Positions 1-64,000 of a DNA stretch of 64,000 bases are shown piece after piece. A program made the translations under genes and the position numbers. Origin of the DNA: Ischnura elegans (lineage: Eukaryota; Arthropoda; Insecta; Odonata; Coenagrionidae); the NCBI RefSeq assembly GCF_921293095.1, contig NC_060254.1:106230917-106294916 (forward strand), read 5' to 3'. How positions within the stretch are numbered: position 1 is the stretch's first letter; each line of letters opens with the position of its first letter. The notes under the pieces were generated by a model, which did not search any database, was not told the origin of the DNA, and saw nothing but the letters and a program-made list of their open reading frames with translations.

Positions 1-350
1 AAAAAAACAGCCCTCGCAAATTAAAAAGGAGTTGCAAAAAAATAATACAAATTTAAAATACTCTGGTACAGATTTTGAATTCCAAGCACGAAAGTTAAAA
101 ACAAGATACGTGATATCGTATACAAATGAATTTTTTCTGGTATGTATAAAATAGTAGCCACAGTGCTAATTTACTGTATACCATCTACACCAGAGGTGGT
201 CGGGTTTCAAGAGGATCAAAAGACTACACTGCCACCGAACTTCACCCAAGTATAAACAGTAATCAGTAATATTAAATATCATGTATTGATTGTTAATTAT
301 AAGTAAAGTTTTGCATTTCTGTATACCTCAGTTTATGTCACGAAAGTGAA
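1..350. other. AT-rich spacer, no gene seen
   Basis: Low-complexity AT-rich DNA at the window edge. I see no coding pattern, repeat or RNA motif here. Confidence 0.5.
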
Positions 351-501
351 TTGACATCCTCCCCTCCCGACTTCGCCGACGCTCTTGAATACCTCCCCCT
401 AACCACAACTCCACCCAACGACGCGCAAACCGAACCTGTCCCGACCGATGCACTCGGGCTCAAAATCAGGCCAAACATTTTGACTCTGCTTTGGAATATT
501 T

Positions 502-682
502 GTGTTAGGCCCTGCGATCCTTATTGTTTCCTCACCCACTTTTATCCCTCCAATGCAGCAAGAAAGAAGCAGTGCGTCACTTCTGCTCTATCCCCTCATT
601 CCTCTTTCTGTTATGAGAAGTTTTAGTCTCAAAGTAGTTCGGTTAGCGTCGAGAGGTGGACGATCTGTCGCTGAAGAGTCAG
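502..682 (+). other. Possible exon ending in a strong splice donor
   Basis: An open frame with an ATG at 502 and a second at 556 runs to a consensus donor, CAG|GTAAGT, with the cut after base 682 (phase 1). The stretch is richer in GC than its surroundings. No protein family is recognisable. Joining it directly to the acceptor at 20477 in this phase gives only 17 further codons, so I do not claim the two belong to one transcript. It may equally be a chance ORF beside a chance donor. Confidence 0.15.
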
Positions 683-699
683 GTAAGTTAAATGCTTGT

Positions 700-1840
700 T
701 AATAACCTATGCTATTTTTATGTAGTAAATCATAGTTTTTGACTTGGATCAGACTTTTCGTTTTTGTTAGCTATTTTCAAAATCTGGCTCCAGGATCAAG
801 GTCTGGTTACGCGATATATTATCACGAACAAGTTCATATATGAACGCAAGAATTTGGTTTACGCATTCACATATTTTTCGTTCAATTAGAATATGTGCGG
901 AAGTATACATGAACTTGTACCAGTTGTAATGTAATGAACTTAGGTCTTAAAAAATCACTTAAATAGGTGTTCATTGCATGCATTTTCGCTGTCACTTTTA
1001 CTTCTTGACATATGAATGTGTCGTTTATATAATTTTTGTGTTTCAGCTTATATGGAATTTCTTGTTTTTTTAATTTTAGAGCTTACGAAAGGTGTAGTAA
1101 ATAGTTCAATTAATCCATTGAATGAGATTACAAGCCGAAAATCAAACTTTCAACGATCCCTTTCAAGCTTTTGGCTTGACCTTTGGAGTATCATCATCGG
1201 TCATACTGCTCAAAGTATGCATGCCTCGTGGAAATAATGAGAAGCTACATACTATGTTACTCAACGCCAGTAGCAAGTGATCATACAGCTGTGCAGTGAA
1301 GTGAAAGTAGTATCAACAGTTCATTTAAAAAATCATTGTCAGTTGCGTGTTCTATGTGAAGTGTTGGTGGAAATAAGTGTTTTGAAGAATCGCTGTTGTG
1401 AAGCTGAGCTCTGCCGCCCATGGACCCGGGAGAAAAATAAGGTAGGGAGTCTTCTCTTCATGCGGTTTGATCGATATGAAGTTTAAACGTTTTTTGCTAA
1501 AAATTATTTAAAACAAAGTAGTTTTAGCTCCCACTTTTATTATACTAAGGGGAATTCATTGATGAAGGGTGACGTCTTTTTGAAAATCCACAGTTTTCTT
1601 TGCATGCTGGTTCTAGTGTTATTCGTAACATAGCAGGATAAATGATAACGATTTTCAGATTAGATCAATACATATTAAATGCAATTATTGCACATTTACT
1701 ATCGTGAAACACTCCCTACAATTTTAACAAGCTCGACTTAAGCAAGATTATACTATTTTTAATTTGACACCTTACACGGCTCAGCAATCAGTCTTCATTC
1801 AGTAGCAGTTCAAACTCCAATAAAATGTATGTAAATTAAA
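700..1840. other. No gene seen
   Basis: AT-rich sequence. A 73-codon frame at 1016-1237 shows no recognisable family and is not called. Confidence 0.4.
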
Positions 1841-1980
1841 TCTACATGCAAAAGGTACCGTGCAAGCCACCACTACGGTGTGTGGCACGGGTTGATTCCA
1901 TGCCAATAATAATTAACGAAAAGTTAGCATAATAAAAGAGTCATGTTTGATCGTAACATGCCAAGAAATGCATGCATATA
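1841..1980. repeat. LINE-tail-like repeat, copy A
   Basis: It shares the block around GCAAGCCAnnACTACGGTGTGTGGCA and the later block TAACATGCCAAGAAATGCATGCA with 9764-10036. The first block also resembles the 3' tail of the CR1/L2 element at 6983-7030 (GCGAGCCACCTCTAGGGTGTTTGGCA). I infer 3' ends of 5'-truncated LINEs of a related subfamily, or a SINE that shares the LINE tail. Confidence 0.5.
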
Positions 1981-1989
1981 GCTAGTGCT

Positions 1990-3290
1990 GAGAATTATAG
2001 GAATTTATTATCTAAAACAGTCTCTTTTATGTAGTCCACGTCAAGGTATCATAGAACTAAACTTTCGCAGGTATTACGGGGAATTAACTACATTTTAAAT
2101 CTATCGGTTCTGTAATTTTTGTCCCTAATCTTATCCTGGTGATCGTTTCTACCATAATAATTAGGCTTTCTCAATACATCTCGAACGACAGGCAAGTAGT
2201 ATTCTACCTGAAATTATCGCCAATCATTTGATCTTATGTTTGCCCTTTAATCTCTTTGATTTTCCGAATTGACGTGCTGGCAAAATTATTCACGAAGTAT
2301 GTATTGAGCGAAATTAGGTAGAGAGAGAGAGAAATATGAAAATGACTGAGTCACCACGTGGAAGAAGTGGGTTGGAGTGAGAAACGCATTTGGTCTTCGG
2401 CAGCAGATAAATTTTTTCCCCTTCCCACTGCGATGTTGACACAAAAACGTTAAAAAAAAACTTACGCGAAGCAGTGATTGCGGCGAGCAGGACCCTATTT
2501 GACCTCAACTTTATGCGATGCCACCACCAATATCTATCTCTCTCCTGAATGACATGACTTATAAGGACGTGCCACTAACGCTTGTCCGAATATATATATA
2601 TATATATTCTAGATTATAGTTATAATCGCGGTTATACCTCTTTTCCGACACATTACTTGCTAAAATCTGAAGCTTTTCTCTTGCAGGATATGAAGTAAGG
2701 ATAATTTGCAGTTTTCCACGTACATATTTATTTGAAATTGAGAAAAAACATAATTCACTGGACTCACAATTACTGATGATGCTGCAGTGCAGTGAAACTT
2801 GTTGACTCATTTTTAAATAAATATTTATTCGGAAAAGTCCAAGGTACCTTCACTTCATATACTAAAATATACTTCCACAAGTATCAGTCTTCACCATTCA
2901 TATCAAGTATTCCCTTGAATTGTTAATGGAATTCACCTTCGATAGATCCTTTGTATACGGTCAATCGTATACCGGCAACATAAGCCATATATTATGTTAA
3001 CTGAAGATTCCTGCTCTATATTTTTCTTTTAATTGTCTATCAATGAACATTCTCTCTCAATTTTAGTGCTTTTTCACTTAGTCAACAGCAATTGTAAATT
3101 TCAAAGCCGTTTTAGAACTGAAGTATATCTTAGAAACCTTTCCAGGCTATTTATAAAACTCTCCGCGATTCTCATAAGAATATTTAAGTATTCGGCGAAT
3201 ATTTAGTCAGCTTTTCTCATGCTTAATGTCTCAAAATATCTCGAATATCGCAATATCACGCTTCCTTATAAACGAATCTTTTTGTTTAAG
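1990..3290. other. AT-rich stretch with simple repeats
   Basis: It contains a short GA run near 2323 and a (TA)n tract of about 20 bases near 2588. No coding segment is recognisable. Confidence 0.4.
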
Positions 3291-3294
3291 TAGA

Positions 3295-3465
3295 GCATTG
3301 TTTTTCCGCGCGATAAGTTTTTTTTTACAATTTTAAATATCATCGAATTTTATTTATGTATTTTAATAGATAAAATTTAAATGAAACCTAAATATGCCAT
3401 CTTCGTCGGTATCTAGTTTATTTTTTGTTGTCTAAAAACAAATCGGTTCCAAAATATCGGCGGGC
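3295..3465 (+). repeat. Diverged direct repeat, copy 1
   Basis: It matches 5495-5655 over about 160 bases in the same orientation: TTTTCCGCGCGATA, then a T run, then TAAAATTTAAAT, then TCTAGTTT with a TTGTC block, then AAAATATCG. The pair is diverged but collinear. Neither copy has an ORF. It is either an unnamed repeat family or an old local duplication. Confidence 0.5.
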
Positions 3466-3469
3466 AAAG

Positions 3470-5490
3470 GCTCTCTCTTCAACTCTAGTTGACCATGAAT
3501 TACACAACACTGATAAGAAAACATCGCTGCGTGAATTTTCGGTGAAACATTTATAAACATTCTCATACAAAAACGCGTTGATTAAAATCTATGAACCTCT
3601 CATAGGGATACTTCTTAGTGGGTTTTAGAGTGCACAATTAATTGTGGCTGATAATAGTTAAGAGTAGTAATGAAACCAAACCAAAATTTATATAGTTATT
3701 AAAAACATGTTTTAGCCTACTCAAGATGCCTTTTCTAAACTATTATTCACTAATGCAGTCAATGGAATGAACGATTTTTAAAGTTATTCGTGACAAACTG
3801 ATCAATTCAAATGATGAAATGATAGTGAAATTACTTACCTCTTCTATGAAGATTTAACAACTACTAAAATTTGACGATGAAGACCAAGAATTTAGACTGT
3901 CTTCACGGAAAGAAGTCAATTCCATCAGTCGCTCCTTATATTTTCCTTAAAGTAGTAGCTTTCGCAGGTAAATTATATCTTCAGTCGGTAATGGAGGATC
4001 CATTGTTGCTTGCAATGAATCATTTAGCAATCCCTTTTCCATAATAAAGACGGCATCAGACTATCCCACCCGGGTATGGGTATCTGGGCAGCGAATCTGC
4101 AAATGACCAGAAAATTTAAATATTATTATATAAATTTTATATTGCATTCAAGAGTTATTCATTTCGTCGTCGTTCAGATGACAGACTAATGGCAAAATTA
4201 CTCTGGATTAATGACTCTTTATTTAGGCCAAGATAGGTTCTCCAGCTTCTAACTAACGCTATTACAAACGAACAAATGGAATACGTCTTACAAAGCTTAG
4301 CGTTACCTAAGGCAAAATAGAAGAAGGTGATCACATTGCTTACTAAATTTAATAACATAGATTTTTCTAAGATTGGAGATCTGTATTGGTGCTGAAACTT
4401 CTAGTTTGGCACTGTATCGGTTTCACCATCAATGCTTGACCAATTAACAAGATAACAAATAATATGCTTTCGTCATTTTATAGTTTATCAGAGATCGAAC
4501 CTAGGGCAGCAGTTATGAGAAAATAGAAAAAAAAACTCATACGCAGCTGGCATAAAACTGGGATGTCGATTGAATATATCCGTTTCATAAAATATTTACT
4601 ACAGAAATTCTACATAGATCCGACGTAGAATTGGCCCGTAATATCCCTAAGCGATGAATACTATTCTTGAATTGAATGTAGGCGACTTATGCTCAATGTG
4701 GCTTACATTCACTTGCAAGGTATTCAAAAGGTCAACGTAAATAAATTTGATACATCGATTGTAATGAAGTGAATAGTGAAAGGGAGCATTTTTATGCACT
4801 AATGCGAACAGAATTATCCTTCTCACTTATTCAATTATCGCATTATGGGATTAATATGTCCCGTTCACTCACGAACTCCGCATCATTAATTCACTGCCAA
4901 TATCCGCTATTCACTCCCATATGCGATAATGTTACGTGATGGGCTATGTCAGTGACATGATATTGCTTTTGTATAAACGTGAATAGACCAAAATTACAAT
5001 TACCATCTCTGTTCACTATGCCATTACATGTTCTCACTTACCTCAGCCTACACTGTTGAATTTCTTCTTTGTATTTCTGTTGATAACATGTAGTTATCGC
5101 TCACCATCCTCCTTCCCCGGAATGAGACGGTGACTTCAACGAACTGAGAAACACTGAAAAGTTTAGAAAATTAATATTTAAGAGTTAAAATATGCAAAAA
5201 GGTGATACTACAGAAAGAACGGCTAGTGAGGAAAGTGTTGTTATTTCTTCGTAAGTAGGGGGAAGGGAGGGGGGGTGTTGGATTGGAAACGAGAGTTGAA
5301 TGCCGACCGTTGAGAAATTTTTCGTCTGGTCTATCTGTTTTCGTAATGCGATGACGTGTTCTGTAGTCGTACTGACCTTCGTAGAAGTCGAGAAATGCCC
5401 ACGTGTGTTGTGGCCGCTGGCCGTAAAAGAAATTTGGCGCTATTTTTGTATTACAGTGTCTCCTTATGAACTAATCTCATTGGTTAAGCC
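3470..5490. other. No gene seen
   Basis: AT-rich DNA without a recognisable coding region. The ORFs here are short and show no known motif. Confidence 0.4.
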
Positions 5491-5494
5491 GATT

Positions 5495-5655
5495 ATTGAT
5501 TTTCCGCGCGATATAGTTTTTTTATAATGTTTAATATAATCTTATTTACTGATGGATTTAAATTGATAAAATTTAAATTTAACGTAAAATCTAAGTTATT
5601 CAGTGGTTTCTAGTTTTTTAATTGTCTTAAAAAGGAATCTATTCGAAAATATCGT
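5495..5655 (+). repeat. Diverged direct repeat, copy 2
   Basis: Second copy of the 3295-3465 repeat. It is followed at 5661 by GTGACGTCACAGGC and at about 5749 by a donor-like GTGAGTA. These could mark a non-coding first exon, but no coding evidence supports that. Confidence 0.45.
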
Positions 5656-5659
5656 GACG

Positions 5660-6980
5660 TCACAGGCATTCGTCATGTGTCCGACGGAGTCAGAAGTCCC
5701 CGCTAGCTCAGGACTTCACTTCGCGGCAAGCTCTCTTGGGGTTAAGAGGTGAGTACCTACATTATTCTTTTGGTGAAGCATTTTTGAATAATATTCAATC
5801 CTTTTCAGTTCTTTGAAGTGGAGGATAATTTGCTAGTATTTTTTACTTCAACTTCATGAAGTAATCGTGACCAGAGTGACTATTATTTTGAATTAACAAT
5901 TTTTATTACTTCAGTAGTGTCAAAGCTCGAAATTTTAATGCCATGTAAGGAATGTGCCTCTAGATTAAAATTTCTTTTAGAGTGGCTTTCTTAAAGAACG
6001 CTAGTGACAAGGAAGTATTTTCTCCGATTAAAATCGAAAGAATTCACTCTCTGCCCTGTGAATTTCGAAGTAATTTCTTTTGTGAAAATTATATCGATGA
6101 TGGACCATGAATACCATTCTTTATTTGCCGCCAAAGCGATTTTAATTTACGAGTACTCCATTAACCAACTCGTTTGGCCCCTTTGACCCCTTTGACTGAG
6201 TACGCATGTATTCATTAACGAGTGTAATACGTCTAACTTCTGAAAACTGTATTACGTGATGGTGTGTCGACCTTTGATATAAGAGACATGCGAGTAGTAA
6301 TACTTGACATTTATCGTGTTTCTTAGATTATCATAAATATCGTTTTGATTACAGGAATTATGATCTTTACGGCAGTCTGGTAGCTTACTTCCAGTACTCC
6401 GGTTCTTAGATACTTTTTAACGAGGGCAAATTAACATTAAACTCGGAACAGTGCAGTTCATGCCAGCCACACTTCTTTGCTATTGATTGTGAGATCACCT
6501 GATATAAAAAAATCAAGCTCCTATCTGAGGTAACTTCGTTCGCCAGTTATCAACCCCTACTCATGTTTTAAATTGCTATAGTATGGCTACCTGAATGGTG
6601 AGTTACTAATATTTGACGTATTTTTAGTATCTAAAACGTAATTTGGAAAGTCCTTGATATTTCAGCCTAGGAAGCTGCAATCGACTCATTTCGTTCGGAT
6701 ATATTACTGCCATTCCGAAACCTCTCTGTTGTAATTGGTCATATATTTTCTATGTGAGAGAAAATATTGGCGATCGACTTTGGATTTATGGCGATTAACT
6801 TAGCATTTAATTTTTCCACATATTTCACCTTTGAGGTCGTTAGTATGATAATTTTTTGTAGCCTTTACCTTCACCATCATTCTTTATTTGTCCTCTTTAT
6901 TAACTGTGACCGTTTAATTCTTAGATGTTGCCAACCCTGAATGCGAAATTTTGCTTTTCAGGTGCACGAGTAATTTTGGG
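5660..6980. other. No gene seen
   Basis: AT-rich spacer between repeat copy 2 and the LINE tail. A donor-like AAGAG|GTGAGTA lies near 5749. Nothing else can be supported. Confidence 0.35.
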
Positions 6981-6982
6981 GT

Positions 6983-9300
6983 ACATCTACATATTACCCT
7001 GCGAGCCACCTCTAGGGTGTTTGGCAGGGGGTGATCAATCACCAGCATGCAGCATGCATTTGGACTCCCACATGCACACCACACCGTCCAAGAAACGTCC
7101 CGTATAATAACAAACTATACTACTATATGCTGTTAGAAATAGAATATAGAATAGAAATTCAGAAACATGCAGTAAGTTTTACATAGGTTAGTAGGCTACA
7201 CTACAAGTCATGCAATCTATTTACGCGTTCTATTGCTGCCGTTATAATCTCTTATTGATCGTGGAAAAAATGACATTCGGAATCTGTCTGTTCTGCAATC
7301 TATCACTCTTATTTTATTTATATGATCTGATCTTCCGTAGTATGTTGGCGTCCATAAGATATGGTTAACTTCGTCAGAAAAGACACTGCTCTTGAATTTA
7401 TCTAAAAGGTTTAGTCTATTTTTCAATCTACGGTCCGACAGAGATTTCCATCCGAGTTTATGTAAGAGGTCAGTTACACTAACAAGACTATCGTAACGAC
7501 CTTTCAAATACCTGGCAGCTCTTCTTTGCACGCGTTCTAACTCTGTTATTAAGCCTTTTTCATGAGGGTCCCAAACACTGGCAGCGTATTCCAAATGTGG
7601 TCTAACGAGGGAAAAGTAGCTAATTTCTCTCACTTTGTCGTCGCACTTTCCTGATATTCTTTTAATAAAACCCGTTTCACGATTAGCTTGACCGGTTATT
7701 TCTCGAATATGTTTATTCCACGATAGATCATTATTGAGTCTAACCCCTAGATATTTCAAAGATTCAACTGCCTTTAACTGCGTGCCCCGAATGACATAGT
7801 TACGCAGTAGGGAGTTATTCTTCTTCCAGAAATTCATTACGACGCATTTTTCCAAATTTAATTCTAACTGCCAAGCATCGCACCAAGCTTGGATAGCAGC
7901 AAGGACATTCGTTAGTTCATCTATATCTTTGCTGGAACGAATTTCTCTGTAAACTACAGCGTCGTCTGCAAATAATCGTAACTTACTCTGCACTACTTCG
8001 CCAATGTCGTTTATATAAAGAAAGAATAGGAGTGGGCCAATGACACTACTCTGAGGAACGCCAGAAGTCACTCTAACCTCATTGGAGACTGCACCGTCTA
8101 ATACTACTCTTTGGACGCGGTCGCTCAAAAATTCTCTAATCCAGGAAATGACATCTTCGTCTAGACCATAAGATTTCAGTTTTATTATTGACTTTCCGTG
8201 GGATACTTTATCAAATGCCTTTTTGAAATCAAGAAAAATCGCGTCTACTGGAATGTTGTCTTCCCCGGAGACTAAAATATCGTGGGCGAAAAGCGCTAAC
8301 TGAGTTTCGCACGATCTGCTTTTCCTGAATCCATGTTGATTTCCCATTAATAAGTTTTGCGCGTCTAGGTGTTTCATTACCGAGCTGACTACGATGTGTT
8401 CAAGGACTTTGCAAGAGATGGACGTTAAAGATATCGGCCTGTAATTAGATGGCTGTTCCTTGTCTCCACTTTTAAATATTGGCGTTACATTAGCGATTTT
8501 CCAGTCATTAGGTACTTCGTGTTGCTTGATGGATATACTGAATATTAACTGCAAGTAGGGAGCAAGTTCTGAGGCTAGTTCTTTATATACGCGAGAAGGG
8601 ATTTCGTCTGGACCAGGTGATTTATTTGGACTGAGCGATTTCAATATATTTTCTATTCCGAGCGTACTAATGTCAATAGCTGGCATCTTATGTAGACAGG
8701 GATTGTCATCGGTCTCGGGTGAGTTTTCGGAAGGCTCCGTGAACACGCTCTTAAAGTAGGAATTTAATAAATTGGCTTTATCGTAACTGCTTGTCAACAC
8801 ATCTCCATTGTCGTTTCTCAGCGAACATACGGTAGATCGTTTACCTTGAACTTCCCTAACATATGACCAAAATGCTTTTGGGTTATCCTGTAACTGCTCT
8901 ACTAGTGTTTTTCTTTTAAAATTCGTGAACGCATTCCTGAACGCTTCCTTCGTGGCGGCTTTAGTCATCCTATATTTTTTAATTATTAGCTCGCGTTCAT
9001 TAGCGGATAAATCCGTGCTGACTTTTTTCATTTTAGCATGACACGCTCTCTGTAGCCTCAATGATTTTCTCACTTCCGCGTCGTACCATCTCGGTTCGCT
9101 GCCTTCTTTTACTATTTTACTAGGGATGTAGCTATTTATTCCCGAAGTTACGAGCGAAAGAAAAGCTTTCCAAGTATTCTCTACATTTAACTTTAATACT
9201 GATTCTTGCAGGTCAAGGGCAGGGTAGCAGGTCAATTTCGTGAAACGGGAGGGGATTAATGAGTCATTGCGATGTGGTTGCGAAGAAGAGGAAGCCAAAC
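6983..9300 (-). mobile_element. CR1/L2-type LINE, 5'-truncated
   Basis: A non-LTR retrotransposon copy on the minus strand. Its 3' tail lies at about 6983-7110. Read on the minus strand it ends in the sequence around CACCCTAGAGGTGGCTCGCAGGGTA followed by ATGTAGATGTA, and the same tail type recurs in degraded form at 1841 and 9764. The endonuclease region is absent, so the copy is truncated at about 9260-9300. A partial relative lies at 45580-46575. The intact RT frame suggests a fairly recent insertion. Confidence 0.85.
7217..9298 (-). CDS. LINE reverse transcriptase ORF (CR1/L2 type), intact frame
   Basis: A 693-codon open frame encoding the linker and reverse transcriptase of a non-LTR retrotransposon, the enzyme that copies element RNA into DNA at a nicked target. 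Visible motifs are SPGPDEIP (residues 227-234), NYRPISLTS (about 285-293), QHGFRKSRSCETQL (about 321-334), FLDFKKAFDK (355-364), GVPQSSVIGPLL (413-424), the catalytic FADD (443-446) and YLGVRLNNDLSW (516-527). The C-terminus carries the SFFPRSIRDYN motif typical of CR1/L2 proteins. The usual GVPQGSVLGP reads GVPQSSVIGP here, and AFDKVPH reads AFDKVSH. The N-terminal endonuclease is missing, so the first ATG is fortuitous. The copy is probably inactive despite the open frame. Confidence 0.9.
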   Translation of the reverse strand: MASSSSQPHRNDSLIPSRFTKLTCYPALDLQESVLKLNVENTWKAFLSLVTSGINSYIPSKIVKEGSEPRWYDAEVRKSLRLQRACHAKMKKVSTDLSANERELIIKKYRMTKAATKEAFRNAFTNFKRKTLVEQLQDNPKAFWSYVREVQGKRSTVCSLRNDNGDVLTSSYDKANLLNSYFKSVFTEPSENSPETDDNPCLHKMPAIDISTLGIENILKSLSPNKSPGPDEIPSRVYKELASELAPYLQLIFSISIKQHEVPNDWKIANVTPIFKSGDKEQPSNYRPISLTSISCKVLEHIVVSSVMKHLDAQNLLMGNQHGFRKSRSCETQLALFAHDILVSGEDNIPVDAIFLDFKKAFDKVSHGKSIIKLKSYGLDEDVISWIREFLSDRVQRVVLDGAVSNEVRVTSGVPQSSVIGPLLFFLYINDIGEVVQSKLRLFADDAVVYREIRSSKDIDELTNVLAAIQAWCDAWQLELNLEKCVVMNFWKKNNSLLRNYVIRGTQLKAVESLKYLGVRLNNDLSWNKHIREITGQANRETGFIKRISGKCDDKVREISYFSLVRPHLEYAASVWDPHEKGLITELERVQRRAARYLKGRYDSLVSVTDLLHKLGWKSLSDRRLKNRLNLLDKFKSSVFSDEVNHILWTPTYYGRSDHINKIRVIDCRTDRFRMSFFPRSIRDYNGSNRTRK

Positions 9301-9309
9301 GAAATACGG

Positions 9310-9760
9310 TGAGTAAATACCATTCATTTGATGAAAATAATTTGATAAATCTTCAAATATTCCCTTGCATGGATCTTCTGTATCTCTTGTCTCTTTTGGT
9401 CGCTACAGGTTAGCGAAAACCGATGCAGTTCGTAAAACGTAGAATGTGATATTATTTTAGGTGGACGACACTTCAATTTGTACTATTTTCTAACAGTGTT
9501 TTATTATACGAACACTCGCCTGATTTACTATTTTTATCCTACGAGGCTATAGTGCCTATGAAGGCAACTAGGAGAAATTAAAAGTTGTAGTGTTACGTAG
9601 CTCACTTAAATTTTGAGTGAATATATTTTAATATTTTATGATGTAATGTGGACAGGGGTAGAATCTCTCAAATTTGGTTGTATACCCTTCCTTTCTGATT
9701 CCGAAAAATACGTTTTCCGATATCGCTCTTTTGTCATCCAGTTGTCTTGCGTTGATTGCC
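9310..9760. other. No gene seen
   Basis: AT-rich spacer between the LINE and the tail repeat. No motif is recognised. Confidence 0.35.
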
Positions 9761-9763
9761 TTT

Positions 9764-10036
9764 ATCTACCACTACGTGTTCTCGTGCAAGCCATTACTAC
9801 GGTGTGTGGCAAGGGGTGGTTCCATACTCGGCAGGTAATACTCATCTTAACCTTAACTAGACACGCGCTCGCTTGCCGGACACAGGACAATCACACACGG
9901 CAGATGCGGTCTGACCAGAAACCAGGAGAGCTCTAAGAACACGAACATGCCGCCATACAAATAAACTATTAGTTAGTTAAAAGAAGAAAACTTAGCGTAG
10001 CATGAGCTATAACATGCCAAGAAATGCATGCAGATA
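9764..10036. repeat. LINE-tail-like repeat, copy B
   Basis: Second copy of the 1841-1980 repeat, sharing its first and last blocks. It has an extra internal stretch of about 120 bases that copy A lacks. It also resembles the 3' tail of the CR1/L2 element. Confidence 0.5.
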
Positions 10037-10554
10037 TCTATTATTGACATTTATAACAGCATAGTAAGTCATTAACTATTCAATCGGAACCTATTTTACC
10101 TTGACAGATGCAATTTATTTTTGAGCTAAACTGTCGTAGGTACTTGCTCTCCACTGTAGAAATGTCTTTGGCCATGTACAAGAGTACTTCCGCTGTGGGT
10201 TATTTTCATTTCACTAATTTACGTGATGGACTCTCTCTAGTCCGTAATCTCCATTCATTAGAAGAATTCGGGAGATTCAAGTGAGGGATAAGATGAATGG
10301 GAAAAAGACATTCCTTAATCTGCAATTTTATGATAAGTTTAAAATGATTAACATTAGTTCGTAAAAGATGGAGAAAATTTTTCGTAGTTAGTCATTAATG
10401 AATGAATTGCAACATACAAAAAATGCATTCTGCTATTTATGCAGACAACTATATTAAATCGAATTCATCAGACCGTCGAGATTAATGCTTCAAGATATGT
10501 CCGATTATATTGGTATGTCTTCTACTCATATTTTTACAAATGGTTTCTAAGCAC

Positions 10555-10990
10555 ACTCTTCCGAGGAATTCGACAGTCCTCACCCGGTCGATCCATTTAA
10601 TATTGATGTGGATTTCGATGTAGATGTAGATGAATTTTTCTATAGCCATCAATTTCTCCTCGTCTGATATTGACCATTATTCACTACGATAGGGAGACAT
10701 ACTCCAATTGTAGGTTCAGATGAATCGTTTCCTTATTTAATAATCAAGATAGTATCATTTAATCAAGCAAATATCCTGCTCTTAGAAGAATGTAGAAGAA
10801 ATCTATTATTTTTCTAATAGGATCTCCTCCCCTGGGGTATTCTACTGATTATTTCTTTCTTTCTTTCTTCTTCCATCGCTGGTATATTGTGCTTCACAAA
10901 TGGTATAACTGGTTGGCATCTTCCAGAGTTTGTTTCCCAATTTTTATGTTATTCTTGACTTCTTCTCTTTTGCTACTCTCTAATATTTGA
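10555..10990 (-). mobile_element. Decayed RTE-type LINE fragment (C-terminal part)
   Basis: Short blocks align collinearly with the RTE element at 47600-47890. They include CNCGGTCnATCCATTTnAT, AGACATACTCCA then GTAG then TGATGAATnGTTTCCTTA, TTCTACTGnnTATTTCTTTCTT, and CCATCGCTGGTA. No open frame survives. This is an old copy of the same family. Confidence 0.6.
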
Positions 10991-11264
10991 TGGGGATTTC
11001 CAGATGACTTTGGAATATTTCCAGCACTTTTTACTTTTTAAATTTTGTTTAGTCTCAGCTAAGTTTTACTCACGATTAAAGTATTCGCCTTCATGACTCA
11101 TGACGGCTTTTATTTAATTTTATTAATGCCTTTTCCAGTTGTTAAATTTGAGATTAAGGGATAAATAACACAATTTCGTCTCACTCCGTTATTATTTAGT
11201 GATTATTCATAGCTGGGTCATAATGTTATCACCCCAATTTGTTTTTTTTGAGTGAATTGTGGAA

Positions 11265-11461
11265 GTACCCGAATTATTTCATGATTCTAAGCGTTTAATT
11301 CCAATCCACGCTTCTGCTCCGTCAAAGTCTGGTCTTATTTTTTGGGTTCCCATTTCATCTTTTATAAACTCTAAATCATTTTCGAATGCTTTCGATATCG
11401 AGTCTCCCTCCTTTTTATAACTCTCCCAGATATTCAATCCATCTCTTAAATTTGTCTCCAT
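11265..11461 (-). mobile_element. Small RTE-type RT fragment
   Basis: GATTCTAAGCnTTnAATTCCAnTCCACG at about 11282 matches the RT region near 49036. A 60-codon minus frame covers it, but only the shared DNA block supports the call. It abuts the CR1 scrap at 11465. Confidence 0.4.
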
Positions 11462-11464
11462 TTT

Positions 11465-11570
11465 TGAACAGGGATTTCGTCTGGTCTTGGTGAATTATTT
11501 GGACTGAGAGATTTCAATAAATTTTCTATTCCGCTGGCACTAATGGCAAGAGGCAGTATCTTTATTATTT
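11465..11570 (-). mobile_element. CR1/L2 RT scrap
   Basis: About 100 bases match the RT region of the 7217-9298 ORF around its SPGPDEIP motif, at 8595-8690: GGGATTTCGTCTGG, then TTATTTGGACTGAG, then TTTCAATAnATTTTCTATTCCG. The fragment is short and non-functional. Confidence 0.65.
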
Positions 11571-11574
11571 AGAG

Positions 11575-12260
11575 GTTATCAACCGTCAAAGATAATATCT
11601 CAGAACGGGGTTCTCTTTGACATAAGTCGATATTGGACTGGGCCAGTATTAACGGTGTTGACGAACTAAATTAAACGTTATCATGTACCAAGAACAACAA
11701 ATAGTGTTTCCCAAATAAGTCCATGTAACCTTTAGTCGCTGTTACGCATTGAAGTGCAAGGACGGTATTATCCTTCCTAACTATTGATCATACGACAAGA
11801 GATCCAGTATACCTGAATTATTTTTTAAAGATGTCCTATCAGCGAACAAAATATTTTTTGACATAAAAAAACCGTCCAGTGGATAGTTGTGATGTAAAAT
11901 ACGAAAAAATACGTAGAGTGTCGCTTTGATTGCATATCATTAAGAGGTAGGCTCAGTTAAGTTGTGTGTGGTCTAGGTATATCTGTGGATGCTAGAGTTA
12001 AACTATACTTAGTCAAAGGTTATCCACTCAAGGAGAAGGTCGAGGCAGTACCCAAATCTCTCTTCGCAGTCCCTAGAGGTCATGAGGACGACCGCTGTTC
12101 ATTTCTAAAGGACACAAACGAAATTCAATCAAAACTTTTCAGTCATAAGTTCTCCGTTTTTGTCACTTGCGGTATTAAATCTTACGCTCATAATTTTGAT
12201 GCAGTCCTTCTCTATCCTTTCGGCAGATTATAATTTTACGTGGCGTTTATGTATGTCTTA
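11575..12260. other. No gene seen
   Basis: An 89-codon plus frame at 11964-12233 has no recognisable family. The region may include a degraded end of the neighbouring mariner, but I could not identify its downstream catalytic block. Confidence 0.35.
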
Positions 12261-12264
12261 TGTA

Positions 12265-12990
12265 TGGATACCATCGAGCATTAACTGTTCTTTGATTTTC
12301 AAGAGCATTTATTGCTACTTGCCCTGATTTGGCTTCGAACGATTCGACCATTTTCTTGGAAATGCTACGAGAGCGAACAACTTTTGTCGATTTGAGTTCA
12401 CTTTGGAAGACCCATACTGAAGATTGGCGTTTCGATTCAGGCTCGTAGCTATAGATCCATGGTTCACCACCACCTACAATGTTTTGAACGTCCTTTGATG
12501 CTACTTAATTAAATCTTTGTAGAGTATTTCGACATCATTTGACTCGAGCTGCTTTCTGTTGTTCTCTGAGGAGGTGCGGTATCCAGCGGCAAACCAATTT
12601 TTAACACCTATCTCTTCGTATAAGATTTTTTGAACTGTGGTCCCTTAGATGTCCAGTGACGTCTTAATCTCACGCTATGAAACACGACGATCTTCCATAG
12701 TCATGTTACGTACAGCATCCACGTTTTCTTGAATGACGGCGGTTTTTGGTCCTCCTTCACGCGGTTCGTCACTGAGACTAGAGCGTCCTCGCTGAAACTC
12801 TGCATACCAGCGATAAACTTGCTTTGTCTTTTATGGTGCTTCTTCGCCAAAAACAACAAAAAGTTCAGTAACGCATTCTTGCTGGTTAAGGCTTCGTCGA
12901 AAGTTAAAGGAAATTATGGTGCGTTCCTGTTCATGACTTTAATTCCATGTCTTGCAGCGATTTGCAAACTTTGACACGCTACCGTTCTTA
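12265..12990 (-). pseudogene. mariner transposase remnant
   Basis: On the minus strand the translation follows a mariner-type transposase through several frames. First comes an N-terminal helix-turn-helix part (KTKQVYRWYAEF, then LSDEPREGGPKTAV, near 12840-12740). A block with VQKILYEEIGV follows. Last is the segment around EPWIYSYEPESKRQSSVWVF, then TVNARWY (about 12480-12280). The family's first catalytic Asp, usually in GDETW, is replaced: the copy reads GGGEPW. There are in-frame stops after EEAP and VS, plus frameshifts. The C-terminal catalytic Asp block is not recognisable. This is a dead copy, and its inverted repeats were not located. Confidence 0.8.
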
Positions 12991-13124
12991 ATGCAGGCCG
13001 ATCCTAATGTAAATTTGCATGGGCATTAACCAACTCAAAAAGTTGTTTATAAACATCATTTATAGTTGCTAATCGATAAGGAACGTTCTATTCCCGACAC
13101 TTAAAAGACTGCCATTGTATTCCT

Positions 13125-13260
13125 TGTCCACGTTTTTCTGGCCTCCCAGGCTTTACGACAAATCTCTTTCCTAATTTTCCTTTTGAATTCCTCAGTTTTC
13201 GTAAATTTGTGCTTAGTAGTGTCTTTCATGAGATCAAAGACTCTCTACGTGATCCATTTT
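13125..13260 (-). mobile_element. RTE-type linker fragment
   Basis: One minus frame reads KRKIRKEICRKAWEARKTW, which parallels the endonuclease-RT linker of the RTE element at 49800-49920 (KRIRNEICRPARKAREAW). The piece is short and isolated. It is probably from a relative of that family. Confidence 0.55.
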
Positions 13261-13639
13261 ACTTTTCTCATACACGATTTTCCTTCTCCCAATAAATGCT
13301 TTATCTGCTTCTTATAGCCAAAGTTGCTCAAGATTCTATAATTCTCTCACTCTGATTTCTCGGTCACATTCGATGCTATTTTATTCTTTTCTGCTTCCAG
13401 AAATTCCACTAGATATCGTGTTCTCTTCAATATTTCCTCTTACCAAATCCTTTTCGCCGCTTTCATCAGTTTTTATTTGAGTTGAAACTTCGTCGCTATT
13501 ACGTTTTATCATGTGTCGTCGCTTATACTTTTGTCGTCTTTTCTTTTCATTTTTTTGGTAGAATAAATTCAATATATGTAATCATATCATGTCTACTGGC
13601 ATTTCTCTTAAGTGAGTTTTCTTCAGCTGTGGTATGTTA

Positions 13640-13700
13640 ATGTTTCGTACAAATACGTCCAGGTGGTACCGTACAAGGCAAGGGGGGTGTTTGGCAGAAG
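13640..13700 (-). repeat. Possible LINE tail scrap
   Basis: GGCAAGGGGGGTGTTTGGCAGAAGG resembles the CR1/L2 tail at 7010-7030. The match is too short to place in a subfamily. Confidence 0.25.
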
Positions 13701-14024
13701 GTTAGATATTATTTGAGAAAGATCAGCTGGCTTGTTTCCCCACCCAACACTAGTGCGACCCTCGAAGTATCGTGGAGGCAGTTTGTATGGTAATAAAACA
13801 GCCGATTCCCAAGTTATAAGCAACAAATAACATTGTAACAATTTTATTTGTGGAAGAGAAGATAATTCGCGGTACTTACGCACCTAATATTTTTATGATC
13901 CAATTTAGCACTCTTTATTATAACGGAAGGCATCTATCCGCAGGTAATTATAATTTAATATACCATACAAATCAGTAATTATAACGATACTATCAGCTTA
14001 TTTTTCACTCACTTATTTCTTCTG

Positions 14025-14340
14025 TTTCACATCTTTCTTTACCTGTTCCATGAATTTCATTCGAGGTCTTCCTTTCCCGGTCTTGCCATCTACCGGATCC
14101 TCGACGATTGTGACCATTAGGCCATCATTTCTCAAAGCATGGCTATTTTTTCGCTTTCTCATCACGGTTTATGTGACCCTTCTCTCCAACTCCGTTTAGG
14201 ACATCAGTATCTCTCACTCCATTTGATCCTCATTATTCTTTTCTATGCACCACATTTCGAAAGCCTCTACCCTTGACTCTCTGCTACTATCATTTTGCAT
14301 TGCCCCCTTCAGTGGAAAATCAGTGCGTAGAGAATTCCCC
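14025..14340 (-). mobile_element. RTE-type LINE C-terminal fragment
   Basis: The DNA aligns collinearly with 47410-47700, the last coding part of the RTE element. It has the GGNCGTCCTT-like block, CGACGATTGT then CATnAGnCCATC, and the CACCACATTTCnAAnGC then ACnCTTGACT blocks. It has diverged more than the 47-kb copy and keeps no frame. Confidence 0.6.
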
Positions 14341-14344
14341 TTGT

Positions 14345-16380
14345 TCAAAACAAAAACATTTTTTTTAATCCTGCGATAGTAGGTTAGAACGTAGGTACCA
14401 AATGGGAGATGGTGTCATGTAAAGCAGTCGATTAACTATTAAGTTTCTTTGCAATTGATACTGGAAAGTTTCTTTCCGGATTAAGTCGCTACGTGAGTAG
14501 GAACTTCGTCGTTGAGTTTAACAAATGTAAGTTGTTGGCTACTTCTTGACATTCGGCGATCCCGGAGAACTGAAGCAATACCTTCCTACTTTTCAGTGTT
14601 GCCTGTTCAATCATTCAGATTCTACTTATTCCCGTGAAGCATCGGGAATGCAAATTCACATCTTTCAACTGGTGATGTTTTCCTCACTCTGACGTTTCGG
14701 CATTTTAGAATTTTTAGAATTTTATTTTTCCATGCATTGTAGTTCTTCACGGCTTTGCACGATAAATTTTCCATTCCATGTTGGTTTGTGCATCAGGTTG
14801 TGCAATTTCTTTTCTCCTTGAAAACGGACATTGGAACCCATTTGATTTCTTCATTCCGAATGCGATGGCCTGCATTCGTCCTGGTCATGAGTGCTGGGAT
14901 AACCCCTCTGATTCGCTCGGAATATAGACGCGACACCTACGGACCTTCGAAAAATCATAGGAATGAATTTGTTAGAGAAGAATGACATCCGTCAGTCTTG
15001 ATAATGTCCTTACAGAAACCTACGCCCGTTATTTTTACCTTTATGTTGAGTTAGTCATATATGGTCATAGATAATTTTGTTATTTCACGTCAGAGTTATT
15101 CCTGAATGCGTCTGTTTAAAAAATGGATATTTACACAAGTCTCACGAAGAGGTCTGCGAATTGAATATTCTGTTTTGAAGGTGTGAAACCGAAGCACAGA
15201 ATCGAAAATAGCTGGCCTAAACCTCAAAAACAATTTTTCTAAGCTACGAAAAAAAGAAAGAAACCTCACATACATGTTTGCAAATAAATTCTGCATAACT
15301 TTGCGGATTTTTTTATTACTGTGCTTTCACGTTAGCAATATATGCGAAGTCAAAGTTGAAGAAATTAAGCGAAAAACGACCACACTCGATTTTGTCAGAA
15401 AATTGCCAGTTTTATCCTCGTGAAGTGGTTTTATGAATAGTTTTAGCGACAAAACTGATATACTATCTTAATGAAGACTTTATTTTCTTCCATTTGAAGA
15501 TTTTTTTAAGATTTTGTTTCATCAATAATCATAGATATAAAACAAATTGGTGGAGCCTGTTTTCAGCCTATTTTTTCATAAACGTAGAGAAAAATTAGAT
15601 ACTGCCGCCGAATTCCGCCAAGTGACTGATATCACGTCGTTCTATGAAGCTTTTGCATTGTGGATCTAAAGTAAAACCTTGCACCAACATGCAACCCAGA
15701 ATTTTAAATCGTTTTTTCGAGCGTGCGGTCGACTCCGGTTCTAGCCCGCGGCGGCGGAGAGTACGGCGACGCGGCAAGCGTGTGAATGCAATATGGTCTC
15801 ATTCACTTTTATATGTGTATAATAGATATAATAGTGATAGAAAATAATCACCAGAAAGTAAAATTAATAAATATTACTACGAATGACTCCTATTATGCAA
15901 TCGCTGGGCACTGCAAGAGGTGCACTGAAAGGCCTCTTTCTTTGAGTGCATTCCATATACTACTACGGAGAATGGACTTAAATCGTGTGCTTAAAGTAGG
16001 GACACGTACGCTTTTATTAACAAACAAACTATTTCTAGGCAAGAGCTGTCGATTATCCATGGCCTCCACAGTGATAAAGTTACATGACTGAAACAACAAT
16101 TTAACAAATGATATTAACATACAACACAAGATGCAGAGCTGGAAGCATCAGTGAAAAAATTAGCTTTCCAAGCACTTGCGCTATCGCTAGAACTTTGAGG
16201 ATACCTAATTTAATACTTAGCGCAGTAGGTATCATTCAAGCGTTGAAAATCGTTCTTTTTGTGCTGCATAAATGTGCATGAAATAGGTACTATGGGAGAA
16301 AAAAGTATCCCAGCAAAGTTTGTGCCGCCACTATCGCTCCGCGGGATAGTGGGTTTCCTTTCCAGTGGGTTGTTAATCTT
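14345..16380. other. No gene seen, with one GC-rich patch
   Basis: Mostly AT-rich. A patch at about 15715-15785 (CCCGCGGCGGCGGAGAG and neighbours) is GC-rich with short frames on both strands and no recognisable protein. Confidence 0.35.
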
Positions 16381-16386
16381 TGGTCA

Positions 16387-16620
16387 GTGATGGAAATTCA
16401 AACAAGACAAACCATTTCCTATCTTCGTCATCCAAATACGCGGCCGACTACTGAGCCTCCCGCAGCCAAAAGTATGACTCGCGATGAACTCCGTAGAATT
16501 GAGGCGCATTCGACGGCATCATGTGCGCACATTGGGAACGCTCCTCTGAATTTTCCTTCGCCTATCTCAACGAAACGGCAAAAATCACTTCGGGCCATAG
16601 CAATCTTTCTCTTGAGGTAA
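16387..16620 (+). other. Unrecognised 77-codon ORF
   Basis: An open frame with fairly balanced composition inside AT-rich DNA. It is polar in its first two thirds (TTEPPAAKSMTRDELRRIEA). It ends near a donor-like TTGAG|GTAAAG, so it could be an exon or the remnant of one. No homologue is recognised and no acceptor partner was found. Confidence 0.2.
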
Positions 16621-16624
16621 AGTA

Positions 16625-19600
16625 AACAGTCAATGTGAAGATTCTATGGGCCAAATATTTGAATGCAGTTGATTTTGAAGAAGTTTTAGCTTTTCCGGAA
16701 GGACTAACGAGCACATTGCCAGAACGCGTTTTTCTTTCGATCGAGAAGGATACGTTCCTATCTTGGTTTAAGATACCTGAGAGGTGACGGATTAGGAACT
16801 AGGTGTACAACTGGAGATGTTGATGCTGACATACTTATAATGTATCGAAGTGCTGCTGAGATTTCGAATTTATATAAAGGAGAGATATTCTCCCAAGTGA
16901 AGTGTGAATTCATTGAAGTACATTTTTCGTCCATCATTTTATTGTCCAAATTAATTAGAGGTTTTATTTGACCCTTAAATACTGTCTAAAGTAATTTGAA
17001 ACCAAAATGTCAGGCATTGTTTTAATTTTGCAAAATTGATTTAAAATAAATCGAAAAGAAAGTGAGGCCTCAAATTGCAGAAAATAAAACCTCTTTTGCC
17101 ACTGGAAAGGAAAAAAATAAAATGATAATTTTATTTTACGATTAATGGAATTACCTCAAAAAATTGTGTCATCAAATGCATTTGTTGAAATCATGTGCAT
17201 ATCATTGAGGTAACGTTCAATCGTAATTGACGCACTAAAACCTTTTAAAGTGATAATTGTTAGGTATCACTGGTCAATATAAATTTTGTTCTGGAGAGGT
17301 TGAGAGATCTTAGACGTATTTTTCGCGCTGATTCCGAATCTGTGCTTATATTCTTTCTATCGCATCTTGTTTCTTTAGGACAGCTTAATGTATGTTTTTG
17401 CTTTTGCGAAAGCAGTAATTTAATTCACTTATATATCGTGATAGGATGGGTAAGTGAAAATAAAACTTTCCAGCCAAAACAAATTGTCCTACGATGTCAT
17501 GCCTTCCAATTCTGTCTAAATATGTTTAAAATTGTACTACCCTATCGTTTTGTTCAAAGCAATGCACCCGCCACTTCACATCAGCATGTGGCCAGCTGTC
17601 GGCGAGTGAAGACATTTGTTTTCTCTGAAGATAATTGGAGAATTTTGTTGCTCGCAGGAAAATACAGCTTATTAAAATGTAATCGCTGAGAAGCGGCTTA
17701 GCTTTTATCAGTCCTAGATGGTGCGTGAACCATCATGATGACTTCTGTTATGTATACGGTGAGATTACTTTTAAGACTCAAAGGCGGAAATTTTCTCTCT
17801 TTGTCAGACAGTGTTATAAGCTTATTTTTGACGTCCTGTTGGGTGGCCAAAATAAAGGATTGGCTCCCCATGTGTTATGTGTCACCAGTGTGGGGCTTCT
17901 TACTGGTTGGACTGAGTGAAAACGTCATAAAGAATTTGCCGTCCCCATGATTTGGGAGATCATTTTTCAGACTGTCAATTTTGTTAATAAGATGAAAGGA
18001 ATTACACCGAAGTCAAAACACACTGTAGAATGTTAAGACAACTCTGAATCAGTGATACTACCGTTCCTTCACGCCGAACATTTACAAACACACTAACCCA
18101 CGATGAAATGTGTGGCAATGTAAAGCTTACCATCCGAATGACGATTAAATGAAGTCCGTCCATCGCCCATTCCTACTAAAGACAGTTTAATTCACTCTGG
18201 AAATGAAGCCTTGCGCTGTGCATGCCATATTCTTCCTAGTGATAGCATTGCCATTCCTGTGACATGGTTTTCCTAGTAAAGGTTGCGCTCTCCGCTTGAC
18301 AGAAGAGCAACTTCTCAGGTGCGAGGCGTGAAACTATCCAATGGGTAGGACACAGTTTGAGTTCCGTTCAGGGGAGATGGAAGAAGAACATAAAGCCTAG
18401 CAGTATGGTTATAAGCAATAATTACGACTAATCTAAATATGATAGGAATTGTTTATGCCAATCTGTAGCCTTAATCAATAATATTACAAACTGATCAACA
18501 ATCGTTGCTCTCAACAATCAATTCAAATGTCCTCCTGGAATACATAGATGCAAATGGCGCAAAGCAGTTATTCGTGTTTTTCACAGTGTTTCAACAATTT
18601 TAAAAATCTGAAAAAGATTAGGAATATACTTTAATGTAGGGGTAAAAACATATTTTTTTTCAACGTGTCTATTGTGTCCTAAATTTTTTAAATTAATTTT
18701 GAATATTTCAAACTTATGTTAAAGTTAAGTTTTCGGTCTAAAATTTTTGAAAAAAATCAGGGTGGTAGAACATAATTGTATTTACATTTTAAAATCAAGA
18801 TAACGATTTTACAAAAATAAAAACTGGAGATATAGTAAAAAAACTAAAAATCATGTTTCAATTTTTTTTGGGCTTATTATCCATTGTTAAGGCCTGAAAC
18901 TTTAGGGAAACACATAATTTTTAATGCAAATTAAGTGTATATTCTTTATTTGTCAAAACGTCGGGGGGCACTTTTCACCATCTTAACCGGCTAGACCCTT
19001 AGTTCAACTTTGACCTCAAATATTTTATAACGTGAACTCAAAGGAAAGAAATAATCTGGAAAGTTATGCACAGTGTATTTGAAAATATTCATGCAATTTT
19101 TCAACTTTCTAGCTCAAAAAAATCGTTTTTGATGTTTTGATCAGCTTTTTTCGATTCTAGCCCACTGTGCGACGTTGACTACTATTGTGAAGTAAACCTT
19201 TTAATTCATAATTGCGGTATCTTTTGGTTGTAAAGCCTTAGGTGTTGATTATGTAATTGAAAAATATAAATTAATTAATGAAATATTTTATAATTTAAGA
19301 CTTCCTGGACAATAGCGCATTTCCGCGAAAAACCTCGTTTAAACTTGAAGTTGGCATTGCTTTTTCTCCTATTAATTGATCGAAATTTTGGAACATGTTA
19401 TTCCCATTCCCACAATCATTTTCAGTAAAACACATTCTTCAAAGGCCATCGTAGAAATTATCACAATAAGCATGAATTAATAAAGAAGCTTATAAAACAG
19501 AGAAATCAAGTCATTCGCGTACAGAAAGATAATTACATGAATAGATTAAGTGAATGAGGCTCAACAATAATGATACGATTAATTTACCTCATAATTAATT

Positions 19601-20470
19601 TTTCGCGTATCATAATTTGAATATCATTTTTTTTTACTATGGAGCTATCACGGTTATCGTTTACCTCGGCGTGCTCAATACAAAAGCCATTATAAAAGTG
19701 GAGAATAGAATGACATCTACAATTCTAGTTATTCTTAAGTTTCCTCTCATTGTAATTTGATGGACCCTTCACTTTTCCCTCGACCTGTAGGCGTAACAGA
19801 GGAATTTTTCTGACGCTAACGCAAAATAATGATTTGTTGGTTTAATACTCCACACTCCTCATTTCTGATTTTTTAAATTAATTTTCGATGTGATATTGAC
19901 TATATATGTTTTTCGCAATGAGTAAGAAGAGTAATTTTCTATGTGTTAATGTGTATGTTGAAGGAAATAATTACCAAGCCTACGAAAAAGACAGCGGAAA
20001 ACTTTCTATAATACAGATATCAAAGCAACTTTGATTATAAACCGAACCCTTGGGGTATGGTAATGAAACTACGATCACTTAAAGATAATTATTTTTTGGC
20101 TTGATTATTGGGAATTTTTCCGGTAGAATAAAAGATCGATGCTTGGGAATATTAAAAGAACATTACATTTTATGTTATTAACTTTGCACTATACCGGAGG
20201 GAACCTCATCTTTTGATTAATTATTGACCTAATTTCAATCAATGTGTAAATACCTTATTTGTATGACGTATCGTGGGCATTTTCTATAAATTTCAGGATA
20301 AATATAATTTATCTGTAATTCCGTAATAATCCGCAAATTTTGTTTCTGATGTAGTTATATTATTTTTAAATCTTTTGAAAAATAGACTATAAGAGTTTGA
20401 ATGTAATGTAGACATTTTGTGGCGGATAATTTGGGATTTACGAACTAACATGAATTCTCTTCTCTCCTCT
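16625..20470. other. Long AT-rich stretch, no gene seen
   Basis: Intergenic or intronic DNA. A block at about 19134-19180 (CAGCTTTTTTCGATT, then CACTGTGCGACG) recurs at 37448-37481. Frames at 17300-17950 show no known motif. Confidence 0.4.
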
Positions 20471-20476
20471 TTACAG

Positions 20477-20584
20477 AATGGAGGCGTTCGAAAAGTGTCT
20501 ACGGAGCAAGGAAAAGTAAAACCACCAATTGAAGAAATTCAAGTCATCGGCTGCATAGATGGAGAAGGAAGGGATAAGGCATAA
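20477..20584 (+). other. Putative terminal coding exon
   Basis: A polypyrimidine tract and acceptor (CTCTCCTCTTTACAG|) lead into 35 sense codons and TAA. The predicted tail is charged (EQGKVKPPIEEIQVIGCIDG) and has no chance-like AT-rich composition. An ATTAAA at 20748 could serve as polyadenylation signal, giving a 3' UTR of about 180 bases. The frame is inferred from length, because no upstream exon is identified in this window. If real, the preceding exon may lie far upstream or before the window. A chance acceptor is the alternative. Confidence 0.3.
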
Positions 20585-20589
20585 ATGAG

Positions 20590-22370
20590 GGGGCGGGGGT
20601 TTGAATGTTAGGCTGTTCATCGATTTTTTGGTGGTTGTGGATTTTTTTCATGATTTAGTTGTCTGTGTGCTCTATTATAATAATTATGTTTATATTACCT
20701 TCCTGTATCCTTATTTCTGTAAGTATATGCAGAATAAGCTTTAAATATTAAAGATTTGAAGTACGGCGCTTTTTCTATTTATTTTTTGCTGATGATTTTT
20801 CTTCAATGCTGTTATAATTTAACCAGTGTGAGAGTTTCTCGAGAGTACTGATCCATGTGAGACATTAAGGTATCATTGTGCCATTTTTAAATTGTTTTTC
20901 CATGATTGTATTGGCTGTAACTATTTTTTATGCATTCATGTTGATGGCTTCGGTGGAAAATATCGACATTGTACGATTATTTGAATAGTATTTATTGGTA
21001 AGAAATACATATATTTGTACTGCTGTTGCTATTGAATCCAAACAATTGCACAGCAGATAGGTAAATATTTTTGACCCCATAATCTGGGTGCATACGAAAA
21101 ATGTTATCAAAATTTTTTTTTCGAAAATTTAAGTCTATAGTACTGTCCACATACCTGTATTTTCAGCTTCATTAGTGTGACGTCCTACATGGGTCTAATT
21201 TCCACGAGGTTTCTTCCTCACTTTCTGGACAACTATCATAACTATCCGAAGCATTTTAGGTTGCCAAAGTTATGGACGAGGTCCACAGATCCCTCTTGTC
21301 ACCCAGTCGACCTCCAACGGCTTGAATGAGGTCAATGGTCACTGAAGTATTAGGTGAAGTATACGGACAACCAAGGCGTCACACTCTTCGTTTGGAAGGA
21401 TGAAAAAGTCAATATAAATATCCTTAGATCATCTTAAACAGTTATTTGGCTATCACCTGTCGAGCAAGGCTATCGATCATTATGTTGCTGAGGATGGTTG
21501 ACGTTATTTTTTTAAGTATTCTGCCGATTCAGGTAGGTTTACAAGAAGTGTTTAAGAGGTAGTGTCCCTTCCCTTCACAGTGTTCCCTTTTATAAATACG
21601 GCCTACTTTCTTTCACTCACATTGCTCTCGAGTTGTTTTCCGATAAGGCAATAGTCAAGGGGACATAACAATAACGGGTAAGAGGCCGCTATCCGGAAGC
21701 GAGGAGAATATAAAATTGTAGTAATCAGTAGTTTCTTTCATTGTTTCAAAATGTTGTTATTTAACTCGAAGTTTGGTTTAAGTGGTGAGGACAGAGATTA
21801 GCCGCATACATGCGATTTTCAAATGAGAGGGTGAGAAGCCGAAGGAGGGTACAAGTTATTTTTTCTGGCCGAGAACGAAAAGGAGGGAATGAAAACGAAC
21901 GAGACGGTATTTAATAGTGCATTTTATTTTCCAATCGGTGTTAGCGCGATACAGAGGCTCACTCTTATCCGTTGGTCACTAAGATTTTGTATATTTCTGC
22001 ACCCAATGTCTGGACCTAACTCTTTCAAAAATCAATGCACCCATTGCCTTCACACTTCATATATTCATATGGTAGAAGAGCCAATTCTTCTCCCAGGAAA
22101 ACTCCATCACCTCGTAGATTCAAAACGGGGGTTAGTCAGTATTCTAGAAGGTATAATTTACTTTAGAATAGGCCGATAAACGAGTGAATTTCGCTCTTTC
22201 AGGGTTGGCGTGGCAATTATTTTCAATTGGTCACGTTGCACTTGTCGGATATTTTTAGGCCTTGCAAAGCCATCGACTGAGAGCCAATCTGAATGTGAAG
22301 TGGAAGAGGGGACTTATTAGTCTCCACCGAACCAGAATAAAGACATTATTATTACTATTATTATTAATTC
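20590..22370. other. No gene seen
   Basis: AT-rich. It ends with an (ATT)n-like tract at about 22342-22366 that may be the tail of an old retroelement. No coding motif is recognised. Confidence 0.35.
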
Positions 22371-22371
22371 G

Positions 22372-22500
22372 TGTTAGAATGAAATGAATAAAGGTGATTA
22401 CACATACTGTACTCCACAGGTAGTTCCTAACTACCTATGGAGAAGAGTATGCTGCAATTATTTTGTTGGATGCTATCGTACTTAACTAGGTTTATCGAGA
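22372..22500 (+). repeat. Direct repeat flanking a LINE, left copy
   Basis: It matches 23942-24052 in the same orientation: GAAATGAAT, then GGTGATT, then TTCCTAACTnCCTATGGAG, then AGAGTATGCTG, then ACTATCGTACTTAAC. Both copies follow an (ATT)-rich tract. The LINE fragment 22640-23935 lies between them. Confidence 0.55.
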
Positions 22501-22639
22501 GGACATCGATGCCTAGACCAACTCTCTATCTATTTAATGACCAAGTTTAGATTCCTTTACCAGTATTGCGTTTTCTATTGTTATTAATAGATACAAAAGG
22601 AAAAGAAATAATAATAGTAATATCGATTTAAGGGCTTTA

Positions 22640-23935
22640 GGAAAGTATGAGATTCCGCGATGTTATACGCATAAGGGTTGTAGGCAATTGAAAGTTGTTG
22701 TACCAAAACTGTTTAATAACTTGAAGAGTGAATTTAAAGAGTTAAAATCGTTGAGTGAAGTAAAAAGAAAAATTAAGTTCTTCATACTTTTCTATTTTGT
22801 TGGTGTAGGCTGTCGTGATGTTATGCGAATTAGGTTCGGCAATGTCTATCAAGTACGTTTCATTGTGAATTTTATCTTGCACTAGTAGATCAGGTCTATT
22901 GCTATGGACTGTTTTATCGGTGATAATTGATCGGTCATCATAAATCTTGCAGTGATCGTTTTCAATGATGGTTTTAGGTTTGTATTTATAATAAGGAACT
23001 GCATTTTCTATGAGTTTATAATTCAGAGCTAATTTCTAGTGGATGATGTTGCATATTTGATTTAGACGGTGCAGATAGCTTTTTGGGATATGTTAGTGCA
23101 TCCACTTGTGATGTGCTGTATCGTCTCGGAGGCATTACCACATTTTCTGCATCTGTCATCATATAAATTTGGGTTTTGATTATATATTTTTCATATTTTT
23201 TTGTTTTCACCACCTGGTCTTGCATTGCGATCATAAATCCTTCTGCTTCCGGGAAGAGTTGTCCATGCCTGAGCCATGTGTGCGATGCATTTTTATCGAT
23301 TTCAGGGGCCTCCAGGCTTTCCATATTGACATTTTACTGGTTATAGTTACAGTAGTTTCACTAATTCGCGTACTTTCGTCAGATAGGTTAATCGGTGTGT
23401 ATTTATTGTCTGCGTCGAAGATAGTTTTCAGGAGATCCGAGGTAGATTTCTTGCTGAAAAAATACTTCCGCAGTTGATAAAGTTATAAGTTATGCTGATT
23501 CTTGATGTCTAAGAGACCTCTTCCACCGAATTTTCTGGGCAACTTTTTCTATTAGAGTTTTTATGCGGCATGTTTTTCTCTGTCATTAGAGACCAAATAT
23601 TTCTTTGTAGGTCGTCTAGATCCGTTTGTGACCATTTGATTATACCAAAGGAGTATGTCAGGAGAGGGATGGAAAAGGTATTAATTGAATTAGTGAGGTT
23701 TTTGGTGTTTAATACAGTGCGGACAAGTTTCTTGATTCTAATTTGGAATTCAGTTACAAGTTTTTGCTTAATCGTAGAGTGGTCTAGTCTTGCCTGTTGG
23801 AATCCTAGGTATTTATAGGTATCTCCCTCATCCATGGCCTCTATTATTTGCCCATCTTGTAGAGGAATATCATTCATTTGTACTTTACCTCGGACTATTG
23901 TGATAGTTTTAAATTTATCTATCCCAAAATATTAT
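22640..23935 (-). mobile_element. Non-LTR retrotransposon fragment, C-terminal half
   Basis: Three collinear blocks on the minus strand belong to one LINE-type polyprotein. At 23877-23509 the post-RT region has DTYKYLGFQQA and INTFSIPLLTYSFGIIKWS. At 23324-23016 there is WLRHGQLFPEAEGF followed by AMQDQVVKTKKYEKYIIK. At about 22930-22690 there are DDRSIITDKTVHSNRPDLL and TYLIDIAEPNSHN followed by TNKIEKYEEL. The frames are broken by stops and shifts, and the catalytic RT core upstream is absent. I recognise the pattern as a widespread invertebrate LINE family but cannot assign the clade without alignment. Confidence 0.75.
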
Positions 23936-23941
23936 TTACTG

Positions 23942-24052
23942 TTATTATTAATTTATCGTGCTGAAAAGAAATGAATCACGGTGATTCTATTCCTAACTGC
24001 CTATGGAGTAGAGTATGCTGGAATTCTTTTGACGGATACTATCGTACTTAAC
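23942..24052 (+). repeat. Direct repeat flanking a LINE, right copy
   Basis: Partner of 22372-22500. The interval between the copies is almost exactly the LINE fragment. Confidence 0.55.
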
Positions 24053-24433
24053 GATTTAACTCGCTTTCGTTCCCTATGGGGGCTCTCTTTCCCCCTGACC
24101 TGCAGCCTGCTCTTGTCAATCTGCCAGTTCTTAATATTTTTATGTGCCGTATGTTCCATAGGAGTCATTTTTCGTTGATATCTAACCTTAGTTTGATTAA
24201 AGATAAGTAGAAAATTTAGTGTTTCTAAAAATTTTCGTAGAGCTTTCGACGATTTTAGAGGTGGTCGATTCCATGACTTTTTTGTATTCCGTCTCGTTCA
24301 CCCCAAAAATGTGTATGAGTGAGACAGTCAGTGGTCGAAAGTTGATTTTATAGCGTATAGATACGTTTTTAACTTCCGCTGTCGACAAAATTACGTCCAC
24401 TATTCCCAGTTGCTTGTTTATTGCCGCGCTCAC

Positions 24434-24697
24434 CAGTGGCGTAGCTAGGAATATTGCTTCGGGGGGGCCTGAGGGGGCGACCACCCCCCCCCCCCAGGCA
24501 ACGGTTTGTCCGGGAAAAGTTTCGAAAAAATATATGACTGGAAATACATTTTACATCATTTTGGCGCTTCAAATTTCACTTTTAGCCGGTGCAGTTATTA
24601 TATGCCAAAACTAGACTATTATATTGGATATTTTTTTTATTTCTCTGAGACTTTGGGGGGGATCTATCCCCCCAATCCCCCAATAGTTACGCCACTG
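24434..24697. mobile_element. hAT-like MITE with 8-bp target duplication
   Basis: A 264-bp non-coding element. Its ends are CAGTGGCGTAGCTAGGAAT and, at the far side, the inverted form ATAGTTACGCCACTG. The flanks GCGCTCAC (24426-24433) and GCGCTCAT (24698-24705) match at 7 of 8 bases, as expected for hAT-type insertion. C- and G-rich runs lie just inside both ends. It interrupts a LINE coding remnant. Confidence 0.88.
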
Positions 24698-24940
24698 GCG
24701 CTCATGCATGCATACCTCTTTACTGAAGAAAAACGGGTATCCCTATTTGATAGCTGCGGTCGCCGTCTTGCTGTGAGACATGTAGTGCTGGAATGCATAC
24801 AATGCTCAGTGCTCACTTAAAAGCACGACACTATTTAACAAGGAAATGCAGACCATCCTGGGTGATGATATCCTGAATCCTCTGTATTATGAATGCGGCC
24901 ATGATTGTACTCTAGTCATGTCAAACGACATGGGACCCTC
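24698..24940 (+). mobile_element. LINE C-terminal remnant interrupted by the MITE
   Basis: On the plus strand the frame reads HAYLFTEEKRVSLFDSCG, then LAVRHVVLEC. This resembles the Cys-His knuckle after the RNase H region of I- and R1-like LINEs. A second frame has MQTILGDDIL, like the family's C-terminal tail. The part left of the MITE (before 24426) ends in AALT and may continue the same frame. It is decayed, and the assignment rests on these short motifs. Confidence 0.4.
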
Positions 24941-24944
24941 CTAA

Positions 24945-25305
24945 TCTGAATACTCAATGCAAAAAATAAGCTTTCTTTTAAGTTAGGAATAATGAGTGGT
25001 GCAACTTTCATACTCACACCTAAAACGTACTTCTATCACTTTTTTATTTATACGGCCTAAATGCCAAGTTTTCTTCCTCGTAATTTTATCCCTATTCATA
25101 TGGACCCTCCCCCGGATTTCTATCACACCCTCTACCATCCTCGAATCTTCCTCTCTCATCATAAATGTTGCAATTCTCCCTTACGAAGGACCACTATCCT
25201 TCCATTCCGTCTTCTCCGTCCCTTTGAACCTCTTGTTCAGTCAATCCTTCACCTCTCTCCTTATTATCTTATCCATTTCACTCGAAGCCTGTATTCGTGG
25301 TTCTC
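24945..25305. other. Pyrimidine-rich spacer
   Basis: Dominated by C/T-rich sequence on the plus strand. The ORFs here (for example at 24996) are compositionally driven and show no family. Confidence 0.35.
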
Positions 25306-25309
25306 TCCA

Positions 25310-25667
25310 TTTTCCGGGTTTTCGCCGCGTTTCGTTGTCAGAAGTGACGATAGTTTCGCCAGGATTCCACCAGGCGTCTTCAGGCCGCAGCGATATTTTC
25401 GGTGTTTTTGCTTTCCTTCTTCTTCTGCTCCTTGGCTGCTGTCTTGTCTCCTGTCTCTTCCACGCATTAATTGATGCGCCGAAGGCGCATTTCCGCTGTC
25501 CCGGTGAACCAGTTCACCCTAACCAGCCATTTGACATTAGATCCTGTCTCTTCGCCTCGCCTCGCCGGAATTTCTGGTCTATTTTGGCCACTAGTCCCAG
25601 CCTACTGGCTGTCTCCAGTGTGTTTCAGTAAAGGTGGTTTCTGTTGTATGTTTTTCCTTATGTTATT
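25310..25667 (-). repeat. Retroelement 3' UTR-like repeat with hairpins
   Basis: Read on the minus strand, it has CCTGAAGACGCCTGG followed by CCTGGCGAAACTATCGTC, a stem-like motif of the sort common in LINE and Penelope-like 3' UTRs. A perfect short hairpin, ATGCGCC-GAA-GGCGCAT, lies at about 25473-25489. It directly follows the end of the Jockey-like coding fragment and could be its 3' UTR or a separate insertion. Confidence 0.4.
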
Positions 25668-26325
25668 TCAGTCACTCTGGTAGTGTGGTTGTTTACGGGG
25701 AAGGGATGTGATTTGGGAGGAATGCGGAGTTTGGAGTTCGAAACTTGAATCTGGAGTGTAGTCCCAGAGGTTAGCAATTTTTTCATTTTCTGTGCGTCTT
25801 AGGGATTTCTTGAATTGCGGTAAATTTGCCTTTAATGCGATGAGAATGGGTGTTACATTAAGGTCCTTTCGTGAGTCTTTATTTCGAATATACCATGGAG
25901 CGCTAACAATTTTTCTTAAGAGTACTTTTTCCGTTTTTTGAATTTTTGAAAGGTGAGTCTTCGACGCAATCAGCCAGACCGGAGATGCATACGTCAGCTG
26001 TGGTTTCAGCATTGTTTTGTACAGAAGAAATTTTGTTTTCAAAGATAGTTTGGATTTTTTTCTGCAGCAGAGGGCCAAGAGCTGCTGCTGCGGCTTTGGT
26101 TTTTCCTGTTCAGTTCGTGATTTGCTGGTTCCAGATTAATTTCTTGTCTAGTGTGACTCCTAAATATTTGGTCGATTCTTGTCTTTTGATTTCCTTGTTT
26201 CCGTAGTTGATGGGATTTCCGGTGCCAGCTTTTGGACGGCGACTGAAAGTCATGTGGACGCATTTATTTGGATTAGCTGTCACCTTCCATGTGTCTGCAA
26301 AGAAATGTATTCCAATACGAATCAA
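25668..26325 (-). mobile_element. Jockey-like LINE fragment (post-RT region)
   Basis: Two minus frames cover the thumb region of a Jockey-type reverse transcriptase. At 26325-26110: WKVTANPNKCVHMTFSRR and KYLGVTLDKKLIWNQQI. At 26078-25668: LSLKTKFLLYKTMLKPQLTY, ASPVWLIAS, LLRKIVSAPWYIRNKD and RKDLNVTPI. The catalytic FADD block is not present, so the copy starts downstream of it. A frameshift separates the two pieces. Confidence 0.8.
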
Positions 26326-26329
26326 GCAA

Positions 26330-27505
26330 GTCCTTACGTTTCTCGAGTAAGTTAGCGGTTAGTCTGTCCTTGACCAATTTCATCGTATTTGACCAAAAAC
26401 GAGAAATAAGTTCACTTTTACTCATTTGAGTTTGCACGAGGCTTTCTAGATCCTTCGACATACTTCGAGGGGAATGATTGAACACGAAATAAAACGATCG
26501 AAGGAATAAAAGTTTCAGCAGTCAAGTCAATCTCACCAAGAACCAGATGAAGTTGAAGCAGGCCGTGTAGAGCAGAAACTTCTTCAAAGTCCTAGGGGAA
26601 GCACACACCCTGGCAGATGGAGTCGTAGAAAACCCATCACAATTGAAGAAAGATGTCCGAACCACGTGGCTTCTAGAAATTTCCACCTTAAAATAAAAGT
26701 CCATTAAGTGCCGACAAAAGTAGAAAAATTTCACAATACTGCACGTAATAAACGCTGGAATCGTAGTAAACACCGGAATGATCCGGCCCGAAGGACCAAA
26801 TTTTATGTTGAAATAAAGTGAAATTTGTGTCTTCAGCTGAACTTCTTTAATAGTGGATAAGAATGCAGGCCAACTTTACAAGACACGGTTCGGCGTAAGA
26901 GTGAGAGTGAATGCCGGGCGAGACGATACTCCTGGTCGGCCCAGCGCATGCGCACTAGACCTCTCCCCCCCCCCCCTCCTTCGCCACCTGGAGGGAATTC
27001 AAAAAGCCTAAACAGTTAGTACATGTATCGGAATATATAACTAAATATGTAACTATTCTTTCTTTCACGTCGACGATGTCAGTGAAGAACTTTCAGGTTT
27101 CCCAAGGGGTAATGTCCTCAATTCTAGCTCAACTTTCAACAAGGAACTTGCCCACTGTCATCACGGATTCAGCAATCCAGAGCGTAGGATTCCATTGCAA
27201 TTCCAAATGCAGTTGACTAGATTCCTGGATCCCTTAAGACGATAGGCAATTCGCTGGTAGATACGTTGGAAGGAGAAATGAAGAACCTTACACGGTGGAA
27301 AACCCGGGAAATGCTCACAACTATACTGAAATAGGTGTGTACAAAGAGGAAACCTCCAATGTATTTTATTTAGTTCTATAATATTCTAGAGTACGTTTAG
27401 ACAAATGAGTGGGGCCTACTAACCTTTTTGCGCCCCCCTCATACATCCGCCATAGCGAATTATTATCTGCCTTTGTTCAATGATGGAATAATAAGATGTA
27501 GAATT
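26330..27505. other. No gene seen
   Basis: It contains a C-run at about 26965-26978. Minus frames at 26273-26773 show no recognisable family. Confidence 0.35.
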
Positions 27506-27851
27506 GAGTCCCTTACCTGTATGGATGTAATCCGCAGGCTTGGAGAGAGGAGGTGGCCTGGTGTTCTGGTCTATAAAATGATTTTTAGGTATAAAATAAA
27601 ATCAGGCAGATGATACAGTAATTTAGCGAATCACTTCAACATATGACCAAATTGACCCTGTTTCATTGAAAGAGTTCCTTACCTACGTGGATGCAATCAG
27701 TAAGCTTTGAGAGGGGAGGTGGCCTGGTGTTCTGGCCCCTGCAATGATTTTCAGGTATAAGATAAAATGCAAGCAGAAGATACGATGATTTACCGAACAC
27801 CGTCAACGTATAAACAAATTGATTCTGTTTCTTTGAAAAAGTTCCTTACGT

Positions 27852-29460
27852 GGGGCCGTATTCTGTAACTCCAAACCGATCGGTGCGACACCGATTCGTC
27901 GGGTGCGACGTCACACCGACTCCCGGCAAGCAGTGGTGCGATTCTGTACGAACCCGATCGGTGCGGCACCGACGTGAGGACGGGAGATCGTCGGTAGCCA
28001 TACCGACAGCAAAAAGGTGTCGATACGGCCATCGACTAGTGGGTTTCATGAACTCCTCGGTGCGCATTGTACGTTTTATTTTGTTTTTACCTCATCACCG
28101 AGTAAATAATGAGGTTTGCTGCAATGTTATCTTTTTCTGCCCCTTCGAACACACCTCTATAATTCACTGTGTCATCATCTATATTGATTACCTTGACAGA
28201 AATATAAGATATTGATTAATAAACATGAGGTTTGCTAACATATAATGACTTTCTCTCATTTATATTACCACTTTCACTCGCTCGTGATAGGATTTATTTC
28301 TCTCTATCAACATTTATTTGCTCCTTTGACATAAAAAAGATATTTTTGATTAAATATGAGTTTTGCCACAATGTTATCACTTTATCTCACTCTGAATAGG
28401 CAACTATTATTTCACTCAATTATCAATTGGCGTTTCTCTCGGCATAGAAATAAGATCTTTTTATTCAAGTATGAAGTACTTGTATGCCACAACGGTATCA
28501 GTTTCTTTCATTTGTAATAGGCAACTATTTCATTTTATCGTCAGCCATTGATTCCCTTGACGATAGAAGAAGATATTTGTTAATAAGTATGAGGTTTGCC
28601 GCAATACTATCATTTTCTCTCACTTGTAATGCGCAACTTATACATATGTATTTCACCCAATCACAATTTCTTTTCTTCCTATTCATTAGACTTCTTATAA
28701 TTACACCAGCTCCATATTTTTATAACAATTTCCTAACTTGTTCCTCTAATATAACATTTACATTTGCTTTTGAATCCTAGAGTAGATGCAATAGTAATCC
28801 TATGTATATATACGTTCACGTTCCATGGTATGTGATTTTCGTCTGCTACGGTGCCAATGGCATAACCTTCCGTTGATAACATTTCGACGGAACTTACTTA
28901 ATGACAACTATATTACCAAATCATGAATAAATAGCAATATACGGAAGCAATATTTAGAAAAAGAAACTACGATCTCTAGGATAGTTTCAATAATTCATTC
29001 CAGCAACAACAATCTCCATCACATACAAATTATATTATGATGTTGTAATAATGTTTCCTTCGATTCTATAGGTATAGCATTACTATTACACATTATATAA
29101 GCATTGTTAACCACTTATCCAATATCGATTATCTTAATCTATCAATAAGTCGTAATTTCCGCAAATAAAAAGATTGAGAATGACGACAACAAACTGTGCC
29201 AATAAGTTCCACTTATTTCTACCTTTCTTTCATTGGTGGTAACGCGTTAGATGACTTCTAACTTCGGATACATTCGGATTTTCCCTGTTTGGGAAGGAAG
29301 GGGAACCGTACCGACTGGTTTGAAACCGACGACCTTACAGAATCGCTGAAAGTGCCGTCGTCGGTACGGAAACCGTTGTCGGTACGGAATGATGTCCAGT
29401 CGGTGGGCTTGAAAGGGAAACCGATCGGTGAAGTATCGACGAAATACAGAATACGGCCCC
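27852..29460. mobile_element. Inverted-repeat element inserted in the tandem array
   Basis: A 1609-bp insertion. Both ends are GGGGCCGTATTCTGTA pointing inward, followed by repeated CCGATCGGT and ACCGAC motifs that extend the inverted similarity over more than 100 bases. No clear target duplication is seen: the left flank is CCTTACGT and the right flank TAGGTAGA. It contains no transposase, so it is non-autonomous. Most of its interior is a diverged minisatellite (28108-28620). The superfamily is not assigned. Confidence 0.85.
28108..28620 (+). repeat. Diverged minisatellite of about 118 bp
   Basis: The word ATGAGGTTTGCnnCAATGTTATC or a variant recurs near 28108, 28225, 28353, 28470 and 28589. 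Each is followed by CTCACT-like and GATAGAAATAAGATATT-like blocks. There are about four to five units, clearly diverged, all inside the 27852-29460 element. Confidence 0.7.
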
Positions 29461-30119
29461 TAGGTAGATGTGTTCCGTAGGCATGGAGAGGTGAGGTGGC
29501 CTGGTGTTCTGGCCTGTGTAACGATATTCAGTTATAAGATAAAATGCAAGGAGAAGATTCGGTTATTTACTGGTTCACCTCAACACATGACCAAATTGAT
29601 CCTGTTTCATTGAGGACATCCTTACCTGTATGGATGTAGTCCGTAGACTTGGAGAGGGGAGGAGGCCTGGTGTTCTGGCCTGTGTAACGATATTCAGTTA
29701 TAAGATAAAATGCAAGCAGAAGATACGGTTATTTACTGGTTCACCTCAACACATGACCAAATTGATCCTGTTTCATTGAGGACATCCTTACCTGTATGGA
29801 TGTAGTCCGTAGACTTGGAGAGGGGAGGAGGCCTGGTGTTCTGGCCTGTGTAACGATATTCAGTTATAAGATAAAATGCAAGCAGAAGATACGGTAATTC
29901 ACCGAATCACCTCAACATATGACCAAATTGATCCTGTTTCATTGAGGACATCCTTACCTGTATGGATGTAGTCCGTAGACTTGGAGAGGGGAGGAGGCCT
30001 GGTGTTCTGGCCTGTGAAATGATTTTCAGGTGTAAGATAAAATGTAAGAGGAAGATTCGGTAATTTACCGAATACCCTCGACGTATGATCGAATTGATAA
30101 TGCTTCATTGATTCTATTC

Positions 30120-31085
30120 CATCAAAGTGATGATTTGTCTTTTCTGTAAAATTTAAGTAAAATATAAATTTCACTGGGGAACACCCATTTTTAAGTTCGT
30201 GTCTGTATAACTTTTGGCCTCTGCATATTATAGTATCCAAGGTTTTGCTTCATCTCGCCAACTTTTTAAGCTATAGGATTACATCTATTTGTATTCCATT
30301 ATATCATAGGAGAATTGTCAATAAAAGAATGAAATGTAAATTTAACCTGTTATACTGTCCATATAACTATAGGAAATAAGTAGGTAGTTTATCTAAAATT
30401 ACGTCTTTACCAAGGGGAGTCTCATTACAAAAAAAAGTATCTTTTATGCGACCTGCACCACACATAAGCTACCCTACCCCTTCCAGGTCACTAGTTTCAT
30501 AGTTTCTCTTGCATAAATACGAAAATGGTTGTGATCGGTGGAGTGCTTTTCCGCGGGGCGCTTATCATCTATCTAGTTTATTTTGAGTAAGAGGATTAAT
30601 GTAAACATTTCCTTCCTTGAAAACTACTTATACAAATCTACGTAACTCCAATATTCAATTGTTCTTCTAAACCTCGAAAATTATCGTCTACATATTAGCC
30701 AATTTGAAAATCAAGGAATGGGTAAAATTTAATTTTAAAAAACCCTTGAAATACGAACGTGGCGTTCTTTATGGAAAAATTACAAAGAAATTCAGCTATC
30801 AAATATTTTTCCCCTGACGAGATGAAGAATACGATCGTTCCACTGTTTTCATATTTTTTTCGCCAACATTAGACAGGTATGCACCGGTCAATGGTCTCCT
30901 ACGGCGTCAGCCATCAGGCGCCATTCTTATGCCTCCTTTTATTGAAGCTCAATCTAGCTGATAGTGGACACAATCATATAAGGTGTAGTGATTAACTTGG
31001 CGTGGAAGAAGGATACGAACTACTGTTTTGCAATCAGCATATCATTACAAGGAGCAGCTCAAAAATTGATGAAAACGGAAAAAAG
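30120..31085. other. No gene seen
   Basis: AT-rich spacer between the tandem array and the Mutator-like element. Confidence 0.35.
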
Positions 31086-31317
31086 GCGTACCCGACCGTT
31101 TTCCCGAATCGTTTTTTCCGACGACATTTTTCCCGAAAGAATTTTTTCCCGAATCGTAACGCGTCCTCTTTCCCGAAAGATTTTTTCCCGAAACCCTTTT
31201 CTCCGAAACATTTTTTACCGAACACCTTATTTCCCGATGGTATAAAAATGAGTTCATATTTTTCATAACCAAATATATTCATACACAAGATACATCATTT
31301 TTTTTTTATTATATTGT

Positions 31318-31700
31318 GCGCGATAGCTCTAAGAATTCAAGAAAATTCCTATCGTTCTTGTAATCTTCATATTCTTCTACAACCGATTTCAGCCTCTCGT
31401 GCATGTCGTACCATTTCTTTTTTGGCTTGCCCTTGATACTTTTCCCAACACTTAATTCAATCAAGGCTATCTCTGTGTCAGCTTGTTCTTTCTGCAGCTC
31501 TTTTACAGCTGAGTATAAATCCGGGTGGTTTTTCCCGACTAGTAACCAACCAGTAAAGCGGTTATTCCAACCTTCAGATGCATTATTTGTTGTTGCATAA
31601 CCTGCTTTTGTAGCTTCATGTTGATTCCATAGACTAGGAGGATATCGAGGAGAAACAGCGCGTCATCTGCCAACAGCTTTTACACCAATAACGTATGTTT
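31318..31700 (-). pseudogene. MULE transposase C-terminal fragment
   Basis: The minus-strand frame has SPRYPPSLWN, TTNNASEGWNNRFTGWLLVG, KNHPDLYSAVKELQKEQADT and a tail with KKWYDMHERLKSVVEEYEDY. The order W-N, T-N-N-x-x-E-G-W, H-P, then E-Q is typical of the end of MULE-type transposases from animals. The DDE catalytic residues lie upstream in intact proteins and are absent. One stop follows VKAVGR. Confidence 0.7.
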
Positions 31701-31712
31701 CTTGAAAATATT

Positions 31713-31970
31713 TCATAATTGGTTCAAGTCTGGGGATATTTTTATCCAATATGTGACAGCACCACTTATCTTAGATCTTTGGTATAAAAATCCGGCCAAT
31801 ACCATCTTCGTTTCGCCAATAATTACTGGGATCTCTTTTTCAGCCATTTCACAAGAATTTGAACTTATTGTTAGTATTATGTTCTCAATGGTACCAGAAT
31901 TTTCTCCTGTCAATAATAAACAATAACAGTGCCATGGAAACACATTCATAGCAATGGAATCATCGGACAA
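31713..31970 (-). pseudogene. FLYWCH-type zinc finger fragment
   Basis: An 85-codon frame. It ends with ETKMVLAGFLYQRSKISGAV, then YWIK. This has the spacing of FLYWCH zinc fingers (a G-K-L core, a G-F/Y-x-Y centre, then the Y-W pair). FLYWCH domains often sit at the N-terminus of Mutator-like transposases and their host derivatives. Here it is followed directly by transposase C-terminal sequence at 31700-31320, which supports a deletion inside one gene. The distal Cys/His ligands are not preserved, so the finger is probably non-functional. Confidence 0.6.
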
Positions 31971-32109
31971 AAGTTTCGAAAAAAAGACGTTCGGTATAAT
32001 TGACTTCGGGAAAAAGGTTATTCGGGAAAAATGGATTCGGAAAAAAAATTCGAGAAAAAGGTCGTCGGAAAAAACTGTTCGGGAAAAAGGTAGGTAATCG
32101 GAAAAGGAG

Positions 32110-34690
32110 TAAAAGTTATCTGATCCCTCAGTATTATGTGCCTATAGTATTTAGTACACACGTATAATTATGTCACTATCATATGCATGGTTCGTGTGAG
32201 AATCAATAACTGTCACCTCACCATTATATCTAGTCAACTTTTTCTTACTGTTATTGTTATTTATACAATATCGTAAATATTATTTGTGTCTACAAATTAA
32301 AAAAGATAATTTATAGGCACATCAAGACGAAGTCGTTTTACCTTACAAGAATCGAGTTCATGCTCACAATTCCGGTCAGGTTAGTTGGCTGTTACGCATC
32401 TAAGCCAATAGCAATTAACTATATTAATTAAAAGTTTTACCGTTTGCTTTTGCTACAACCATCGTTTTTCATACTTAATATTTAAGAAATTTGGACAGAG
32501 TGATGTGGGAGTCTATCTTGTATCCTGCTTTTACATTCCTGCGTCCCCCATTTGTTTGTATTTTCTCTTTTTATTCGTGTGATACCCGATTCATTAATCA
32601 CCTCATAAATCGTTATCCTTTGCCACTAAATACCGTGGTCACCATGGTCTTCTTCGATACCCTCCTCAGCCATTTTTTTCATTTCGTCTCAACTACATCT
32701 CCTGTTAATTTAATTCCTCATAATCATCCACACTCTCTTTATCAATACCTCTTGCTGCATCCCCTTTGACCTTTTGCCTCATCCCTCTTACGTTTATTTC
32801 ATTTGATCAATTCCTATACCCTTTATCTTATTTTTTTGTTACGTAGCCGAGATTCTTAATAGAGAGAGATAGTGAACTTATTTTCTGTTTAATTCTTGTC
32901 TGTTCTAACCCTTTTGGAAACCATGTTCTAATTATATTGATATGTATCCATTCTTTCAGCTTTGAAACTTCTCCCTGATAGCAACGAATCCCTTTCCGTA
33001 ATTTCTGTATTTTTATCCAAAACCATTATTTTAGTAGTCATAAAAAACAATCGAGCCACTGAAACACAAAATTATCATAACGCTGTGATATGAATCCACC
33101 CTAATCTCCGGGAAAAATCAAATTGCAAATGGAGTGTTTCATTGCTATCGATATCATCACCCATTCAAAGACGGAATTAAAAAGAAATATAATTCCTATG
33201 TCAACGAACAAAAAGTTTATTTGGATAATAAGAAGAGCAAATTTCACATACCTTTGGCTTTTCCTGGAGCTATGTTTGGGACGGGGAGGACCGAGATGTT
33301 ATGGTCCTGAAATGCAACAGATATAAATAAAAAATAATCCTATTGAATAGTGTTTATTCAAGTAATATTTTACGTGATAGGTAGTATTTCTATTACTTAA
33401 CATTTAGAAGCGCAATATTAACCACCAACCAACTTATTTTCTAATCCCCACTACTAAAACTTCAGACTACTGAGACAATTTAATGTAAGCAATGCAGCCA
33501 ATGTGGATAGAGGACGACGAGTCTTTCTGAAGCTCACGATTGAAATATGTAGGAAAATCTTATAAAATTCCATTTAGAAATAAGAGATGACCAAAGATTA
33601 ATTATATTTGTGAAAAACGCGAGTTGAATTGAGCAGTATGCAATCCTCGCGTGAATCATATGGGGATAATTACTTAATGCGGAAGTTTTATAATATTCCA
33701 TCAATCATAAACCTCTAATGAACAGAATCAGAATTTTTTGTTGTAGGACTGGATCGTTTTCTGTTAAGAGTTAATAAATATTCCTCATGAGTAAAATATA
33801 AAATTTGCGAATATTTTGATCGAGGCTTGTTGATTTTCTTAAAAATAAGTGCTAACGTTTAGGTAGGTACACCCACAAAAAACTTAATACCGGCGTTCAA
33901 AGCAACTAGGCATTTGCCTTGAGGCGGCAGATATTTTTCAGAGACTGCCCGATCCCTGCTTGAGTCCTTGGCGGAAGGTCCCTCAAGCGCAGTGCTCGGT
34001 ATGTCGCATGGAACTTAAAACCGTGTTCAGGATGATGCCGACATCGGGCTTCTCTTGCCCTCCCTTCCCTCTATCATTGCGCAAATCCCTCAGCTGTCGG
34101 TCGCATCCTACGCATCAAGCGGTGAGAAGCCAAGGGGCACTATAGATTTTTATTTCTAAACTGAGTTAGGTAGAGAATTCAGGTAAAGAAAACAAACGAG
34201 ATCGACAAGATCAAAAGGGTAATCGAATAATTTCTTGCTGTCCTTAGACGCTAAAGGAAATATTTTATCGCGAACCAATTATCGACGCAGTAGTCAAAAA
34301 TAAATAATGCCAAAAATCGTATTGATGATTTGAACCGGTTAATCAAGTAAGATTATTGTAAGTCTTTGAAATTGTAGGTTTATTTTAAATGTTATTGATG
34401 TGGTGGTAAAGTGACTTACAGCATTGTGGCCCTACGGACGATTTGAACTCGATTTTGACCTTAGCATTTAAAAAGGTCGTAGATCCCTCAGCTAAGTATT
34501 GAATAGCTGTTTTTGAAGTTCTATTTTAGGAGTGAAGCCAGTGATGATTGCTGACGGCTGATGCAAGAACTAAATCGATAATGTCATTCTAATGAGAAAA
34601 TACTATGAACTCTGAATCTTTTTACATCCCTTGATCAAAGTTACCCAAGTTTAGGGTACTCATAATAGCTAAGCAAAGGGAGGATCACCC
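32110..34690. other. No gene seen
   Basis: AT-rich spacer. The short frames (for example at 32491 and 33123) show no known motif. Confidence 0.4.
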
Positions 34691-34718
34691 ACCTATTGAT
34701 GGAGGCCAGCCGCGGGCC

Positions 34719-35171
34719 TCAAATGGGCCCCTCGCCTTGGGGCCCGGCCCGCGGCGATCGCTCCTCCGCGGCGGGGGCTGGGGGGACCGGGAGGACCAAT
34801 ACTAGGCCATCGGGGAACACGAACTCCACCGTCCGGACCACCCATTGCCGTCCATCCTCTACAGCCAGCGCGCGGACGACGATGTTTACAACGCCCATCG
34901 CGGCCACTCCTAAGTCCCTGCCGGCATCACCCGCCCCAAGATTCTCATCATGGAAAAGCCAATCCGGGATCATCACGTCGTCTTGGTCCTCCACCGGAGA
35001 ATCCGGTCGAGGCACACTTTCCACCGATGCATCCGATTCCGGGGTGCTGGGTGGAGTCACGGTGGTAATGGCGTTGGCCTCCGGATGCATCGATGGAAAG
35101 GCGTCCTCCGGTGGAGGTACGCGATGAAACCCTACATCCTCCTCTCTCCCTCGTCCATGATCATCCCTCAC
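34719..35171 (-). other. Unrecognised ORF in a GC-rich island
   Basis: A 150-codon minus frame in a sharply GC-rich island (about 34690-35240) within AT-rich DNA. The protein is acidic in its first half (SDASVESVPRPDSP, then EDQDDVMIPDW) and has a hydrophobic stretch (VEFVFPDGLVLVLPVPPAPA) near its end. Donor-like GTGGGTGA and GTGAGGGA sites lie on the minus strand near both ends. It could be an exon, a captured gene piece or transposon cargo. The opposite strand also has open frames, so coding is unproven. Confidence 0.3.
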
Positions 35172-35304
35172 CTTCGCCAGCCGTTTCCGCTTGCCTGGCG
35201 AAGAATGAAGGATATGTCAGTCCTATAATATCTATATGAAGCACACGTCGTAGGGACGGGAAGAAGAGTAAGGGGCCTCCTTGCATGAGTTACATAGGTC
35301 AGGT

Positions 35305-35560
35305 CATAAATATGGGATGAGAGGGATAGATTCACCCACCCAAAGTCTAGCAGAAAATAAAAAATATTGAAACCATTGTCTGGTTTTTACATAAAATTAG
35401 TAATCTGCTTAAACTTAAATTTTAAGTGAGAAAATGGTATGAAATGTATTTCCAGGCATGTCATTTTTTCAAAAATTTTCCCGTAATTAAACTTTCCTGC
35501 CGGGGGGGTCACCCAAGGCCCTCCTTTTCCCATCATAGCATAATCCTAATTACGCCACTG
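35305..35560. mobile_element. Probable hAT-like MITE, decayed left end
   Basis: The right end is AATTACGCCACTG, matching the family end at 24697, followed by AGTCAGGT. The left boundary is placed where GGTCAGGT (35297-35304) occurs, a 7 of 8 match. The left terminus itself is poorly conserved. Its length of 256 bp agrees with sister elements of 261-273 bp. Confidence 0.45.
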
Positions 35561-35618
35561 AGTCAGGTTATTAAGGATGGAGAAGAAAACGCCAATATGA
35601 AATAAAAATACCTATTTC

Positions 35619-35891
35619 CAGTGAGGTAGCCAGGGGATCAGAGGGGGCACGCGCACCCCTAAACCATTTCATTTAGGAGAAAAATATGAATCCAAAAAAT
35701 GAATTTATAATTCTCCATCGATGTATTTTCGCAAAACAGCTTTCCGACGATCCTTCAATTGCGTACTAATAAAAGCATAAATTGTGATTTCTAGAAATTA
35801 TAATGCTCACACTTTCCCCTGGGGGTTCAGAGGCTTCAACCTAAACGTCGGGTCTTGACTCCACCAACACATTATCCTGGCTTTGCCCCTG
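35619..35891. mobile_element. hAT-like MITE, diverged
   Basis: The left end CAGTGAGGTAGCCAGG and the right end, inverted (CAGGGGCAAAGCCAGGAT), are both variants of CAGTGGCGTAGCCAGG. The flanks CCTATTTC and CCTATCAC match at 6 of 8 bases. No ORF. Length 273 bp. Confidence 0.65.
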
Positions 35892-35899
35892 CCTATCAC

Positions 35900-38070
35900 A
35901 ATACTAACATTACCATTATTGCATATCACTGCCGGTAGTTCATCAACTAACATTGACGAAAGCAACACTTGGGCGAGTCGTTAGTTTTTATTTAAGATTA
36001 TTTCAACCTTTCTCAATTTCATATGCAATAAATAACAAATTAATGCTTTGAATCATACATAGTCGCGAAAATTTTGCAGATAAATTCCTTATTTAAGTAA
36101 ATTCCTGAGCCTACATTGTATATTAAATAATATCAAAAGGACTCGAGCCTAGGATATCTGGAATTTGCAAACACGTTATACAGCGAGTAGCATTATTATG
36201 TAATGAGACACTATGGATCTGCTTCGTCGTATAATTGGTCATTGCATACATTAAGCGATACCGATTTCGTATATCGACGAGAGCGAGGGCATGAAATATG
36301 CACTTGAATGTATGAGGTACACCACGAAGGCATGCCCATCAGATTTACGATCCCGATTATTGCTAAGTTAATTCACCTCTGAGCAATATTACTCCTAACA
36401 TTTAGACGATACTCAATTTCTTAGTCATCACCAGTCGAAAACTGTTGAATCATTCAACGACCGACTAGCTAAGGGATGTAATCAAAGGGATGTAATGATG
36501 TCTATAATCAATTAGTTGCTAGGCAATATCACTTCCTGCACGTATTTTAATTAAAATTATCCAATATATACAGAAAATTTTGGTCTAGAATTGCTATTTA
36601 ATAATACATATTAAACTTACGCAAGCATTGGCCCATGCTGGTATTCAAAGTTGATTGGTTTTCAGCCGAAAATATTATTTTTCACTAGAAGAGCTGTTGA
36701 AGCCTGTAGCTCCGGCGCTATCGTGAAAAGAGTAACAATGTTCCGCTAGTAACGGTTGCCGTATGGTTTCGAAAGCATTGTTGCTCCGGAACTGTCGGAG
36801 GTATGTAATATTACAGGATATAGAATTATGCTAAGCATACACAATGCATGTTCGACCACCGATACAGGAATATTTGAGCGATAATGGCACTCGGTCTTCC
36901 GCCGGCCGCCGGCCAGCCGCCCTCAGCGGAGCGGTACACCGCTCAATTAAAAACCCTCTAGATGTCGGATAGGCAAGTATAGGCAAGATTTTTTTCTCCA
37001 TCATGTTGTGCATACTCTTCCCAAGGATTCAGCATAGGAATCTTCGAGGAGCACGGAGGAGCACAAAACTATATCGACACATTTGAGTATAAATAGGCAC
37101 AAAAATAGCTAACATTATAAATAATTAAATATTGTAATAAGAAATTCTGAAACGAACAAAAAATGCTATAATATTGTGCAAAAATATGCAAACTTACCGT
37201 ATTAAAATTGACAGATGAATCCCATGAAATTAAAGTAGTCATTTACTAAGTTGAATTTCCCTAAAATCGACTATTTCTACGCCTCGGGCGTTTTAGGCTG
37301 AACATGCCCATGTTTGACGGGTTACACAGGTCAACATAATAATCACACAGACCTATCAGGTACGAAATATTGTAGGCCAAATCCTGTAGAATCTGAATAC
37401 ATAATTCAAATTTTCCTCTTAAAAAGTCGAAAAAATGACTTTTGGCCAGCTTTTTTCGATTTGGGATCACTGTGCGACGTGTGGGATGTATTTTATGTTT
37501 CTGGCTTTTCATTTGGCTGCTTCTCCTGGTCAAATGTCTCGTTGCGTTTCTCTACTTGCGCAGTCCTTCTCAGGATCATTTCTCTCTCGTATCCATTCCT
37601 CTTTTAGAGTCCTCATCAGGTGCTCCCTTTCCTTGGCCAGTGATTCCGCATCCAAGAGTTTGTAAGCACGGTGCAACAGTGTTGCCACCAGTGAAGCCTG
37701 CTGGGATGGATGATGGTGAGAGGAAGCGTTCAGTTAGCAGTCAGTGTGGGAACACTGCCACTTGCTCTCACGCATGATTATGGGAATGACTCAACCAAAT
37801 TGTGCTTGTTCAGACAGTATTATAGTCTGTTTTTCATACGAAAAGTGCATGTGAAAACAGACTTTTTCATTGATTAAATATTCTGGTTAGTGCCATGCTG
37901 ATGTTGAATACTTAGATCGGCTCCATTTCCTCGTGAAGATATAGTCTCTGGTTTTGATACGTGAGAATTCCCATTGATGCATGCTTTATTCTGGAGCTTG
38001 CCAATGGCATTCGTTGGAATTATAAAAGTTGTGAAGGCCAAAACATGTTTTCAAAATAATCAAATAAGGG
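35900..38070. other. No gene seen
   Basis: AT-rich with a small GC-rich patch at about 36897-36945. The 37448-37481 block repeats one at 19134-19180. No coding motif is recognised. Confidence 0.35.
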
Positions 38071-38079
38071 TTTCCAAAA

Positions 38080-39945
38080 TTTTGGCTTGCAATTTTTTCA
38101 AACTGAATCGATTTTCTTGAAATTATCACAATATGTAGGAAATATACCAAGAATCAAAATCTATATCATGCCGACGGGCGCTTTTACCCTCGGGGTGGTT
38201 TCCTCCCCATCTCGGGGGTGGAAATTTTTAATTATATTTTGACCACAGGAATCGATAGAAAAATAAATTCTAAGAATATAATGTTGTATACATTTTTTTA
38301 ATCAAATTAATATTTTTCGAGTTATTCGCGATTGAAAGTAACAGTTTTTTGACGAAAAAATCAACGATTTTAATCGGTTATAGGCAAAAAACTTGAAAAG
38401 TAATAATTTTATTAGGAAATTGTCAGTTAGAAAACTGTAGCTTGTACAAAATTAAATAAAAATCTTATTTCATATTTCCTTTATGACCAATTCCGACCGA
38501 GCTACAACTTGTTGATGGTTATCTTTTGTTTGTCATAGGCTAAATTTGAAAGATTCAATACCAAATAGCGGGAAAAATTTATTTTTCGAGGAAATCTTAT
38601 GCAATATGTTTAAAAGTATTTTAAAAAACTTTCTTAAAATGAGAAAAAAATTTTTATCATTAAATTTGAGCGAGTTATGATTAAAAATAAGATCAGTCCC
38701 TACTTTTTTCTACGAAAAAGTCAGTGAAAACAACTCCCTATTACCACACTACACAAAATTGATCAATTCCCTTCAGAATTTCTCTTTATTTAAGTATTGT
38801 TAATTGATCCTAGAAGTTTGTTTAATTTAAAATTCTAAATTTTTTAAAAATTGGAGGTAAAAGTGAAAAGCAATTTTCCACAATTTCGTTAAAATTGCTC
38901 TTTTTTCAAAATAACTCCAAAAAAACTGGAGATATGGAAAAAAATGCAGGAGTAATACATCGTAGCTTCTTTATTTTCAAATATTTTTGCGTGTTTAAAT
39001 TTCCTGTGCAATAATTATTTGGTGAGATATTGATAATAAAACCTCTATTTACAAGGGAGCTCCACCTAATTTAAACCCTTAAATCCCCTTTCAAAATTAA
39101 GGACTCGAAAAAATTTAATTCACATGACCTCGTAGTCAGTAAAAACCCTACAAAATACTTTTTAAATGAACTTTCTATCATCAAAAATAAATGAGCTATG
39201 TTTGAAATACCAATCAAATTTATTTTCCGAAAAATTCGAAATCCACATTTCAGAGCATAACATTCCTCATAACCAATATATACTTTGTGTGCTTTACGTT
39301 CGAAGCTAATGATACACTCTAATTTAATACAAAATAAACACACATACCCATAAGATGCGTATATACATACACATATGTGAGTATGTTTGCTCTCGCTCAC
39401 AGTGACCTGTGTGCATGCATGTGGCGGGAAGACTGTAAGCCATACAGTCTCCGTTTGATAGTGTTTCATGTAATGTCTACATAAATAACATTTATTTGCT
39501 TATGTTAACATGACGAAGCTTGTTCTGTTTATCCTATGGTTATATCTTTTCTGTGCTGTGATTAAAATCAGCAGAGAAAAAAGCGAATACATAATAAAAG
39601 AAGTAAGAAATGAATGAGAAGATACAATGTGATAAATAATTTATATTTTTAGGATAAATAATTTTTTTTTACATTAACCCCCAATAAGGGTTGATTATTA
39701 TGGGTTGAAACACCTTAAAATTATTTTCCAAACATAAAAAAATAATTATACAAATAATTTAAACTAAATTTTACCCGTATTTAGCTTTAAAATATAATTT
39801 TATAGGTTTTAGCTTTTAGGGGTAGTTTTCACCCCTAAAAAATAAAAAGCGCCCTTCGGCATAATATAGATTTTGAAGTAAGGGGTATAATTAGTCTAAT
39901 CCCACATTTTTGTGCGAATCGATTGAGTTTGAAAAAATTGCAAGG
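38080..39945. mobile_element. Non-coding element with long inverted ends
   Basis: The segments at 38080-38225 and 39805-39945 are inverted copies. Shared blocks are TTGCAATTTTTTCAAACTnAATCGATT, CAAAATCTATATnATGCCGANGGGCGCTTTT and a GGGGTG-rich stretch. The 1.6-kb interior is AT-rich and has no convincing transposase. The structure fits a non-autonomous DNA transposon of unassigned superfamily, or an old inverted duplication. It ends about 40 bases before the YqaJ/THAP element. Confidence 0.6.
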
Positions 39946-40160
39946 TTTTGCACTTTTATAAGTTTCATTTCCTGGACTAAAAAGGGTAGTTTCCTTCAAA
40001 AAAGAAAACGTAGGGCATTGATTGCGATTCGTTACTCAACAATAGTGTATTCATAATATGCAAATTATTCGGTTTTAGAAATCCCAGTTTAGACGAATGG
40101 CAATGGTCAATTTTAACCGCATTTGAAAAAAGCCAGATTGGCGCCCATTCGATGCCACCC

Positions 40161-40173
40161 CACGTGACGTCAC
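40161..40173 (+). promoter_or_regulatory. Conserved CACGTGACGTCAC motif
   Basis: An E-box overlapping a CRE-like palindrome. It is retained exactly in the two deletion derivatives (55647-55659 and 63012-63024) and lies about 170 bases before the YqaJ start codon. It may be a promoter element or a transposase-binding site. Either role is inference. Confidence 0.45.
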
Positions 40174-40342
40174 AGGGACCTATATGCTATTGGCAACGGG
40201 AATCAAAGTAGCTGACATCTGGTGGCCAAATTGAGAAACGAGACATGGAGGATCGGCCCCTAGTTTCCTAGTGCTTCAGCGGTGAACGGAACGGGTATCT
40301 TTTCAGGACTTTTTAAAGTTATTTCTTTGAAATTTCTCAGTG

Positions 40343-43035
40343 ATGGATGAGGTAATTTTCTCCATATCCGATATTTTGGCGTTTATTGGAGACTTCAAAA
40401 GACCCTTCATTGAGGGCTACGGAGTGGAACGCGGCAACCACATTTTGGAAGTTGGCGTGGTTGAAGCTTTGGACAATGCTGTTCACGTAATGGGCTTGTG
40501 TCTTCAAACGAGCGACATAAATGGGAAGCCGCACGAAGTCCACGCCTTTCGGAAGAAAATTGGTTCTTCCTTTTCCTGATACTAAAATGGAAGAAGTAAG
40601 TATTCTGTGGTACTTACTTTTCTGTCTTACTTTGACGTTTCAGTGTTATTCTTGGAGTAGACGAAGTCGTTTAAAGTTGCCTCTTATGTTTAATATTTGG
40701 TACTTGGAATAATGAACCTACCGTCATTTATACATATTTCGTTCTAATATCTTCATGGAAAGTTAATATAAATTCCCTGCGACATTTGTGTCATTTGCCT
40801 TTTAATGATAATGTCAATAATATCATTCTTTTCGTGGATTTTTTTATTGTCTGTGTTCACGGCTTGTTCATCAATTCTGTGTTTACGTGTTGTACGTTAC
40901 CAGTCCAGGGACAGCCATACTGTAAAAGGGAATTAATTAAGTTGATGTTAAGAGGAAACTCATATAAATTGTTTATTTGTATGAAAGACCCCTTGTTCTA
41001 TTCACGTAGTTAGTAACGGACGTTCCAAGCTGAATGATTTAACAAAGAATCAATATTTTTCCTGTCTGTTTATAACGCTTGTCTTTTCATGACACGCAAT
41101 GCTCATCTTCGCATTCTCTTATTTAATGTTGGAAAGATAATTCCGTTAACTTCTCTGAATGTCAATGTACAAGATCATGAGATGTGAAAGGTAAAATACA
41201 TTTCATTGTTACAGGGTAATTAGTGAGGGAAATTAATATTATGTACTGTGTGGGATGGTATGTCGAACAGTGTTCTATTAAAATAACATAGCAATACAAC
41301 CCAGTCTAAAAAGTCGTACTTATGATAAGTTATGGCTCAAAGCCGACATTGCTCTGTGGAGCAGAGGCCAGAGATGAATCCCCGTAAATACTACGTTTAT
41401 GTAACACTTTATATGTCACATGTGAAAAGGGAATTCTGTGGACGAGTTCTGGTTTAACAAGTAACTGAATCCATAGTCAAATATCAGAATTATAGCTACC
41501 TTATGTAATATTTTGTGCATATTAGTCATCATGTTATTAATCATATTGAACTTTTCACAGTGCTACGCTTATGGATCTGCAAGAGTTCAGTGCTACAGAT
41601 ATGTCTCAGCAGTGGGGAACTATATCGAAGCGTGGGCGGGAGTTGTACCAACCCTGTCCCTTACAGGATTCCTGCCACATGAAGCGGCCCAGACAGCCAT
41701 ACTGTAGGCAGATTCCACGACCACTGCCTCCTCCATTGAAGAGAAGATATTTCAGATGGTGTTGAAGGGTAAGAATTCATTTCTGAGAATTGTCACTCCA
41801 CCTATCAATAACAAACATTAAACTTTACTTAAAATCTGTTTTTGTTGAAATTATCGATGACCAGTTAGTGATAACGTTTTAATATTGGATTCAACAGGAA
41901 ATACAAAAGAAATATAATGAGAACATCTTCTGAGGAAACAGAATTGACTACTCAGCAGGCTGAGCACATGGTGAAAATCGCACACCACACTATATCCAAA
42001 AACAATATATATCGATAGTTGATTCACTATCGATTGACACATCAATGTAGTTAGTTTGTTTTCCAATAGTTTTAAGTATTTGAATGTCCTTATTTCTAAT
42101 TAATATTTCTTCCTTGATTATTTCCAATCTTACCACTTAATGCTGAGGCTCATTCTATGTACTTGTTCCTACCTTTTCAGGTTTCCCTGATTCAGCTGTT
42201 GCTGTGCATGTTGGAAGAAGGAATAGCAATGCTGGCTGTCACACGGAAATAATTCCTCAGGCTATTCTAGCTAATATCTCTAAATTGATAAATTCCAATA
42301 ATCCTCTTATTGGAGATGAGAATTTGGCGTTAATGGCTGCTAGTCGAGGAAGCCAGGAAGAAATAAATTTCTTTCATGAGATGGTTTCTTTGACGGACGA
42401 GGAGTGTGTGGCCATATGCCATAAAACCACTAGGCAGTAAGGCTCAGTATGGCTTAGTGAGCAGCAAATCCGCATCACAGGATCCACCGCTTACAGCCTG
42501 TGGACCTATAAGAGGGGAGGGAGAGGAAATTGGTCCTCAGTTCTATCCAGGGATGTTTTCCCCAAATTTAGTGGGAACCATGCCACCAGATATGGGCAAA
42601 AGGGGCAGAAGCATGCCATTTCAGCTTTTGAAAGGGAATTTGGGGTTACGGTTTTCCAATGTGGGCTTGTAATTAGTAGATACTCACCCTGGTTTGGATT
42701 TTCACCGGATGCGGTAGTGCTCGGTGATGAAGAATACTTAGTAGAGGTCAAGTGCCCATTGAATGGGAAGGAGAATTGTGCTGAGGAACTTCCAAATCTC
42801 ATTAGTTATTTGGACATTGACGAAAATGGTGAAGTTTCTTTACAAAAGAAGCACATGTAGGTACTATGGCCAAATTCAATTTGGACTTGTGTTGGCAAAT
42901 TTGAAAAAGTGTATACTTTTGTTATACTCCAAGGCGAGTGACAGCAACTTTTGTGTTGGTGTATTATATGATGAGGATTTTTGTCATATTTTTATTAATG
43001 ATTTAACAGATGTTTATTTTGCCCAATCTACTTGA
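40343..43035 (+). pseudogene. YqaJ-type exonuclease gene, three exons, broken
   Basis: Exon 1 (40343-40595) ends at AAGAA|GTAAGT and encodes GYGVERGNHILEVGVVEA and ALDNAVHVMGLCLQTSD, like the N-terminal part of invertebrate YqaJ-domain proteins. Exon 2 (41561-41768) lies between CTTTTCACAG| and |GTAAGA and includes FSATDMSQQWG. Exon 3 (42181-43035) follows TACCTTTTCAG| and holds the nuclease: WLSEQQIRITGS, ATRYGQKGQKHAISAFE, PWFGFSPDAVV (about 42690-42720) and LVEVKCP (about 42740), which carries the D-(x)n-E-x-K metal-binding core. Damage: a frame shift in exon 1, TAA at 42438, and a stop plus shift near 42855 before YYGQIQFGL. It would trim DNA ends or assist element excision in an intact relative. 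Confidence 0.8.
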
Positions 43036-43929
43036 AAACAAGGATAATCTCTTGAAAAAAAATAAATGAAATTGTTTTATATATTGCCTATTTCTTTCTT
43101 TCATCTGTCGACAGAACTAGCACTTCCTCTTGAAAGATGTGGCTGGCAAGGTAAAAATTGAAACATTTTGTATAATATCTTTCATGGGTTGGTACTTCAT
43201 GCAGACAAGGTGAGTTTTCCAGGATTACTATCATGTGACACCATTCTGCAAGTTTGTTATGCCTGTTGTCATCGAGTGGTAATTGGTAAGTGGGGGTTTA
43301 GGGGGATAAACCCCCCCCAAGAAAAAGGGTGTAAGATGTATGTATTAAAATTGTGGTTTCTGTCTGGCAAATGCAGCGTAGCGCTTCCTTATGCAAAAGT
43401 TATAAAATATTATGGATAGTTAAACTTCAATTTCGAAGGTTTCATTGAGAAAGGAAGCTTTCTTTAAGTTATATTTTATAGAAAAAACTCTTGCATTTTA
43501 CTCAACCCAGAACAATTGCATATTTTTGGTGTAATTTCAAATATTCATCTCAGGTGAAATTTTCTATGAACATAAAATTTAGACCTTTACTGTGGCCTCG
43601 TAGTCACATCGTATTTCCTTTATTCTCTCTTAGACATGGTTACCAAATTTCATGCCTATCGAGGGGTTTGTTACCATGATATGAGTACCTACTAAATATT
43701 GTTATGGGGTGGAATGGTGCAAATTTACGAGAAAAACACACAAGGGACTGAAGTAGTTATGATGATTACAGAAGGCTCTCGGGTAGGTTACAAGTGGAGA
43801 AATGGGGAGAAAAAAACAGACAATACAAACCACGTGAAATCGGCATGCACACTTCCTCAAACGGAGTAAGAATAATTTTCACCTTGAAAACCATGAATTC
43901 ACGGCAAGTTAAAACAATGAAATAAATTT

Positions 43930-44220
43930 CTACTTACACTGTATTCTAAAATCGTCTTCCTTGAAGTGATTGCTACACACAACAGCATTCATGGGCACAA
44001 CTTTGCCCATTCTCAAGACGTGCTCCCACTTCTTACGCATATTTGGGGTTTTGGGGAACCGATGCAAAGATACAGCATTATTTGTCTCACGCCGGTTGGT
44101 ACAGTTGTACACGCAACACATTCTGTGGCTCTTGAACTTCTTTCTTCGGTTTTCCATGGAAACGCTTTCAGTAAGAACATAAAACTCGGGTATTCGCAGG
44201 TTATCGTTCCACACAAACAA
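43930..44220 (-). pseudogene. THAP-domain first exon of a transposon protein
   Basis: The minus-strand frame encodes a THAP zinc-binding DNA-binding domain: MCCVYNCTN, then VSLHRFPKTPNMRKKW, then VVCSNHFKEDDF, the C2-CH spacing of the family. THAP domains bind short DNA motifs and serve transposases of several superfamilies. The start is probably the Met just before CCVYN or the one at MENRRKKFK. The exon ends at a donor, AGT|GTAAGT, after base 43938. No downstream exon with DDE residues is recognisable between 43930 and 43040, so the transposase body is missing or unrecognisable. Confidence 0.8.
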
Positions 44221-44764
44221 ACGTACTAAAGTAAGCGATCCTCCCTATTCGGCCATGACACCTAACTTAGTGCTGCCACCTGGATTTCCTTCCGGTTGCC
44301 AATATGAGTGGATAGGAGTTTTACATCTTCTGAGATTACCAATACATGCATGCATGTGGCACAGAAGCTCAGGGAAACATCTCTTAATAATCATCTATTA
44401 AAATTGCCTTTGGTCGGAAAGTTTCCTTCGTTGGATAGGGGAATAATAATCCATATTTAAGCCAAGCGATACCTGCTAGCTAGGCATTTTACTACCTGCT
44501 AGCAGCCTGCATCGTAGAGGCGCTCATATCCTCGCCCCTAGGTTACCTCTCACGGCGGCGGCGGGAGCCAGAATTACGTCACAACGGCTTCTCCCAGCAT
44601 TCATACTTAGCCGTCGCGTTTCCGCGAGCTTGATATTTTTCACTTTTCATTTAATCGCGAAAAATATATATCGTGTTTTAAAAATCTAAAAGCGTGATAT
44701 GCGTACTCCAGGATTAATAATCTTTCGATTTAGGCAATTAAAATGTAGGAAACCACCCTATTGC

Positions 44765-45570
44765 ATTTTTCAATAATATGAAATGCTTGCGGGTGATTTC
44801 TGATGAGTATGATATCAGAAAAAAAGGATGACACAATGGTCACCTATGAATTAACTACTACTTATGTCATGAGACGCTGGTTTCGCCTCTCTCTCAGAAT
44901 GTTTTTCATCCTGTTTTGTTTCATTGCTTCTTTTCATTGGTTTTAATGAAAAAAAAATATTTCTAGCTGTGACTTTAGTAACCATTGTTTTTCACATCCA
45001 AGTGCGACTTTCAAGCAAGGTAGCTGACATATACTGTTACATTTTATTGATAACTTATTATTTTAGTTAAATAAATTTCACCTAAATATGTATTCATTGA
45101 GAAACCTGTCCATTTTTCGTTTGCCACCCGTTTTTCCCCTCCGTTTCGAAAACTGCGAGCGATGATATCCTATATGCCTGTTTGCGTAATGAAGATAACA
45201 TCGTCTGCAATTTTGGAAAAGGTGTGCACTCAAAAGGACCTTCGTATTCACTGGCCTTTTTTTAGCCGTTATGCTTTATGTTTTTCTTTATTTTCATTTT
45301 GCTTTCGACCATTTCGTTATTTATGATCCGAGCGCTTCGTGTTTTACATCATTCTTCTTAGCTTTTTTAGTACTTTACAAATATCCCATTTAGATTGAGA
45401 TATTATGAGAAAGTAAAAAAAGTTGATAATTCTATTAGAGGTGATTAGTTGCCTTCGTCGGGGGGACGGCCAAACGGACCCATACTGTTGTTTTTTCCTC
45501 GGTCCTTTCCTCCTCCCCTCCTTTGATCGCGGCTCAGGCACTTCGCGGGCCCCTTGCGTCAACTTACGGT
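44765..45570. other. No gene seen
   Basis: AT-rich spacer between the transposon and the next LINE fragment. Confidence 0.35.
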
Positions 45571-45574
45571 ACAC

Positions 45575-46575
45575 ACACTATAAGTTAGTAGGCTACTCTA
45601 AAGGTCATCTAATCTTTTTGCGACTTCCAACGCTGCCGCTATAAGCTATTATTGATGGTGGAAAAAAAAGACATTTCTAATCTGTCTGTTCTACAAGCTA
45701 TCTCTCTTATTTTATTTATATGATCTGATTTTCCGTAGTGTGTTGATGTTCGTAAGATATGACTGACTTCGTCAGTAAAGACACTGCTCTTGAATTTATC
45801 TACAAGGTTTAGTTTATTTTTCAATCTACGGTCTGACAGAGATTCCCATCCGAGTTTATCTAAGAGGTCAGTTACACTAACAAGATTATCGTAACGACTT
45901 TTCACGTATAAAATCGTATCCGGCTCGACTTTGTGGAAGTTCTTTATATCCGTGATAAAAAGAACACAATGGTAATTTCCACACTTTAAATGTCACAACT
46001 CAGCAACCGACCATGGTTTCAATACGTAAGTGTCATTTTCAAGGCAAGGGATTCCTTGAAAATGACACTTACGTAATGAAACCATGGTCGGTTGCTGAGT
46101 TGTGACATTAAAAGTGTGGAAATTACCATTTTGTTCTTCTTTTTATCATGGACTTTTCACGTACCTGGCAGCTCTTCTTTGCACGCGTTCCAACTCTGTT
46201 ATTAAGCCTTTTTCATGAGGGTCCCAAACACTGGCAGCGTATTCCAAATGTGGTCTAACGAGGGAAAAGCAGCTAATTTCTCACACTTGTCGTCGCACTT
46301 TCCTAATATTCTTTTAACAAAACCCATTTTACGATTAGCTTGACTGGTTATTACCCGAATATGTTTATTCCACGATAGATCCTTATTGAGTCAAACTCCT
46401 AGAAAGTTAACGGATTCGATTGTCTTTAATTGGGTTCCCCGAATGATATACGTATGTTGTGGGGGGTTATTCATTACTACGCATTTCTTCAAATTTAATT
46501 CTAACTGCCATGCATCGCACCACGCTTGGATAGCAGCAAGGGCGTTCGTTGTTTCATCCCTATCTTTACTTCACC
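45575..46575 (-). mobile_element. CR1/L2 LINE fragment split by a foldback insert
   Basis: The DNA and translation match the last third of the 7217-9298 ORF. 45905-45639 corresponds to the C-terminus (DNLVSVTDLLDKLGWESLSD, LKNKLNLVDKFKSSVF), and 46164-46575 to the region upstream. The shared 3' sequence GTTAGTAGGCTAC lies near 45583. The match to the ORF stops near 46570 at sequence equivalent to 7925. A 242-bp inverted-repeat insert lies at 45909-46150. Several small deletions and stops make it non-functional. Confidence 0.85.
45909..46150. mobile_element. Foldback insert with near-perfect hairpin
   Basis: The insert is bounded by the 13-base direct repeat GACTTTTCACGTA (45896-45908 and 46151-46163), as expected for a target duplication. 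From about 45950 to 46150 it folds on itself. Arms of about 95 bases pair with few mismatches around a short loop near CAAGGCAAGGGATTCCTTG. The 40 bases before the hairpin are unpaired. Duplication length and asymmetry suggest retroposition or template switching rather than a simple cut-and-paste MITE. Confidence 0.8.
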
Positions 46576-46579
46576 AAAG

Positions 46580-47308
46580 TGGGGAAGGTTAAAAAAAGAC
46601 ATAAATTCAATTTCAATGGATTGCAATGAGGCTAATACAACTCATACTCTAAAACTTCCTTGGACAGAAACACATCTAAAGTTAACAATTTTAATATAGC
46701 GTTATTGTAAGCCACACTTGGCGGGAAGGTAAAGGACAGTTCCTTGGGCAACTTCGTCTCTTCCTCCTTAATCACACTGAAGATTTCTCCTGGACTATCT
46801 GTTGCTATAACACTCCTTACCCCCTTTTATTATATATTCCAGTATAATCTCGTAATTACGGGTCACTTCCTCTATCACAAACGCAGTTTTTCTCACATGT
46901 TCCTGACCCGTTAGTGCCAGCCTCAAGAAGTTAGTCTCGTTCATTAATCCTTCAGTCGCTTCATTCTCATATCCCCTCAGTTCATTCAAACCTTTCGATT
47001 ATCTTTCTTCGCCGGTCTGCACGTCTGCTAGTGGGCCATTGACAGCGGCTATAGTTGCCTTGATGAGGGCTCATTTCAATTTTTTGCAATAGTTTTGGAG
47101 ACAATTTACACTCGACCTCCTATCGGTCGTTTTCCTTACGCTGGCCGTACATTCTCCGTTCACCCAAATGGACGAAACTTCAGCCAGATACATACCATTT
47201 TCTAACTTCTCCAAACAAATGAAAAAATGGGTTCTCTTCCTTCGGAGATGGTTTTGCAGTGCGTTTCCTCGTGTCGTCTGCTGCGCGGTGTCTCCTCAAC
47301 CATGTGTT
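46580..47308 (-). other. Coding-like remnant, unrecognised
   Basis: Several minus frames look protein-like but broken, for example WVNGECTASVRKTTDRRSS near 47150 and NETNFLRLALTGQEHVRKTA near 46920. Composition is more balanced than in the AT spacers. It lies between the CR1 fragment and the RTE tail and may be another decayed element. I do not recognise the family. Confidence 0.25.
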
Positions 47309-47334
47309 CACATCATCACCATTAGTCAACAATC

Positions 47335-48264
47335 CTAAGATTGGTTTGACGCAGCACTCCATTTCTCTCTCCTATCCGCTAATTTCTTCATAGCTACATA
47401 TTTATTCTCTTTTACATCCTTTATAACCTGTCCTATATAACTCATTCGGGGCCGTCCCTTGCCCTTTTTCCCTTCCACTTGTCCTTCAACGATTGTCTTC
47501 ATCAGACCATCGTGCCTCAAAATGTGGCCAACTAAGTTGTCCCTTCTTCTGCTTAATGTTTTTAGGAGGCTTCTCTTTTCTCCTTCTCTCCTTAGCACTT
47601 CATGGTTACTCACACGGTCAATCCATTTTATCTTCATCATTCTTCGGTAGCACCACATTTCCAATGCTTCCACTCTTGACTTCTCTGCTGCTGTCAACGT
47701 TCAAGCCTCGCTTCCATAGAGAAACATACTCCATATGTAGCATCTGATGAATTGTTTCCTTACTTCTATGCTGGTATTTTCAGCTGTAAGAAGATTCTTC
47801 TTTTTGTAGAAAGCCCTCTTCGCCTGCGCTATTCTACTGTGTATTTCTTTCTTGCTCCGTCCATCGCTGGTAATTCGGCTTCCCAGGTAAGAGAACTCGT
47901 TCACCTCTTCATGCTTATGCTTTACTAGGTTGATATTTGTTTTAGACTCCTCTCTTTAGCTGCAAACTAATATCTTAGTCTTCTTTTTGTTGATTTTCAA
48001 CTGATATCTGGCCATTGTCCTTTCCATGTTTGTCAACGTCTTCTTCAAATCCTTCTCTGTCTCGGCTATCTCTGCTATGTCGTCAGCAAATCGCAGCACA
48101 CTAATTTTTTCTCCGTGGATATTGACTCCCAAAGCTTTCTGATTGATTTCGTTGATGGCTTTCTCTATGTAAACATTAAGAATTAAGGGGGAAAGCACAC
48201 AACCTTGTCTCACCCCTTTTCTTATTCTTGCTTCTGCACCATTTGGTCCACATTTGATCACAGC
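47335..48264 (-). pseudogene. RTE LINE protein, RT second half and C-terminus
   Basis: One frame broken only by nonsense codons. 48261-47956 holds KGVRQGCVLSPLILNVYIE and the catalytic block LRFADDIAEIA. The stop after ILVCS reads straight on to EVNEFSYLGSRITSDG at 47904. The stop at 47701-47703 sits exactly where the family has Trp in GSEAWT, so it is a TGG to TGA change. Then follow EALEMWCYRRMMKIKW and LVGHILRHDGL, with GKKGKGRPR near the end, the usual RTE C-terminus. Frame conservation suggests modest age. Confidence 0.85.
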
Positions 48265-48971
48265 CAGTGGCGGCGCGTGCGTATACGCATGTTAGCAAGT
48301 GCACACCCAAAGATGAATAAATTATAAAAGAAAACTATTCCTTTGCAACGAGAAGGATAAAAGTACTGTCTGCATGTGCAAGAAACATGAGCCTCCGAAC
48401 GCTACAGCTATCTCCTTTTCGAATTCACCGCTCTACAGGTGTGCGATCCCGTGGCATCATGCCGGGCGCATTTTCGGTCTGTGCGATCGCTTGAGGGAGC
48501 TCTGGCGGGACGAGGTAAGCGGGGGGGTATGTGCTGTTCAAATGGGTGATGGGAGCAGACTCAAAACGATGCGAGTGCGCACGCGCATGTTTTTGGTGAC
48601 TGACTAGCAGGTAGTGTAGTGGTGTAGCCGCCACCTACATAACCTGCGCCCAGGATCCTAGTCCGTCAACAGAGCCATCTGTATGGTCGTTTTCTACACT
48701 ACTTCCTCATAGGGTGTAAGGAAAAGAGAATGAATTTCAACTACCGTCACTTGTAAAGGTGTGTTGAGAATAATTATTTTCATGCATGCTAATATTATTT
48801 CTGTTCATGCAATTTTATGGGTAGAATGTACCAGTGATATGTTTTGCTTGCTATGTATTCTATTACGACGAAATATGATGCTCATGGATTAGGATTACCA
48901 TAATATAATGAAATCATCCTATACATCTGCTCTAATGCACACCCTTGATAAATTACCACCAGCCGCCACTG
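48265..48971. mobile_element. hAT-like element inserted in RTE reverse transcriptase
   Basis: A 707-bp insertion with inverted ends CAGTGGCGGC (left) and GCCGCCACTG (right) and a perfect 8-base duplication, ATCACAGC (48257-48264 and 48972-48979). Removing it with one duplication restores the RTE frame across QVAVI and KCGPNGA, which proves the boundaries. No transposase is present. A block at 48413-48480 is also found inverted at 52348-52410. Confidence 0.92.
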
Positions 48972-50440
48972 ATCACAGCTACTTGGTTTTTATACAAACT
49001 ATGAATAATTCTACGATCATTGTAGAGTACGCCGATTTCTTTCAAGATTCTAAGCATTGAATTCCATTCCACGTTATCAAAGGGCTTCTCTAAATCGACA
49101 AATGGTATGAAGGTTGGCTTGTTTTTCTCCATTCTCTTTTCTATGATCATCCTAAGAGCCAAAATTTCTTCCCTTGTGCCCCTGCTTTTCCTAAATCCGA
49201 ATTGGTCCTCATCCATGAATTCTTTTGCTCTTCGTTCAATTCTCCTGTAAATGAATCTTGTAAGAATTTTTGACGCATGTGTCGTCAGGCTTATGGTCCT
49301 TAATTCTTCGCATTTCTCAGCTCTCTTTTTTTTGGGTATGGGAATGATGATGATGTTCTCGAAGTCACTAGGTAAATCTCCTATTGATTACATAGATCGT
49401 TTTATACAGTTGAGTTAACACCTTTTCTCCTGCATTTTTTATTAACTCTGCTGGAATGTCATCTATTCCTGGGGCCTTATTCTTTCGCAGGTCTCTTACT
49501 GCAGCGTCAAATCCGATCTTAAGATGCTTTCTCCAATGTCATCCTTTTCAACTTCACTTTCCTCTTCGAGAACTTTTGAGCTAAGTTTGCTCCCGTTGTA
49601 TAATTCCTCCAGGTATTCCTTCCATCTCTCGGCTTTGTGTTCGTTTTCAATTAGAATGTTTCCATTCCCGTCCCTTATGCTATTACATTTTGTGTTTCTT
49701 TCCTTGAAATGGTTCCTCACTATTCTATAGGCCGCTTCCACTTTCCCTTGTACGAGGTTATTTTGTACGTCCTCACATATGTTCCTCATCCAAGCTTCTC
49801 TGGCTTTCCTCGCTGGGCGGCAAATCTCGTTCCTTATTCTCTTGTAGCAATCCTGTCCTTCCTCAGTAATCGTATTCTTATACTTTCTCCGTTCTTCAAT
49901 GAGGTCTAGGATTTCATCCGTGATCCATGGCTTTTTCATCATCACTAGATTATGATCACTGTCGATATCTGCCCCCGGGTAGCTTTTACAGTCCTTTATC
50001 TGGTTTCTAAACCTCTGCTTCACTAAAATATAGTCTAGTTGAAATCTTCTTTTGTCTCCTGGCATTTTCCATGTGTATCTTCTTCGCATGTGATTCTTAA
50101 ATAGAGGTTGGCAACCACTAATTTGTGCTCTGTGCAGAACTCTAACAGCCTTTCTCCTCTTTCATTTCTATTTCCTAATCCATATTTTCCGGTTATTCTT
50201 CCATCCTGGCCTTCGCCGACGACAGCGTTCCAATCACCTAAAACAATAAGGTTTTCTTCACCCCTTACCTTTTTGATTACTTCCTTTATATCATCGTAGA
50301 CGTCTTCAACTTCTTCATCCTCGTAGTCTGTCGTGGGCATGTAGACCTGTACCACTACGGTATCTACCGGCTTAGTCTCTATCTTCACCATAACTATCCT
50401 TTCATTGTACTGTAGGAAGCTTTTCACACACAATTGTGTT
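48972..50440 (-). pseudogene. RTE LINE protein, endonuclease and RT first half
   Basis: 50433-50035 holds the C-terminal part of an AP-type endonuclease (VVQVYMPTTD, IVLGDWNAVVGEG, GKYGLGNRNERGERLLEFC). A frameshift near 50060 leads into 50089-49496 with FQLDYILVKQRFRN, the SDHNLV catalytic motif and the linker. Between 49496 and 49216 the RT start is frame-shifted. 49216-48972 continues with DQFGFRKSRGTREE and FVDLEKPFDNVEW. The usual EKAFD motif reads EKPFD. The N-terminal half of the endonuclease is missing. Confidence 0.82.
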
Positions 50441-50444
50441 CACA

Positions 50445-50890
50445 TAGGGTTCCATATTCCACTCATTTAAACTATTATTTAGTTTATACTTATTTATCTA
50501 TATACTTAGTATTTGTTCATGAAGTTCTTAAATACTTCCTTGATCTTCCCTTCTTACTTCAAGTTAAACTTGTTAAGATAATATCGCTCGGCTAATTTAC
50601 GTTTTGAAGACAACAAATTCCCACTTCCATTATCAAAAACGCCATGTTTCTTTTCGTGTTACTTTCACGCCCTCCATTTATTCTTATCCGAAACATCAAC
50701 AATCTGAATCACCGAAGAAGAGACTCGAAATTAGAATAAAATTCCCTGCATTATACAACACACACAATCAGTGAGATATTATATCTTGGGATAAATAATA
50801 ACCAATACAGCAATAAGCGGCATTTCTTCAAAGGGGCAGCTATGCTTTGAGTACCAAACTTCTTAAATGCTTTACTATATAGAGAAATCG
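50445..50890. other. No gene seen
   Basis: AT-rich spacer to the next MITE. Confidence 0.35.
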
Positions 50891-50893
50891 TAA

Positions 50894-51127
50894 AGGCCGT
50901 TTTACACGGGGCACGGAATTGCGCAGGTTAGAGCTGTATTTATTTCTAAAATGGTGTGGAATTGCGCGAATGCATGTACGAAATTAGAGCAGGGGCTATT
51001 TTTCCGTCGCGCATCCACGCATTCTCGCATGTGATCTAGCAATTCACCGCTTTACACGACGCAATTTTGATTGCGCCTTCGCACGTACGTCAGATTGCGC
51101 AATTCCGTGTACCGTATAAAATGGCCT
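50894..51127. mobile_element. Harbinger-like MITE
   Basis: A 234-bp element with inverted ends AGGCCGTTTTACACGG and, on the far side, CCGTATAAAATGGCCT. It is flanked by TAA on both sides (50891-50893, 51128-51130), as for PIF/Harbinger-type 3-base duplications. It is rich in TTGCGCAAT-like and CGCATTCTCGCATG-like words and has no ORF. A truncated copy in the opposite orientation lies at 52090-52258. Confidence 0.8.
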
Positions 51128-51417
51128 TAAGATTGAGGTAGGGTTTACGGACACAATAGGGATTAACGCGGTAGGCAGGGTAGTGCCCGCCGCCACTCTT
51201 GTGCCATTTCCAATGTTTGAGCTGATGGGAGCTATGAAAAACCCAGGAGGGTGTGGATGGCAAAATGCGGGTGCATTGCGGTAAGATATGGGCTCTCCAA
51301 GAACAAGAAACTATTCCCTTGCAGCCGCGCGCTTTCCGAGACAAGCTTCTGACTTGCCAGCGCAGTCGTTGAGTGTCTGCATCTGATCAGTGCGCCGGAC
51401 GGCTGGACAATCAAACT

Positions 51418-51678
51418 CAGGAGTGCCGACTTACAAAAAATATTGGGGGGGCCCAAACCGGGGATATTGCACCGGGAAATATTATAAGTAGTGAGTTTTA
51501 AGTTTTTTAAGCATTTTAGAAGAGTCATATCATCAACATTAGAACCCTGGTAACTCGAATCTCGATATCTGGACATTCCGGGGAAAATCAGCAAGCCTAA
51601 CACATATTTTCCTCACACCCATTACGAATTTTTGAGGGGGCTCGGGCCCCCTCAAGCCCCATGGAGTCATCGCCACTG
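51418..51678. mobile_element. hAT-like MITE
   Basis: A 261-bp element. The ends CAGGAGTGCCGACT (left) and GGAGTCATCGCCACTG (right) are inverted variants of each other. The flanks ATCAAACT (51410-51417) and ATCACACT (51679-51686) match at 7 of 8. G-rich and C-rich runs lie inside each end, as in the 24434-24697 element. Confidence 0.82.
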
Positions 51679-51689
51679 ATCACACTCGA

Positions 51690-52085
51690 TAGGAGAGGTG
51701 GGAGCAGACAGTTTGGGGCAGGGTTTTTTTTGAGAATTAAAGGTGATGCTTTGTTTTTTATTGCGTTGTAAAACTTTATGCAAAGGAATGTGGAAAACAC
51801 GAAGTTTTCTTCTACAACACATTAAAATACGTTAAAAATAAAACATTTTAATATTCAACGAAAAAACAATAAAAACTATCAATATAATACAAATTTTCAC
51901 TAATACGGATTCTAAATATGATCATTCTCATTTAGGCATCCTTTAAATTTTGGCAGTTTGAAACAAAAGCAAAGGTAGCAATATCCTTCAGACAATTTTC
52001 TCAATATGTATGAAAAAATTTTTGAGATCATTTTATGTTAAATTGACATATGGCTGTCATACTGTTTGTCACACGGCTTCCTTTT
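51690..52085. other. No gene seen
   Basis: AT-rich spacer. Confidence 0.35.
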
Positions 52086-52089
52086 CTTC

Positions 52090-52258
52090 GGGCCGTTTTA
52101 CGCGGGGCACCTCATTGCGCAATCTGACGTGCGTACGAAGGCGCAATAAAAATTGTGTCATGTAAAGGGGTGAATTGCTAGAGTGCATGCGAGAATGCGT
52201 GGATGCGAGACGTCAAAATAGCCCCTGCTCTAATTCCTAGCTCGCATTCTCGCAGTTT
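52090..52258. mobile_element. Truncated Harbinger-like MITE
   Basis: It matches 50894-51127 in the opposite orientation, starting GGCCGTTTTACGCGGGGCAC and ending near CATTCTCGCAG. Only one terminus is present. It lies just upstream of the GC-rich ORF segment. Confidence 0.7.
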
Positions 52259-52347
52259 CAACAATTTTTTTCCGATAGATGTCGCAGTGGTAACTATGAA
52301 TATTATTATTCAGTATATTCTCGGGAACTGAGCAAAATTTTAGACCG

Positions 52348-52410
52348 AATTTGCGGCCGGCGCGATGCCACGGGATCGCACACTTGTAGAGCGGTGAATT
52401 CGCCAGCGTC
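52348..52410. repeat. Block shared with the 48.4-kb element
   Basis: The words CGATGCCACGGGATCGCACACTTG and GTAGAGCGGTGAATTCG recur, inverted, at 48413-48480. The family is unknown. The block precedes the GC-rich ORF by about 90 bases and may be part of its 5' region. Confidence 0.55.
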
Positions 52411-52499
52411 CAGTCTCTCCGCTCACCATAGTGACCTGTGTTCGCTCTACACCACACGCTCGCGTCTTTAGCACTCGCGGCTAATACGCTCGCAGCAGC

Positions 52500-53510
52500 A
52501 TGGGTCCGAAAGCTCGCAAAGGAGGTTCTGCGAACCCCACCGCTTCGCCGGGGGGCCGCAGCAGAGGACGGAGCCGCTCGCACTCCCGCTCACCGCGACA
52601 GGGGTCGCCTTCTCCGACTTTGATCCCCAACACATCCCCTACGGGATATCACATGTCTTCTGAGCCATCCAGCCTGCTCAACACGCGAGTCCAGCCGCCT
52701 ACGTCGGAAGAGCCTCCCTCCTGGCTCCCTATCCTCCTTAAGGCCATCACTGAGTCCTGGGCCCCGGGGACGGTCAGCGTCCCCCAGCCGCAGCCAGCGC
52801 AGCAACCGCAGCCCCTGGACCCTGGCCCCAGAACCAGCCGCGGCATTCCTCTGACACAACTTGGGCTGATGTCGGAGCCCACTCCTCCGCTGGTCTCCTT
52901 CCCAACGACGCAAACGCCGAGGCCCTGCACCCCAGCATCCCAAGTTGTGCCAGAGGATCGTCGCTTCCGCGATCTCGGACCTGAACGCCCACCAAACAGT
53001 ATCGAGCTGCCCCAGGAACAAGAGTGCCTCGAGCTAGTGTACCTCCTGAGAAACAACGTATCGAGCTCTAAGCTCGCGAAACGAGATGGGCACGAGGTCT
53101 CCCTGCTGTTGGGAATTGCTGCTGATTGGGACGCACTCCCGGGACCGGTCCGCTCCCTGGTTTACAACCGCGCACGGATCCTGACAATTGCCGCCACCCA
53201 CGGGTGGGACACTGCTGCTCGTTTGCTTGCCCCAAACGAAATCTTGCGCCTCCCGCCGTCGGCAGCACAGCCCACGACTATCATTCGCGAGGTTATCCGG
53301 GAGCGCGCCCCAAGCACCACCAATGCACCGCGGGCAAACAGCCAGCCCTCAAGATTCCGCGGCCGACGACGCGGCGGGTCGAGTCTCGCCCCTCCCAGAC
53401 GCCGCGCCGCTAAGACGCCGCCCGTACCTGCTGCGGAACTTTATCCTGAAAACATTTGTGATAATATTTCATTTTTGCATTCCGGAGTGTCTGTTTCAAG
53501 CGATTTCTGA
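52500..53510 (+). other. Unrecognised 336-codon GC-rich ORF
   Basis: A long open frame in a sharply GC-rich segment (about 52430-53437). Visible layout: an Arg/Ser-rich N-terminus (residues 1-40, with RGRSRSHSRSPRQG), a Pro-rich stretch (about 40-150), a likely folded region (about 165-255, with QECLELVYLLRNNVSSSKLA and THGWDTAARLLAPNEI), then an RGG- and Arg-rich basic tail (about 265-310). The last 24 or so codons, from about 53437, run into antisense CR1 sequence, so the natural stop is lost. The order of basic, proline-rich, helical and basic-tail parts resembles retroelement Gag-like or nucleic-acid-binding proteins, but I recognise no family. A Gag-like ORF1 of a retroelement or a captured host exon are both possible. 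Confidence 0.5.
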
Positions 53511-53748
53511 ACAATTTGTATTGTTCGTGAAGAACAGGAAGACGGATTCTTTGGAAATTTCTCTGAATGCGATCCCTTTGCGTCATCATAAATCTTGTAT
53601 TTTCAGTTATCCAGGGGGCTGGGGGTCGTCTAAAAATCCGCTTGCGCTGTGGGGCGTGAACATCAAGTATTTTTGTTACATTTTCGTTGAAAATCTCTAC
53701 TTTGTGATTGACACATCTAGAGTTAAAAAAGTCAGTCCAATTCATCAT
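53410..53748 (-). pseudogene. CR1 ORF2, endonuclease-RT linker
   Basis: A 112-codon frame with WTDFFNSRCVNHKVEIFNEN, VHAPQRKR and APWITENTRFMMTQRD, then a basic helical stretch (YKLFRNRLKQTLRNAKMKYY). This is the usual linker between endonuclease and RT in CR1 and Jockey proteins. Homology ends near the FQDK residues at about 53437, where the GC-rich segment begins. The remaining codons are fusion sequence. Confidence 0.7.
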
Positions 53749-53766
53749 TACAAAGTCTTGTTGGAG

Positions 53767-54503
53767 CTAACTGTGATCAATATGGCAGAGATCACGTGAA
53801 CTCAGCTCTATTGGTGTGTAAAAATTCAACTTAAAGTGATACTTTATGTATATCAAATCGTGTTCTGAAAGAAATGATACAGGATACTGGCCATATTCTA
53901 CAACTTTTTCAATGTCATCCACAATAAACAGATCGATAAAAGTACTACTGTTTGCTAAATTACCTGTAGGTTTATATTGTACCAGCGAAGGGTTACCGGA
54001 AAAAATTAAATCATTAATGTAAGCACTATCGTATGGTTTTTTTAGCATATCACAGTTGAAGTCACCACACAATATAACATTTGTGTACATAGGCAAAAAG
54101 GTCAGCAAAGAGGTCTCGAACCCCTCATTCAGTATCCAGATTTCGGTGGGCGATAAACCACACAAAGTAGCACTTTTCCATATTCGCTCACTAGTTCAGC
54201 AAACATGTATTTAGGTTTGAATGGAACACTTTCGGGGGCACTTAAGATTCAATACGTGAGAGAGTCCAGGACATACACGCAGACACCACCACTCACTCTT
54301 CCAACACTGTCATTACGAATCAATGCACACCCATCGAATTCAACTGCAATTGAAGGTATTTTAGTATTCAACCATGTCTCCGAGACGGCAATTAAGTGGT
54401 ATTGCTTGCTCGAGAAATGCTCTCTAAATTCATCAATATGACAGAACAGTGACTGAGCATTCACGTGGCACAACTTCAATAATTCACTTTGGTCACCGCT
54501 CAT
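53767..54503 (-). pseudogene. CR1 ORF2, AP-type endonuclease region
   Basis: It starts at ATG 54503, overlapping the ORF1 stop as ATGA, a coupled stop/start arrangement. The first frame (54503-54249) has CHVNAQSLFCHIDEF and IAVSETWLN, carrying the Asn and Glu metal-binding residues. After a frameshift near 54200, the second frame (54165-53767) has VILCGDFNCDM (Asp and Asn) and FIDLFIVDD. The terminal SDH motif reads SEHDLIYI. The enzyme nicks target DNA to prime reverse transcription. This copy is broken. Confidence 0.78.
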
Positions 54504-55009
54504 TTTGAGAATATCGAGAGATCCTCAGGGCAAGTACTTGTTATGCGTTCCTCCGCCTCGCCTTTGCAAACATAAATTCTGCCATTTCTTATCCATGGGA
54601 ATTTAAATTTACCTGCTCTGTTTAACTCCCTTGCTTGTGCATATAGTCTTCTATAGAATGGGGTGAGAGACTCGTTAACATAAATAGTGCGACTATGTTC
54701 GCTAGATAACTCCAGATCCCATGTTTCAAAGTTCCGCTTTATTCTTCTACTGTTCACCAGTTCTTTTGCGACACATTGTCTAACAAAGCGTACAATTACT
54801 GTGGGAGGCTGCGAGGTGCCATTACGTGATGTAATAGCATAAACATAATCAATATCCAAACTGCTCATTGTGACGCCAAGTGCCACCCCGATTTGAAAAA
54901 CTTGGACTGAAAGTGATTCACTGTTTGTTCGAGGAGCGCCATGGATCTCCACCACGTTTCTTAGTGAGTCCTGCTCAAGCTGGTGTAGGTGGGATTCGAG
55001 CTGACTCAT
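54500..55009 (-). pseudogene. CR1 ORF1, C-terminal part
   Basis: A 169-codon frame. It has the order seen in LINE ORF1 RNA-binding regions: LRNVVEIHGAPRTNSESL, then PTVIVRFVRQCVAKELV, then TIYVNESLTPFYRRLYAQAR and GRIYVCKGEAEERI. The protein would bind element RNA and act as a nucleic-acid chaperone. Its stop TGA (54502-54500) overlaps the ATG of ORF2 as ATGA. Confidence 0.75.
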
Positions 55010-55031
55010 CCGCGAGTTAGCATGAGCAACA

Positions 55032-55460
55032 TCACATGTTAGTTAAGCTATCGGTACGCTCATTTATAGTTTGAATGGCAGCATGTAGTTCCCTTACTGC
55101 CTTAGTATTTTCCTCAATTGACTCCTTGCACCACAACCGAGTTTTCTTTACCTCGCCTTGTTTGTCCTGGACAGCCTTCACCCTTGCCAACAGCTCCCTC
55201 AGCAGAGACTTGGAGTCCTCCCTTTGGGCCTCTGGTTTGTTGGAAGCTGCCTTCACAGGGGTGTCATCCGTTCGGGAAGATCTCGCATCAGCAGTACAGG
55301 AAATGCAGTACCAGGATCTTTGTTGTTTTTCAAGAACATTTGACTCCACCTCCGTAACTTTGGCGCAGGTAAGGTGATACACCTCTTTAAATTTACCACA
55401 TGTAATGAGTTTCGACTGCCGTTTGATGGCAAGGTCACATTTAGCACAGGTATACGGCAT
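55032..55460 (-). pseudogene. CR1 ORF1, N-terminal part with PHD-like zinc finger
   Basis: A 142-codon frame beginning MPYTCAKC. It has a Cys/His pattern of the PHD type found in CR1 ORF1 proteins: C-x2-C, C (ITCGKF), H-x2-C (VYHLTCAKV), then W-x-C-x2-C (RSWYCISC). The rest is charged and probably coiled coil (LLRELLARVKAVQDKQGEVKK). It ends at a stop 23 bases before the next ORF1 segment, which lies in another frame, so a frameshift is inferred. Confidence 0.75.
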
Positions 55461-55521
55461 TCCGGTACGAGAGCGACTTACATGTACGTCCTCTCACGAC
55501 GATAGCTGACTCTAGACTCGT

Positions 55522-56070
55522 AGAACATTAGTGTATTCATAATTTACAATTTATTTGGTTTTAGAAATAACAGTTTAGACGAATGGCAATGGTCAATTTT
55601 ATCCTCATTTGAAAAAGGCCAGATTGGCGCCCATGCGATTCCACTCCACGTGACGTCACAGGGACCTAGTTTCTATACGTGTAGATAGGAGTTTTACATC
55701 GTCTGAGATTAACAATGCATGCATGAGGCACAGAGCTCAAGGAAACATGTCTTAATAATCCTTATTTAAGCCAAGCGCTACCTGCTAGTAGGGTACTCTG
55801 CTAACTGCTACCAGCATGCATCGTTGCGGCGCTCACAGTCTCGCACCAAGATGGCCTCACACGGCGGCAGCTGGAACCAGAATGACGTCACACGGGATTT
55901 TCCCAGCATTCATACTTAGCCGGCGCGTTTTCGCGCGCTTGAAAATTTCCACTTTTCATTCAACCGCGAAAAATAAATATCGTCATTTAAAAATCTAAAA
56001 GTGTGAAATTCGTACTCCAGGAGTAATAATCTTTCGATTTGAGCAATAAAAAAATAATAGGAAACCACCC
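55522..56070. mobile_element. Gene-less derivative of the YqaJ/THAP transposon
   Basis: About 150 bases matching 40045-40185 (TTTAGACGAATGGCAATGGTCA, then AGATTGGCGCCCAT, then CACGTGACGTCACAGGGACCTA) are followed directly by sequence matching 44311-44758 (GATAGGAGTTTTACATC through to GGAAACCACCC). The 4.1-kb coding interior is missing. The left tip is cut off by the 5' end of the CR1 copy at about 55520. Confidence 0.85.
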
Positions 56071-56177
56071 AATTGTCAATACCAAAAAATAACCCATTCT
56101 AGTTGTGATTTGAGCTGAGGAGGGGGGGGGCGTGCCTCAGTGGACACTTCACTCTTGCATGCCCGACTAATCCTTGA

Positions 56178-56765
56178 ACCCTTTTATGCCCGAATGGGTC
56201 AATTTGACCCAATGTGGCCAGGTGTGTGTATATTTCATTTAAAATATTTGATTTCTTCCAAGTCTTTTTATTAATTTTGTTTGTAAAGCATTTGGGAAGG
56301 CAATAGAAATATTAATTAGATGAAAAATATTAAAATTTTAGTTGTTCAACAATCTCTATGGTATTACGGGAAACTAGCTTCCACAACTTTGTGAAAACTT
56401 ATCACTTTTCCTCTGATGTGTTTGGGAGGTACAATGAACATCATTGATGTCAGGATTAAAAACAAATTACGTATATATTTTGACAAAATATTTTGTATTA
56501 AACACACAGTTACAATGAATACAAAGAAACAGTAGAAAGGCTTCAAATAAATTTGATGGTCTGGGTCAAAATGACCCATCCGGGCACGGCAGGTGTAAAC
56601 GATGAGAAAAAATAATAATATTTGGCCTAAATTTTGCACAGTGGTAAACCAAACTAAACGATTAAAAGTCATTGAAATATGAGTCTAAAATGTTCCTTCG
56701 TTTTTAAATTCTTAACATGAATATTCTCTAATTGTGTCAATTCGACCCAGCCGGGCATTCTAGTG
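56178..56765. mobile_element. MITE with GGGTCAnnnTGACCC palindromes
   Basis: The left end CCCTTTTATGCCCGAATGGG and the inverted right end CACTAGAATGCCCGGCTGGG share ATGCCCG and GGGTC words. The right flank is TTAA (56766-56769) and the left flank TTGA (56174-56177), so a TTAA duplication is possible. The palindrome GGGTCAATTTGACCC at 56195-56210 recurs as GGGTCAAAATGACCC near 56565 and in part near 56738. These traits suggest a piggyBac-like MITE. Confidence 0.55.
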
Positions 56766-56769
56766 TTAA

Positions 56770-57129
56770 AATATGTTTCTGGGGTGAATTTTTCATCCGC
56801 CGAATCTGGATGGACCAACCAGCGAGATCGTGCCATCCTGATTGCAGCGACTGTCAAATGAGGACTTGGCGTCGATGCAATGAGCCTCAGTGGGCACTCA
56901 TCCGGTCGCTCAAACGATGAGTGGAAAGGAGAGATGAGTTGAGGAAGAGGGTGATTAGGGTCAGGGGCACTACTGGGGGACGTCGAAGCGGAGCGTTCGC
57001 GAGGGAGGGCGCATCCAAGCCGTCCACTTTAATGCGAACCCTCGCCCCCCCCCCCCCCCCTGCAACTCGTTTCACACCGCCTCACTTTTTTATGTCTTTC
57101 CCGGAGGTGAAGCACTGCAACACTCTAGG
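56770..57129. other. Spacer with C homopolymer
   Basis: It contains a run of about 17 C at 57044-57060. The GC-rich frames around it are low-complexity, and no family is recognised. Confidence 0.4.
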
Positions 57130-57131
57130 TA

Positions 57132-57881
57132 CAGTCACTTTCAAAAGTTTTAGGACAAAGTTTGTGGCGCCACTTCTGCTTCTCAAGAAAATTTAGTTTC
57201 CCTTACTCCATTTGTTTTCCTTGCTCACGCACTGCAAATATTTCGCTTCCATGTGAAGATATATGAGCAAAGAGGGAGAAGTTACTTGCTAAATTTATCG
57301 TTTTGTTTCGATCTTTGATGGATTTAATGATTAATTTCGTGTGCATACTCTATGTCCTTGCTTCGGTTTTCACTGCTGGTCTGATATTATGTATTACAAA
57401 AACCTCAACGTCAACAGTCGTGGTGGCGTAGTGGAGTTAATGCGACGTCGTCAAAGTAAAGGTTGTTGGATCGATTCCCCTGCTCGGAAATAAAATTTCC
57501 GCTTTTTTTTCCTTGGTAACTCCTTTCGTATTTAATAATGGGTTTCAAATAATTTAAATTCGCTGTAACCGTTATATACTTTTTTTAAATGGTAAATGGT
57601 AATATACAAGTTAAGAATTGGGCAAGGGTTGACGTATCATTTTTATGGATTGCTAGTACCCATTTTGAAAATTAGGGATTTGCAAAAAGGGTAACCGTTA
57701 CCCGACGGTAAGGGGCGCATTCAAACCCAGCGTTGGTATTAACTTAATGATTTTAGATTGGCGATGAAGGGTTATACATAGCAGTTGATTATTGCATTAA
57801 TTGGTTTAGAAAGCTGTTGATTATTATGATTTTCTGAAATGAGTACCATGCTTCATCACACGTCTCTTGAGACGGGTGATA
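57132..57881 (+). repeat. Left 750-bp terminal inverted arm
   Basis: Pairs with 62051-62801. The inner boundary is where GACGGGTGATA ends. The arm holds a tRNA-like module at 57420-57490 and TTAGGGATTTGCAAAAnGGGTAACCGTTACC near 57673-57705. Confidence 0.88.
57420..57490 (+). repeat. tRNA-like module (SINE-type) in left arm
   Basis: GTGGTGGCGTAGTGGAGTTAATGC carries an A-box-like TGGCGTAGTGG. About 35 bases later GGATCGATTCCCC is a B-box-like core. No cloverleaf with a clean anticodon stem can be drawn, so it is not called a tRNA gene. It is a tRNA-derived SINE head or an internal Pol III promoter. Confidence 0.65.
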
Positions 57882-57911
57882 AAGCACAATGTTCATCACC
57901 ACAAACCTCAG

Positions 57912-58031
57912 TCTAGGGATTTGAAATAGAGCTTCGAAATTAAACTTTTAAACGCACTATTTATAAAAACTCCCTGGGCAAGACCCCCGGTATGGGCTTC
58001 CCCAATATTTTTTTATGAGTCGGCACCCCTG
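57912..58031. repeat. Fragment of an hAT-like MITE
   Basis: It ends in CCCCAATATTTTTTTATGAGTCGGCACCCCTG, the inverted form of the left part of the 51418-51678 element. Only that half is recognisable and no duplication is seen. It lies just inside the left arm. Confidence 0.5.
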
Positions 58032-58034
58032 CAT

Positions 58035-58900
58035 ATATATCATTATTAAAGATGGCGGAAATAAGGAATTCGCCAATATTTGAATCCTCTTTCAAGTACT
58101 GTGTTAAGGCGAACGACAAATAACTTCACTTGCGCGTTCAGGGCACGTTAAAAAAGATAGGGAGTAGAGAAAGCTGGCATCGGCTTTCTCTTCTTCTTAA
58201 CAAAAGGCGCCAAGGGTCTGAACGTCACATGCGACGGACAGATATTTTGTACTTGCAGTGTTACCCACACACCACACAGGATGGGAACGACATTCAACAG
58301 AAAAATGTCCACCACCGCCAGATTTTTGAAAAAAGCCCTCGGAGAGAATTACCTATGCACTGTCAAAACGAAAATTTGTTTCCGTGAAATTACCCACTCA
58401 TGCTATACACTTACCGTAGCAGGCACATGGCGCTAGAGGGTAGTAGAGCTCAATAACCCACTACAACTCTTAAATAATTTCAAGTTTTTTTTAACTTAAC
58501 TGAGAATCGTTCAACAGATAAACCTTTAAATATTGAAAAACGAAAACTAAAGGAATGAAGTAAATTCTATTACCATGACAAATTATAAAATGAATCCCAG
58601 GTAAGTTAAATTTGTGGATATCAATCATCTCTCCCCGAATGATCAAATAAAAATGACTTAAAGTGAAAATAATAATTAAATAAATAATCAAAAATAATTA
58701 CTTATGAACCCAAAAACTTATGGAAAACTTTAAAATTATTAATTTGATTGCCGTGTTTTTTTTCAGTACATACGCATAAAAAATAATTGTAAATTTTCGC
58801 AACATCTTTTATCGACCAATAAAAGTTAAAAAATCAAAACATGATACAAAAATGGCAAAGCTTGCAAATTATTCTTCGGAAGGCGTAAGCGTTGGTTTTA
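58035..58900. other. No gene seen inside the Tc1-type unit
   Basis: AT-rich in its right half. A frame at 58130-58387 has no recognisable family. Confidence 0.35.
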
Positions 58901-58905
58901 TCTAA

Positions 58906-60049
58906 TTAATAGCGAGTAATACCACCATTATTTTCTGTGACCGCCTCCAGTCTGGAGCTCATAGAACGAACTAAATTCTCGCACACCTGAGGACGGCGTC
59001 CAATCGATTGCCATATTTGGCGCACATGACCATTTAGCGCATCCAGATTGCGCTCATTCCCAATGTCCCATTCTCTCACCACTACACTCCAAAGGTTTTC
59101 TATGAGATTCAAGTCTGGGGAATTAGATGGCCATGGCAAAACATGAATACGTGGATGCTGTTCAAGAAAATTAGAAACGATATTTGCCCTATGGATTGGG
59201 CAATTGTCCTGGAGGAAAGTCACTTCCTCGCTAGGCGGAACGACCGTTTCAATATACGGCAGAAGATGGTTCGTCAGGATACCCACGTACTCCTCTGCAT
59301 TTAGTCTTGGAGACGTGGAAACTATAGGCCCAGGCCCTGCAGCCGTCATTGCACCCCAATAACTTTTGCTGAGGCGTCCTGAGTTATTCCTTGTAAGGAT
59401 GTGCCGCTGATCGTATCTATGAACGTAATATGTTCGTGTTGCATTAATCAATTCCATCATGATTGACAAAACAATAGAAATAAATATTAGCAATTTAAGA
59501 AATGAAAGAAATGCTTTCATACCGTGTATTCCTTGCCCTCCACAGTTTTATTATTCCTTCCTGATTGCTGCGAAAAGTTTTTTCGCCCGCGAAAATAGTA
59601 AAGTCCCAAAAAACCTAGTCGTTTACTAAATTATTTCTGCTGAAAAACAACCTCGAATGCTTCTCCTGCTCAGTTAAGAAAGGCTTTAGGGCAGGTTTGT
59701 GGTGTTGTATGCCATGCGCAATCACCCGCCTTCTAATTGTTGCGTAGCTGCAACCAAATTGCGCCTCCCTGGAAATCGCAGCTACTCCGCCAACACTGAG
59801 AGGTTTACCCTCAATCAAATGGCGAATCCTTTTGTCCTCCAAATCGTTGGTGGCCCGAGGTCTGCCGCTTCTTCGCCCGTCCTTCAGGGATTCGCCGCCT
59901 TCCCTAAAACGCCGTACCCAGTAATACACGGTATTCCGGGACAAATTGAGCTGGCCAGCTACTTGGGCAACTGTTTTACCGCCCTCAACCATCCCAATTA
60001 CCTGTACACGTAAGGTTGGACTCAACCGCGTGCTCCTCTGCTCTTCCAT
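58906..60049 (-). pseudogene. Tc1-type transposase, inactivated
   Basis: The N-terminal frame (60049-59615) holds the paired-like DNA-binding domain: VQVIGMVEGGKTVAQVAGQL, LSRNTVYYWVRRFREGG, then the GRRSGRPRAT AT-hook-like link and a second helix-turn-helix (GGVAAISREAQFGCSYATIR). A TAG after LVND ends it, but the frame continues to TIFAGEKTF. The first catalytic Asp, usually in FSDEKTF, has become Gly there. The C-terminal frame (59520-58906) has SGRLSKSYWGAMTAAGPGP, the second Asp in TFLQDNCPIHRANI and the Glu in SPDLNLIENLW, in Tc1 spacing. One nonsense codon, one frameshift and loss of a catalytic residue make it dead. Confidence 0.9.
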
Positions 60050-60210
60050 AGCTCAGTAGTTCAAGATTGGTTCTGAGTTATCGATGAAGTTGTTTCTAAG
60101 CCACGTGCTTTTCTTTAATTCGCTGTTCCATGGTTCACAGTTCTCAGGTCCTGTTCCCATGATTACTACTTTAAAACCATGGATATCTTTCATTCCCACT
60201 TATTAGTAAT

Positions 60211-60290
60211 TCGTGGCATGGATAAGTGGTTAGAGCGTTAGTTTGCTGATCTGGAGTCTTAATTTCGCATCCCCACCGAAGCTAATATTT
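60211..60290 (+). repeat. Second tRNA-like repeat
   Basis: GGCATGGATAAGTGGTTAGAGC is A-box-like, and a degraded B-box region with TTTCGCATCCCCACC follows about 35 bases later. It resembles a tRNA-derived SINE head and differs from the module in the arms. No intact cloverleaf. Confidence 0.5.
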
Positions 60291-60294
60291 TTTC

Positions 60295-61015
60295 TTTTGA
60301 AAATTTTTAATTTCAGCGTATTTACTGTCATAATTATTATTCAATAGATACTTATAATTTAAAAGGGCTTAATTTGTTTTTTATGAAAGCTGACCCGGCG
60401 AACTTCGCACCGCCTAGCAATCAATGAACATTTATTTGAAATAAATCAACATTCAGCCCTGATGATGAGTGCCGAGACGGTACTTGACACGTAGGCCGTT
60501 ATAAAAACATTAAGCCGGTGGGAATCCCGAGAAGAGTTTACCCACATTATTCGCCGGGAAAGTATAAAATCATATTTCACAATGAACATTTTGGTTACAG
60601 CATTTATAAATAATGAGCGGCGGAACCGATTTGAATCATTTTTGACTTATTATAATACCGTAAGGTAAAGATTCAATAAAACTACAACAATTAGTATTGC
60701 AATTGCTTGTCAGAAAGGCATTTTCTCTATCTACATAGGGTTGACCAGGGCATGTTACGCAGAATTTCTTTCTGTGAATTTTATAATTTTTACGTTTTAA
60801 CTTATCAAAATTTAGACATTGTGGTTTTATAAAGCAGTTAATAAAGTCCATATTGTGGCGAGCCATTTATAACTCGGTTTGGTAAAAGTGAACTCCGTAA
60901 ACTTCTGCTATTCGAGGTTGATACGAATCCAAAAAATTCTATTCATCTAGAAAATCGTTCAAATATATGTAGCCGTTCTCGAGTTATAAATAGTGTAACT
61001 AACACGATTTATGAC
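60295..61015. other. No gene seen
   Basis: AT-rich. A 76-codon minus frame at 60636-60866 is unrecognised. Confidence 0.35.
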
Positions 61016-61019
61016 TTTT

Positions 61020-61670
61020 TTATGAATATAAATATACTTAGATTAAATAAATAAATAACATAGAAACACTGAAAAAGGGACACTCACAAAATGTTTTTCA
61101 GACGTTTCGATGGGGTGACCCACCATTCTCAATGAGTGAGACAGGACTGCTGATGTCTTCTGTGGAGTTTAGGGGGGGGGGGAGGTTGAAGGGGTAGGTG
61201 GAGGTGAGGGGGAAATGGGGAGGGATTGGCTAGTGGCTACTGAGCGACGTTCAGCCCTGGCGGTTTGAACGCTGTTTCCACCCAGGTGTGCTGGGTGAAT
61301 TTTCTGGTAGTATTTCGATTTAGGAAAGGGAAAAGCACTGCTCGAAGGAACTATTTTGTGTTGGAGTACTGGTTCAACTAATGGGGGGGACTTGGTGGAG
61401 AGGCGATGGTTGTTCATCGGAATGGATACTGCCGTGGTGCATTCTCCAATGTAGTAGGCAGGGCAGAAATTGTAGGATAGTCGGTTGATGGAATTAAAGG
61501 AAGTATTTAAAGGAAAAAGGAGAAGAGGAAGATTTGTTGATGACTGGTGGGGAGGTGGAGTGAAACAAGAAGCAGCACTTGCATCTTGGGCGGTTGCATG
61601 TTGAGGAGGAAGAAGATAGGGGGGCAGTACGGGGGAGAGAGGGGCGGTTGTATCGGAATATTTGCGCACG
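61020..61670 (-). mobile_element. Penelope-like element, 3' fragment
   Basis: The minus-strand frame holds CPAYYIGECTTAVSIPMNNH followed by RLSTKSP (61468-61352). It resembles the start of a GIY-YIG nuclease domain of Penelope-like elements: Y-Y-I-G-E-x-T, then M-N-x-H-R. Downstream on the same strand CCCCATCGAAACGTCTGAAAAAC (about 61110-61090) resembles the GAAACGTC motif in Penelope-like 3' UTRs, and an AAATAAATAAAT-like stretch follows. The remaining Pro-rich frame is low-complexity and probably not original protein. Confidence 0.5.
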
Positions 61671-61674
61671 TTGG

Positions 61675-62050
61675 GTGCCTTTCTGTAGGTGATAGAAGGG
61701 CGGGAAGGGAGGAGATTGAAGTACTTTGATTGAAGTACTTTGGTTTGCGCTGATGATGGGGTAGAGGTCTCTTAAGATATTTTTTATTTCTTAGGGCTGT
61801 TTAGGCCTTCTTCTAATTCATTGGATAAAATTCTATATTGTGCATTCGCAATAGGGTATAACATCAACAGGTTTCCATTATCAGCTCGCCGATAACTTGG
61901 AAGAATCCGTTCTGACAAATTAGTTGGAACTTGCATTGAATGAAAACTAGAAAACACATTCAACGCAAAACCCAAATGAAGTAGTATGTGATGATTATAA
62001 AGGCTATTTGCTGTATGTAAGTCAAGTTGGACGTCATATAATGACACACA
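61675..62050. other. No gene seen
   Basis: Spacer between the Penelope-like fragment and the right arm. A 93-codon minus frame at 61784-62065 is unrecognised. Confidence 0.3.
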
Positions 62051-62801
62051 TATCACCCGTCTCAAGAGACGTGTGATGAAGCATGGTGCTCATTGCAGAG
62101 AATCATAATAATCAACAGCTTTCTAAACCAATTAATGCAATAATCAACTGCTATGTATGACCCTTCATCGCCAATCTAAAATCACTAAGTTAATACCAAC
62201 GCTGGGTTTGAATGCGCCCCTTACCGTCGGGTTACGGTTACCCCTTTTGCAAATCCCTTACGCTCAAAATGTGTTCTAGCAATCCATAAAAATGATACGT
62301 CAACCCTTGCCCAATCCTTAAATTGTATATTACCATTTATCATAAAAAAAAGTATATAACGGTTACAGCGAATTTAAAGTATTTGAAACCCATTATTAAA
62401 TACAAAAGGAGTTACCAAGGAAAAAAAATGTTGACATCTTAATTCCGAGCAGGGGAATCGATTCCAACAACCTTTACTATGACGACGTCGCATTAACTCC
62501 ACTACGCCACCACGGCTTCTGACATTGAGGTTTTTGTAATACACAATATGAGACCAGCAGTGAAAACCGGAGCAAGGAAACAGAGTATGCACACGAAATT
62601 AATCATAAAATCCATCAAAGATCGAAACAAAACGATAAATTTAGCAAGTAACTACTTCCTCTTTGTTCATATATCTTCACATGGAAGCGAAATATTTGCA
62701 GTGCGTGAGCAAGGAAAACGAATGGAGTAAGGGAAACTAAATTTTCTTGAGAAGCAGAAGTGGCGCCACAAACTTTGTCCTAAAACTTTTGAAAGTGACT
62801 G
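62051..62801 (-). repeat. Right 750-bp terminal inverted arm
   Basis: Inverted partner of 57132-57881. Its tRNA-like module lies at about 62448-62518 on the minus strand, with B-box-like GGAATCGATTCCCC and A-box-like TGGCGTAGTGG. The terminus ends GACTG next to TA. Confidence 0.88.
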
Positions 62802-62835
62802 TACATCAAGTGATGTCAAGTAACTGCGAAGAATA

Positions 62836-63414
62836 GGGTAGTTGCCTTCATCCAAGAAAACGATATGCATTGATTGCGACTCGTTACTCACCATTAGTGC
62901 ATTCATAATATACAAATTATTTGGTTTAGAAATCCCATTTTAGACGAATGGCAATGGTCAATTTTAACCTCATTTGAAAAAGGCCAGATTGGAGTCCATA
63001 CGATTCCACTCCACGTGACGTCACAGGGACCTAGTTTCTATACGAGTAGATAGGAGTTTTACATTGTCTGAGATTACCAATGCATGTATGAAGCACAGAG
63101 CTCAGGGAAACATCTCTTGATAATCACCTATTAAAATTGCCTAAGTTCGGAAAGTTTCCATCGTTTGATAGGGGAATAATAATCGTTATTTAAGCCAAAC
63201 GCTACCTGCAAGCAGCCTACGTCGTATCAGCGTTCAAGCCTCGCCCCAAGGTCACCTCTCACGCCGACAGCTGGAATCTGAAATACGTCACACGGACTTT
63301 TCTCAGCATTCCTACTCAGCCGTCGCGTTTGAAATTTTTCATTTTTCGTTTAATCGCGAAAAATAGATAACGTCATTCGAAAATATATGAGCGTGAATTG
63401 CGTACTCCACGAGT
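62836..63414. mobile_element. Second gene-less derivative of the YqaJ/THAP transposon
   Basis: The left tip GGGTAGTTGCCTTC is present. The sequence follows the 55522-56070 derivative through CACGTGACGTCACAGGGACCTAG and GATAGGAGTTTTACAT, with the same internal junction. It stops at about 63414 (GCGTACTCCACGAG), where the Penelope-like copy begins, so the right tip is lost. Confidence 0.85.
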
Positions 63415-64000
63415 TTGTTCCCTGGGATACAGCACGGTGGTGCATTCTGCTATTGCCTTCTTGCATTCTCTTTGGTGATCCGTGATTGGGTCTCTGGATA
63501 ACTTTAATATCCCGTAGCTGTATCCCAGGGAAAAACAACGCCTCATCCAAATGAATCCCATCGCGCCTAGATTCTTCGGTCTCCCCAAAATGCATAAGCC
63601 TGGAGCGCCTTTGAGACCCATTGTTTCTAGTGTGTTTAGCCCTAACCATCAGTTGGCACGCAAATTAAACTCTATTTCCGCCAGTTCTCAAAATGCATTC
63701 CCAAATATGGCGTTAAAAATTCAGTGGAGCTCGCGAGGGCTCTCTCAAGTGAAATACTCCCCCCTAAATGTCTCCTAGTGTCTTTTGATGTTGTGAATCT
63801 GTTCACCATCGTTCCCAAATCTGCAGCCTTACATCTAGCCGATATTACTCTAGTGAAAGCCAAATCACCACCCCTTGTAATTGCCGAGTTGTGCCACCTA
63901 CTGAAAGTGTGTGTTAGCCAAAACTATTTTCAATTCAACAATACGATATATGAACAACCTGACGGCCTCGCCATTGGATCCCCGCTGTCTCCACTCCTTG
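63415..64000 (+). mobile_element. Penelope-like element RT region with inverted 5' part
   Basis: From 63517 the plus strand encodes a Penelope-like reverse transcriptase: APRFFGLPKMHKPGAPLRPI (63557 onward), then after a frameshift near 63715 ELARALSSEILPPKCLLVSF with DVVNLFT, and near the edge LAIGSPLSPLL. The catalytic YADD block would lie beyond 64000. The preceding 63418-63516 is inverted: on the minus strand it reads LKLSRDPITDHQRECKKAI, which belongs just upstream in such proteins. A perfect 16-base inverted repeat (63418-63433 and 63517-63532) marks the junction. The element cuts a transposon derivative. Confidence 0.85.

Follow-up and report, generated by a model that had tools for sequence, protein, structure and literature searches.

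The element at positions 57132 to 62801 of the window (the whole 64,000-nucleotide stretch of Ischnura elegans DNA analyzed here) is a genuine copy of a Tc1-superfamily transposon. It probably belongs to a long-armed clade of cut-and-paste Tc1 elements whose arms have been lengthened and homogenized by copying from one arm to the other, and in whose ancestor a tRNA-like module was captured; the copying is inferred from the sequences of five of the seven sister copies listed with both ends. The host genome of this clade is 1.72 Gb.

A Tc1 transposon and its copies

The element is 5,670 bp long, with tips at 57132 and 62801, and has the following features.

57130 to 57131, no strand: TA target-site duplication, left
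57132 to 57881, plus strand: left arm, about 750 bp
57424 to 57434, plus strand: A-box-like TGGCGTAGTGG, left arm
57468 to 57478, plus strand: B-box-like GGATCGATTCC, left arm
57503 to 57510, plus strand: T8 run in the left arm that may act as a Pol III terminator
58909 to 59421, minus strand: transposase exon 2, DDE_3, with the second D and the E
59422 to 59521, minus strand: putative short intron with approximate limits, placed by analogy with sister copy C10
59522 to 60052, minus strand: transposase exon 1, helix-turn-helix and GRPR, interrupted by a stop and with a catalytic D replaced by G
60203 to 60290, plus strand: interior tRNA-like stretch distinct from the arm module, its B box decayed in the window copy
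60902 to 60903, no strand: junction at which the window copy lacks about 0.91 kb that copies L015 and L024 have
62051 to 62801, minus strand: right arm, about 750 bp
62421 to 62428, minus strand: T8 run, right arm
62454 to 62465, minus strand: right-arm B-box-like sequence with an extra base
62499 to 62509, minus strand: A-box-like, right arm
62802 to 62803, no strand: TA target-site duplication, right

The first-pass annotation, which had reported TA flanks and inverted arms of about 750 bp, was exact in its coordinates, with TA on both sides. The two arms are 85 to 98% complementary in four ungapped blocks. TA lies outside the arm end in all 35 complete tips from the window copy and related copies (two partial matches were dropped and L001 to L007 omitted), as expected of Tc1/mariner target-site duplication. 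The proposal of a multicopy Tc1-type family also held, as copies were found that have long arms in pairs, are flanked by TA, and carry the module at a constant position in the arm; variation between copies of the window family is lowest in the outermost ~200 bp of the arm. Recent movement of the family is indicated by L021 and L022, two copies from separate contigs that share 99.88% identity across 5,896 bp and have unlike flanks. No empty site was found for the window copy: its joined flanks were crossed by none of 40 matches, and the repeat matching its right flank starts at least 15 bases away from the junction.

Pfam identified DDE_3 and a Tc3-type helix-turn-helix in the transposase, not a P- or THAP-type enzyme, and 35 residues separate the second D from the E. 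The window copy has one stop and a G in place of the first catalytic D, and is therefore probably nonautonomous. Among nine window-family loci compared in this region, six have the stop together with FAGEKTF and three have neither; the six have different flanks, so that they represent the window copy and five close copies at separate sites. Most likely, the window copy and its near relatives would have been moved by enzyme supplied from other copies. In sister copy C10, the joined exons encode 345 amino acids and include the D-D-E, in line with a helix-turn-helix plus DDE_3 protein of ~340 residues, and the best match of this protein among solved structures was Sleeping Beauty (E value of 4.1e-29). 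Neither the broken transposase of the window copy nor the truly giant arms of the sister family had been mentioned in the first-pass annotation.

Probable arm growth and homogenization in a sister family

The sister family, with a transposase 71% identical to that of the window family in exon 2, has far longer arms. All five copies fetched have arms (5,093, 5,442, 1,417, 1,412, and 1,448 bp) that are 99.7 to 99.98% identical within the copy. At outer arm sites, 0 to 1 of 985 differ within a copy, while 8 to 59 of 973 to 985 differ between copies, and the position at which the arm ends varies from copy to copy. In the two copies with arms of 5.1 to 5.4 kb, the arms extend into the transposase gene: the C10 arm stops 7 codons inside it, and both C14 arms include ~350 bp of the coding start (87 codons in frame, followed by a frame change). 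The presence of the transposase start inside these arms gives the direction of copying. Pfam found no match in a piece of giant arm (one piece, three frames, X at stops) or in two arm open reading frames.

Near-perfect palindromes are difficult to assemble, and these arms were read from the assembly, so giant near-identical arms could be false inverted duplications. We consider such an artifact highly improbable. Both ends are flanked by TA and the outer flanks differ, and variants peculiar to one copy recur in its two arms, for instance those at the tips of the C14 and C8 pairs. Moreover, when the C10 flanks are joined with a single TA, 40 of the 41 matches listed, which are repeat copies, span the junction; this is a clean empty site, and the 12.8 kb between the flanks is thus a single unit inserted at TA.

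A single long inverted duplication with no later copying between arms would also give long paired arms, and the window family offers some evidence for it. Most complete arms there are of similar length (742 to 760 bp), and in 11 of 13 copies at least one arm is as close or closer to an arm of a different copy than to its partner. Arms of one copy are mutually nearest in only 2 of these 13 pairs, and in a further nine pairs, measured from one arm, the partner is nearest in two; in three of the nine, the arms are shorter and strongly different further in, although one of these pairs agrees at each of the first 524 positions compared. The arms of L009, however, are identical over 740 positions and lie 2% away from the closest arm of any other copy; they alone among 35 arms share one particular B-box change. 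Homogenization in the window family is thus only occasional. For the sister family, the single duplication is contradicted by the within-copy identity in all five copies and by the variable arm ends, and overall we regard it as unlikely.

Further observations count against the copying account. The arms of the window copy itself are 5.4% apart (p-distance of 0.054 across arm positions 1 to 740), and two of the four relatives L029 to L032 (transposase identity of 65 to 71%), namely, L030 and L032, showed no long inverted arms within 7 to 8 kb. Among relatives with 44 to 55% identity, L033 showed one matching tip without a long inverted arm.

According to the copying account, which we prefer, one arm would at times be copied onto the other, making the arms long and alike. 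The occasion would most likely be repair of an excision gap or of a break in one arm, templated by the opposite arm or by a sister copy aligned in inverted register. Copy tracts that overrun the arm end would take in interior DNA and lengthen the arms, an outcome visible in the sister family. A tRNA-like module captured in an ancestor would have come to lie in both arms through the same copying.

Comparison with known elements

The TA duplication, the CAGT tip, the helix-turn-helix plus DDE transposase, and the match to Sleeping Beauty are features shared with the Tc1 branch of Tc1/mariner, of which Minos is a long-TIR member. Full-length copies measured in the two families are 3.8 to 19.5 kb, with arms mostly 0.75 to 5.4 kb, whereas published descriptions give usual Tc1/mariner lengths of 1.3 to 2.4 kb (PMC7093834) and terminal inverted repeats (TIRs) of ~30 bp, some several hundred (PMC7325037). 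The spacing of 35 residues is that of DD35E/Traveler, but Traveler elements are described as vertebrate and only ~1.5 kb (PMC7093834); we compared spacing and description and assign no membership. The arm length had been presented as unusual. The arms are indeed long at ~750 bp, but less striking than stated, as TIRs of ~700 bp are described for the Tec elements of ciliates (PMC7325037). The aphid LTIR/Lsra elements of the Tc1/mariner group have TIRs of ~460 bp. LTIR transposases are DD40-41D, Tec elements are DD34E with three open reading frames, and both sets of arms fall far below the 1.4 to 5.4 kb of the sister family. The closest parallel in process is Galileo, of the P superfamily, whose long TIRs are 98 to 100% identical within a copy and extended by taking in interior sequence (PMC3573991); Galileo and Foldback-like elements resemble the present ones in their long, growing, within-copy-identical arms, but the transposase is unrelated and no membership follows. 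No described case of interarm copying or arm growth in Tc1 was found in the literature searched.

Families are often characterized by their TIR length, and Tc1/mariner elements are regarded as small. The two related families of this genome have arms from ~0.75 to 5.4 kb, with homogenization per copy and a readable direction of copying, which extends the process known from Galileo to Tc1. They form a natural series in which the building of long inverted repeats by gap repair could be studied, along with the questions of whether such arms are still able to transpose, give rise to hairpin-RNA silencing, or cause chromosome breakage.

The tRNA-like module

The module, consisting of an A box, a B box, and a T-run, lies ~290 bp in from the arm tip and is defined by the A-box, B-box, and terminator consensuses. 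An A/B-box pair at this position had been claimed for each arm; the left arm has it, and the right arm has it only approximately, with one extra base in the B box. The order A box, B box, T-run is present in the left arm of the window copy and in most other arms. A search of both strands of the 64-kb window with IUPAC patterns for the A and B boxes followed by a T-run found the left-arm unit as the only one, and none of 3,000 dinucleotide-shuffled arms contained one, the definition having been fixed after the sequence had been seen. The arm module and one interior stretch tie as the most tRNA-like part of the element.

The module gave 143 matches. Among the 100 listed, 84 form 42 inverted pairs and the other 16 also lie within arms (10 by BLAST, 6 by coordinates), leaving no free-standing copy and no sign of a dispersed SINE. 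Since all 100 listed matches sit in arms, a recent SINE insertion in each arm is rejected, and the module is, in our reading, an old captured piece. The earlier suggestion of a SINE captured and copied to both arms survives in this weaker form, of something tRNA-like and old. Like tRNA-derived SINEs, the module has a tRNA-like head with A and B boxes, but its T-run end lies inside the arm. Judged by eye, the short sequences CTCAACGT and CTCAACAT flank the module in other arms, a possible target-site duplication. Arm tips number 544 against the 143 module matches, so many tips have no recognizable module. An initiator-tRNA origin, to which a CAT triplet and the GGATCGA box had seemed to point, was rejected: compared with 20 tRNA genes of the same genome, the L015 left-arm module scored 53.1 with tRNA-Arg, 51.8 with tRNA-Thr, and 43.2 with the initiator.

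The alternative suggested in the first-pass annotation was that the arms use an internal Pol III promoter. The module might be a working Pol III unit, with each arm yielding an inward-reading RNA of ~90 nt or the B box binding TFIIIC, selected for arm pairing, insulation, or as a decoy. In 35 arms chosen regardless of the module, the A box is exact in 33 and the B box in 30, and all 30 arms with an exact B box have a run of at least five Ts. Across a set of 65 arms, 5 changes fall at the 11 sites of the B box against a mean of 19, itself inflated by the noisy inner arm end (lowest 4.2% of windows). Judged by eye, the diverged relative L076 retains GGATCGAATCC at about the same position but has no A box. 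A different A/B/T unit lies ~2.8 kb from the tip in both arms of C10 and of C14, apparently another captured piece, now doubled; sister copies C12, C17, and C5 have no such unit in their arms. However, 30 of the 65 arms were retrieved via the A-box half, which biases its count, and in 34 distinct unselected arms the constraint on A plus B falls short of significance (values as low in 9.4% of window pairs; 0.07 by site shuffle). The B boxes of the window right arm and of both L009 arms are altered, ARAGORN found no tRNA, and Rfam gave no match up to an E value of 5 or, for six loci, up to 1. We give a working unit only a small chance; most likely, the module today is a relic or neutral passenger.

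Proven selection on the boxes was likewise discarded, as the signal is suggestive in the 44- and 65-arm sets, in which some arms were retrieved through their A-box half, and falls short of significance among the unselected arms; constraint on the boxes is weakly supported.

A bolder and quite unlikely reading is a Tc1 clade whose transposition cycle would routinely rewrite one half of the element from the other. Its arms would grow without fixed limit, swallow their own transposase gene, and bear Pol III promoter units, captured from elsewhere, in mirror-image pairs, the window family having one kind and the giant arms another; these could make paired RNAs or serve as TFIIIC anchors helping the ends meet.

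Structure and spread of the window family

The Tc1-type transposon that the first-pass annotation had proposed was correctly placed, with TA-flanked tips at 57132 and 62801. Its two arms align in four ungapped blocks that are 85 to 98% complementary, with a p-distance of 0.054. An A-box/B-box pair had also been claimed for each arm. This is so in the left arm; the right arm has the same tRNA-like module, but its B box is one base longer. We defined the module unit by IUPAC A-box and B-box consensuses plus a T-run, a definition chosen after the sequence was seen. Under it, the left-arm unit is the sole match in the 64-kb window, and no shuffled arm held such a unit (0/3000).

Features of the window copy
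57132 (+) and 62801 (other strand): tips, CAGTCACTTTC, TA beside each
57132-57881 and 62051-62801: arms, inverted
57424, 57468, and 57503: A box, B box, and T8 of the left-arm module
60203-60290: second, interior tRNA-like stretch, different from the module

We searched the 1.72-Gb assembly (110 contigs) with the arm, scored the best 40 of 1768 candidates, and took 20 loci for analysis; because only the best candidates were scored, the counts for this window family are lower bounds. Related copies were found, in keeping with the first reading. The tip sample comprised the window copy and loci L008 to L028, with two partial hits dropped and L001 to L007, which mostly repeat other loci, excluded. 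TA lies outside all 35 complete tips, and 34 of these start with CAGT. The three bases beyond TA are ATG or ACG in 27 of the 35 by a by-eye count, and ATGTACAT-like targets therefore seem to be preferred.

Full copies measured 3.8 to 4.1 kb (transposase mostly deleted), 5.5 to 6.2 kb, 8.3 kb, and 9.9 kb. Nested within L015, the 8.3-kb one, is a hAT-like insert (L015:3519-5305) whose open reading frame has a hAT dimerization match under the Pfam cutoff. At the position of this insert, L018, L019, L020, and L024 contain extra DNA of roughly equal length. L046 is a 711-bp mini-element that retains two intact tips and sets 574 bp of one arm opposite 121 bp of the other.

The window copy's transposase is a minus-strand gene of two exons and shows HTH domains and a DDE_3 domain. 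The first catalytic D is covered in nine loci of the family. Six (the window copy, L015, L018, L019, L020, and L024) have G for D and a stop just upstream; L016, L023, and L026 have neither lesion. The six lesioned copies occupy different sites; their spread therefore most likely followed loss of the enzyme and was driven in trans. L021 and L022 are 99.88% identical across 5,896 bp and stand on different contigs with different flanks, both sites being TA flanked, which points to recent transposition. Stops are present in the transposase matches of both, and the movement was probably in trans.

The tRNA-like module

A 24-base pattern from the first half of the module, with up to 3 mismatches allowed, gave 143 matches in the genome, versus 1 for the reversed control. 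Among the 100 matches listed of these 143, 84 form 42 inverted pairs, 1.5 to 12 kb apart, the recurrence in paired arms that the first-pass annotation had named as support. Of the other 16, 10 were retrieved, all within arms, and the remaining 6 coincide with listed arms or lie at the correct distance from listed tips.

There are 544 tips in the genome (pattern including TA) versus 143 modules. We examined three tips without a listed module nearby: L075 holds the module with two changes within the 24 bases and evidently belonged to the 43 unlisted matches, L076 has a partial module, and none was found in L074. On this three-tip sample, many tips may lack the module. L074 (C2:4212900-4214199) matches the window over just the outermost 70 bp of the arm (98.6%) and then passes into different DNA that by eye resembles another IS630/Tc1-type transposase; its tip is possibly chimeric or captured.

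Twenty tRNA genes from this genome, for Met, Lys, Arg, Thr, Ala, and Cys, served for comparison with the module. The left-arm module of L015 scores highest with tRNA-Arg (53.1), which 0/300 shuffles reach. When L015 was scanned in 852 windows outside its hAT insert, the modules in the arms and a single interior stretch tied for this top score, a modest margin above the next best (49.1). These scores argue that the module is probably tRNA derived, though heavily decayed. The interior stretch (60203-60290 in the window) is also element bound: of its 38 matches in the genome, 36 adjoin a family transposase hit, judged by coordinates. In the diverged relative L076, a B box, GGATCGAATCC, but no A box is seen by eye at about the equivalent position, and the module therefore probably predates the window family.

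The A and B boxes are possibly, not demonstrably, constrained. In 34 distinct arms picked independently of the module, they show 5 changes at 22 sites, and 9.4% of window pairs with that spacing along the arm have counts this low. The figure is 0.6% in a 65-arm set, of which 30 arms were found via the A-box half and whose inner arm end is poorly aligned. The outer 120 to 200 bp of the arm are less variable than the remainder, as transposase binding would predict.

A sister family with giant arms

With the window family excluded, we took the nearest transposase that was full over exon 2. This transposase, on contig C10, looks open; its identity is 71% over exon 2 and, when set against window-family copies, 60 to 66% in exon 1. 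In both C10 and the window copy, 35 residues separate the second D from the E. The C10 arms are 5,093 bp long and differ from each other by one base. Their outermost ~115 bp are 76% alike to the window arm, sharing CAGT, AAAAGTTT, and GGCGCCACTTCTGCT; the window's module was not found in this stretch. When the C10 flanks are joined with one TA, 40 of the 41 matches listed cross the junction. The 12.8 kb is therefore one insertion, at TA, into a dispersed repeat.

Sister copies with coordinates
C10:95218397-95231227 (L036, L034, L029, L035): nearest sister copy, 12,831 bp
C14:15134636-15154138 (L042, L031, L043): 19.5 kb, 5,442-bp arms

Five copies (C10, C14, C12, C17, and C5), out of 7 having both ends listed, were analyzed. 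They total 8.2 to 19.5 kb, have arms of 5,093, 5,442, 1,417, 1,412, and 1,448 bp, and are all TA flanked. The genome has 57 sister-type tips at ≤3 mismatches, and as searches score the best candidates, such counts are lower bounds. Around the related transposases of two other loci, L030 and L032, 7 to 8 kb of sequence revealed no long inverted arms; L031 (C14) looked alike before extension. A different A/B/T unit, reading tipward, lies ~2.8 kb from the tip in each arm of C10 and C14, and a scan of the C12, C17, and C5 arms gave no unit.

Published accounts give 952 to 1805 bp for Apoidea Tc1 elements, with terminal inverted repeats (TIRs) of 24 to 221 bp (PMC8472432), Tc1 TIRs of ~30 bp, some several hundred, and Tec TIRs of ~700 bp (PMC7325037), ~460 bp for the aphid LTIR (PMC5490172), and ~1.5 kb for the vertebrate DD35E element Traveler (PMC7093834). 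Among titles and abstract openings, with subscription papers and repeat databases outside the search, we recognized no description of kilobase-scale TIRs in Tc1/mariner or of Tc1 arms carrying a Pol III unit.

Arm homogenization

In all five sister copies, the arms are homogenized within the copy: over the outer 985 bp, 0 to 1 sites differ within a copy versus 8 to 59 between copies. Arm ends differ between copies, and arms have been enlarged into the transposase gene. The C10 arm ends 7 codons inside the gene, and both C14 arms contain ~350 bp of the coding start, the reading frame holding for 87 codons and then changing. Since 5'-end coding sequence now stands at the opposite end too, the 5' side of the gene served as the template. 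Such copying would occur during repair of an excision gap or a one-arm break, templated by the other arm. The same reasoning is given for Galileo of the P superfamily, where internal sequence was recruited and the TIRs of one copy are 98 to 100% identical (PMC3573991).

Inter-arm copying is rarer in the window family. Mean arm distance is 0.024 within copies (13 pairs) versus 0.048 between copies, and the arms are mutually nearest in only 2 of the 13 pairs. The arms of L009 are fully homogenized, with a B-box change common to both and unique among 35 arms, and the L062/L063 pair differs by 0.4%. Three further pairs with shorter arms have distances of 0.11 to 0.28; in one of them, L066/L067, the first 524 compared positions are identical.
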